Positions 1 through 42,119 of a stretch of DNA of 42,119 nucleotides are shown piece by piece; positions within the stretch are counted from its first letter, which is position 1; every line of letters begins with the position of its first letter. The notes below the pieces were generated by a model. It had not been told where the DNA came from. It saw nothing but the letters and a program-made list of their open reading frames with translations, and searched no databases. The translations under genes were made by a program, and so were the position numbers. Origin of the DNA: Armatimonadota bacterium (GTDB taxonomy: Bacteria; Armatimonadota; UBA5829); the NCBI GenBank assembly GCA_012522575.1, contig JAAYKE010000125.1, forward strand, positions 1 through 42,119, given 5' to 3'.

Positions 1-889
1 AAGTCGGGTCAGCTACCTTGTCAAGCTCGCCTATCTGATCTAAGACGACTAAAGCTCCGATGCCGCCGAACTGCGCTTCGAACTCGAGGCCATCGAGGTG
101 TACTATGCTCGATTGGACCTTGAAACTCTGCTCTCCGGGGAGAACGACGCCTCTAATGCCATAATGGAAATCAATGCGGGAGCCGGCGGCACGGAGGCGT
201 GTGACTGGGCGGATATGCTGCTGCGTGTCTACCTGCGCTGGGCGGAGCGACGCGGATATCATGCGGAAATCGTGAACTATGTGCCCGGAGATGTAGCTGG
301 CACCAAAAACGTTACAGTGATGATAGAGGGCAGAAATGCTTACGGCTATCTGCGAAACGAGCGCGGGGTGCATCGCCTCGTTCGTATTTCTCCTTTCGAC
401 TCAAACAAGCGACGGCATACGTCTTTTGCGGCGGTGGATGTGATTCCGCAAATAGAGGACGAGTCCGAGGTCCATATTAACCCTGATGAGCTTCGCATCG
501 ACACCTATCGAGCCAGCGGAGCCGGTGGACAGCACGTCAACAAAACAGATTCTGCGGTGCGACTCACCCATATTCCCACCGGCATTGTAGTCTCCTGCCA
601 GAACGAACGCTCGCAGCTTGCCAATCGAGAAAGCGCGATGAGGGTGCTTGCGGCGCGACTGGCCGAGATGCAGCGAGCGGCCACGGAACAGCGACTGGCG
701 GAACTTCGCGGCGATATTAGGGCGATAGAGTGGGGAAGTCAGATGAGAAGTTACGTCTTTCAACCATATACGATGGTCAAGGATCATCGCAATGGCCATG
801 AGACAGGGGATATCATAAGGGTAATGGACGGTGAAATAGACGATTTTATCCAGTCCCAGCTCAAGGCGACGAGCGGTTCTTCTCAATGA
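1..889 (+). CDS. prfB: Peptide chain release factor 2, 3' part (5' end outside window)
   Basis: RF2 ends translation at UAA and UGA codons by triggering peptidyl-tRNA hydrolysis on the ribosome. The GGQ catalytic motif is at 524-532, and the [13 protein letters not shown] block and the [10 protein letters not shown] block typical of class I release factors are present. Similarity to RF2 runs in one frame back to the window edge (VSYLVKLA, then [13 protein letters not shown]). The gene therefore starts upstream, and the GTG at 98 is internal. Two TAA codons, at 41-43 and 50-52, lie in this frame where the family has acidic residues. They may be contig-end errors or true nonsense mutations. The programmed frameshift site of prfB would lie near codon 25, outside the window. 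The gene ends in TGA, 32 nt before the next start. Confidence 0.93.
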
Positions 890-921
890 GAGGATGTCCG
901 CAGAAAGGCGGAGGTGGAGAT

Positions 922-1584
922 ATGCTAAGGGGACTATCGATTCTGCTTATAGCTATGGTGTGTATCGCATCGCTGGCGTCGGCGGGATACGCAGCCGAGT
1001 CAGTGTCCGCATCTGCGCTGCAAAACAAGGAACCGGGGATCGGGGAGACAGCGATTGGCAGCCTGGTAGCTGACGCATTTCGCGCTCAGGCTAAGACCGA
1101 TGTGGCGTTTGCCGCTGCCGGAGATTTGAAGGCATGCGATACGATCATTCCTGCCGGCAAGGTCAAATCCGAGGACGTCGTGGCGTTTCTGGCTTATCCG
1201 AATGACACCCTCACCGCTCGGGCTTTCGATGGCAAAACGATTCTCGATGCATTGGAAAGATCGGTTTCCGGCCAGCCTCGGCCCAGCCTTGGATTCCTGC
1301 AGGTGTCGGGTTTGAAATACTCATTTGACCCGAACAAACCTGTCGGCAAGCGCATTGCTGCCGCAACAGTCGGCGGAAAAGCTGTTGTCGCAGAAAAGAC
1401 CTACACCGTGGCGATGATGAAATCGCTGGCGGACGGCGCGCTCGGCTACTGGAAAGTCTGGTCGAAACGCACCACACCCGACAAAACCGCACTTGTCAGC
1501 AGTTCCGCCGCAGTGGAGAACTTTCTGGCAGCCAATTCCAATATCAACTATTCATCTCTTGACAGGATAAGCGCAGCCAAGTGA
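922..1584 (+). CDS. Secreted 5'-nucleotidase C-terminal-domain protein
   Basis: This 220-residue protein opens with a signal peptide (MLRGLSILLIAMVCIASLASAGYA). The rest matches the 5'-nucleotidase C-terminal (substrate-binding) domain: GIGETAIGSLVADAFR, a YPNDTLTARAFDGKTILDALE segment and LQVSGLKYSFD. The metallophosphatase domain that normally precedes this domain is absent, so catalysis is not expected from this chain alone. The start at 922 is chosen because GGAGGTG lies 5 nt upstream; an upstream ATG at 886 has no such site and would bury the signal peptide. It follows prfB closely, and its stop overlaps the next start by 4 nt (GTGA), so it is probably co-transcribed with the peptidase gene. 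Its role may be ligand binding, but this is inference. Confidence 0.8.
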   Translation: MLRGLSILLIAMVCIASLASAGYAAESVSASALQNKEPGIGETAIGSLVADAFRAQAKTDVAFAAAGDLKACDTIIPAGKVKSEDVVAFLAYPNDTLTARAFDGKTILDALERSVSGQPRPSLGFLQVSGLKYSFDPNKPVGKRIAAATVGGKAVVAEKTYTVAMMKSLADGALGYWKVWSKRTTPDKTALVSSSAAVENFLAANSNINYSSLDRISAAK

Positions 1585-2504
1585 AGATATTGCCGATTGC
1601 TTTGATATTGATCGCGTTGCTATGCTCCGGCCTGGGTTGTTCACAACCGTCAGACATACCGGCTTTCGATTCCGCGGCCTCGTTTGATATGCTCAAAAAA
1701 CAGGTCGATATAGGGCCGCGATATTCCGGGGTCAAAGGTCATGCTGCCTGCCGTGAATATATCATCTCCAATCTAAAACCCTGCGCCGACGATGTAACCA
1801 CGCAGGATTTTACTCATACTGTCGAGGGCAAAACGCTCTCGTTTTCCAACGTCATCGCCCGATTCAACGCCAAAGCGGACAACTTTATTCTTCTGGCAGC
1901 CCATTGGGATACTCGGCCCATAGCCGACAAAGAGGTCAATCCCGCAAAACAAACCCAGCCGATCCCCGGAGCGAACGACGGAGCTTCAGGAGTAGCCGTG
2001 CTTTTAGAGCTGGCTAAAATGTTCAAACAGCGTCCGCCGGATATCGGTGTGATCATGGTGTTTTTCGATGGCGAGGACTACGCTGTCAAGCCTGATTCCA
2101 GTCAATATATGTTCCTGGGGTCCAAACATTACGCCTCTGGATTGACCGCCGGCGAGAAGCGAAAGATGCGATATGGCATTTTACTGGACATGATCGGCGA
2201 CAAAAATCTGGAAATCTACCAGGAAGCCAAGTCCTTTGAGGCGGCTCCGGATGCAGTCAGAAAGGTATGGGACACCGCCAAATCGCTGGGCTACGAAAAA
2301 ATATTTATCCCGAAGGTAAAATACAGCATCCACGACGACCACATCCCGCTTATTGAGGCAGGAGTGAAATGCATAGACATCATCGACTTCGACTATGGCC
2401 CGTGGCACACTCTCGATGATACGGTTGCGCAATGCTCGGCGGAATCTTTGGGAATAGTCGGTGCGGTTGTCGCAAAGGTAGTATATAAGGAAAAGGCCAA
2501 ATGA
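1581..2504 (+). CDS. M28-family zinc peptidase or glutaminyl-cyclase-like protein, exported
   Basis: A 307-residue protein with an N-terminal hydrophobic export segment ending near Cys20; the lipobox is weak. The fold is recognised from ordered metal-site motifs: AAHWDTRP (His108), GANDGASG (Asp133), FFDGEDY (Glu165), LLDMIGD (Asp203/207) and a late PWHTLDDT histidine. This set is shared by M28 aminopeptidases and glutaminyl-peptide cyclotransferases. The FFDGED segment with an aspartate before GE fits the cyclase-like branch, so either activity is possible. The start is GTG, overlapping the previous stop by 4 nt, and the stop overlaps the next ATG by 4 nt. It likely acts in the periplasm or at the membrane surface on peptides. 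Confidence 0.85.
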   Translation: MKILPIALILIALLCSGLGCSQPSDIPAFDSAASFDMLKKQVDIGPRYSGVKGHAACREYIISNLKPCADDVTTQDFTHTVEGKTLSFSNVIARFNAKADNFILLAAHWDTRPIADKEVNPAKQTQPIPGANDGASGVAVLLELAKMFKQRPPDIGVIMVFFDGEDYAVKPDSSQYMFLGSKHYASGLTAGEKRKMRYGILLDMIGDKNLEIYQEAKSFEAAPDAVRKVWDTAKSLGYEKIFIPKVKYSIHDDHIPLIEAGVKCIDIIDFDYGPWHTLDDTVAQCSAESLGIVGAVVAKVVYKEKAK

Positions 2505-3271
2505 TCGATTCCCACGTGCATTCTCACTGCTCCGGCGACTGCCAAACTCCCATGATGGACGCCTGCCGAAGCGCAGTGAGCCGCGGCATAACCGATATCA
2601 CATTCACCGACCACCTCGACTTCGAGCCGACCGATCTATGCTATGGATTCTTCGATTATGATCTCTATAAACGCCGCATATCGGAGGTGCGGGACGCATT
2701 CGCCGGCCAGTTGACCATAAACTGCGGCATCGAGGTGGATTATGCAGTCACCTACCAATCCAGCATCGAGGAATACTTGGCTGACAAGGAGTTCGACTAC
2801 ATACTCGGGGCGGCGCATTACGTTGGGGATACTATCCTGGAGGATCACGCAAAGTATTTCCCCGGCAAAGCAGTCCGCGAAGCCTACGCTCCATATTTCG
2901 AAACGGCTCTTGCCGCTGCGCAGAGCGGGCTGTTTAACGCGCTTGCGCATGTCGATTTGTGCAAGCGATATGGAGTGCTCTATTATGGCCCGTTCGATTG
3001 GTCCCCATACAGCGAAATAATAGAGCAAATTCTGCGACTGGTGATCGAGCAGGGCATGGCGCTGGAGATCAACACATCAGGACTGCGTCAGGCTCCCGCT
3101 GAAAGCTATCCCGGTCGCGGCATTCTTGAGCTTTACCATGCGCTGGGCGGGCGAAAAGTCACCATCGGCTCCGATGCGCACAGAGCCGAGGATGTTGGAG
3201 CGGGGATCGTTCAGGCAAGCGAAATGGCACGTGATATAGGGCTGGCGCAGGTCAGCGTGCGGTCGCTATAG
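2501..3271 (+). CDS. hisK: PHP-domain phosphatase, histidinol-phosphatase (HisK) type
   Basis: A 256-residue PHP-family metallophosphoesterase. The four PHP motifs are visible in order: DSHVHSHCSGD near residue 3, FTDHLDF, GIEVDY and GAAHYV, followed by ALAHVDL and the C-terminal GSDAHR. These supply the His/Asp/Glu ligands of a trinuclear metal site. Length and motif layout match HisK-type histidinol-phosphate phosphatases of histidine biosynthesis. No other his gene is nearby, so the substrate is inferred. The ATG overlaps the upstream stop (ATGA). The gene ends in TAG and overlaps the convergent ridA gene by 20 nt. Confidence 0.85.
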   Translation: MIDSHVHSHCSGDCQTPMMDACRSAVSRGITDITFTDHLDFEPTDLCYGFFDYDLYKRRISEVRDAFAGQLTINCGIEVDYAVTYQSSIEEYLADKEFDYILGAAHYVGDTILEDHAKYFPGKAVREAYAPYFETALAAAQSGLFNALAHVDLCKRYGVLYYGPFDWSPYSEIIEQILRLVIEQGMALEINTSGLRQAPAESYPGRGILELYHALGGRKVTIGSDAHRAEDVGAGIVQASEMARDIGLAQVSVRSL

Positions 3272-3635
3272 CCTCGATCTCCACCTTTGCGCCTTTAGGC
3301 AGGGCAGCCACCTGAATCGTCGAACGAGCGGGCGGTGCGGATTCAAAATACGCCGCATAAACATCGTTCACTCGTGCAAAATCCGCCATATCCGTCAGGA
3401 AAATTGTGGTCTTGACGACATCTTTGAAGTCAAGCCCTTCGGCTGCAAGTATCGCGCCGAGGTTGTCCATCGCTCGATTAGTCTGCGCCACCACGTCAAC
3501 CGCCGTCATCTGTCCGGTGTCCGGGTCCATCGGTATCTGCCCTGATATGAACAATAGCCCATTAGCTTTGATCGCCTGTGAGTATGGCCCTATGGCCCTC
3601 GGCGCTGCGGATGTCTCAATCACTACCTTCATCAT
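3252..3635 (-). CDS. ridA: RidA-family enamine/imine deaminase
   Basis: A 127-residue RidA (YjgF/YER057c/UK114) protein. The family hydrolyses reactive 2-aminoacrylate-type enamines released by PLP enzymes, in the cytoplasm as a homotrimer. Visible hallmarks are RAIGPYSQAI near the start, LLFISGQIPMDP, a central NLGAILAAEGLDFKDVVKTTIFL and the C-terminal PPARSTIQVAALPKGAKVEIEAIA with the conserved Arg. Two adjacent ATG codons (3635 and 3632) follow GGAGG; the second has better spacing (7 nt). It overlaps both the convergent hisK and the upstream inositol-phosphatase-type gene by 20 nt, so it is probably translated from the latter's transcript. Confidence 0.93.
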   Translation of the reverse strand: MMKVVIETSAAPRAIGPYSQAIKANGLLFISGQIPMDPDTGQMTAVDVVAQTNRAMDNLGAILAAEGLDFKDVVKTTIFLTDMADFARVNDVYAAYFESAPPARSTIQVAALPKGAKVEIEAIATAR

Positions 3636-4560
3636 CTAACCTCCGAAAGCCGTCGTTTATCATATTCAAAAATTGACCGTGCAACTCCGGCGTGGACGCG
3701 GCCAGCATGGACTGTATGTTTGCCTCAGTGCTGTCGAGCAGGTTGATATCGTCCAATGACCTTCCCCACGCATCCGTAACCACGCATCCCGCTTCCATCG
3801 CTATAAAAGCTGCCGCCGCGAAGTCGTATGGAAACAGGCCGATCACTCTATTATTACCCGCTTTTATAAAGTCCTGTCGCGACGACGGAAAATCCTTCAG
3901 CAATCTTCCCGCTACATCCGCTACCGCGCTCAGTTGTCCATTCACGAGTCTGGTCAATGAGAACGCGGTGCTGTTGAGCACAAAAAATCCGCCGGTTATG
4001 CTCGATGCCGCCAGCGGATCGGCAATCACGACAGCAATTTTATCGAGCGGACGCCCGGCGACCTCCGTAGTCCATGCGGCTCGGGTGACATCTTTGACTG
4101 CCGTCGGCGAGATGGCGACCTGCGTTCCGCCTTCGAATATCTTCGCGCCGCATCCTTTTTCGGCTGCAAAAGCCCTGTCGTGCTTAATTTCGTATATGCA
4201 ACCCGCTACAACGTCCCGCATACGCGCCTTTTCGCCATATCTGGTCACAGCGACCGATACAACGCAGCTTTCAAAGCCTGCCATTGCAGGGCGACTTCCA
4301 TCTATGGGATCGATAATTAACGTCGCCTCAGGGTTGCCGAACTCCCTGAGCCCTTCATCTTCTGTATATATCGCTACGTTGAGCTTGTTCGCTTCAATAA
4401 AGCTGATGACAGCTTCCTCGGCAATGCAGTCAATGCCAAAAGTTGCATCCCCGCTCGAAGCAGCACCTGCGATATTGCGGGCAGCGGCTTTGCCGATCAG
4501 CGGACGCACCGCCTCCCGAATATGCGAAGCCATACCCGCAGCAATCTGAACATAATCCAT
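3616..4560 (-). CDS. Inositol monophosphatase family protein
   Basis: A 314-residue member of the IMPase/FBPase/CysQ phosphatase superfamily. The metal-binding motifs are IYTEDEG (Glu of motif A), LIIDPIDGSRPA (the DPxDGT/S motif) and a late PYDFAAAA that corresponds to WDxAAG with Trp replaced by Pro. The Thr of DGT is Ser, which is tolerated in the family. The substrate (inositol phosphate, PAP or fructose-1,6-bisphosphate) cannot be settled from sequence. A GGGGG run sits 8 nt before the ATG. It forms a two-gene unit with ridA. Confidence 0.85.
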   Translation of the reverse strand: MDYVQIAAGMASHIREAVRPLIGKAAARNIAGAASSGDATFGIDCIAEEAVISFIEANKLNVAIYTEDEGLREFGNPEATLIIDPIDGSRPAMAGFESCVVSVAVTRYGEKARMRDVVAGCIYEIKHDRAFAAEKGCGAKIFEGGTQVAISPTAVKDVTRAAWTTEVAGRPLDKIAVVIADPLAASSITGGFFVLNSTAFSLTRLVNGQLSAVADVAGRLLKDFPSSRQDFIKAGNNRVIGLFPYDFAAAAFIAMEAGCVVTDAWGRSLDDINLLDSTEANIQSMLAASTPELHGQFLNMINDGFRRLDDEGSD

Positions 4561-4612
4561 TAACGCATCCCCCGGCAGATTATACTTCTAATTATGGGCA
4601 AGGTCGAGGGTC

Positions 4613-4645
4613 TAGAGGTTAGAAGTTAGAGGTTAGAGGTTAGGG
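4613..4645. repeat. Degenerate GAGGTTA heptamer run, copy 1
   Basis: Four to five 7-bp units (GAGGTTA, GAAGTTA, GAGGTTA, GAGGTTA) lie in the gap between the phosphatase-gene start and the terminator of the Ig-like gene. The same heptamer recurs in at least five other intergenic places in this window, mostly next to or inside the GTAAC-ended repeat elements. No coding sense is apparent. Confidence 0.75.
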
Positions 4646-4717
4646 AAGCAGATTACTATATATTTGATGGGCAGGGATCTCCGAATCCAAAGCCCGGCCC
4701 GACCGGCAGTCACGCAC

Positions 4718-4747
4718 AAAAAAAGGCCGGTTCGAAAACCGGCCTTT
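4718..4747 (-). terminator. Rho-independent terminator of the Ig-like gene
   Basis: A perfect 11-bp stem (4722-4732 with 4737-4747, AAAGGCCGGTT) closes a 4-nt CGAA loop. Read on the minus strand it is followed by a T run complementary to 4718-4724. It lies 11 nt after the stop of the Ig-like gene. Confidence 0.9.
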
Positions 4748-4758
4748 CGATGGGAAGA

Positions 4759-5847
4759 TTATTCGGCGTCAACCGATAGTTGATCGTTTGTCACCAGTGC
4801 ATTCAATACAGGAGCCGGGCCGCTCACGTCAAGCGTTCCGGTCGCCGATACGAAGTCACCGTTGCCGAATCCGTGATCAGAGTAGATCACCTTAACAGGC
4901 AGACCGGAGCCATCATCGACCGTGAAGCTGTCCGCATCCGCCACGGTAACCTTACCCCAGATGGTGAACACGTTGTCAGCAGCCGCGATTATGATGATCG
5001 GATCCCATGCAGCCTTGTTGCTCAAGCCGTAGGATGGAACGTGATTAAGCACGCTGAACGCATCGCTCGGCCCGACAGCAATCGATTCATTGCCTGCCGC
5101 GTCCTGCGCGACTCCGGCGGCAATAGATATGCCAAGGGTTCCGTTGCCGGTGATACCCGATATAGTCACTAGGCGACTCGTCAGATCCTCTCCGCTCACT
5201 GCCACAGTTGCGGCATCCGCAGATCGACCCTTATCAAGAGTGACGTCGCCGTCCGCCAGTGTAACCTCATCCGCTCCGTCTATAGTAATCTCATAGGTCA
5301 CCGGACCGCTGTCGGTCACGCTGACGGAAGGATTGCCGATTGCCACGGTCGGAGGAGTGATGTCATATACCGTGCTCGTAGCTCCGTAGCCGGTTGGTTC
5401 ATCGGTAACGTTGCCGACGTTGTCCTCAGCAACAACGGCAAAGAAGTATTCATCCTCTTCGCTCACTGCAAAGTCGAACGAACCGTTAGCATTGCTGGAG
5501 GTCTCCAGCGTGGCAGCCCAATCGCCGCCTATGCCGGTCTTGGCCCAAAGCGTTACTTGCTTAACTCCGCTTTCGGAGTCCGATACGCTGTAGTTGACCA
5601 CAATCGGCGAGGTGTTGGTAGCAGCTACCGAGGTCACGCTGTCGATGGTCGGAGGCGTGCTGTCCATCGCGAACTGCTGAGTAGCAACTTCGCTGATGTT
5701 TCCGGCCTCGTCAACCGCTCGCACGTAAACCGTGTGAGAGCCGATAAGTGATTCGAACTCTATCGGGCTGGCGGCGGCTTCGAAGCCGCCATCATCAAGC
5801 TTGACCTCATAAATGAAGTCATTGGCGTCAGTAGATCCGCCAAACAC
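4759..5847 (-). CDS. Ig-like/OB-tail surface protein, apparently 5'-truncated remnant
   Basis: A 362-residue open frame made of bacterial Ig-like repeats: YEVKLDDGG..VYVRAVDEAGN, then STPPTIDSV..VVAEDNVGNV, then ITPPTVAIGNP..AQDAAGNES. It ends in an OB-fold-like tail (IWGKVTVADADSFTVDDGSG..VSATGTLDV). Such proteins are normally long, exported and begin with a signal peptide. This frame has no signal peptide and no ribosome-binding site, and it begins in the middle of an Ig repeat just after a TAA. The upstream terminator of the Spy-like gene is only about 70 bp away. The likely reading is a gene that lost its 5' part by rearrangement; a contig misjoin is the alternative. Its own terminator is intact. 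The GTG at 5847 is a formal start only. Confidence 0.6.
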   Translation of the reverse strand: MFGGSTDANDFIYEVKLDDGGFEAAASPIEFESLIGSHTVYVRAVDEAGNISEVATQQFAMDSTPPTIDSVTSVAATNTSPIVVNYSVSDSESGVKQVTLWAKTGIGGDWAATLETSSNANGSFDFAVSEEDEYFFAVVAEDNVGNVTDEPTGYGATSTVYDITPPTVAIGNPSVSVTDSGPVTYEITIDGADEVTLADGDVTLDKGRSADAATVAVSGEDLTSRLVTISGITGNGTLGISIAAGVAQDAAGNESIAVGPSDAFSVLNHVPSYGLSNKAAWDPIIIIAAADNVFTIWGKVTVADADSFTVDDGSGLPVKVIYSDHGFGNGDFVSATGTLDVSGPAPVLNALVTNDQLSVDAE

Positions 5848-5916
5848 CCAGTATATTTACCGGAAAATAGTGTATCAAGTAGGGGAGTTGTGGCAGTATC
5901 AGGCATTAGGATGAAT

Positions 5917-5951
5917 AAAAAACAGCGGTGAGAGCTAATAGTCTCACCGCT
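5917..5951 (-). terminator. Rho-independent terminator of the Spy-like gene
   Basis: A 10-bp perfect stem (AGCGGTGAGA at 5924-5933 with TCTCACCGCT at 5942-5951) and an 8-nt loop, followed on the minus strand by a T run (complement of 5917-5922). It sits about 30 nt after the stop of the Spy/CpxP-like gene. Confidence 0.88.
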
Positions 5952-5983
5952 TTCAGCAATATCAATAATCTGACGAAACTGAC

Positions 5984-6547
5984 TTACTGATTTCTAGGAG
6001 CGCCACCGCCGGCCCCGGGTCGTGCGCGATCGCGATCCTGACGCCCTTCACCGCCATATCCGCCTGTTCTGCGAGTAGTCGCCTCAGAGAGTTTGGTCAC
6101 CTGAGCAGGGGTCAAAATGGATCTTACTTGCACCCAGGTCTGAAGGTTGGCGTCAGAGACGGCAGCATCCGCCTTTTGCGCGGCTACAAGAAGCGAGGAA
6201 GCCTTCGCAGAATCAAAAGTCGGGGCCATTACTGCGTCCCGCAACGCCTTGCTGGCGGCTTGAGCCGATTCCCGAAGCTTGGCAACCGTTGCCTCATTCT
6301 TTGTCAAAAGCGCCGCCAGCTTGGTTTTCTGATCCGCACTCAGCCCAAGTGTATCTGCGCTGCGCTCAATCATCATCGAAGAAGGTGGGGCGACCGCCAT
6401 TGCCGGGCACATACCCATCATTCCGCCCGCCATGCCTCCGGGAGCGCCGGCGGCGGGGCGATTAGCCTGGTTGCCGGGCTGTTGAGCAGATGCCATTGTC
6501 GCACAAACAAAAATCAGCGCCAATGCAATATAAACTGTCTTTTTCAA
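5984..6547 (-). CDS. Spy/CpxP-like periplasmic protein, methionine-rich N-terminus
   Basis: A 187-residue exported protein. The start is TTG at 6547, supported by AAGGAGG seven nucleotides upstream; the longer frame from 6574 would place that site inside the gene. It has a signal peptide (LKKTVYIALALIFVCATMASA), a Gly/Met-rich stretch (GGMAGGMMGMCPAM) and a helical domain with two LTxxQ-like motifs (LSADQKTKL and LTPAQVTKL). These are the mark of the Spy/CpxP family of periplasmic chaperone and stress sensors. The C-terminus is Gly/Arg rich. The Met cluster may bind soft metals such as copper, which is inference. It is divergent from the dehydrogenase-like gene. Confidence 0.8.
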   Translation of the reverse strand: MKKTVYIALALIFVCATMASAQQPGNQANRPAAGAPGGMAGGMMGMCPAMAVAPPSSMMIERSADTLGLSADQKTKLAALLTKNEATVAKLRESAQAASKALRDAVMAPTFDSAKASSLLVAAQKADAAVSDANLQTWVQVRSILTPAQVTKLSEATTRRTGGYGGEGRQDRDRARPGAGGGAPRNQ

Positions 6548-6760
6548 TTCGATTCCTCCTTTTGTGCAGCGCATAACCTCGAACTCCGAGGTATTTTGCC
6601 GTACTATCTATAGACGTTACCTCAAACAATTCGTTACAAACCACCGGCCTTCCTGTATATTATCGGCATTGTCCGCGACAAATTTCCAAATATCCTGTTT
6701 CCAGCGTCCCGCAATAGGGTATGAACGAGATTAACTCAACAATTACGGAGGAGCATTGCG

Positions 6761-7819
6761 ATGGCAAACATATCTACATCATTCATGGGATTAAATATGA
6801 GCAGCCCCATCGTTGTCGGCTCAAGCACTTTATCGAATCATACCGACAACATCAAACGCGCGGAAGATGCGGGCGCGGGAGGACTGGTCATCCACTCGCT
6901 CTTCCAGGAACAGATCGAACTGGAGGCTATGGAAATTGAAGAAGAACTGTTGATCAGTTCAGATCATTTTCCGGAATCTCTGACCTATTTCCCGCAGATG
7001 AAACACGCTGGTGCGCGGGAACATATCATGTGGGTGGAGAGAGCCAGAAAAGAAGTGAAGTTTCCGTTGATTGGCAGCCTGAACGCCACCTCAAAGGGCA
7101 AATGGATGGAATACGCCAGACAACTGGAGGAGGCCGGATGTGACGCTTTGGAGGTGAACCTGTACTCCATAGAATCCAACCCGACGAAATCTCCAAAAGA
7201 AATCGAAGAACGGACGCTGGAGATCGTGGCGGATGTGAAGTCGTGCGTGTCGATTCCGGTGGCGGTGAAGCTCAGCCACTGGCACACATCAATCTCCAAC
7301 TATTCCGACAAAGTGGTGCAGGCGGGAGCGGACGGGTTGGTGATGTTCAACAAGTTCCACCAACCTATGATCGACATTGAAAAAGAAGAGCTTGTGCTGA
7401 ACTGGAGCCTCAGTTCGCAGGCGGAGAACGGCCTGCCGCTGCGCTGGATTGCCCTGTTGTCCGGGCAGTTGGATGTGGATATGGCGGCTAACACCGGCAT
7501 ATATACCAGCGACGACGTGATAAGGCAAATACTTGTGGGCGCACATATAACCCAGATGGTTTCCGCGCTCTACTGCCACGGCCTGGAGCATATCACCGCC
7601 CTGAATACGGAGATATCGCAGTGGATGGACAAGCACGGCTACGATAGCATCGAGGCATTCAGAGGCAAGCTGGCGAAGCATAACGTCAACGATCCCTATG
7701 CGTTCGAACGAGCGCAGTATGTATCCCTGTTGATGAAGGCGCATGATCCGAAAGCTCAATATGGACTTGTGCATGGCTACTATCCAATAGAAGTGAGACC
7801 GGGGAGAGTGAGCGGATAG
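6761..7819 (+). CDS. Dihydroorotate dehydrogenase-like FMN protein
   Basis: A 352-residue TIM-barrel protein of the dihydroorotate dehydrogenase-like family. It begins with STSFMGLNMSSPIVVGSSTLS, the usual N-terminus of the group. Further barrel segments include FPLIGSLNATSKGKW, CDALEVNLYSIESNP, IPVAVKLSHW and ADGLVMFNKF, which line the FMN and substrate pocket. True PyrD has a catalytic Cys or Ser loop that is not obvious here, so the physiological substrate is uncertain. ACGGAGGAG precedes the ATG by 7 nt. The gene stands alone, divergent from the Spy-like gene, and is followed by a hairpin. Confidence 0.88.
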   Translation: MANISTSFMGLNMSSPIVVGSSTLSNHTDNIKRAEDAGAGGLVIHSLFQEQIELEAMEIEEELLISSDHFPESLTYFPQMKHAGAREHIMWVERARKEVKFPLIGSLNATSKGKWMEYARQLEEAGCDALEVNLYSIESNPTKSPKEIEERTLEIVADVKSCVSIPVAVKLSHWHTSISNYSDKVVQAGADGLVMFNKFHQPMIDIEKEELVLNWSLSSQAENGLPLRWIALLSGQLDVDMAANTGIYTSDDVIRQILVGAHITQMVSALYCHGLEHITALNTEISQWMDKHGYDSIEAFRGKLAKHNVNDPYAFERAQYVSLLMKAHDPKAQYGLVHGYYPIEVRPGRVSG

Positions 7820-7836
7820 CAACCTGGCTCAGCAAG

Positions 7837-7869
7837 AGACCCCTGCTCTTTCGGGTAGGGGTCTTAATT
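7837..7869 (+). terminator. Probable terminator after the DHOD-like gene
   Basis: A 10-bp stem with one G-U pair (AGACCCCTGC at 7837-7846 with GTAGGGGTCT at 7855-7864) and an 8-nt loop, followed by TAATTAT. The T tract is short, so efficiency may be modest. Confidence 0.65.
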
Positions 7870-7949
7870 ATGCCCGGCGGGTATTCCTTTGGCGTGGTTA
7901 AGCTGATACAATAGGCAGAGTCAACTTCACCTGGTTTGTGAGGAAAGCC

Positions 7950-8861
7950 ATGCCCAAAACGAATTCTCAAAAGACCGCCAAGCCCGCCGCAGGACAACTC
8001 GGCGTGGTTGTGGCTAACGTAGTCTCCCTCAGAGCTTCAGCCGATTCCGATACGGAATGCGTAACCCAAGCCCTCATCGGCCAGCCCGTGATCGCCGAGG
8101 GCGGACAAAAAGACTGGTACTATACGCAACTGTGGGATACATATCGCGGATGGGTTCCCGGATATGCCGTAAGGCTTTTTGAGGACAAATCGGCTCCGCA
8201 ATATGCATCGACCGGGCCGGTAGCGATAATACGGGAACTGTGGGCTGATATACACGAACAGCCCAACGACAAATCGACAATTTTAACAAAGGCGACCATC
8301 AGCGCAGAGTTTGAGGTCGTCGATTCTGTGCGCGACTGGGTCGAGTTGAGGCTTCCGGATTTGCGAACCGGATTCATCAACAAAAGAGATGCAAAGCTTG
8401 TAGACAAGCAGCTTGCACAGACGATATGGCTGCCTGATCCCGAAAAACTTCTGGAAACCGCCGGGCGTTTCGTCGGAGTCCCATATCTTTGGGGCGGAAC
8501 GTCCCCGTTTGGCATAGACTGCTCCGGCTTTGTGCAGCTTGTTCATCGCATTCATGGCATCACTCTGCTTCGCGACGCGCATATGCAGGCGGGGGATCCG
8601 CGCTGCCAGCGTGTGCAGAGAGAGGATGTCCGAACAGGAGACCTGGTATTCTTTGGAAAAGCTCCTGATCCCGACCTCTCCGCTGTCACCCACATAGGAA
8701 TAGCTATGGATAACGACTGGTTTATTCATTCCGGAGGGCAGGGCGGAGTGCAGATAACTCGCTTCGACGACCCGAACTCCAGATACTATAACAGGTATTG
8801 GGGCGCGCGCAGGATGAGATACGAAACCTTGGACGCAGGGGGCGGAGCGCCTCAGGACTGA
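7950..8861 (+). CDS. NlpC/P60 endopeptidase with N-terminal SH3 domains
   Basis: A 303-residue cell-wall peptide hydrolase. Two SH3b-like domains (about residues 15-75 and 85-150) precede an NlpC/P60 domain (about 165-300). The catalytic triad is visible: Cys191 in IDCSGF, His248 in VTHIGIAM and His260 in FIHSGG. The layout resembles YkfC-type gamma-D-glutamyl-L-diamino acid endopeptidases, which trim stem peptides. There is no signal peptide, which would fit a cytoplasmic recycling role as known for YkfC. The ATG at 7950 is preferred because AGGA lies 5 nt upstream; a GTG at 7938 is the alternative. Confidence 0.9.
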   Translation: MPKTNSQKTAKPAAGQLGVVVANVVSLRASADSDTECVTQALIGQPVIAEGGQKDWYYTQLWDTYRGWVPGYAVRLFEDKSAPQYASTGPVAIIRELWADIHEQPNDKSTILTKATISAEFEVVDSVRDWVELRLPDLRTGFINKRDAKLVDKQLAQTIWLPDPEKLLETAGRFVGVPYLWGGTSPFGIDCSGFVQLVHRIHGITLLRDAHMQAGDPRCQRVQREDVRTGDLVFFGKAPDPDLSAVTHIGIAMDNDWFIHSGGQGGVQITRFDDPNSRYYNRYWGARRMRYETLDAGGGAPQD

Positions 8862-9019
8862 TCGGCGCAGATCGTTTTGCGATTTGGGCGGGCGTCGATA
8901 TCTGTAAATAAAATCTATTGTATGAATCAGGCTTCGGCTGATAGTTTCGTGCACGCTCTGGATGGGTGGCATTGCCGAACCGCCATTATTTGTGATTAAA
9001 TGACGGAAACGAGGATAAT

Positions 9020-10240
9020 ATGAGGATGATGTTGTTGATAATTGCTGCTGGATTGTTGCTTATGGCGGCCGGTTTGTCTGTGGCCGCGGACAATGAGGGA
9101 CGTTTCGTGCAGGATCGCTTCGCCATCGGGTTTTGGGTAGATCCGCCGGCTGAAGAGATCACCGACGCAAGATACAAAGAAATCGCCGATGCCGGTTTCA
9201 CTTTTGTGCTCGGCGCGTTTGGTCCCAAAAACGAAAAGGATGTCGCCAAGCAGCTCAAACTCTGCGAAAAGTATGGGATGAAGGCAATCGTGCGTGATCT
9301 TAATCCCGAAAAACGACCGGATTCACCGGCCTGCTGGGGATATTATATCGTTGATGAACCCGGGGTCAGCGCGATTCCCGATATCAAGGCTCGAATAGAC
9401 TCCGTCCGCAAACAAAGGCCCGGCAAGGTCGGCTATTTCAATCTGAACCCGGACTACGCTCCTTTGTCAGTGCTTGGCACATCGAGCTATGACGAGTATA
9501 TAAAGCGCTTCGCCGAAGAAACCGGCTGTGACGTGCTGTGCATGGACTATTATCCGTTGATGACTCCTACTGCCGATGGGCGGGACGGATACTGCGGCAA
9601 TCTGGCAGTTATGCGCAAGTATTCTCTTCAGCAGAACATCCCACATTGGAATTTCTTCAATACTATGCCATTTGGCCCGCACAACGATCCTACGGAATCG
9701 CAGCTTCGCTGGCAGATTTTCACGTCTCTGGCGTATGGCGCAAAGGGCGTGCTGTATTTCTGCTATTGGACGCCGCGCGGTTGGGAGTTCCCAAAGGGCG
9801 GAGCTATCATCACCGCCGAGGGACACCGAACGCGCCATTACGATCAGGCCAAGCGCATCAATGCTGCTATCGGCAACCTTGGCCCGACGCTTATGCAGCT
9901 CACCAGCCTCGATGTAATCCGCGTCAAACCGGACGATGACGCGGCAGAATTGCTCAAAGACACTCCCATCAGGCAGATTTCTTCCGGTGACTATCTGGTT
10001 GGCGTTTTCAAGCATTCCGATGGCCGCCGGGTGGTGCTGCTCAACAACTACGATTTCAATTATGGCATGTGGCCGACCGTGAAGTTCGATCTGCCTGCTG
10101 ACAAAGTGCTCGAAGTGGACCCCGCAGACGGCAGGGAGAAGCCCGTCCGCGACGATTCCCCGGATACCGAGGGACTTCAGATATCTTTGGACAGCGGAGA
10201 AGGCAGGCTGTTTATACTGCCGGCCAGACGAATACCGTAA
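9020..10240 (+). CDS. Secreted glycoside-hydrolase-like TIM-barrel protein
   Basis: A 406-residue exported protein with a signal peptide (MRMMLLIIAAGLLLMAAGLSVAA). The body looks like a (beta/alpha)8 barrel of the glycoside hydrolase type: IGFWVDPP, GYYIVDEPG with a candidate acid/base Glu, DVLCMDYYPLM, GAKGVLYFCYWTPRG. A C-terminal beta domain (VVLLNNYDFNYG..FILPARR) follows, as in GH42-like enzymes. I cannot name the exact family or substrate. GAGG lies 5 nt before the ATG. It is a single gene followed directly by a repeat element. Confidence 0.7.
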   Translation: MRMMLLIIAAGLLLMAAGLSVAADNEGRFVQDRFAIGFWVDPPAEEITDARYKEIADAGFTFVLGAFGPKNEKDVAKQLKLCEKYGMKAIVRDLNPEKRPDSPACWGYYIVDEPGVSAIPDIKARIDSVRKQRPGKVGYFNLNPDYAPLSVLGTSSYDEYIKRFAEETGCDVLCMDYYPLMTPTADGRDGYCGNLAVMRKYSLQQNIPHWNFFNTMPFGPHNDPTESQLRWQIFTSLAYGAKGVLYFCYWTPRGWEFPKGGAIITAEGHRTRHYDQAKRINAAIGNLGPTLMQLTSLDVIRVKPDDDAAELLKDTPIRQISSGDYLVGVFKHSDGRRVVLLNNYDFNYGMWPTVKFDLPADKVLEVDPADGREKPVRDDSPDTEGLQISLDSGEGRLFILPARRIP

Positions 10241-10274
10241 TAGAGGTTAGAGGTTGGAAGTTAGAGGTCAGAAG
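10241..10274. repeat. GAGGTTA heptamer run, copy 2
   Basis: Degenerate heptamers (GAGGTTA, GAGGTTG, GAAGTTA, GAGGTCA) start right after the stop of the hydrolase gene and abut the left end of the GTAAC-ended element at 10275. Confidence 0.75.
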
Positions 10275-10521
10275 GTAACAGCGCACTCTTTGTGAGTTAT
10301 AGTAGTGGCTGGTCGTATAACCCAGCCACACAAACTATGTCATTTCGAACGTAGTGAGAAATCTGCTTTTTTCGATGCCCGAGGTCAGATGTCCGAAGTT
10401 CGAGCCGTTATCGCGACCCCATTCCCAACATCTAATCTCCAACTTCTAACCTCTAAACGACCTTGTCCGAGACGGAGATCGGACACTGCGGGCGGAGGTG
10501 CTCATAATTCGTGGGTCATTA
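10275..10521 (+). repeat. MITE-like dispersed repeat, copy B
   Basis: About 247 bp starting GTAACAGCGCACTC and ending in a degenerate copy of the inverted end (TTCGTGGGTCATTA). It contains the core CATTTCGAACGTAGTGAGAA, the ATCTGCTTTTTTCGATG segment, an internal run of TAACCTC heptamers and a CCGAGACGGAGATCGGA hairpin. It is near-identical to the reverse complement of 30219-30465. Short frames in it encode the HFERSEKS peptide, which comes from repeat DNA and is not a gene. Confidence 0.8.
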
Positions 10522-10624
10522 TATTTCCGCCAATTACGTGATATTTTGGAACCTGTGCGGTATACTGTTCGTAGATATAGGGGAAGACATAAAAGTATAT
10601 CCCAATAGCTAATTGGGTAAATAA

Positions 10625-10742
10625 GACGCCGAATTCCGCGAACACGCGGAAGCGGGGGAACCAGCGTTTCCGGGGCTAATCTCCATTTTGAGGAGAGGGG
10701 TCGCTTCCGACCCCAGCCCGCCAGCTAACCTCGCAGGCGCGG
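10625..10742 (+). ncRNA. Cyclic di-AMP riboswitch (ydaO/yuaA leader)
   Basis: The conserved ydaO/yuaA blocks appear in the right order: GCCGAAT at 10628, GGGGGAACCA near 10654, CCGGGGCTAATC near 10671, a GGGGTCGC..CGACCCC hairpin, then GCCCGCCAGCTAACCTCG and AGGCG at about 10716-10739. The outer GCC/GGC pairing closes the aptamer. The ligand is c-di-AMP; in known cases it turns expression off, mainly of potassium-transport, osmolyte and cell-wall genes. A TATACT at 10561-10566 could be the -10 box of its promoter. The expression platform, 10743-10832, has GGCAGG and CCTGCC segments that could pair, but no strong T run, so the mode of control is unclear. The opine dehydrogenase gene follows 90 nt downstream. 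Confidence 0.92.
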
Positions 10743-10832
10743 CAGGAAGATCCACCCTGATATGCCTCTGCGTATGCCTGCCTGCTCCTTTCGGCTCAAT
10801 TTCTGATATTCAAGAAGCGATAGGAGGAGCAA

Positions 10833-11999
10833 ATGGAAACCAGAGAAGTGACCAGATTTGCGGTTCTCGGAGCAGGACACGGAGGCACGGCTATGGCCGG
10901 CCACCTTTCCCTGATGGGCTTTGATGTATCGCTCTATAATCGGGGAGAACAAAGACTCAGAGCCATTCAATCCGCAGGCGGTCTGGAAATACAAGCAGAC
11001 ATCTCAGACACATTTCCACGAGGGTTTGCAGAACTCAAAGTTGTAACCACCGACCCTGCCGAAGCCATCGCGGGCAGGCAGATTCTTATGGTTGTGGTCC
11101 CCGCCACCGCTCATAGATTTATTGCGGAGCAGATCGCGCCGCACCTCGTTGACGGACAGATAATAGTGCTCAATCCGGGGCGAACCGGCGGGGCTTTGGA
11201 GGTTCTCAAAACCATTCGGGATAATGATTGTCGCGCGGATATAATAGTGGCCGAAGCGCAGACCTTTCTATACGCCAGCCGCTCGATGAACCCCGCGCAG
11301 ACCAAGATATTCCGCATCAAAAACAGCATCCCTGTGGCGGCTCTTCCTGCATATCGAACGCCGGAGGTAGTCAAGGCTCTGCGGGTCGCGTTTCCTCATT
11401 TCGTCCCCGGCGACAATGTAATGAAAACCAGCCTGGATAATATAGGCGCGATTTTCCACCCCGCAGTTACCGTGCTCAACGCCGCGCGCATCGAAAGCAC
11501 CAACGGAGATTTCGATTATTATACCGAGGGAATCACCCCTGCGGTTGCCATGATTCTGGAATCTATGGATAAGGAGAGAGTGGCGGTCGCCGAATCGCTC
11601 GGTTTCAGGGCAATGACGGCCAGGGAATGGCTCTATATCGCTTATGACGCTGCCGGGCGCACACTGCACGAAGCGATGCGAGCCAACAGAGGCTACGATG
11701 GAATAAAAGCTCCTAAGACAGTCTTTCATCGATACATATCCGAAGATATTCCGATGAGCCTTGTCCCTATTTCATCGCTGGGGCAGATGGTCGGCGTTCC
11801 GACTCCCTGCATAGACTCAGTGATTCTGCTCGGCTCGGTGCTGCACGGAGTGGACTACCATGCCAATGGCAGAACGGTTGAAAACCTCGGGCTTGCGGGA
11901 AAGACCTTAAGGGAGATAAGACATTTTATCCTCGATGGGGAGACTCGCAAAAACAACGAACCTGTAGCAAAGGAGGATCCGCTATGCCAGGGACTATAG
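10833..11999 (+). CDS. NAD(P)-dependent opine (octopine/nopaline) dehydrogenase family protein
   Basis: A 388-residue enzyme of the octopine/nopaline dehydrogenase family, which reductively joins an amino acid to a 2-oxo acid. The Rossmann nucleotide loop is AVLGAGHGGTAMAGHL near residue 10. The C-terminal helical domain carries LDNIGAIFHPAVTVLNAARIE with the family's catalytic His. The end region (SSLGQMVGVPTPCIDSVILLGS) is also typical of the family. AGGAGG lies 5 nt before the ATG. The stop overlaps the next gene by 16 nt, and the c-di-AMP riboswitch lies just upstream, so both genes probably respond to c-di-AMP. The substrates are not predictable; an osmolyte-like or metallophore-like opine are two inferences. 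Confidence 0.88.
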   Translation: METREVTRFAVLGAGHGGTAMAGHLSLMGFDVSLYNRGEQRLRAIQSAGGLEIQADISDTFPRGFAELKVVTTDPAEAIAGRQILMVVVPATAHRFIAEQIAPHLVDGQIIVLNPGRTGGALEVLKTIRDNDCRADIIVAEAQTFLYASRSMNPAQTKIFRIKNSIPVAALPAYRTPEVVKALRVAFPHFVPGDNVMKTSLDNIGAIFHPAVTVLNAARIESTNGDFDYYTEGITPAVAMILESMDKERVAVAESLGFRAMTAREWLYIAYDAAGRTLHEAMRANRGYDGIKAPKTVFHRYISEDIPMSLVPISSLGQMVGVPTPCIDSVILLGSVLHGVDYHANGRTVENLGLAGKTLREIRHFILDGETRKNNEPVAKEDPLCQGL

Positions 12000-13666
12000 T
12001 TGCAGGAGCGCTCGGAAACTGCGTCCACGTTGCCGGGGTAGCGTCGTATCTTAACATAGCCGAACAACTCGGCTACAAAACAGTTTTCCTCGGCGCGGCG
12101 GTATCCGTGGACAGGTTCGCAGACGCTATCGAGACCCACAAACCGGATATCGTTGGCGTCAGCTATCGGCTTACGCCGGAAGTTGGAGAAAGATTGCTCA
12201 ACAATCTTCATCGAACTCTTACGGATCGCGGGCTTGCAGATGCGAGGTTTATGTTCGGCGGCACTCCTCCTATGTGCGAGGTTGCCGACAGGCTCGGTTG
12301 GTTTGAGCAGCGCTTCAGCGGCCTTGAGAACCCGGATGAGATCTGGGCGTATCTTCGTGGCGAAAAGCGGGACTCAAAGCCGGAGGACTACGGCAGCGAC
12401 CTGATGTCGCGGCTCAACGCCAAGCATCCATATCCACTGCTGAGACATCACTTCGGCCCGGCCACGATGGATGAGATGATTGACGGCGTCAGCAGGATAG
12501 CGGAATCCGGAGCCCTCGACGTGATATCAATTGCGCCGGACCAAAACGCTCAGGAATCGTTCTTCAAACCCGAGGAAATGGACCCTGCGCTTGACGGAGC
12601 GGGTGGGGCGCCGATACGTTGTGCCGATGATCTTATCGCAATCCAGCAGGCCAGCCGCAAGGGAAACTATCCGTTGCTCAGAATATACAGCGGCACGCAC
12701 GATCTCATTAAATGGGCGCAGTTGTCGCAAAGCACAATATCAAACGCTTGGGCTGCGATTCCCCTTTGCTGGTATAGCGCGCTGGATGGACGGTCCGACC
12801 GCACGCCGGAGCAGGCTATTGCGGAAAACCAGACTGCTATGGAATGGCATGCCATGCGCGACATTCCGGTGGAGGTTAATGAGCCTCATCACTGGGCGTT
12901 GCGCGATTCGCACGACGTCATTTCGGTTGTAATGAGTTGGCTGGCCGCATATAACGCCAGGACTATGGGCGTCAGCCGTTATGTATCGCAGTATATGTTT
13001 AACACCCCTGCCGGTATTTCACCGGAGATGGACATCGCCAAGATACAGGCTCAAATCGCAATGGTGGAGAGCCTGCACGGGCCGGATTTCTTCTCGCTGA
13101 GACAGGCGCGCGCAGGTCTGCTGCATCTCTCTCCGCATCTGTCGCGGGCGAAAGGTCAGTTGGCCGCGTCAACGGCTCTGGCATTGTCGATATCCCCGCA
13201 TATCATTCACGTAGTAGGATTCTGCGAGGGAGATCACGCCGCCACTGCCGACGAGGTTATAGAGAGCTGCGAGATTGTCAACGGCGTGCTGAGAAACTGC
13301 CACGACAGTATGAGAAATCTCATAGGCAGCCCTCGTGTTACCGAGCGAAAGCAGGAGCTTCTATCTGAGGCTGAGACGCTTCTGAAAGCGATATCGGATT
13401 TGCGCGAGGGAGATGAGGATCCATACAGCAGCCCGCGAGTGATAGCAAAGGCGATATCGACCGGGATAATCGATGCGCCGCACCTGCGCGGTAATCCGCA
13501 TGCTGCGGGAGTTCTCTGTACGCGTGTGATCGATGGAGCGGTGAAATGTGTTGATCCGGTTGGAGGGGATATTCTCGATGAGCGGCAGCGACTGAGAGCT
13601 ATCGGGCAGTGCGCAGATATGGCCGCAACTCCGCTGGAGGCTTATGCGTCCTCTAATTCGATTTAA
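11984..13666 (+). CDS. Cobalamin-binding, methylaspartate-mutase-like fusion protein
   Basis: A 560-residue protein. Residues 1-110 look like a B12-binding domain: GALGNCVHVAGVASYL aligns with the DxHxxG loop, keeping the His that ligates cobalt but with Cys in place of Asp; GVSYRLTP and FMFGGTPP match the later SxL and GG motifs. Residues about 140-450 resemble a TIM barrel as in the epsilon subunit of glutamate (methylaspartate) mutase: DVISIAPDQNAQE, LLRIYSGTHDL, VEVNEPHHWALRDSHD. This domain order in one chain suggests an adenosylcobalamin-dependent carbon-skeleton mutase, but the reaction is unknown. AAAGGAGG lies just before the ATG. It overlaps the opine dehydrogenase by 16 nt and forms an operon with it. 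Confidence 0.72.
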   Translation: MPGTIVAGALGNCVHVAGVASYLNIAEQLGYKTVFLGAAVSVDRFADAIETHKPDIVGVSYRLTPEVGERLLNNLHRTLTDRGLADARFMFGGTPPMCEVADRLGWFEQRFSGLENPDEIWAYLRGEKRDSKPEDYGSDLMSRLNAKHPYPLLRHHFGPATMDEMIDGVSRIAESGALDVISIAPDQNAQESFFKPEEMDPALDGAGGAPIRCADDLIAIQQASRKGNYPLLRIYSGTHDLIKWAQLSQSTISNAWAAIPLCWYSALDGRSDRTPEQAIAENQTAMEWHAMRDIPVEVNEPHHWALRDSHDVISVVMSWLAAYNARTMGVSRYVSQYMFNTPAGISPEMDIAKIQAQIAMVESLHGPDFFSLRQARAGLLHLSPHLSRAKGQLAASTALALSISPHIIHVVGFCEGDHAATADEVIESCEIVNGVLRNCHDSMRNLIGSPRVTERKQELLSEAETLLKAISDLREGDEDPYSSPRVIAKAISTGIIDAPHLRGNPHAAGVLCTRVIDGAVKCVDPVGGDILDERQRLRAIGQCADMAATPLEAYASSNSI

Positions 13667-14739
13667 TCGCGCACGGCGAGTTGGGTGGACAAATCGAGAT
13701 ACAGCTTTATTGCTTCGGGAGGAATATCCCACGGGATGTGGTTGCCTATGCACATCATATACCCGCCGGTCATCTTTGCGGTCTCGACCATCTGCTCAAC
13801 CATAGCTCTGATCTCTGCGGGATTATTGCGCGTCAGGATTCTATTATCCCCTTCGCCCGCTATAAAACAGTTCTCGTGTTTGCGGGCAATCGCGCGCCAG
13901 TCGGTATAGGGTTCCGATATTATCCCACGTGCGCCGCAGGCGAAAATATCGTCGGCATAGGCGTCGATGCATCCATCGACCATAAAAATCGCCTCCTTGC
14001 CGGCGGCTTTAAGTATTCCCCAAAACTCTTCATATCGAGGGAATATATGCTTATGCATCCACGCAGGGGAACAGACCGGGCCGCGGGAGGTGACAATATC
14101 GTCGTGGCATATAACGAAGTTGACCGGCAGCCTTGCAAACGCCCGAAACACCCGCCGGTTGATCTCCGCGAACTCGTTCATTATCCGTTCAAATCGCTCA
14201 TCAAGGCAGGTTTCGAGGAACAATTCCCATCCAAAGGTCAGCAGCGGCCACATAAACATAGTGTTATAAAACCCGACTGATGCCGACGAGCCTGCCGGAG
14301 CTTTGTCTCCCCACTCGGCGGGATAAACTGATCTGTATGCGCGATACAGCTTCTCCTCATCGCGATAATCGCGGGACTCCACCACCGGAATTTCGGTGAA
14401 ATCGCCCTGTTTGATCGGGGAAAACGCGAACACATCCTCCGCGCTTTTCATTTTCGCGCCCCAATCCCACCTCCACGACTTCCCATCTCCCCACCGCACA
14501 GAGTGATCGCCGTCCTCGCGCTCATCTGCCTCAACAGGTCGGGCTATCGGAGCGTCGTCGTGCATCGGAGACAGTTCCAGACAAGGGTATAATTCCCGCA
14601 TCCTGTCGCGACACTGTTTGGGATGCTGATAATAATCGATCCCCGTAATATAACTCTCCGCATCCGGGCACGACCAATGCTCCCAATGCGGAATCCTCTT
14701 CGGCCCAAGCCCCATAAAGGCCATATATCTGTCGTCCAT
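13663..14739 (-). CDS. Uroporphyrinogen-decarboxylase (UroD)-like protein
   Basis: A 358-residue protein of the UroD/methylcobamide:CoM methyltransferase superfamily. Recognisable segments include MWPLLTFGWELFLETCLDE, INRRVFRAFARLPVNFVICHDDIVTSRGP, a GARGIISEP barrel strand and the C-terminal GYMMCIGNHIPWDIPPEAIKLYLD. The HxCG zinc motif of the methyltransferase branch is replaced by MVDG, so a classic MtaA-type activity is doubtful. Tetrapyrrole decarboxylation is also unlikely given the lineage-specific sequence. The ATG at 14739 is chosen; the frame is open further upstream but runs into repeat DNA. Its stop overlaps the stop of the cobalamin gene on the other strand by 4 nt. Confidence 0.78.
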   Translation of the reverse strand: MDDRYMAFMGLGPKRIPHWEHWSCPDAESYITGIDYYQHPKQCRDRMRELYPCLELSPMHDDAPIARPVEADEREDGDHSVRWGDGKSWRWDWGAKMKSAEDVFAFSPIKQGDFTEIPVVESRDYRDEEKLYRAYRSVYPAEWGDKAPAGSSASVGFYNTMFMWPLLTFGWELFLETCLDERFERIMNEFAEINRRVFRAFARLPVNFVICHDDIVTSRGPVCSPAWMHKHIFPRYEEFWGILKAAGKEAIFMVDGCIDAYADDIFACGARGIISEPYTDWRAIARKHENCFIAGEGDNRILTRNNPAEIRAMVEQMVETAKMTGGYMMCIGNHIPWDIPPEAIKLYLDLSTQLAVRD

Positions 14740-14753
14740 ATAATCCACGTCCT

Positions 14754-15028
14754 GTAACAACTCACTCTTCGTGAGTGATTGTAGTGACTGGTCTGTGTCC
14801 CAACCACACGTACTATGTCATTTCGAACGAAGTGAGAAATCTGCTTTTACGTAAATCGCGAAAGCCCGAAAGAAGCGAGACCCGGAAGCGGGAAGGGAAA
14901 AAGCAGATTCCTCGGCATTCGCCTCGGAATGACAAAAATTGGAGGCTACGCATAACCCTCTCAATAATCCTTCTAACCTCTAACCTCCAACCTCCAACCT
15001 CTAGATCTCATCATTCGTGAGCAGTTAC
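14754..15028 (+). repeat. MITE-like dispersed repeat, copy C
   Basis: A 275-bp element bounded by imperfect terminal inverted repeats: GTAACAACTCACTC at the left and the complement of GTAACTGCTCACGAATGATG at the right. The interior holds a long imperfect inverted repeat: GTCATTTCGAACGAAGTGAG through ATCTGCTTTT pairs with AAAAAGCAGATTCC through CGGAATGAC. TAACCTC heptamers lie at 14971-15003. The gap between the UroD-like and methyltransferase genes is almost wholly this element. No transposase is present. Confidence 0.82.
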
Positions 15029-15079
15029 CACATCCTGCAACTCTCAGCTTGTGCGGAGGGTCTGATTCGGTTGGCGCAA

Positions 15080-16528
15080 TTATAAACTCCCCGGAAGTTT
15101 CGACCAGACATATACGCACTTGCGTATCTCATCGCGTCCGTGCAAACCCATCTGCTGGCTGCTGTTGCCCTTGCCGTTTGGCAGAACCAGAATATTGTCG
15201 ACTTTCATGCCAAGTCGCTCAGCTATGCCGGATAAAATAATATCCACTGACACGCTTGCACCGGCATAGCGGACGTTATCGTTTACCATAATCAATCTGC
15301 CACCCGGAACAAGAACCCGCGAGCACTCGGCTATTATGCAGGCCATCTCATAAAAATAGCCGCGAACCATCCGCGGTATGCCATTATTATTGAGCCTGCC
15401 CTCCGCCTTTTGTTGATTGAGATAGGATAATATAGCCTGCAAAAGCGGGTTGCCATCCGCAGCGGCGATAGGGTCGGACCACGCGGGGTTGGCTGCAAGA
15501 AGATCTTTTTCCCTGTTTTCCACAGTGCAGGTGAGCATTTGCTGTCTCAGCGCGGAAAGCTCTTTTTCTTCGACGCCAAGCAAAGCCAACTCCAAAGCAT
15601 AGGTGCGGGTATAATCATAGCGATTGCAGTATGGCGGTGAGGTGATTATGGCTCTGTAGGTTTCCGTGGGAAGCGAAGGCATAATGTCCAGACACGAGCC
15701 TTCCAACAGTTGCAGTCTGCCGGAAGAGGTTGGTTCAGCAAAAAGAAAGCCCTGTTCGCCGCTGCCGGCCAAATCCTGAGCGATTTCTGCAAGTTTAGAG
15801 CTAATGGCGGAGTCAAAAGGCAGGATATGACCCTTATCGAATGGCCGAGAGCCTTGCCTTCTTCCCGCTCTATAGTCCCAGCGAAGATACTGGCCGTCTT
15901 TTCTCGTGAAACTGACAGATTCGAGCACGCACAATAGCGCAAGTTTAAGCGCAGCCTGTGTGTTCTCACTCTCGTTTTCCAGCGCGCACAGATATTGTTT
16001 GATGGCGGAATGTGTTTCCTGCGAATATGCCCGATCCGTTATTCGGAGAACGTTCAGCGGCCTGGCGTCAGTCGCGTCTTTCCACGGCTGAGCGGAAGCC
16101 CAATGCGATAACCGTTCAAAATCCTCTTCGCTAAAGCCGCATTCCAGCCTTTGTCGGGCGCGTATTATTTCGCAGCCTACCGGCAGAAGTTCTATGCCGT
16201 CGGCATCGAGTCCGCACGAAGTAGCCGCAAAAAGCGTCGTGCCCATTCCTGCAAACGGGTCTAATATACACCCGTCGGATATCTGATATTGGTCCAGCAG
16301 ATATTCGACCAGTTGCGCAGAGAACGCTTCTTTATATTTGAACCAGCGATAAAACGAGCGGGTTTTGTTGCCCTGGAAGCTGACCAGATTGCGCGTCAGG
16401 CTGTCCTCGACCACTATCCGATCCTCAAATCGATCGAATTCTCTACTGTCGAGGGCGGCTATAGCGTCAATATCCCACCGTTTTTGCGGGTCAGAATTGG
16501 AGTCTATCACTCTAGCTTCGATAACCAT
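15080..16528 (-). CDS. Orphan DNA (N4-cytosine/N6-adenine) methyltransferase
   Basis: A 482-residue DNA methyltransferase. The AdoMet-binding motif I is LDPFAGMGTT (about residues 89-98) and catalytic motif IV is TSPPYCNRYDY (about 296-306). Motif I comes first, and about 200 residues that may hold the target-recognition region lie between, as in alpha-class enzymes. SPPY is seen in N4C and some N6A enzymes. No restriction gene lies beside it, so it may be a solitary regulatory methylase or a remnant of a larger system. The ATG at 16528 is preferred because AGAGG lies 4 nt upstream; the TTG at 16546 would place that site inside the gene. Confidence 0.83.
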   Translation of the reverse strand: MVIEARVIDSNSDPQKRWDIDAIAALDSREFDRFEDRIVVEDSLTRNLVSFQGNKTRSFYRWFKYKEAFSAQLVEYLLDQYQISDGCILDPFAGMGTTLFAATSCGLDADGIELLPVGCEIIRARQRLECGFSEEDFERLSHWASAQPWKDATDARPLNVLRITDRAYSQETHSAIKQYLCALENESENTQAALKLALLCVLESVSFTRKDGQYLRWDYRAGRRQGSRPFDKGHILPFDSAISSKLAEIAQDLAGSGEQGFLFAEPTSSGRLQLLEGSCLDIMPSLPTETYRAIITSPPYCNRYDYTRTYALELALLGVEEKELSALRQQMLTCTVENREKDLLAANPAWSDPIAAADGNPLLQAILSYLNQQKAEGRLNNNGIPRMVRGYFYEMACIIAECSRVLVPGGRLIMVNDNVRYAGASVSVDIILSGIAERLGMKVDNILVLPNGKGNSSQQMGLHGRDEIRKCVYVWSKLPGSL

Positions 16529-16597
16529 ATCGCCTCTAAAAATCAAACTCGACCAACACTACAATTCAACAGCTTACTACGCTATACCTTCGGATCA

Positions 16598-17758
16598 TCA
16601 GGCCTTCCGCAAAGTCCCCACTGCCTGGCATGCTATTCCTTCTCCGCGACCGGTGAATCCGAGGCGTTCGGTGGTGGTTCCCTTGATGCTGATTCGATCC
16701 GGAGAGGCGTTCAATGCGCGTGCGATCATCTGCCGCATCTCAGGGACATAAGTCGATATCTTCGGGCGTTCGCAGATGACTGTCGCGTCGACATTCACCA
16801 CGCACCAACCCGCCTGCGCGATAATATGATTGACCTCAGATAGCAGATTGAGGCTCGATATTCCCTTATAAGCCGGGTCAGAATCCGGGAAATGCCTGCC
16901 GATATCGCCCAATGCCGCCGCTCCAAGCAATGCATCCGCTATGGCATGCAGCACAACATCCGCATCAGAATGACCGGCAAGTCCACTTTCATATTCAATC
17001 TCGACGCCGCCCAGCATCAGCTTTCGATTCTCGGCAAACGCATGAACATCAAAACCGATCCCAACCCTGGTCTCATCCATAAATCCGCCACCCAACTTGA
17101 CCTGCGCTATCTCGAGATCCGACGGCGTAGTCACCTTGATGTTATCGTATGATCCCACCACCACCGCCACTCTATCTCCGAGTCTTTCAACGAGCGCGGC
17201 ATCGTCAGTGGCATAATACCCATCGGCGTAGGCCCGCTCATAAGCCCTCCGTATAAGCTCCGCCCGAAAGGTCTGCGGAGTCTGCACCGAGTAAAGCTCA
17301 GATCGGTCAACAGTCGAGACAACATCGTCCCCTCTTGCCGACTTTATTGTATCGATCACCGGCACAGCCGCAACGCACGCGCCCATCTCCGCCGCCTTCT
17401 CGATAGACCTTTCTATTAGCTCAACTGTGACCATCGGCCTTGCGGCGTCGTGAATAGCTACAATATCCCCTGTCGCCGCATCAAGACCATTACGCACCGA
17501 ATCCTGCCGCTGCACGCCGCCTGCAACAATGCCGCTCACCTTAGAAAAGCCGAAGCGACCGACTAATTCGCCGGCCGCCTCGATGTCAGGCTCGCCCGTT
17601 ATGATAATTATCTCTCCAACGGCCTTGCACGATTCAAACACGGATAAGGTGTGGGCAAGGATCGGTTTGCCCGCTACCTCAACAAATGCCTTGTTGATTC
17701 CCTTACCGAGTCTTTCTCCTGCTCCTGCCGCTGCTATAAGAGCGGATGCTTTCGTCAA
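16598..17758 (-). CDS. ispDF: Bifunctional IspD/IspF of the MEP isoprenoid pathway
   Basis: A 386-residue fusion of two MEP-pathway enzymes. The IspD part (1-225) transfers CMP to methylerythritol 4-phosphate and shows ALIAAAGAGERLG, VHDAARP-like AIHDAARPMV, TVDRSELYSVQTPQTF and YATDDAALVE. The IspF part (230-386) cyclises CDP-ME-2P and shows GIGFDVHAF, GHSDADVVLHAIADALLGAAALGDIGRHFPD and IKGTTTERLGFTGRGEG. The start is taken as TTG at 17758, with AGAGG six nucleotides upstream; this overlaps the upstream yacL-like gene by 56 nt and suggests coupled translation. The TTG at 17797 is an alternative without such a site. Confidence 0.93.
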   Translation of the reverse strand: MTKASALIAAAGAGERLGKGINKAFVEVAGKPILAHTLSVFESCKAVGEIIIITGEPDIEAAGELVGRFGFSKVSGIVAGGVQRQDSVRNGLDAATGDIVAIHDAARPMVTVELIERSIEKAAEMGACVAAVPVIDTIKSARGDDVVSTVDRSELYSVQTPQTFRAELIRRAYERAYADGYYATDDAALVERLGDRVAVVVGSYDNIKVTTPSDLEIAQVKLGGGFMDETRVGIGFDVHAFAENRKLMLGGVEIEYESGLAGHSDADVVLHAIADALLGAAALGDIGRHFPDSDPAYKGISSLNLLSEVNHIIAQAGWCVVNVDATVICERPKISTYVPEMRQMIARALNASPDRISIKGTTTERLGFTGRGEGIACQAVGTLRKA

Positions 17759-18881
17759 TCGTATCCTCTTCGGGTTCAGTGTCCTTGATTTTGGCAAAGA
17801 TCATCTTGCCCTGCACGGTCTGCAGCACGCTTGTGACCACTACCATAAGGGTCTCATCAAGCCGCTTGCGCGCTCCCTCGACTACTATCATAGTGCCATC
17901 GTCGAGGTAGCCGATTCCCTGTTCTTTTTCTTTGCCTTCTTTAATTACAGCTACCTGCATCTCCTCACCCGGCAGCACTACCGGTTTCAAAGCGTTGGCA
18001 AGCTCATTTACGTTCATCACTTCGACGCCCTGCAGCCCGGCAACTTTGTTGAGGTTGTAGTCGTTGGTGATGATTGCGCTATTGCTCTGCTTGGCGAACC
18101 GCACCAGCCGAGCATCAACCTCTTCGTCAATCGAATCGCCGTTGTTGGAGTCCGGAACCTGCAGGTCCATTTCCTTTTGCATTTGAGTGAGAATATCCAA
18201 TCCCCTCCGACCGCGCGCTCTTTTCAATGAATCGCTTGAATCGGCGATCTGCTGCAGCTCTTCCACTATGAACTTAGGAACCAGAATAGGTCCCTCGACA
18301 AATCCGGCCCTGCATACGTCCGCAATCCGTCCGTCTATTATCACGTTTGTATCAAGTAACTTTGGTCTATACAAGTCGCTCTCAGAAGCCGCCGGAGCGA
18401 GATTAGTCGGGAAATAAAAACTCGCCTGCTCTTTGAGGCTTTCCAGCGCAACCACCGACAAATAGCACAGCACAATCGCCATAGCCACAGTAACCCAGTC
18501 AGGCGTCGAGATGATGTTGCGAATTAGAACCGTCAAAAACAAGCCCAGCGGAACGCCCAGAAAGTAGAATATCTTCTCCCTGGCATTCATAGCCTGCCAT
18601 TTCGATCGAGTTTCGCCGATCTGATGGAACGCGAGACGCTCGAAAATGAACCCCACCAATGCGCCGACAAATACAGAAGCTATTCTCAGCCAGGTCATAT
18701 CAGCGGCGGTCAGTTGTGTGGGATTCTGAGGAATAAACCAGAGCAGATCGGTGCCTTCACCGTGGAGATAATTGCGAATAAATGCAAAATATCGTATAGC
18801 TAGTATATTTCCCGCCCATCCGCCCAAAACTACACAGACAAGAGTAAACAATGGTCTAAGGCGTTTTCCTGTTATCTTCAT
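17703..18881 (-). CDS. yacL: YacL-type membrane PIN/TRAM domain protein
   Basis: A 392-residue protein with four hydrophobic segments in the first 150 residues, followed by a PIN ribonuclease fold (LLDTNVIIDGRIADV, FVEELQQIADSSD, RRGLDIL, AIITNDYNLNKVA) and a C-terminal TRAM RNA-binding domain (EEMQVAVIKEGKEKEQGIGYLDDGTMIVVEGA). This is the YacL layout found near ispD/ispF and disA in Firmicutes. The conserved acidic PIN residues are present, so nuclease activity is plausible but untested here. A strong AAAGGGGGTG site precedes the ATG. Confidence 0.9.
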   Translation of the reverse strand: MKITGKRLRPLFTLVCVVLGGWAGNILAIRYFAFIRNYLHGEGTDLLWFIPQNPTQLTAADMTWLRIASVFVGALVGFIFERLAFHQIGETRSKWQAMNAREKIFYFLGVPLGLFLTVLIRNIISTPDWVTVAMAIVLCYLSVVALESLKEQASFYFPTNLAPAASESDLYRPKLLDTNVIIDGRIADVCRAGFVEGPILVPKFIVEELQQIADSSDSLKRARGRRGLDILTQMQKEMDLQVPDSNNGDSIDEEVDARLVRFAKQSNSAIITNDYNLNKVAGLQGVEVMNVNELANALKPVVLPGEEMQVAVIKEGKEKEQGIGYLDDGTMIVVEGARKRLDETLMVVVTSVLQTVQGKMIFAKIKDTEPEEDTIDESIRSYSSGRSRRKTR

Positions 18882-18999
18882 CCGTTTTCACCCCCTTTCC
18901 ACGCATATTTATCTGACTCAAGCCGATGCGTTCAATTGCCATTTTTGCAAATCATCATGTGAGTTAAGCTTCGCCGCACAATAAATGAATAAATCCGGC

Positions 19000-20106
19000 C
19001 TACCGATCCACTTCACCCAGCACCACGTCAATGCTTCCTAAAATAGCCACCACATCGGCCACCTTCCAGCCCTTCACCAGCGAGTTCAGCGCGCCAAGAT
19101 TTATGAATGATGGAGCGCGCCATTTCAACCTGTAGGGCTTGTCCCCGCCATCGCTCACGATATACACCCCAAGATCGCCTCTGGCGGATTCGATATGATA
19201 ATATATTTCACCTTCAGGCAGCTTCAATCGCTGCGGGGTCCTGCATTTCAACTCACCTTCCGGGATGCCCTCCAGCGCCTGTTCCACTATATTGAGACTC
19301 TGTTTGATCTCCTCGACCCGCATCTGGAACCTTGCCAGCGAATCTCCTTTTGCGCTGGTGACAACCTGCCAGTCGAACCTGTCATAAATAGAGTAGGGGT
19401 CAGCCGTCCTGACATCGTATGCTATCCCCGACCCGCGCAGCGATGGCCCGCTCAATGAATAGTTGACGGCATCCTCCCCGGATATGATGCCCACATCTCT
19501 CGTGCGCGCAATAAATATCTGATTATTGGTAAACAGATCATCATATTCCGTCAGCTTTTCCCGCTGCTTTTTGATATACGCCTTGCACTTTTTGTAGAAT
19601 CCACCGGGCAGATCGCGAGAGACACCTCCGGGTCGGAAATAATTGTAGGTCAGCCGCGCGCCGCAGACCATCTCAAAGAGGTCAAGGACGTCTTCCCGCT
19701 CACGAAACGCATACAAAAACGGCGTAGTAGCTCCAAGGTCCAACGCCATCGTGCCAAAAAACACCAAATGGCTGGCAACGCGCTGCAACTCCATCATAAT
19801 GATCCGAATATACTCTGCGCGCTCAGGCACATCAATTTGCCCCAGCTTTTCGATTGCGCCCACATAAGCCGCGTTGCCGAGCATCGATGCCAGATAGTCC
19901 AGCCGGTCGGTTATCGGTATGAACTGCACCCAACTCCGCATCTCGGCCAGCTTTTCTATTCCGCGATGCAGATAGCCGACATCAGGGCGGCAGTTTACCA
20001 CCACCTCACCGTCAAGGGTCACATCCAGACGCAATACCCCGTGGGTGCTGGGATGCTGAGGGCCCATATTGATTTCGACGAGATCTGTTTTAATCGCTGA
20101 TGACAT
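19000..20106 (-). CDS. nuoD: NADH-quinone oxidoreductase subunit D
   Basis: A 368-residue 49-kDa-type subunit of complex I, which forms part of the quinone-binding cavity in the peripheral arm. Hallmarks are NMGPQHPSTHGVLRLDVTLDGE, DVGYLHRGIEKLAE, DYLASMLGN, LTYNYFRPGGVSRDLP, LRGSGIAYDVR and the terminal ILGSIDVVLGEVDR. The ATG at 20106 follows AGGAAAGACT and overlaps nuoC by 17 nt; the longer frame from 20130 has no such site. The subunits expected next (nuoE onward) are not here: the next gene on this strand is yacL. Confidence 0.96.
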   Translation of the reverse strand: MSSAIKTDLVEINMGPQHPSTHGVLRLDVTLDGEVVVNCRPDVGYLHRGIEKLAEMRSWVQFIPITDRLDYLASMLGNAAYVGAIEKLGQIDVPERAEYIRIIMMELQRVASHLVFFGTMALDLGATTPFLYAFREREDVLDLFEMVCGARLTYNYFRPGGVSRDLPGGFYKKCKAYIKKQREKLTEYDDLFTNNQIFIARTRDVGIISGEDAVNYSLSGPSLRGSGIAYDVRTADPYSIYDRFDWQVVTSAKGDSLARFQMRVEEIKQSLNIVEQALEGIPEGELKCRTPQRLKLPEGEIYYHIESARGDLGVYIVSDGGDKPYRLKWRAPSFINLGALNSLVKGWKVADVVAILGSIDVVLGEVDR

Positions 20107-20527
20107 AGTCTTTCCTGAGCGGATGCCCATCCCAATCCGACGGCAGCAGAATTCGACGCAGGTCAGGGTGTCCGCTGAATACCACTCCCATCAAGTCGAA
20201 GACCTCTCTCTCCTGAAAATCGGCTCCCTTCCAAAGGCTGCATAGAGAGTCTATCTCAGGATTATCCCTGTCAAGATCGACGCGAAGGGCAATTCTGCAG
20301 TTGCTCGGCAGATTGGTAAGCTGATAGACCACCTCAATACGGTCATTCCAGTCGATGGCGGTTATGTCGGCAAGATAATCGAATCCAAGCTCTTTGTGCA
20401 GTTTCTCACACACTTCAAGCAGGTTTTCCGCGCCGACCTTGAAGTTAGGCACGCCGAATATCTGCCTGCATTCAATCGACATCTCAGGGAACAGTTCTTT
20501 CAGAGTCGCCTCGATGTTATCACCCAT
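20090..20527 (-). CDS. nuoC: NADH-quinone oxidoreductase subunit C
   Basis: A 145-residue 30-kDa-type subunit of complex I, separate from NuoD. It shows [28 protein letters not shown] and the signature [33 protein letters not shown], followed by [10 protein letters not shown]. The ATG at 20527 overlaps the nuoB stop by 8 nt and has GGAG upstream; an ATG at 20542 is also possible. It ends inside the start of nuoD. Confidence 0.96.
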
Positions 20528-21080
20528 CAACCGGCTCTCCATTCTCAGCTTTCACCAATCCGCTCTCCAGTCTGATCTTTTTGCGCAACTCCAAAATCCC
20601 ATTGATGAGAGCTTCAGGACGCGGCGGGCAGCCGGGGACATAAACATCGACCGGGATGATTTTATCCACGCCTTTGATCACCGCATAGGAATCGGCAAAA
20701 GGCCCTCCGGCATTCGCACAGCTACCCATAGCAATAACATATCTCGGCTCAGACATCTGCTCGTAGAGCCGCTTTACTCTCGGGGCCATTTTTTTTGTCA
20801 CAGTGCCCGCCACTATCATCAGGTCGCTTTGACGCGGGGTAGCTCTAAAAATCATTCCAAACCGGTCGAGGTCAAACCGAGCCGCGCCCGCCGCCATCAT
20901 CTCGATGGCGCAACAAGCAAGCCCGAAGAGCATATACCAAAGCGAACTCTCACGCGCCCAGCCAAAAACCTTGTCCACAGTGGTAGTGATCACTGCTCCG
21001 CCCGGAATGCGCTCGATATAATCCAGCGGGCGATCTATCGTATCACTCGTATTGTTATCTGATGAGCGGCCTACTTCCAC
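20520..21080 (-). CDS. nuoB: NADH-quinone oxidoreductase subunit B
   Basis: A roughly 186-residue PSST-type subunit that carries the terminal iron-sulfur cluster N2. The cluster ligands are seen in [21 protein letters not shown] and [11 protein letters not shown], and [25 protein letters not shown] is typical. No ATG fits the expected N-terminus. The GTG at 21080, overlapping the nuoA end, is the most reasonable start, but its ribosome site is weak, so the start is uncertain. The open frame extends much further upstream as a shadow of nuoA. Confidence 0.93.
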
Positions 21081-21448
21081 TCCAGCACACCCTTCTTCCA
21101 CGCCCACATCAAGCCCACGGCAAGGACGCTGATAAATATGAGCATATCCACAAACCCAAGCGCTGCCAGCGCAGGGTCTTTGGAAAACCCAAGCAGCCCT
21201 GCCGCCCAGGGGAATATGAAAACAGCCTCCACATCGAAAATCAAGAATATAAGGGCGTAGATGTAATACCCAACCCTGAACTGCAGCCAGGCTGGTCCCA
21301 TTGGGTCTTCGCCGCACTCATAGGTTGTGCGCTTTTCGTATGAAGGTCGATGAGGCCGAAAAATCGTCGATGCGATCAGCGTTATCACAACGAATGCAAT
21401 GCCGACGATGGCGAACACTGCTACTGTCAAAAAGTCTTTGGCCAACAT
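21071..21448 (-). CDS. nuoA: NADH-quinone oxidoreductase subunit A
   Basis: A 125-residue membrane subunit of complex I with three transmembrane helices. The conserved loop [42 protein letters not shown] is complete, including the Cys and acidic residues linked to the quinone channel. The ATG at 21448 follows GGAG at 6-nt spacing; an ATG four codons upstream lacks a site. It is the first of four nuo genes; the transglutaminase-like gene ends 52 nt upstream. Confidence 0.95.
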
Positions 21449-21500
21449 GATTTGCTCCATAGATTGCCTGTAGGGAGTCTATGGCGCTCGAAAAAGACAG

Positions 21501-22937
21501 CTAACGGCAATCTATAACGTCTACTTTTAGCGATCCGATCACTTTTGCGAGGCTGAACATCGTCGTCGCGTCCCCCTCCGCCAGTTTCAGGTGGGTTGCA
21601 TCCACGAGGTCAGCCGCGAGCGTCGCATCGAAAGGAACCCATTTGCCGACATAGCATTCCACCCAGGCGTGATAATAAAACGCGCCATCGGTATAGAGCA
21701 GTCCGCTTACCACCTTGCTGGGTATTTGCAGGCTGCGTGCAAGCGCGGCAAACAGGATCGCATAGTCTCTGCACACTCCCACCCTAGATTTTAACACATC
21801 CGAGCCGGAACGGGTTATCCCAATATCGCTTTTAACGGTCAGGTTGCCATAAATCCACGAACGAATATTGGAGCACACAAGATAAGCGTTCTTTTCGGTT
21901 CCCGCAATCTCTTTTGCCTGGGAGACGATAAGCTCTGCATCGGAGTCTACGTATGCGGTAGGGGATAGATATTGCTTAGTTGACGCCGTCGCCGCTATCG
22001 GCAGTTTTTGAGATTGAGCCTCGTCGAACAGAGAGGACTGAATAGTAAATTTCGCCGAGTCCGGCTGATCTTTGATTGCAACTGCCTTCTGGCGAAGGTC
22101 GTTTATAAGCATTTTGGAATCGCTGACGCCGTGCAGCACAGCGGTCATTGACTTCACGCCCCTGGGATTGTCGATTTGCCGGTCGCATTTTGCGCTGGTC
22201 AATACCGCGAAATCCTCAGCCGCTCCATCATCGCCGTTTGCGGTGGCTTCCTCTTTGGTCATCCTGCGCATCGTGATGCCCATCATGCCTTTCAACTGCA
22301 CTATATCTCCGCCGACTTCCTGCCATACATTCATAGTGCCCATTGGGGTGATATTGTCGAACGCAATGGTTTCGTAGCTCTTGCCGTCAACCGTGATCCT
22401 CTCACGCTTGTTTACTTTGATGGTGAGGGGTTCGAGGTTCAAAGTCAGCGGATTGAAATACCGCAGCGAGCATTCCTTGCCGATATCAGGGAATTTATCT
22501 GATGTGGTGAACAGAGGGTCCGCAATCATCTCCGGGCCATCAGGTATCGCTATCGTCTTTTTGGTGGATTCCGTTTCACCTGCCGATACCTCATATTCTA
22601 TGCTGTTGGCGGTAAACTTCGCAGTCACAGCCGTCGTTTTACCTCCGCTGGACATAGAAAATATCTCTTTGATTGGCGAAAACTTGTCGTCGGTGTAGAC
22701 CTCGGTATTGACTAGTTGAGTCATATCCGTGCCCAAAACCTTGAGCCGATTATTCACAACTGAAGTGATCTTATATCCCTGCCTGCCGTCAAATTCGGCC
22801 TTTTCCACGTTCAGGGACATCCAGCCCACTTTTTTGCCACTGACAAATGTGCCCATCCAGGCTTCGTGAGGAATCGAATAAGCTCCGGCGCGGGCTGCAA
22901 TCAGCATCAACATAAGAATATAAACCCATCTCTTCAT
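21501..22937 (-). CDS. Exported transglutaminase-like cysteine protease-fold protein
   Basis: A 478-residue exported protein (signal peptide MKRWVYILMLMLIAARAGA). The first 300 residues are beta-rich with no named motif (WMGTFVSGKKVGWMSL, IAFDNITPMGTMNVWQE). The last 110 residues form a transglutaminase-like core with the Cys-His-Asp triad: Cys389 in RVGVCRDYA, His423 in YYHAWVECYVG and Asp437 in WVPFDATL. In this superfamily such proteins are proteases, amidases or inactive scaffolds. The start at 22937 is set by the signal peptide; the ribosome site is weak and starts at 22949 or 22952 remain possible. Confidence 0.82.
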   Translation of the reverse strand: MKRWVYILMLMLIAARAGAYSIPHEAWMGTFVSGKKVGWMSLNVEKAEFDGRQGYKITSVVNNRLKVLGTDMTQLVNTEVYTDDKFSPIKEIFSMSSGGKTTAVTAKFTANSIEYEVSAGETESTKKTIAIPDGPEMIADPLFTTSDKFPDIGKECSLRYFNPLTLNLEPLTIKVNKRERITVDGKSYETIAFDNITPMGTMNVWQEVGGDIVQLKGMMGITMRRMTKEEATANGDDGAAEDFAVLTSAKCDRQIDNPRGVKSMTAVLHGVSDSKMLINDLRQKAVAIKDQPDSAKFTIQSSLFDEAQSQKLPIAATASTKQYLSPTAYVDSDAELIVSQAKEIAGTEKNAYLVCSNIRSWIYGNLTVKSDIGITRSGSDVLKSRVGVCRDYAILFAALARSLQIPSKVVSGLLYTDGAFYYHAWVECYVGKWVPFDATLAADLVDATHLKLAEGDATTMFSLAKVIGSLKVDVIDCR

Positions 22938-23037
22938 AGCAAAACTCATCACGAATCACGAAACAGGAGAGTGCGGACATCCGTCCAGACCCTCCCTTCG
23001 TAAGTCTTCGTCCTTTGTGTTTGAGGCTAGACCGCGC

Positions 23038-23451
23038 TTAGGGCTGCTTTGCTATTTTCAGTCGATTTATCGCCCGTTTAAGAGCAGCTTCCGCTCTAGG
23101 CACGTCGATATCATGTCCGCCGGCGGCCAGCCGTTGTTTTGCACGCTTCTTCGATTCTTCAGCGCGCGCTATATCTATATTTTCGGCTGGCTCAGCACAC
23201 TCCGCTAGTATGCTTGCCGTATTATCGTAGACCTCCAGAAACCCGCCGCCAAGCGCCATAACTCCGGTCTCTCCGTTAACCCGGCGGTAGTTGAGCTTGC
23301 CAATGCCGAGGGAGGCCATCATAGGCGCGTGATTGGCCAGCACTCCGAGATAGCCTTCGGCCCCGGGAGCTACCACCGAAACCACGTCATCGTCGGCAAG
23401 CGTCACCCGGTCAGGGGTTATAACTTCCAGTCTAAATGTTTTCTCAGACAT
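23038..23451 (-). CDS. atpC: F1 ATP synthase epsilon subunit
   Basis: A 137-residue epsilon subunit of the F1 central stalk. The N-terminal beta sandwich is clear (FRLEVITPDRVTLADDDVVSVVAPGAEGYLGVLANHAP), with GGGFLEVYDNTASILAE, and the C-terminal two-helix arm (ARAEESKKRAKQRL..PRAEAALKRAINRLKIA) is present, so ATPase inhibition by the arm is possible. It is the last gene of the atp operon, 45 nt after the extended end of atpD. Confidence 0.96.
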   Translation of the reverse strand: MSEKTFRLEVITPDRVTLADDDVVSVVAPGAEGYLGVLANHAPMMASLGIGKLNYRRVNGETGVMALGGGFLEVYDNTASILAECAEPAENIDIARAEESKKRAKQRLAAGGHDIDVPRAEAALKRAINRLKIAKQP

Positions 23452-23535
23452 ATCAAATACAAAAGCCTGCGGCCTGCTGAGTTCTAATCCCGAACCCTAG
23501 ACCTCGATTCCCATCTGTTTGGCCTTTTCAACCGC

Positions 23536-24417
<882 letters not shown>

Positions 24418-24897
24418 CTATACCGTTTTGCCGACGCCCGCGCCGCCAAACAGCCCGATCTTGCCGCCTTTGGAATACGGACATATCAGGTCGACGACCT
24501 TAAGGCCGGTCTCGAACATTTCCACAACGGGTATGCGCTCTTCAAAAGTTGGAGCAGGGCGATGGATCGGCCATTTGTCCTTAGCCTCAACCGGCCCTCT
24601 GCGGTCAATCGGTTCACCCAGCAGATTAAAGACTCGACCAAGCGTTTCGTTGCCCACCGGAACCTGAATCGGCTTCCCTGTGGCGATCGCCTTCGACCCG
24701 CGCACAAGACCGTCAGTGGACTGCATGCTGATGCACCGCACAATATCATTGCCCGGCATCTGCGCAACTTCCACCGTAATGGTCTGTCCCTGAACGTCCG
24801 GTATTTCCACAGCGGTCAGGATCTCCGGCAGTTCATCGGACTTGAAACGAATGTCCACCACCGGGCCAATTACCTGTTCAACTGTTCCTGTAGCCAA
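24418..24897 (-). CDS. atpD: F1 ATP synthase beta subunit, N-terminal part up to the first in-frame TAG
   Basis: The proper start of atpD: ATG at 24897 with GGAGG upstream. It encodes the beta-barrel domain ([33 protein letters not shown]) and the nucleotide-binding fold up to the P-loop GGAGVGKTV, where TAG replaces the Leu that normally follows. A 159-residue product would lack most of the catalytic domain and could not work as a beta subunit. The sequence is otherwise fully conserved, which argues for a base error or a very recent mutation and against an old pseudogene. Confidence 0.87.
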
Positions 24898-24983
24898 AAC
24901 AACCTCCGGTTGAGTTGAAAGTCAAAAAGTTGAAAACCGACGATCGAAGAGTTCAGTTTTCATCCGCACTTACAACCCGCAAC

Positions 24984-25841
24984 TTAATTCAGCGCCTCAG
25001 CGCCGCTCACAATCTCCATAATCTCGGTAGTAATCGCTGCCTGCCGAGCTTTATTGTATTGAAGTGTCAGATTATCGATCATTTCTCCGGCGTTCTTTGT
25101 CGCGGCGGTCATCGCCGTCATACGAGCGCCGTGTTCGCTAGCCTGGCTCTCGACAAAGGCCTGATAAAGCTGTGTGTCAACATATCGCGGCAGCAGTGTG
25201 CCCAGCATCACATCCGCCTTCGGTTCAAAAATATAATCCGCCCGGGCTGAGTCAGGGTCCTCGGCTGGCGCGCTCATTGGCAGCAACTGCACCACGGTGG
25301 GATCCTGTCTCATAGCCGTCACGAACCGCGCATAGACCAGATAGACCGCGTCCACTTCCCCGCTTTCAAACATCGCACGAGTCTTCCGCGTTACCTCTCT
25401 GATATCCGCAAATGTCACATCAGAACCCGGCGGGTCGAACTCAGCGGCGATTTCATACCGGCGTCTCCTGAAAAAACTAATCGCCTTGCTGCCGATCAGA
25501 ACCAGCTTCACCGATTCCGCGTCGCGGCCCTCTATGTCGTTGATCGCTTTGTGCATCACGTTGGCATTGTAGCTGCCCGCAAGCCCTCTGTCGGCTCCTA
25601 TTATCACATAGGCCGCGTTTTGCACTTCACGAACTTGAAGCAGCGGGTGATCGATCTCACCGACACTGGCAGACAGATTTCCCATCACCGCGCGCATCTT
25701 GTCGGCGTAAGGCCGCACTGCCTCGGCTCGCTCCTGAGCTTTACGCAACTTGGCGGCCGCGACCATCTTCATTGCGGAAGTGATCTTTTCGATGTTTTTT
25801 ACGACGCGTATCCTGCGCCGGATGTCTTTTGTTGACGCCAT
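24984..25841 (-). CDS. atpG: F1 ATP synthase gamma subunit
   Basis: A 285-residue gamma subunit, the rotor shaft of F1. The N-terminal coiled-coil helix begins MASTKDIRRRIRVVKNIEKITSAMKMVAAAKL and the C-terminal helix has GARMTAMTAATKNAGEMIDNLTLQYNKARQAAITTEIMEIVSGAEAL, both family signatures. The middle Rossmann-like domain contains ADRGLAGSYN. It lies 11 nt after atpA and 86 nt before atpD; that gap holds nothing recognisable. Confidence 0.97.
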   Translation of the reverse strand: MASTKDIRRRIRVVKNIEKITSAMKMVAAAKLRKAQERAEAVRPYADKMRAVMGNLSASVGEIDHPLLQVREVQNAAYVIIGADRGLAGSYNANVMHKAINDIEGRDAESVKLVLIGSKAISFFRRRRYEIAAEFDPPGSDVTFADIREVTRKTRAMFESGEVDAVYLVYARFVTAMRQDPTVVQLLPMSAPAEDPDSARADYIFEPKADVMLGTLLPRYVDTQLYQAFVESQASEHGARMTAMTAATKNAGEMIDNLTLQYNKARQAAITTEIMEIVSGAEALN

Positions 25842-25852
25842 TGCCGTTCCAG

Positions 25853-27367
25853 CTAGCTATTGAATTTCTCTTTGAACTCGGAGAGAGCCTTCATAAGCGT
25901 CTCCTCGGTTCTTTCATCAAGTGTTTCGGTTCGGATAATTGTGTGACCCACGTCAGGATATTTGTCTGCCATAAAGGCGAACAGTTCCTTTTCGAATTTT
26001 GCCGAGTCACTCACCGACAGATCGTCGAGATAGCCGTGTGTCGCCGCATAAATAATAAATATCTGGTTTTCCAACGTAACCGGCGAATACTGCGGCTGTT
26101 TCAGAATCTCCACGTTGCGTTCCCCTCGCGCCAACTGGTCACGTGTCGCCTTGTCCAGATCGCTGGCGAACTGCGCGAAAGCCTGCAGGTCCCAATAGCG
26201 GGCAAGGTCGAGTTTCAACTGACCGGCAACCTGCTTCATAGCCTTGGTTACAGCGCTGGAACCAACCCTCGATACGGATATTCCGACGCTGATAGCTGGC
26301 CGGATTCCCGCATAGAAAAGGTCAGGCTCCAGATATATCTGGCCGTCGGTGATCGAGATAACGTTAGTCGGGATATACGCCGACACGTCCCCTGCCTGAG
26401 TCTCAATAATAGGAAGAGCCGTCAGCGAGCCGCCGCCAAGCTCATCACTGAGTTTCGCAGCCCTCTCCAGCAATCGTGAATGCAAATAGAAAATATCTCC
26501 GGGATACGCCTCGCGCCCGGGAGGTCTCTTCAACAGCAGCGAAACCTGCCTGTATGCCTGCGCATGCTTGGTGAGGTCGTCATAGACCAGCAGCGAGTGC
26601 CGGCTCGAATCCCGGTAATACTCACCCATAGCGCAGCCTGTATAAGGCGCGATATACTGCAGCGGAGCAGGGTCGCTGGCCGCAGCCACGACCACCGTCG
26701 TGTACTCCATAGCTCCGGCCTTGGTGAGCACGTCTACTATGGTGACTATGTTGGACATCTTCTGGCCGACGGAGACATAAATACAGTGAACGTTCTGTCC
26801 TTTTTGGTGGATGATCGTGTCGATGGCAATGGCGGTTTTACCTGTCTGGCGGTCTCCAATGATAAGTTCCCTCTGGCCGCGTCCGATCGGGATCATCGAG
26901 TCAATAGCTTTAATTCCTGTCGCCAGAGACTCCCTCACCGGTTGTCTGTCTACCACGCCCGGAGCCGATGTCTCAACTGGCCCTCGCTGCGTCGTCGCAA
27001 TCGGCCCTTTGCCGTCAATAGGCTCCCCAAGCGCGTTGACTACCCTTCCAAGCAGCGCTTCGCCAACAGGCACATCGATGATGCGTCCAGTTCGCTTGAC
27101 CTGATCGCCTTCCTTTATATCAGTGTCAGGTCCCATGATGACGCAGCCGACGTTGTCCTCTTCGAGATTAAGCAGCATACCGACAACGCCGTTGGGAAAC
27201 TCGACTAGTTCGCTTGCCATAGCATCGCGAAGCCCATAAATGCGGGCGATCCCGTCTCCAACCTGCAAAACACTACCGACCCCGACCTCAGTCAGCTCTT
27301 TTTGATAGGATTTTAGATGGCCTTCGAGGATATTGGCTACCTCGTCCGGCCTGATATTCACCGCCAT
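25853..27367 (-). CDS. atpA: F1 ATP synthase alpha subunit
   Basis: A full-length 504-residue alpha subunit with the non-catalytic nucleotide site. The P-loop is GDRQTGKTA (about residues 169-177), with [21 protein letters not shown], the alpha/beta signature [16 protein letters not shown] and [27 protein letters not shown] precedes the ATG. The gene ends in TAG, which shows that this organism uses TAG as an ordinary stop. Confidence 0.97.
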
Positions 27368-27450
27368 AAATCACTCCGTTTTGAGTTGTCCGCTCCGCCG
27401 ATTGCAGACAACATTACCTGCATTCAGCCCGCTTGCCAAAGTTTTGGCAA

Positions 27451-27987
27451 TCAACTGAGAAATTGCTCACGTAAAGCGGCCAGTTGACCGCGAATGCTGC
27501 CGTCGATCACGGTGTCGCCGATGCGCACTATAATTCCGCCCGATATTTCCGGTTCCACCTTCTCAACGAGTTGAATCTTTTTGCCGGTGGTCGCATTCAG
27601 CTTTTCCACCAGACGACTCTGCTGTTCTTTGCTGAGCGGCACGGCGCTTATCACTTCAGCCTGCACTATTCCCCTGGCTTGATTCGCCAGCAGAACATAT
27701 TCCGGTTTGGTAAGAGCCAGGGCTTCCTCCCTGTTCTTGTCCACAAGCAGCTTCAGGAAGACCGATGTAACCTGCTGGATTTTACCGGCGAAGATGTCCT
27801 GGAGAATCTTGACCTTAACTGAGCGGTCCACAACCGGCGAGTGTATCACCTCCCGCAACGCAGGAGAGGACTCCACCGTGTGGCCGACAAGCCCAAGATC
27901 GCTTTCGACATCATCGACGACGTTTGCGTCCGACGCAGCGCTGAATAAAGCGGCTGCATATCTGCGCACGATCCGCCGTTCTATCAT
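27451..27987 (-). CDS. atpH: F1 ATP synthase delta subunit
   Basis: A 178-residue delta subunit that links F1 to the peripheral stalk. It shows RRYAAALFSAA at the N-terminus, FLKLLVDKNREEAL in the middle and the signature KKIQLVEKVEPEISGGIIVRIGDTVIDGSIRGQL near the end. The ATG overlaps the atpF stop by 4 nt. The 83-nt gap to atpA contains a ribosome site only. Confidence 0.95.
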   Translation of the reverse strand: MIERRIVRRYAAALFSAASDANVVDDVESDLGLVGHTVESSPALREVIHSPVVDRSVKVKILQDIFAGKIQQVTSVFLKLLVDKNREEALALTKPEYVLLANQARGIVQAEVISAVPLSKEQQSRLVEKLNATTGKKIQLVEKVEPEISGGIIVRIGDTVIDGSIRGQLAALREQFLS

Positions 27988-28478
27988 TTTGCCACGCCCT
28001 CGATTTCGTCAATGAACTTATCAACAAGCTGCTTATGCTTGTCGTCGTCGAGCCTTTCTTCTATGAGCCTGGCGGCCGCTCCTATTGCGAGGTCAGCAAC
28101 GTGCGCTTTGATCTCAAGGACGGCCTTATCCTTCTCACGCCCGATCTCGTCCTGGGCGCGCGCAAGGACCTGCTCTGCCTGGCTGCGCGATTCAGAGATT
28201 ATCTCCTCACGAAGCTGCATGCCTTCCTTGGCCGCTGCGGTAATCTTCTCCCGCATCTCAGTCTCAATTCCGGCAAGGCGCTTTTCGTACTCGGATTTTA
28301 ACTCTGCCGCGGCCAGCCGATCCTTTTCGGCAGCCGAGTAATCGCCTTCCAATTGCTCGCCGCGCGCATCGATGATGCCAAGGATCGGTCCCCACAGGAA
28401 CTTCCAGAAAACCAGCACAACCAGCGAAAACCCCAAAATCTGGGTCAGTAATGTTTGCCACTGCGGTAATATTTCCAC
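27984..28478 (-). CDS. atpF: Fo ATP synthase b subunit
   Basis: A 164-residue b subunit: one N-terminal transmembrane helix (LLTQILGFSLVVLVFWKFLWGPILGII) and a long charged coiled-coil helix (DRLAAAELKSEYEKRLAGIE..EIISESRSQAEQVLARAQDEIGREK) that forms the peripheral stalk. The gene order atpE-atpF-atpH is standard, and it overlaps atpH by 4 nt. Only one b-type gene is present, so a homodimeric stalk is expected. Confidence 0.95.
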   Translation of the reverse strand: MEILPQWQTLLTQILGFSLVVLVFWKFLWGPILGIIDARGEQLEGDYSAAEKDRLAAAELKSEYEKRLAGIETEMREKITAAAKEGMQLREEIISESRSQAEQVLARAQDEIGREKDKAVLEIKAHVADLAIGAAARLIEERLDDDKHKQLVDKFIDEIEGVAK

Positions 28479-28512
28479 TACCGAACACTCCGAACTTTAA
28501 TCAATGCCAAAT

Positions 28513-28782
28513 CTACTTGCCAACCAGCTTCATCAGGCTCTCCGCACCAGGCACGCCCATAAACAGGAAGATAAGCGCGATGACGAAAGCATAGATGACC
28601 AAAGACTCGATAAGAGCCAGACCGATAATCATCGCGGTCTGTATTTTGCCTGCCGCTTCCGGCTGTCTGGCAATGGCCTCCAGGGCCGCAGCGGCCGTTC
28701 TGCCCTGAGCCAACCCGCCGCCAATAACCGCGATCGGAACAGCGAACCCGGCTGCAATAATTAGTGCGATCAATACGCCCAT
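28513..28782 (-). CDS. atpE: Fo ATP synthase c subunit (ring proteolipid)
   Basis: An 89-residue hairpin of two transmembrane helices joined by the polar loop ARQPEA. The ion-carrying Glu lies in [16 protein letters not shown]. The helix-1 Gln of GLAQG, the Glu-Ser pair and the Tyr four residues after the Ser match the positions that bind sodium in Ilyobacter/Propionigenium-type rings, but the Thr after the Ser is Leu. The coupling ion therefore cannot be decided by sequence alone. AGGAGG precedes the start. Confidence 0.95.
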
Positions 28783-28818
28783 TGAAACGTAAACCTCCTA
28801 CATTCGAAACGAATAATG

Positions 28819-29535
28819 TTATTCTTCGTGCCCGGATAGAGCAACGGTAATATAAATACCCACAAGCATAGAGAACACAAGAGCCTGCACAAAGCCCGTG
28901 AATATCGCGAACAGCAGCATCGGAAACTGGATCGGAACCCAAAACAGGCTTTTCATGACCGTAGCGCCGATCATGATAAACACCAGAAAGACCAGATCCT
29001 CGCCAAAAATGTTTCCAAACAAACGAATAGACAGCGAGAGCGGCTTGGCAAGTTCCCCAACTATATGCAAGGGCAGCATCAGCGGAGCCAGCCACAGCGG
29101 CTCGCCAAGGAAATGCTTGAAGTAGTTCAACAAGCCCACTCGCGTAATAGACACATACTGCACATAGACAAACGCGAACACCGCCAGTGCGACCGTAGTG
29201 TTGGTGTTCGCAGTCGGGGCCATAAAGCCCGGAATCAACCCAAACAGGTTCAGCGAGAGGATGAAAATAAAAAACGTGCCGATGACCGGCACCAGCGATC
29301 TTGCCTCCCGATCGCCAACGATATTGCGCACAAACCCATGCAGCGCAACCACGCAAAATTCCAAAAACAACTGGAATCTGCCCGGGTTGCGCAGTTTCAG
29401 TCTGCTGTGCATAAGTATGACAGTGCTGCAGAGAATCAGGATGACCAGCCAGGTTACCGGCACCATTTCCGGCATCCATTTCGGCAGTATATGCTTGGCC
29501 ACCAGAAAATGCAGCCAGGTTTTAGGTTCTTCCAC
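28819..29535 (-). CDS. atpB: Fo ATP synthase a subunit
   Basis: A 238-residue a subunit with five to six transmembrane helices. The essential Arg is in SLSIRLFGNIFGEDLV, and the terminal helix GFVQALVFSMLVGIYITVAL is the family end. Together with the c ring it forms the two ion half-channels. It lies 11 nt after atpI and 36 nt before atpE. Confidence 0.95.
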   Translation of the reverse strand: MEEPKTWLHFLVAKHILPKWMPEMVPVTWLVILILCSTVILMHSRLKLRNPGRFQLFLEFCVVALHGFVRNIVGDREARSLVPVIGTFFIFILSLNLFGLIPGFMAPTANTNTTVALAVFAFVYVQYVSITRVGLLNYFKHFLGEPLWLAPLMLPLHIVGELAKPLSLSIRLFGNIFGEDLVFLVFIMIGATVMKSLFWVPIQFPMLLFAIFTGFVQALVFSMLVGIYITVALSGHEE

Positions 29536-29546
29536 CAGACTCTCCG

Positions 29547-29942
29547 CTACTTATTAAGACGCTGCACTATCAGCATCCCTACTACCTTAAGCGCAATTAC
29601 GGCTTGAGTCAAGACCAAACCGGCGCAAAATGCGACAATATAAGGAAAATGCCCTCTGCCGAGCCAAATGCCGCCCGCCAACGCCGCAATAAGCACCGGC
29701 CAATGGAGGGCTATCGCCGCCAGAGATACTCCCCGTATTCGCTTGCTGTCCGCGCGAAAGGTATTGCCAACGAACCATTCAATAGCTCTGAGCAGCCCAA
29801 CCGATATTGCCGAGCCAATCGTCCAGCCCAACGCCGCGCGCCAGCCGGATACGGATATGCTCACAAGCAGCCCAAAAAACCAGACATAACTGCTCGTGAG
29901 ATAAACACGTCGTATAAAACCTGCGTCTATTGCGCTAATCAC
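29547..29942 (-). CDS. atpI: ATP synthase subunit I-like membrane protein
   Basis: About 131 residues with four hydrophobic segments (VWFFGLLVSISVS, LGWTIGSAISVGLL, WPVLIAALAGGIWLG, IVAFCAGLVLTQAVIALKVVGML). Its place between atpZ and atpB matches subunit I, which helps assemble the c ring or supplies magnesium. The GTG at 29942, with AGGG six nucleotides upstream and an 8-nt overlap with the atpZ stop, is the best start; the longer frame to 30044 is a shadow of atpZ. Family assignment rests mainly on size, topology and position. Confidence 0.7.
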   Translation of the reverse strand: MISAIDAGFIRRVYLTSSYVWFFGLLVSISVSGWRAALGWTIGSAISVGLLRAIEWFVGNTFRADSKRIRGVSLAAIALHWPVLIAALAGGIWLGRGHFPYIVAFCAGLVLTQAVIALKVVGMLIVQRLNK

Positions 29943-30150
29943 GAGTCGCCCTGACAAGAATACGTATGGTCTCATACAGACCGGCAGCAACGCCAAGAAG
30001 CGTGAACACAAACGCAAGCAGCGGGTAAGTGCCGAGCTTGACATCCAGCCAGCGACCGACCGCCAACCCGATAAGCGTCGATACCAGAATAAGCAGTCCG
30101 ATGCTCAGTATCTCGCCGGTTTGAACCCACGGATTCTTTGGCTCATTCAT
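29935..30150 (-). CDS. atpZ: AtpZ/AtpI-type small membrane protein
   Basis: A 71-residue protein with two transmembrane helices, first in the atp operon. It shows LSIGLLILVSTLIGLAVGRWLDVKLGTYPLLAFVFTLLGVAAGLYETIRI, the pattern of the AtpZ/AtpI (F0F1-ATPase subunit 2-type) family, whose members are linked to magnesium/calcium transport or c-ring assembly. The ribosome site is weak. Only about 68 nt separate it from the repeat at 30219, so the operon promoter must lie in that gap or inside the repeat. Confidence 0.8.
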   Translation of the reverse strand: MNEPKNPWVQTGEILSIGLLILVSTLIGLAVGRWLDVKLGTYPLLAFVFTLLGVAAGLYETIRILVRATRD

Positions 30151-30218
30151 AACCGCGCATCAGCTTAGTGAAGATTAGCACAACGCTGCTCCCAAAGTCA
30201 ATCTGGTGACCCATATAT

Positions 30219-30465
30219 GTAACAGTTCACGAATGATGAGCGCCTCTGCCCGTAGTGTCCGATCTCCGTCTCGGACAAGGTCGTTTGGAGGTTAGAAGTT
30301 GGAGATTAGATGTTGGGAATGGGGTCGCGATAACGGCTCGAACTTCGGACATCTGACCTCGGACATCGAAAAAAGCAGATTTCTCACTACGTTCGAAATG
30401 ACGTAGTTTGCGTGGCTGGTACAGAGGCCAGTCACTACAACTACTTACTAAGAGTGAGTTGTTAC
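30219..30465 (-). repeat. MITE-like dispersed repeat, copy D (inverted)
   Basis: A 247-bp element with ends GTAACAGTTCACGAATGATGAG and, on the other side, the complement of GTAACAACTCACTCTT. It is the reverse complement of copy B (10275-10521) with only scattered differences, including the GAGGTTA-type heptamers (30283-30320) and the CCGATCTCCGTCTCGG hairpin. It fills most of the gap between the divergent atp operon and the GH10-like gene, so it may affect either promoter. Confidence 0.83.
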
Positions 30466-30582
30466 ACATATCCATTGCCTTAGAATTCTATCACAATGCC
30501 AACGCAGTTAAAAGGTCTCTGGTGAGATAACCAGTAGACAAAGGCCTGTTTCTGAGCTATCCTGAGTTTGGAGGAAGAGCTT

Positions 30583-33500
30583 ATGATTCGACTGTTTTTT
30601 GCAGTGTTGGCTGTAGCCGCTTTGATGTGCGGAACCTGCGCAGCGGATGAGTATCGCATCGTCCCTGTGACCGGCTGGAGCGCGGGCTTTCTGAAACAAT
30701 CCCAGGTGGACAAACTCCTCGGCGTGCCCGGGGTGGCGTCATCGCTGGGTGACATCCGCACCGCCAATTGCAACGCAGTTGTGCCGCAGGTGCGCAGGCG
30801 CGCCGATGTCTGCTATCCGTCCGCTATGGGCGAACCATATATGAGCGGCCTGACTCCATCCAATTTCAACGCTCTGCAGGCAGTGATAGATGCCGCCCAC
30901 GATACCACCGGCGGCAAGAAGCGCATAGAGGTCCACTGCTGGCTGGTGGCGTTCAGAACCGGAACCGGGACTGTCTATGCCCAACACAGCAACCCCTCCG
31001 ACCCGGATAACTACTGGATGACCTGCGATAGCGATGGGGCCGAATCGGAAGATAAAGCCATCGATCCCGGCCATCCCAAAGCGCAGGAATATATTGTCAA
31101 TGTCATAATGGATATGGTGAACAACTACGATATAGACGGCATTCATTTCGACTACATCCGTTTCACCAATACAACTCAGGGTTACAATCCCACAAGCGTT
31201 GCCCGTTTCAATGCCCGCTATGGCAGAACAGGCCTGCCGCCGTCCGGCGATGCGCAGTTCAAGCAATGGAGACGGGACCAGATCACCGCCGTCGTTCGCA
31301 AAGTATATGCAAAAATCCAGGAAGCTAAACCGTGGGTTAAGCTGTCGGGATCGTTTATATGCAGCACGCCGTCGCCGAAAGCCTCCACCCGCGCCGAGTT
31401 CCAAAAGTCCTCGGCATATCTTGTATATTCCGACTGGGACAGTTGGATTCAGGAAGGCATAATCGACTTTGCCGCTCCGATGGTCTATTTTAATATGACT
31501 ACAAGGACGCAGGATTATATCAACTGGATCAATTTCCAGAAGGACCGAAAGGGCAACCGCCTTATGGTCCCGGACGCGGGCACATATCTCAATTATCTGC
31601 CTGACGCCATAAATATGCTCAGCCTGACCCGCGACCCGTCTCCTGCGGGCAATTATGCCGACGGGTTAGGGGCGTATTCATATCAATCTCCCTACGCCAT
31701 AGACAAAGGCTCCTCAACTTACGGCCCGTGGTCTACGTTCAGCGCTCAGCTTCTCACTCAGATTACCCCAGAGTGGGCTGATATACCAGATATGCCGTGG
31801 AAGAGCGCGCCCGTCAAAGGTCACATCGGCGGCACTGTCACTGCTCCGCCGGGCAATGCCTGGGCTGATGGAGCCACGGTCACGATAACCGGCCCTGAAA
31901 GCCGCACAATGACCTGTGACGGCACCGGTTTCTATGCTTTCATCGATCTGACACCCGGAACCTACACTGTCGAGGTTTCCTACGGCCCATATCGACAGGA
32001 GAAAACGTTTACCGTCACTGCCGGCCAAATCGAAAACGGCGACTTCGCCTTAACCCAGATCGACATCAGCGCTCCTGTAATAAGCGACGTCTCTATCACA
32101 GACATCACCGACGGCACCGCAAAGATAACCTGGCTTACGGATATGCCCTGCACCTGTCAGGTAGATTACGACTTCGTTCCTCACTTTGGCCAATCGACCG
32201 ACGAGAACCCGTCTTATCTGGTCTCCCATACTGCCATCCTTCAGGGTCTCAACCCAGACACAGACTACACCCTGCGGATAAAGGTGACCAATATGGCGGA
32301 TCGCACTACTATTTCAGACAGTTTCTCATTCAAAACCAAGCCTGTCGAGACAACGATTATCATTGACGACCTTGACGAGGATTACTGCATCTTATCCGGC
32401 AATTGGATCAGAACCAGCTACACGACCGGTTGGGCCAGCAGCTTTGTATATAGATCCGGCGCCACCGGCACACCTTCCGCCACTGCGGTTTGGGCTCCGG
32501 TATTTCCACGATCCGGACCTTACAAAGTGTCTACGTACTATCATGCAGGCGCAAATCGCACCACAAATGCGTGTTTTACGGTCAATTCGCCTTCAGGTAG
32601 CGAGCAGACTATCGTAAATCAGCAGGCAAGCGACTACACTTGGGTGCAGCTCGGCCCGATTACGCATTTCGACGCCGGAAAGTCCGGCAATGTGACCCTC
32701 ACCAACCAGATTGGAACTGCGGACGGGCTTGTCGTAGCGGACGCCGTCAAGTTCGAGTATCTCGGTGATATTACTCCTCCAATTATGTCCAATATCACCG
32801 ATGAGCGTTACACCGACTCGACTACCAGCCTTAACGCGCAATGGGCTGGGTCCGATCCCGAATCGGGAATCGCTCTCTACAAATATGCGGTCGGAACCCA
32901 GCCGGGAATGGCCGATATTAAGCCCTGGACAGATGCGGGAACCTCCACATCCGCCTGTATAACCGGATTATCGTTGACCGTAGGAACCAAATATTACGTC
33001 AGCGTGCGGGCAATCAACGGAGCAGGGCTGATTTCCGCTCCCGCTATTTCTGCCGGAGTGAGCGTCGCGCGCATCGTCAACAGCATCTCCGAGGCAAAGG
33101 AATACGTTGGCGAGCCGGTATGTTTGGACTCGCTGAGCGTCACTGCTCTATACTCCAATCGATTCTATGTCGAGCAGGCCAATCGAGTTGCGGGCATACG
33201 TGCGGAGCCTGTTCAGGAGCTTGTTCAAAATCAGACGGTGCGACTGTTCGGCGTAGTCGGGCTGGCAGACGGCTGCGAGCCTGCGATTCTCGATTGCAAA
33301 ACGCTGCCCGGAGGCACAGGGCCGACCATCTATCCGCTGTGTATGATCACTAGATCGCTGGGAAATACCGGCTTGAACAATACCGGGCTTCTCGTTCGGG
33401 TTGCAGGCAGGGTGACATCGGTTGTATCTGACGGCTTCTATCTCGACGATGGCGGCGGGCGCAGCGACACTACCGGCGTCATTGGAGTCAAAGTATGGAC

Positions 33501-33621
33501 GGGCGCGCCGAACTCCGCTGTCAAGGGAGCCATTGTGGGAGTAACCGGAGTTGTTTCTTGTCGTATGATATCGAACACGGCATATCCCGTGGTGCTTGCC
33601 CGTGAAATTAATCCGTTATAA
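30583..33621 (+). CDS. Secreted GH10-like multidomain protein
   Basis: A 1012-residue exported protein starting at an ATG with GGAGG upstream. Order of domains: signal peptide (1-21); a glycosyl-hydrolase-like TIM barrel of the GH10-like/DUF4015-type family (about 25-420; PVTGWSAGFLK, NYDIDGIHFDYIRF, IDFAAPMVYFNMT); a carboxypeptidase-regulatory-like beta sandwich (about 425-495; GATVTITGPESRTMTCDGTGFYAF); fibronectin type III (about 500-590); a golvesin-like domain (about 595-735; SATAVWAPVFPRSGPYKVSTYYHAG); a second fibronectin type III (about 738-830); and an OB-fold-like tail. The barrel suggests action on extracellular polysaccharide, and the rest is for adhesion or spacing. The substrate is unknown. 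Confidence 0.82.
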   Translation: MIRLFFAVLAVAALMCGTCAADEYRIVPVTGWSAGFLKQSQVDKLLGVPGVASSLGDIRTANCNAVVPQVRRRADVCYPSAMGEPYMSGLTPSNFNALQAVIDAAHDTTGGKKRIEVHCWLVAFRTGTGTVYAQHSNPSDPDNYWMTCDSDGAESEDKAIDPGHPKAQEYIVNVIMDMVNNYDIDGIHFDYIRFTNTTQGYNPTSVARFNARYGRTGLPPSGDAQFKQWRRDQITAVVRKVYAKIQEAKPWVKLSGSFICSTPSPKASTRAEFQKSSAYLVYSDWDSWIQEGIIDFAAPMVYFNMTTRTQDYINWINFQKDRKGNRLMVPDAGTYLNYLPDAINMLSLTRDPSPAGNYADGLGAYSYQSPYAIDKGSSTYGPWSTFSAQLLTQITPEWADIPDMPWKSAPVKGHIGGTVTAPPGNAWADGATVTITGPESRTMTCDGTGFYAFIDLTPGTYTVEVSYGPYRQEKTFTVTAGQIENGDFALTQIDISAPVISDVSITDITDGTAKITWLTDMPCTCQVDYDFVPHFGQSTDENPSYLVSHTAILQGLNPDTDYTLRIKVTNMADRTTISDSFSFKTKPVETTIIIDDLDEDYCILSGNWIRTSYTTGWASSFVYRSGATGTPSATAVWAPVFPRSGPYKVSTYYHAGANRTTNACFTVNSPSGSEQTIVNQQASDYTWVQLGPITHFDAGKSGNVTLTNQIGTADGLVVADAVKFEYLGDITPPIMSNITDERYTDSTTSLNAQWAGSDPESGIALYKYAVGTQPGMADIKPWTDAGTSTSACITGLSLTVGTKYYVSVRAINGAGLISAPAISAGVSVARIVNSISEAKEYVGEPVCLDSLSVTALYSNRFYVEQANRVAGIRAEPVQELVQNQTVRLFGVVGLADGCEPAILDCKTLPGGTGPTIYPLCMITRSLGNTGLNNTGLLVRVAGRVTSVVSDGFYLDDGGGRSDTTGVIGVKVWTGAPNSAVKGAIVGVTGVVSCRMISNTAYPVVLAREINPL

Positions 33622-33632
33622 TCGGTTTTGAG

Positions 33633-33822
33633 GTAACAACTCACTCTTCGTGAATGGTTGAAGTGGCTGGCCTCTCTGTCCCAGCCTCACAGACTATGTC
33701 ATTTCGAACGAAGTGAGAAATCTGCTTTTCCGTATAGGGCGAATGCTCGAAAGAAGCGAAACCCGGAAGAGGGGAGGGAAAAAGCAGGTTCCTCGGCATT
33801 CGCCTCGGGATGACAATTTACT
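33633..33822 (+). repeat. MITE-like dispersed repeat, copy E (right end missing)
   Basis: It begins GTAACAACTCACTCTTCGTG, like copy C, and keeps the inner inverted repeat (CATTTCGAACGAAGTGAG and ATCTGCTTTT against AAAAAGCAGGTTCC and CGGGATGAC). The right GTTAC end and heptamers are absent, so it is truncated. It lies right after the stop of the GH10-like gene and may act as its terminator hairpin. Confidence 0.75.
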
Positions 33823-34207
33823 TGACGCGTTCAAGTTGAGATTTGACTGGCGGCGGGATTTGTTCCGGCCGCCAATGAGACAAGGCCCGCTGCTGCCAGC
33901 GAGCCTCACCTGCTGTTATTTACTTTTTCTATCTTGAGTTGGGCGGCGGTCAAATAGTTGTGGCGCCCACTAGAGAGAGGTGGATGATGAGCACGGCTAA
34001 TATGTCTCAGGCGCCGACCGTCGCGTAGTCCACATCTTTATTATGGCGTATGCTGGCGGCAGCTTTAGACGGGATAAACAAGTTTCGCGGATTGGTCGGT
34101 TCGATGCATTACTCTTTTGAGCGCAGAAGGAATACCCAACCCGCCATGCAGAAGAGTAATACAGGACAGTCAGCGGGCTTTTGACCTCTGGATAACGGGA
34201 GACTTGT
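33823..34207. other. Gene-free stretch before ruvC
   Basis: No convincing gene. It contains a GC-rich hairpin near 33848-33876 (TGGCGGC with GCCGCCA) and a 14-codon frame at 33984-34028 with AGGTGG before it, which is too short to judge. It also contains the inverted repeat described separately at 34105-34163. Confidence 0.5.
34105..34163. repeat. 15-bp inverted repeat upstream of ruvC
   Basis: TGCATTACTCTTTTG at 34105-34119 pairs with CAGAAGAGTAATACA at 34149-34163 (13 of 15 positions, including an uninterrupted 9-bp core) around a 29-nt spacer. It sits 44 nt before the ruvC start and could be an operator, an RNA hairpin or a small mobile-element scar. Confidence 0.5.
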
Positions 34208-34690
34208 GTGCGCATACTCGGCATAGACCCTGGAACAGCGACGGTCGGCTATGGCGTTGTCGATAAAATCGGCGCATCGCCGGTGGTGGTGCGCTATGGC
34301 ATCATATCAACCAGTCCCAAACAACCTCCTCCCAGGCGTCTGCTGATTCTCCACGAAGAACTGAACTGCATAATAGACGAATTTTCTCCGGATGTCATAG
34401 TGATGGAACGTCTATTCTTTGCCAAGAACCAGACTACCGCGATAGCAGTCGGCAAGGCCTGCGGCGTTTTGCAGCTTGTTGCGGCGCAGCGCGGAGTGCC
34501 CGTCATAGAATATACTCCTCCGGAGGTCAAGCAGGCGGTTGTCGGCTATGGCGGAGCCGAAAAAAAGCAGGTTCAATATATGATCCAGAGAATACTCGAC
34601 CTCGACCAGCCTCCGAAGCCCGACGACGCCGCCGATGCGCTTGCGCTTTGCGTTTGCCATGCCCACGCGGAGAAGCTAAGATGTCTGTAG
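34208..34690 (+). CDS. ruvC: Holliday junction resolvase RuvC
   Basis: A 160-residue RuvC endonuclease, which cuts Holliday junctions symmetrically in recombination repair. The catalytic acids are visible: Asp7 in LGIDPGTATVGYGV, the Glu in VMERLFFAKN, and the Asp pair in PKPDDAADALALCVCHAH. The start is GTG at 34208 with GGGAG six nucleotides upstream; a GTG at 34206 is out of frame. ruvA and ruvB, often adjacent, are not in this window. Confidence 0.95.
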   Translation: MRILGIDPGTATVGYGVVDKIGASPVVVRYGIISTSPKQPPPRRLLILHEELNCIIDEFSPDVIVMERLFFAKNQTTAIAVGKACGVLQLVAAQRGVPVIEYTPPEVKQAVVGYGGAEKKQVQYMIQRILDLDQPPKPDDAADALALCVCHAHAEKLRCL

Positions 34691-34727
34691 TTACGATCGC
34701 AGTCAGTAAACTGAAGAAGGATTCAAA

Positions 34728-35528
34728 ATGAGACTTAGTATTATGCTGATGATTTGCACCGCAGTTTTATCGACCGGCGCGATATGCGCCACACCCGTAG
34801 AAAAGGCCCCGTATCCGCGCGTATGCGCCCACCGCGGGCTTAGCGGCCCGTGTCCGGAGAATACCATGCCAGCGTTTGCAGCCGCCATCAGCCTCGGCGT
34901 TCAGGAAATTGAGCTGGATATATGGGGTTCGAAGGATCGGCAGTTAGTGGTCTGCCACGACGATAAAGTCGATCGAACCACCAACGGCAAGGGATTGATC
35001 AGCGACCTCACATGGGCGGAGATTCAAAAACTCGACGCCGGAAGCTGGCGGGATAAATCATGGGCCGGGCTGAAAGTGCCGTGTTTTGAGGATGTGTTGA
35101 AACAATTCGGCGGCAAAGTCGTTATGAACGTACACGTCAAAGAGGCAGGTGACGACGGTTGGATTATCGGCAAAATAGCGGAACTGGCGAAGAAGTACGA
35201 TGTGGAAAAATCGATCTACATAGCAGGAGGCAGCGGCGTCATAAAATGGGCCAATAAGATCGCGCCCGATATCGAAAGATGCCATCTGTCCGGCGATTAT
35301 ACCGCGTTTGAGTTGGTGGAAAAGGCAGTTGATTTGAACTGCCAGAGGCTGCAATTCAACTCCAGCAAATTTGACGAGATGTCGATTGAGGAAGCCCACA
35401 AGCGCGGCATAATCTGCAATCTTTTCTATGCCGACACAAAAGAGGACGCGCAAAAGGCGTATGCGATGGGCATAGACACGGTTCTAACGAACTATGCAAA
35501 CCTTATAATGCCTCTTTTGGACAAGTGA
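34728..35528 (+). CDS. glpQ: Exported glycerophosphodiester phosphodiesterase
   Basis: A 266-residue GDPD-family TIM barrel that splits glycerophosphodiesters into an alcohol and glycerol-3-phosphate. Motifs: VCAHRGLSGPCPENTMPAF (catalytic His and Arg), QEIELDIWGSKDRQLVVCHDD (metal-binding Glu and Asp, second catalytic His) and the final GIDTVLTNYANL. A signal peptide (about 1-21) indicates periplasmic or extracellular action. GAAGGA lies 7 nt before the ATG. It follows ruvC by 37 nt. The symbol is by family resemblance; the exact specificity is inferred. Confidence 0.87.
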   Translation: MRLSIMLMICTAVLSTGAICATPVEKAPYPRVCAHRGLSGPCPENTMPAFAAAISLGVQEIELDIWGSKDRQLVVCHDDKVDRTTNGKGLISDLTWAEIQKLDAGSWRDKSWAGLKVPCFEDVLKQFGGKVVMNVHVKEAGDDGWIIGKIAELAKKYDVEKSIYIAGGSGVIKWANKIAPDIERCHLSGDYTAFELVEKAVDLNCQRLQFNSSKFDEMSIEEAHKRGIICNLFYADTKEDAQKAYAMGIDTVLTNYANLIMPLLDK

Positions 35529-35555
35529 TTTTTTGCCGGGCGGCTGGCGTGGCGG

Positions 35556-36557
35556 TCAATACTCCACGCTGCCGCCCTTGAACACTTTGCGAACCCAGTA
35601 TGTATATCCCAGCATAACCGCCATCCCGACTATCGCCACCAGAAACATTATTCCCAGCGTAAGCTCAGAAGAGGATGAATCGAGGATGCTCAGCGACCTG
35701 CCCGCGCCTCGTGCGGGGACCATATCAGGATAGATCGCGGCTCCGATACTCGCCACAAGGACGATAATGGATACGCAGGAACATAAAAACGCCTGTCTGG
35801 CTCTGTTCAGGCCGATGAGAACGCCGATTCCGGCAACACATAACATCAGCAGCGGATAAAACAGCCACAGACCCGGCGTGGCGCTGATCTTCGCCATCAT
35901 GTCCGTTGCGGCTATGCCTGCGGCGAAATAGCAGCCAATCAGAGAAATAAGATACGCAGCCCAGCCCCGCAAAGCCCATTTTCCGGCCATCGCCGCAATC
36001 TTTTCATCCTGATTCATCAGCAAAAACAGCCCGCCGTGCATGGCAAAAAGCGCGAGTCCGGCAACGCCCGTCAACAGCGGAAACCAGCCAAGCAGGTCGA
36101 CAAATGATCCGGTGAAGTTGCCTTGAGCGTCGAGAGGAAGTCCCTGCATTAGATTCCCCGCCGCAACTCCGAACAGCAGGGCGGCCAGCGTGCTCCCCGC
36201 GCCAAACGCGACCTCCCATAGCCCTTTTGCTTTGTCGGACGCATGCGCGACATATTCTATTGACACAGCCCGAAATACCAGCGCGAATATCAACAGCATC
36301 AACGCAGGATAAAATCCGCTGAATACCGTCGCATATACCATCGGAAAGGCGGCGAACAATGCTCCCCCTGCGGTAATCAGCCAAACCTCATTGGCATCCC
36401 AGTATGGAGCGATGGCAGACCGCAGCCCCTTGCGCGCATTGGATGAGCGCGCGAACTGGTGCCAGAATCCCACTCCCAGGTCATATCCATCCAAAATCAT
36501 ATAACCCGCCAGCAACGCGCCGATAAGCACAAACCAGGAAATCTGCAGCGCACTCAT
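35556..36557 (-). CDS. cydB: Cytochrome bd ubiquinol oxidase subunit II
   Basis: A 333-residue membrane subunit of cytochrome bd oxidase with eight to nine transmembrane helices. It opens MSALQISWFVLIGALLAGYMILDGYDLGVG, the family signature, followed by IAPYWDANEVWLITAGGALFAAFP and FALVFRAVSIEY. The ATG at 36557 follows GGAGGTG and overlaps the cydA stop by 4 nt. The final KVFKGGSVEY contains no extra subunit, and no cydX or cydCD genes are near. Confidence 0.95.
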   Translation of the reverse strand: MSALQISWFVLIGALLAGYMILDGYDLGVGFWHQFARSSNARKGLRSAIAPYWDANEVWLITAGGALFAAFPMVYATVFSGFYPALMLLIFALVFRAVSIEYVAHASDKAKGLWEVAFGAGSTLAALLFGVAAGNLMQGLPLDAQGNFTGSFVDLLGWFPLLTGVAGLALFAMHGGLFLLMNQDEKIAAMAGKWALRGWAAYLISLIGCYFAAGIAATDMMAKISATPGLWLFYPLLMLCVAGIGVLIGLNRARQAFLCSCVSIIVLVASIGAAIYPDMVPARGAGRSLSILDSSSSELTLGIMFLVAIVGMAVMLGYTYWVRKVFKGGSVEY

Positions 36558-37879
36558 TGGGTCACCTCCAGACTCTCCGATGGTCCCTTCAGGTAGATTC
36601 TCCTGAGTACACCTACCCACGCCGCAAACAACAATGAATATATCATCACGAACAAAATGCCGGAAGTCAGCACATAAGAGGCGGGAACCGAGGTCGATAC
36701 CGCATTGGAGGTGCGCATCACGTTATAGACAACCCACGGCTGCCTGCCCATCTCCGCTGTCACCCATCCAAGCTCGTTGGCTACAAACGGCAGAGGCACA
36801 GCCAGCACAGCCACGCGCAAGAACAACTTCTGCGTGTGCAGCGTTTTGCGCCAAAGCAGCAGCAGTCCAAGCGCGGTAAGGCCGATCATCGCCAGACCCG
36901 AAGCAACCATCGTTCTGAATGTCACAAACGTCACCAGCACCGGCGGATGATCTCGTTTTGGGAAATCATTCAGCCCTTTAACTTCCGCATTAAAGTCTCC
37001 GAATGAAAGAAAACTCAGCAGCTTTGGTATTTTCAGCCACGAAATCGTTTCATCCGAACCGGGTCTGGGTATTCCAACGACTACCATCGGAGCGCCTCGG
37101 GTGGTCTCATACAGGCCTTCCATAGCCGCCAGTTTGGCCGGTTGCGTGGCGGCCACTTGAAAACCCGACGTGTGTCGGGTGGCCAGTTGTCCTATGGAAA
37201 ATATGAATCCTGCAATAACGGCTGCGTTAAGAGACTTTCGGGCAAACTCTATGTGTTTATTGCGCAGCAGATATGCGGAGTTGAGCCCCATCACAAAAAA
37301 CGCGGCAGTAGCAAACGCCGCGCAGGTGGTGTGCAGAAACCTCGGCCACGTCGAAGCGTTGAATACAGCCGCCGTAAAATCGGTGAGCCTTGCGCGCCCG
37401 TCGATTATCTCGAAGCCCGCGGGAGTCTGCTGCCAGGAGTTGGCTACCAATATCCAGAAAGCGGACAAAGTGGACCCAAGCGCGACCATAAGCGCCGCAA
37501 ACCATATCGCCCTTATCGACACCCTATCCCACGCAAAGACCAGAATAGCCAGAAAAGTGGATTCCAAAAAGAACGCTACCACGGCTTCGATAGCCAGAGG
37601 TGCGCCGAATATATCGCCGACGAACCTCGAATAATCAGCCCAGTTTGTGCCGATCTGGAACTCCATTGCGATTCCGGTAGCCGCTCCCACAGCGAAGGTC
37701 GCTGCCAGTATCCGCACCCAAAACCGCGCCATTTCACGATGCAATTCGCTGCCGGTGGCCTTATATCTGCAAATAATTCCAAATATAAACCAGGCCAGTC
37801 CAATAGTCAGCGGCGGGAAAATATAGTGAAAGCCTATGGTGAAAGCAAATTGAATGCGGGACAACAGAAGTGTGTCTAT
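36554..37879 (-). CDS. cydA: Cytochrome bd ubiquinol oxidase subunit I, probable AUA start
   Basis: A 441-residue subunit that carries hemes b558, b595 and d and oxidises quinol at high oxygen affinity. Axial His and helix motifs are seen in LSRIQFAFTIGFHYIFPPLTIGLA, GIAMEFQIGTNW, NSWQQTPAGFEI and WVTAEMGRQPWVVYNVMRT. The Q-loop is of short type. Protein similarity continues upstream of the TTG at 37864 as IDTLLLSRIQ, ending at ATA (37879-37877), which has AGGTG seven nucleotides before it; an in-frame TGA lies just beyond. The start is therefore ATA, or an ATG altered by one base. It forms an operon with cydB. Confidence 0.93.
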   Translation of the reverse strand: MDTLLLSRIQFAFTIGFHYIFPPLTIGLAWFIFGIICRYKATGSELHREMARFWVRILAATFAVGAATGIAMEFQIGTNWADYSRFVGDIFGAPLAIEAVVAFFLESTFLAILVFAWDRVSIRAIWFAALMVALGSTLSAFWILVANSWQQTPAGFEIIDGRARLTDFTAAVFNASTWPRFLHTTCAAFATAAFFVMGLNSAYLLRNKHIEFARKSLNAAVIAGFIFSIGQLATRHTSGFQVAATQPAKLAAMEGLYETTRGAPMVVVGIPRPGSDETISWLKIPKLLSFLSFGDFNAEVKGLNDFPKRDHPPVLVTFVTFRTMVASGLAMIGLTALGLLLLWRKTLHTQKLFLRVAVLAVPLPFVANELGWVTAEMGRQPWVVYNVMRTSNAVSTSVPASYVLTSGILFVMIYSLLFAAWVGVLRRIYLKGPSESLEVTQ

Positions 37880-38196
37880 GGCAGATCACCTCTCCTCATA
37901 TTAGGTGGATATATTATAACCTCAGCGGTGAAAAAGCAAAACCGCGTCGAGCCGAAAAGACGAAAATAGCCTTCGGCAATAAGCGCGCAGGCCGGATAAC
38001 GCAGAGGAATCCTGTTCTTACCTGTGCAATGTTCTGAAATGTGTGAAGAAACCAATTCCGTATATCGAAATGTGTCCCCTTTTCGGGAACCTGGCGGCCT
38101 TAGATTTAGTCTATAAAGCGTTGGATATGAACTGCCGGATAATTGAGCAGCGTATCGTTGTAAGACCTGTCGCAAGGGCTTTGCGGGAAAGGACGG
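37880..38196. other. Divergent intergenic region between cydA and the unknown membrane-anchored gene
   Basis: It holds the cydA ribosome site (complement of 37887-37897) and presumably two divergent promoters. No clear Rex, FNR or ArcA palindrome, riboswitch or repeat element was recognised. Frames crossing it in other registers look like shadows. Confidence 0.45.
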
Positions 38197-39084
38197 ATGA
38201 TTATGAAATCCAGAATCGGCTTGTCAAAAAGAGGAGCGGCTTTTTGGGTCAAATGGGTCGTGTTGCCTGTTCTGTGTCTGGGCATTATTTGTGCTGTCAT
38301 TTTCGTTTGGAGCACGGCGCCTGGTCGCAAGGACGTCGCCGATCCTGCTCTGCTGCGTTTCACAACAGCGGACTTTGACGCTACTGTTATTATCCGAGAG
38401 ACGATCACCGACGACTTCAAGAGATGGGGGAAAGAAAACAAATTTCCGATCTCCGACCATACTAATTATCAGAAGACGCGTTTTGCTCGTCTTGGAGACC
38501 GCTGCTACGCAGAGGAAAGCACATTTGACAAAAACGACAAACTTATCGGTTCCTTTCGAGCGGTGACACAATTCCACACTGACAAGACTACCGGGGTCAA
38601 ATCCGGCACTCTAACCCAGTATCAGTATTCGCCTAACAACAAGAGATCTGATTTTGGCCTCATCGAAGCTATAACGCCGGATTTCATACCTATGTTCGAG
38701 ATGTCCAAGCAGGCAGTATATAGGCATGTTCTCTACGATGGTGTGGAAGGCGTGGTTAATGTCGACCCAAAGACGAACGACATTCTTGATATATCCAGAG
38801 ATAATCGTGGGCACGTACTGAAGGCAATTTACAGCGACTATCAGACCATCGATGGTCGGCGTATCGCTAAACACCTGGCCTTTCAGATGGGAACCCCCGA
38901 CTCCGGCAAGCTGGCAAAGACTGTATATACTGAATTGATTGACTTCAAAAGCAAGCCGGACCCATCGATATTTCTGAACATAATTCCGCCCGGCGCGGAG
39001 GTTCGCGATTCGATCAAAAAGATTGAATACATACAGCCCAAACCCGGTGATAAAATCGTTCCTTTGGAGAATTGCTGCTTCTGA
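38197..39084 (+). CDS. Membrane-anchored protein of unknown function
   Basis: A 295-residue protein I do not recognise. It has a positively charged start, one transmembrane segment (about residues 20-40; WVVLPVLCLGIICAVIFVW) and a large exported domain. Segments such as FHTDKTTGVKSGTLTQYQYSPNNK, LYDGVEGVVNVDPKTNDILDISRDN and YSDYQTIDGRRIAKHLAFQMG resemble the beta-rich outer-membrane-lipoprotein-sorting (LolA/LolB-like) proteins in texture, but not strongly enough to assign. Two in-frame ATG codons (38197 and 38203) follow AAGGA. It is monocistronic, with a terminator directly after. Confidence 0.7.
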   Translation: MIMKSRIGLSKRGAAFWVKWVVLPVLCLGIICAVIFVWSTAPGRKDVADPALLRFTTADFDATVIIRETITDDFKRWGKENKFPISDHTNYQKTRFARLGDRCYAEESTFDKNDKLIGSFRAVTQFHTDKTTGVKSGTLTQYQYSPNNKRSDFGLIEAITPDFIPMFEMSKQAVYRHVLYDGVEGVVNVDPKTNDILDISRDNRGHVLKAIYSDYQTIDGRRIAKHLAFQMGTPDSGKLAKTVYTELIDFKSKPDPSIFLNIIPPGAEVRDSIKKIEYIQPKPGDKIVPLENCCF

Positions 39085-39107
39085 GAAGCATGTAATCTTA
39101 CGCCTAT

Positions 39108-39145
39108 GCCCGATGAAGACAACGATCTCATCGGGCTGTTTGTTT
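39108..39145 (+). terminator. Rho-independent terminator after the unknown gene
   Basis: A 9-bp perfect stem (GCCCGATGA at 39108-39116 with TCATCGGGC at 39128-39136) with an 11-nt loop and a TGTTTGTTT tail. Confidence 0.87.
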
Positions 39146-39239
39146 GTAAAAGCAGGAAGGTTAAATCACCTCGAAGTCTAAGAATTATAAGTCTGAAGGG
39201 CGTTCATTAACAGATTTTTACTCTGCGGCGGAGGTTAAT

Positions 39240-40406
39240 ATGATGAGAAAACAGGTCAACGTGGGGATCGTCGGTTACGGATTTATGGGCAAGGCGCACA
39301 GTGTGGGCTATCGGGACTGCGCGTTTGCGTTTCCTGATGTCAAGGCCGAACCGGTGATGAAGGAGATATGCGGGCTGGTCAAAGAAGAGGCGGAGCAATA
39401 TGCCAGTCAGTTCGGCTGGCAGCGTGCCGGGCAGGGCTATGAAGGCGTTGTGAATGCTGACGACATAGACCTCGTCGATGTCTCCGTTGGCAACGACCTG
39501 CACAGAGAAATCGCCGTAACCGCGGCCAAAAACGGCAAGCATATTCTATGTGAAAAGCCTATGGCGATGACCGTTGCCGAATGCAAGGAGATGATCGAGG
39601 CGGTCGAAAAGGCCGGAGTTATCGCGATGATCAACTTCAACTACCGCCGCATCCCCGCAATTGAGCTTGCCAAAATTATGGTCGACAAGGGGATGATAGG
39701 CACGCCGTATCATTTCCGGTCGGTCTATTTGCAGGACTGGATCGTCGATCCTGAGTTCCCGCTGGTGCGGCGCCGGCAGAAAGACATGGCGCGCACCGGC
39801 GCACATGGCGACCTCACCGCGCATAGTATCGACATGGCTCGCTATTTGTGCGGAGAGTTCGAGTCAATAAACGGTATGATGAAAACGTTCATCGAAAGAC
39901 GCCCTCTGCCGCAGGGGAGCGGCTCCGGTCTGTCCAAGGCCGATGGAGCAACCCAGTATGGCGATGTGACAGTCGACGACGCTACTGTATTTATGGCCAA
40001 ATTTAAAAACGGCGCAATAGGCACATTCGAAGCAACCCGATTTGCCTCAGGTCATGGCAACGGCCTGCAATTCGAGCTTAACGGCAGCGAGGGCTGCATC
40101 AGATTTAACCTCGAGCGGCTCAATGAGATCGAATACTACAATTTCAGGGACGAGGAAGGCTTCAAAGGGTGGAAGACGATTCTGGCGACCAACCCTGTCC
40201 ATCCATTCCTCAAAGGCTGGTGGCCGGAGGGTCACATTATCGGCTGGCAGCAGACCTTTGTTCATCAGGTTTATCTGCTAATGAACGGAATAGCCACCGG
40301 CGATAATCCTGCTCCTGATTTCTACGATGGCATGAAGTGTCAGGCGGTTCTGGAGGCGGTAGAACAATCCTCCGCCACCGGCCAATGGGTAGATATCTGC
40401 GTCTAA
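39240..40406 (+). CDS. Gfo/Idh/MocA-family NAD(P)-dependent oxidoreductase
   Basis: A 388-residue sugar-type oxidoreductase. The N-terminal Rossmann fold has VGIVGYGFMGKAHS, then DLVDVSVGNDLHREIAVTAAKNGKHILCEKPMAMT with the conserved EKP lysine. The C-terminal alpha/beta domain has GAHGDLTAHSIDMARYLCGE, where the His-Asp pair matches the usual catalytic site, and ends with DFYDGMKCQAVLEAVEQSSATGQWVDI. The family oxidises or reduces sugars and inositols; the substrate here is unknown. GGAGG lies 5 nt before the first ATG. Neighbouring GH172 and hydrolase genes suggest carbohydrate catabolism. Confidence 0.92.
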   Translation: MMRKQVNVGIVGYGFMGKAHSVGYRDCAFAFPDVKAEPVMKEICGLVKEEAEQYASQFGWQRAGQGYEGVVNADDIDLVDVSVGNDLHREIAVTAAKNGKHILCEKPMAMTVAECKEMIEAVEKAGVIAMINFNYRRIPAIELAKIMVDKGMIGTPYHFRSVYLQDWIVDPEFPLVRRRQKDMARTGAHGDLTAHSIDMARYLCGEFESINGMMKTFIERRPLPQGSGSGLSKADGATQYGDVTVDDATVFMAKFKNGAIGTFEATRFASGHGNGLQFELNGSEGCIRFNLERLNEIEYYNFRDEEGFKGWKTILATNPVHPFLKGWWPEGHIIGWQQTFVHQVYLLMNGIATGDNPAPDFYDGMKCQAVLEAVEQSSATGQWVDICV

Positions 40407-40425
40407 GAAGCAGTAGAAATGAGAT

Positions 40426-40452
40426 AGGCGGCGATTTTCCGAATCGCCGCCT
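40426..40452 (+). terminator. Hairpin after the Gfo/Idh/MocA gene
   Basis: An 11-bp perfect stem (AGGCGGCGATT at 40426-40436 with AATCGCCGCCT at 40442-40452) and a 5-nt loop. The T run is minimal (TTA), so termination may be partial. Confidence 0.65.
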
Positions 40453-40456
40453 TACC

Positions 40457-40530
40457 AACCTCTAACCTCTAACTTCTAACCTCCAGACCGCCACCTCACC
40501 AACCTCTAACCTCTAACATCCAACCTCCAA
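40457..40530. repeat. TAACCTC heptamer run, largest copy
   Basis: Two blocks of degenerate TAACCTC heptamers (the complement of GAGGTTA), separated by CAGACCGCCACCTCACC. It follows the terminator hairpin and leads into the CGTCATTTCGAGCGAAGCGA core of the dispersed repeat family at 40534. Confidence 0.78.
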
Positions 40531-40553
40531 TTCCGTCATTTCGAGCGAAGCGA

Positions 40554-40818
40554 GAAATCTGCTTTTTTCGATGTCCGATATCCGAGGTTCGATGTCCGGT
40601 CAAGCCTTCTCAGGCTACCCCTATTACGATACCATATAGTTATTTCTGGCTTTCGCTTCTTTCGCGCTTTCGCGTTTTCCCAAAAATACAAGAAATCTGC
40701 TTTTTTCGATGTCCGATATCCGAGGTTCGATGTCCGGTCAAGCCTTCTTACGCTACCCCTGTTACGATACCATATAGTTATTTCCGGCTTTCGCTTCTTT
40801 CGCGCTTTCGCGTTTTCC
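40554..40818 (+). repeat. Tandem duplication of a 127-bp unit
   Basis: Unit 1 (40554-40680) and unit 2 (40692-40818) are almost identical and lie 138 bp apart, with an 11-bp spacer. Each runs from GAAATCTGCTTTTTTCGATG through a GATATCCGAGGTTCGATGTC stretch to TTCGCTTCTTTCGCGC and a CGTTTTCC end. The unit shares its first 20 bp with the MITE-like elements but has a different interior. There is no open frame of note. Confidence 0.88.
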
Positions 40819-40887
40819 TTTCCCTTCTTGAATTACCCTGCCGTTGAATGGTAGACTCTAGCAGTTGAGCATTTGGAGGATAATCGA

Positions 40888-42119
40888 ATGAAATTGAACT
40901 GTATTGCGGTCATATTATTCGTCACTATAATTGCACTGCCGTGCTCCGCGGAGACTCTCACCTATGTCGATCTGGTCAACAGACTTACCGATTTGGAGGC
41001 TCTTGCCGTGCTGCCTGCGCAGGGAGAAACCGGCGCACAGTGGTCGAGTTATGACAGGGCAAGCAAATATGACGAACAGACCGGCAAATACCTCGGCTGG
41101 GACGCCAACTGGGACGGTTTTGGGATTATTCGCAGGGAAGGCGAATCGCAGGTATTTGCGGAGATGGAAGGACCTGGTTGCATCTGGAGGATATGGACGG
41201 CAAAGGCGCAGCAGGGGCATGTCAAAATCTATCTCGATGACGCCGCCGAACCCGCCGTCGATCTCCCGTTTGATGGTTATTTTAATATGCAAAATGCGCC
41301 GTTCGACTATCCGGGACTGGTGCATACCACCGCACAGGGACGCAACTGTTATGTCCCGATCCCATACCAAAAGTCCTGCAAAATCGTCGGAGAAAAGGAC
41401 TGGGGACTGTATTATGAGTTTAACTACACCACATTTCCCAAGGGCACAGTAGTTCCGACCTTCAAACGCGATCTGCAACCCCAAGAGACTGCGGCTCTGC
41501 AGAAGGCAAGCACTTTTTTGACCAGAAAACTGGGCACTGACCCTGCGCCGCGCGCAAATCAGAGCGTTATCGCTCCATTGATAGAAGCCGCGCCCGGTCA
41601 AACGACCACAATTGCGCGCATCAAAGGTCCGAACGCCATAACAAGCCTTCGCGCGATGATCAATTCAAAGAAATATTCCGAACGGCAACTCAGAAGCGTT
41701 ATTCTAAAAATATACTGGGATGGCGAAAAACAACCCAGCGTGTGGACGCCGATAGGGGACTTTTTCGGCACCGCGCCGGGACTCAACGAATATAAATCCC
41801 TGCCGATGGGCGTCACATCCAAAGACGCCTACTCATATTGGTATATGCCATTCGGCAAGGAAGCGATCGTCGAGATCACCAACGAGGGTCACGAACAATT
41901 CCGTTCGCAGATGTTGATAACATATTCTCCGCTCTCCAAACCGCTTGACCAACTCGGTCGATTCCACGCCAAATGGCACCGGGATGCGTTCCTGCCCAAA
42001 GAAGAGGAGCGATGGATCGACTGGACCGTGCTCAAAACACAGGGACGAGGGCGGTTTTGCGGGATGGCGCTGGAGGTCTGGAATCCCAGAGGCGGATGGT
42101 GGGGAGAAGGCGACGAGAA
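40888..42119 (+). CDS. DUF2961/GH172-family protein, 5' part (runs off window)
   Basis: 410 codons are visible with no stop before the window ends. A signal peptide (MKLNCIAVILFVTIIALPCSA) indicates export. The body matches DUF2961: WDANWDGFGIIRREGESQVFAEMEGPGCIWRIW, PFDGYFN, YVPIPYQKSCKI and the late WWGEGDE acidic motif. In characterised GH172 enzymes this fold is a jelly-roll alpha-fructofuranosidase or difructose-anhydride hydrolase, with acidic catalytic residues. GGAGGA lies 7 nt before the ATG. It may work with the upstream oxidoreductase in sugar use, which is inference. Confidence 0.87.
   Translation, partial: MKLNCIAVILFVTIIALPCSAETLTYVDLVNRLTDLEALAVLPAQGETGAQWSSYDRASKYDEQTGKYLGWDANWDGFGIIRREGESQVFAEMEGPGCIWRIWTAKAQQGHVKIYLDDAAEPAVDLPFDGYFNMQNAPFDYPGLVHTTAQGRNCYVPIPYQKSCKIVGEKDWGLYYEFNYTTFPKGTVVPTFKRDLQPQETAALQKASTFLTRKLGTDPAPRANQSVIAPLIEAAPGQTTTIARIKGPNAITSLRAMINSKKYSERQLRSVILKIYWDGEKQPSVWTPIGDFFGTAPGLNEYKSLPMGVTSKDAYSYWYMPFGKEAIVEITNEGHEQFRSQMLITYSPLSKPLDQLGRFHAKWHRDAFLPKEEERWIDWTVLKTQGRGRFCGMALEVWNPRGGWWGEGDE

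Follow-up and report, generated by a model that had tools for sequence, protein, structure and literature searches.

A putative RNA switch for the bacterial messenger c-di-AMP precedes two co-conserved genes, encoding an opine dehydrogenase and a predicted vitamin-B12-dependent mutase, in an Armatimonadota genome (assembly GCA_012522575.1, contig JAAYKE010000125.1), and the same arrangement is kept in related bacteria. We analysed a stretch of 42,119 nucleotides from this contig (the window), in which an earlier note had recognised a ydaO/yuaA aptamer in front of a two-gene overlapping operon and had proposed that the mutase rearranges an amino or oxo acid that the dehydrogenase then turns into an opine-like compatible solute, with expression switched off at high c-di-AMP. 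The observation held throughout our analysis, while its interpretation was only partly supported. The explanation we favor, with a probability of about two in three (0.66), is that c-di-AMP represses synthesis of an opine-like compatible solute. The features of the locus are as follows.

10538..10566 (+), weak promoter-like site (GTGATA-17-TATACT), 51 nt before the aptamer
10617..10754 (+), c-di-AMP (ydaO/yuaA) riboswitch aptamer, assigned by family membership
10783..10831 (+), candidate expression platform, inferred only: TGCTCCT (10783-10789) complementary to AGGAGCA (10825-10831), covering the Shine-Dalgarno sequence
10822..10829 (+), Shine-Dalgarno sequence AGGAGGAG
10833..11999 (+), opine dehydrogenase of the CENDH type, 388 aa (DH), ATG to stop
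11984..13666 (+), fused B12-binding plus predicted glutamate-mutase-fold protein, 560 aa (MU), ATG to stop
11993..12274 (+), B12-binding domain of MU (residues 4-97)
12401..13618 (+), catalytic barrel of MU (about residues 140-545)

The aptamer and its leader

An Infernal search with Rfam models matched RF00379 at 10617-10754 over the full length of the model (positions 1-134 of 134) with 83.6 bits against a gathering score of 38 (E 3.6e-18), and conserved columns were shared with 16 relatives. This was the only family above threshold in the window and the only RF00379 copy in the genome. The start given in the earlier note (10625) is 8 nt late. The genome also possesses a diadenylate cyclase (DAC PF02457, 142 bits). 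A covariance score below gathering, or unrelated genes downstream of the aptamer in all close relatives, had been named beforehand as refuting outcomes; neither was found, because the score is far above gathering and the aptamer lies before the same gene pair in close and distant relatives.

The 3' end of the aptamer is 78 nt from the DH start codon, and the DH and MU reading frames overlap by 16 nt. To see if an expression platform could be recognised in this leader, terminators, promoters and pairing of the ribosome-binding site were examined. No terminator follows the aptamer in the window. The segment covering the Shine-Dalgarno sequence was predicted to be mostly paired with its upstream complement, but this hairpin folded no better than dinucleotide shuffles (z 0.19), and a Shine-Dalgarno-sequestering hairpin is therefore left as a possibility only. 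The promoter-like site matches 9 of 12 consensus positions and is one of 4 such sites found on both strands against 0.6 expected in shuffles; it is not evidence of function. By contrast, terminator-like hairpins, as in the textbook terminator platform of this riboswitch family, lie behind the aptamer in three loci of relatives, L225, L236 and L187 (z -2.1 to -3.3), and an 11 of 12 promoter precedes the aptamer in L225.

Conservation of the gene pair and its riboswitches

DH lies immediately upstream of MU on the same strand in 56 of 63 Armatimonadota loci, and 63 of 64 MU-bearing genomes of the phylum also have a strong DH. Among the 80 closest relatives elsewhere in the genome contigs searched, archaea included, 76 show the DH in the same locus. 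The aptamer precedes the operon in 13 of 16 Armatimonadota genomes with both features, in Fusibacter, Symbiobacterium, two Thermoanaerobacter and two other loci, and in 21 of 21 MU-bearing genomes of the Thermoanaerobacter wiegelii order, two of which carry tandem aptamers. However, most carriers outside Armatimonadota and Bacillota, including archaea, have the pair without this riboswitch, so c-di-AMP control is not universal.

Given that close relatives share ancestry, counts of genomes are not independent, raising the possibility that the riboswitch sits before this pair by chance or through a single inherited event without a functional tie. On a quick tree of 113 DH proteins the label needs 10 changes, at least 6 of them forced by starred branches. 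In addition, the linkage recurs in several phyla, in both MU subfamilies and with different first genes (AsnB-like in locus L130, ATP-grasp in L236). Together with the 21 of 21 genomes above, these observations contradict this possibility, which we regard as very improbable.

A third gene often joins the pair, encoding either an AsnB-like amidotransferase or an ATP-grasp ligase. No such gene lies beside the pair in the window, and only a weak Asn_synthase match exists in its genome. The third gene of relatives is only AsnB-like, scoring 132 bits against 570 for the NAGGN amidotransferase, and DH and MU match none of the enzymes of the ablA/ablB, ectoine or NAGGN osmolyte pathways. TldD/PmbA and other neighbours seen in some loci were not recurrent enough to be counted as belonging to the operon.

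In one locus from another phylum (L213), nhaA-I (Li+-I) riboswitches rather than the c-di-AMP aptamer precede a DH-MU-CBS-Na/H exchanger arrangement and the AsnB-like gene. In another genome of the same family (G008), a c-di-AMP aptamer precedes MscS and lysine 2,3-aminomutase. However, c-di-AMP riboswitches also control cell-wall hydrolases and STAS proteins in this phylum, so the riboswitch alone does not prove an osmotic role.

Predicted properties of the two enzymes

DH matched the Octopine_DH helical domain PF02317 (4e-51, 173.4 bits against a cut-off of 30), with N-terminal matches to the NAD(P)-binding families PF01210 and PF03446. Its best solved relative is N-(1-D-carboxyethyl)-L-norvaline dehydrogenase (CENDH, PDB 1bg6, 3.6e-75), which together with octopine dehydrogenase (3c7a) belongs to the same two-domain family. 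The residues aligned with the catalytic His202-Asp297 pair and the neighbouring Arg292 of 1bg6 are H209, D305 and R300, and they were invariant in the family alignment; that alignment contained an approximate CENDH row, which only narrows the list of invariant columns, and the mapping to CENDH comes from a separate alignment with 1bg6. DH differs from CENDH in that Asn-Arg (N36-R37, nearly invariant) replaces the Asp after the second strand, suggesting NADPH use, and in being embedded in a mutase operon.

We considered whether DH could instead make an opine to re-oxidise NAD(P)H in anaerobes, with MU feeding or draining it and c-di-AMP merely reporting energy or growth state. Opine dehydrogenases play this role in invertebrate muscle, and many carriers come from anaerobic settings according to their record titles. 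However, the suggested NADPH use points to biosynthesis, a B12 mutase and an ATP-consuming amide ligase are poor partners for a simple redox sink, and nhaA-I control with a Na+/H+ exchanger in L213 fits ions rather than redox. We therefore regard the redox model as unlikely.

MU matched the B12-binding family PF02310 (1.6e-10). H15 in the DxHxxG-type position, G18, SYRL (of the SxxL type) and GG are kept in nearly all aligned sequences, while the Asp of the first motif is Cys in the window's subfamily and Asp in the other. A profile of the catalytic domain found no solved structure by sequence, but the AlphaFold model of MU (pLDDT 89.8) best matched the GlmE subunit of glutamate mutase in a Foldseek search (6h9e_B and 1cb7_B, E 3e-15 and 4e-15, TMt 0.63-0.66). 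The C-terminal match to MutE (PF06368) was weak, with 18.4 bits below the cut-off of 26.6, although 7 of 17 catalytic domains matched this family (best 2.7e-7). The positions aligned with the glutamate-binding arginine claw (Arg66, Arg100 and Arg149) are H156, Q190 and Y235, albeit in a weak alignment (E 8.7e-4, probability 23%). Compared with GlmES/MutES, which likewise combines a B12 domain with a GlmE-type barrel, MU is one fused chain with only remote sequence similarity, and a genome can hold both. No methylaspartate ammonia-lyase or MutL was found beside the pair, in contrast to the true MutE cluster at locus L240, whose genome (G299) carries both. MU should accordingly not be called a glutamate mutase. 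A catabolic model, in which MU is a glutamate-mutase-like step of amino-acid degradation and DH removes or adds an amino group, is favored by the fold match and the PF06368 matches but disfavored by the neighbouring genes, by the claw positions and because a c-di-AMP switch on degradation would be unusual, leaving it very unlikely.

A proposed c-di-AMP-controlled solute pathway

We propose that the locus is a biosynthetic operon for a small solute needed under osmotic or ionic stress. In this model, when c-di-AMP is plentiful, meaning that K+ is sufficient and turgor is normal, expression would be off, whereas DH and MU would be made when c-di-AMP falls. In Thermoanaerobacter and other relatives the off step would be the intrinsic terminator right behind the aptamer, while in the window it may be occlusion of the ribosome-binding site. 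DH most likely joins an amino acid to a 2-oxo acid by NADPH-dependent reductive amination, giving an N-(carboxyalkyl) amino acid of opine type, and MU most likely performs an adenosylcobalamin radical 1,2-rearrangement on a substrate or product of that reaction, other than glutamate. In many relatives the AsnB-like or ATP-grasp enzyme would then form an amide or lactam; because this genome has only the two core genes together, its product may lack that last step. The aptamer match, the conserved operon and the terminator-like hairpins of relatives were seen directly in sequence, whereas c-di-AMP binding rests on family membership, ribosome-site occlusion is a weak inference, the DH reaction is inferred from the conserved active site and the Asn-Arg pair, the MU reaction from predicted fold, and amide or lactam formation is likewise inferred.

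Of the interpretation in the earlier note, the riboswitch identity, the two-gene operon and its conservation are thus supported. The compatible-solute idea gains indirect support from the recurrent amide-forming third gene, from the nhaA-I riboswitches and from a published precedent described below. By contrast, our results do not support particular substrates or a particular product, the mutase acting before the dehydrogenase, or the off direction in this genome. We consider the regulatory link strong and the osmotic role likely.

An alternative product would be a specialised metabolite or metallophore, either an opine-type chelator or a lactam made by DH, MU and an AsnB-like cyclase, as in clavam or carbapenam pathways, where AsnB relatives without the glutaminase cysteine close a lactam. 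Many of the AsnB-like partners lack the N-terminal catalytic cysteine (MSGI, MAGI, MGGI), the partner inspected in full (locus L232) keeps SGGLDS, and N-carboxyalkyl amino acids resemble the substrates of such cyclases. However, other partners keep the cysteine (MCGL/MCGI in loci L225, L130, L175, L189 and L193), no exporter, receptor, nicotianamine-like synthase or resistance gene was seen to recur beside the pair, and control by c-di-AMP and nhaA-I riboswitches fits a housekeeping stress solute better. This alternative is therefore also unlikely.

Tentatively, DH, MU and an amide-forming enzyme could constitute an undescribed, widespread pathway, present in many bacterial phyla and in archaea, for a new class of compatible solute: an opine whose carbon or nitrogen skeleton is rearranged by a B12 radical enzyme and then amidated or closed to a lactam, switched by c-di-AMP in Armatimonadota and Bacillota and by an alkali-cation riboswitch elsewhere. 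The fixed pair, found across many bacterial phyla and some archaea, joins two well-studied enzyme types that are not known to work together and to which nothing found here assigns a product, and the riboswitch provides the missing clue by placing it in the c-di-AMP (osmotic and K+) regulon. If this is right, it adds a new route to compatible solutes and, to our knowledge, the first B12-dependent one.

Targets of the c-di-AMP riboswitch named in the papers examined are K+ and amino acid transport, osmotic shock and cell-wall genes and ablA; an opine dehydrogenase-mutase target was not found in the literature searched, which did not extend to the two founding surveys (Block 2010, Nelson 2013). 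An off direction has precedent, as c-di-AMP promotes termination at kdp (PMC6488665), and in Dehalobacter a c-di-AMP riboswitch turns off ablA, which encodes lysine 2,3-aminomutase for the osmolyte N-epsilon-acetyl-beta-lysine and is controlled by Na+/c-di-AMP riboswitches (PMC9337991). That system resembles the proposed one in placing a c-di-AMP off switch on a mutase that makes an osmolyte precursor. AblA, however, is a radical SAM, PLP enzyme, and no opine dehydrogenase is part of that pathway.

Aptamer, dehydrogenase and predicted mutase

Searching the window with covariance models returned the c-di-AMP riboswitch (RF00379) over its full model length with 83.6 bits against a gathering score of 38 (E 3.6e-18). 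It is the only copy in the 3.06 Mb genome, in which a diadenylate cyclase domain is also encoded. The earlier note had proposed such an aptamer in front of an overlapping opine dehydrogenase and cobalamin mutase-like gene pair, and this observation is confirmed, with both genes being as described and overlapping by 16 nt:

10617-10754 (+), c-di-AMP riboswitch aptamer
10833-11999 (+), opine dehydrogenase gene (DH)
11984-13666 (+), B12-binding, mutase-like gene (MU)

DH possesses the octopine/nopaline dehydrogenase domain (4e-51), and its closest solved relative is N-(1-D-carboxyethyl)-L-norvaline dehydrogenase, 1bg6 (3.6e-75). Residues H209, R300 and D305 of DH align with His202, Arg292 and Asp297 of 1bg6, respectively, and do not vary in the alignment of DH proteins. 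These residues act in catalysis and oxo-acid binding, a role that is inferred for DH from the alignment. After the second strand, DH has Asn-Arg (N36 and R37, nearly invariant) where 1bg6 has Asp. Given that this usually means NADPH, a biosynthetic direction is inferred.

MU begins with a B12-binding domain (1.6e-10), while the rest of the protein has no clear sequence family (MutE at 18.4 bits, below cut-off). However, its AlphaFold model (pLDDT 89.8, pTM 0.79) matches glutamate mutase GlmE best (E 3e-15 and 4e-15), followed by lysine 5,6- and ornithine 4,5-aminomutases, and 7 of 17 catalytic domains compared match MutE (best 2.7e-7). To see if MU could itself be a glutamate mutase, we compared it with a genuine MutE (locus L240), which lies between genes that look like MutL and methylaspartate ammonia-lyase by their sequence. 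This MutE occurs in a genome that also has MU, so the two probably do different jobs. Furthermore, a weak alignment of MU with it (E 8.7e-4) puts H156, Q190 and Y235 where glutamate mutase has its three substrate-binding arginines. MU is therefore a relative of glutamate mutase rather than a member, and its substrate is unlikely to be glutamate.

Conservation of the gene pair and of its riboswitch

The organism is taken to be an Armatimonadota bacterium because its nearest named relatives are. Of 291 genomes of the phylum, 64 have MU and 63 of those have a strong DH. DH lies just upstream on the same strand in 56 of 63 loci examined, while the exceptions are four loci without a DH in reach (some at contig edges), two convergent cases and one with a gap of about 1.9 kb. 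MU falls in two subfamilies, of about 550 and 630 aa and roughly 30% alike, and both travel with DH. Outside the phylum, the best 80 of 523 confirmed relatives came from Bacillota, Bacteroidota, Ignavibacteria, Aminicenantes, Thorarchaeota, Lokiarchaeota, Methanomicrobia and others, besides Armatimonadota. Clustering of ORFs found the DH in 76 of these 80 loci, nearly always directly before MU; of the rest, two (L165 and L173) hid the DH under an antisense ORF, comparable to loci L042 and L040, and two start at a contig edge. Because these 80 are the closest relatives, the figure is biased upwards.

Both MU and an RF00379 aptamer occur in 16 Armatimonadota genomes, and the aptamer precedes this operon in 13 of them: G000, G001, G008, G011, G015, G017, G024, G028, G113, G154, G219, G055 (cut by the contig end, 35.7 bits) and G023 (aptamer and first half of DH on one contig, the rest on another). 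By contrast, G014 has a degenerate match at the right place (15.6 bits; L047 4652-4781), and its MU (5923-7561) is split by a frame break near residue 380, suggesting decay or assembly error. G042 is cut by a contig end, and G222 has no aptamer within 1.5 kb. Elsewhere, the aptamer precedes the pair in Fusibacter, Symbiobacterium, two Thermoanaerobacter and two further loci, all with 91.9 to 116.9 Rfam bits. In the order of T. wiegelii, 21 of 24 genomes have MU and all 21 have the aptamer before DH, two of them with two aptamers in tandem; tandem aptamers before the DH-MU operon lie at L264 4228-4618 and L265 4245-4614. On a quick tree of 113 DH proteins, in which long branches are a caveat, the riboswitch label needs 10 changes, at least 6 of them forced by well-supported branches. 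Repeated gain or loss with the same target, combined with strict retention in one order, is what a functional tie looks like. This association was not found in the literature searched, which did not include the two founding gene surveys of this riboswitch, leaving priority unproven.

Leader architecture and a recurrent third gene

In the T. wiegelii locus (L225), a promoter-like site (11 of 12 matches) precedes the aptamer by 23 nt, and an 11-pair terminator follows it before the DH start. Strong hairpins with T runs are also present in two other riboswitch loci, L236 and L187. c-di-AMP promotes termination at such leaders, as for kdp (PMC6488665). By contrast, the window has no terminator there. 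Although TGCTCCT at 10783-10789 can pair with AGGAGCA over the ribosome-binding site, the fold is no better than shuffles (z 0.19), so ribosome-site control in the window is a guess.

An AsnB-like protein lies at the pair in 29 of the 80 loci from the wider search, usually directly after MU. In the Armatimonadota set it occurs in about a dozen loci, including riboswitch-bearing ones, with the order aptamer-AsnB-DH-MU in G219 and G055 and aptamer-DH-MU-AsnB in G113 and G154, the latter order being also that of T. wiegelii. Two riboswitch-bearing loci have instead a Ddl-like ATP-grasp ligase, either before DH (L236) or after MU (L222). Two unrelated amide-forming enzymes at the same place suggest that amide formation is a step of the pathway. 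Within this one operon type, many of the AsnB-like proteins have lost the glutaminase cysteine (MSGI, MAGI, MGGI), including that of locus L232 (7633-8970), which still keeps SGGLDS, while others keep it (MCGI/MCGL), such as those of L225 (7711-9246), L130 and L193. The genome of the window has no such neighbour beside the pair, and only a weak Asn_synthase match overall.

Evidence for a probable osmotic or ionic role, and other features of the locus

Three lines of evidence suggest an osmotic role. First, published targets of this riboswitch class are K+ transport, osmotic shock and cell-wall genes (PMC7266159), and in Dehalobacter a c-di-AMP riboswitch turns off ablA, which makes the precursor of an osmolyte (PMC9337991). 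Second, in the window's own family, G008 has a c-di-AMP aptamer before an MscS channel and a lysine 2,3-aminomutase; in genomes of this family, such aptamers were seen before an MscS channel plus lysine 2,3-aminomutase (L140 5610-8405) and before a lysine 2,3-aminomutase (L139 1383-2977). Third, in a Candidatus Desantisbacteria locus (L213), of two nhaA-I aptamers (RF03057; 4760-4813 and 9453-9505), one precedes DH-MU-CBS-Na+/H+ exchanger and a second one precedes the AsnB-like gene. This class senses Li+ (PMC9646797), and that paper leaves open that some members sense Na+. The L213 arrangement both ties the AsnB-like gene to the pair and puts them under alkali-cation control.

Taken together, the aptamer, the two genes, their conservation and their linkage to the riboswitch are shown by the analysis, while it is likely, but inferred, that c-di-AMP represses the operon and that the role is osmotic or ionic. 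None of these lines identifies the product, and ligand binding and both enzyme activities are inferred from sequence and predicted structure. The interpretation in the earlier note, an opine-like compatible solute made by mutase and then dehydrogenase and switched off when c-di-AMP is high, is thus supported only in part.

Other genes also follow c-di-AMP aptamers in relatives. A small gene starts within 10 nt of the aptamer in several of them (loci L141, L144, L145, L150, L151, L152 and L153), and the one tested (L152) is a STAS-domain protein. NlpC/P60 cell-wall hydrolases follow the aptamer in L138, L147 and L148, whereas the window's own NlpC/P60 gene (7938-8861) has no aptamer. In the window, a URO-D-like protein is encoded on the opposite strand (13663-14760, −), ending where MU ends, and it is no recurrent neighbour of the pair in the loci compared. 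Finally, a MITE-like element is present at 10241-10455, and at 14816, 30377 and 33697, with 28-nt inverted arms around TGTCATTTCGAACGTAGTGAGAAATCT, of which 4 near-copies lie in the window against 0 expected.
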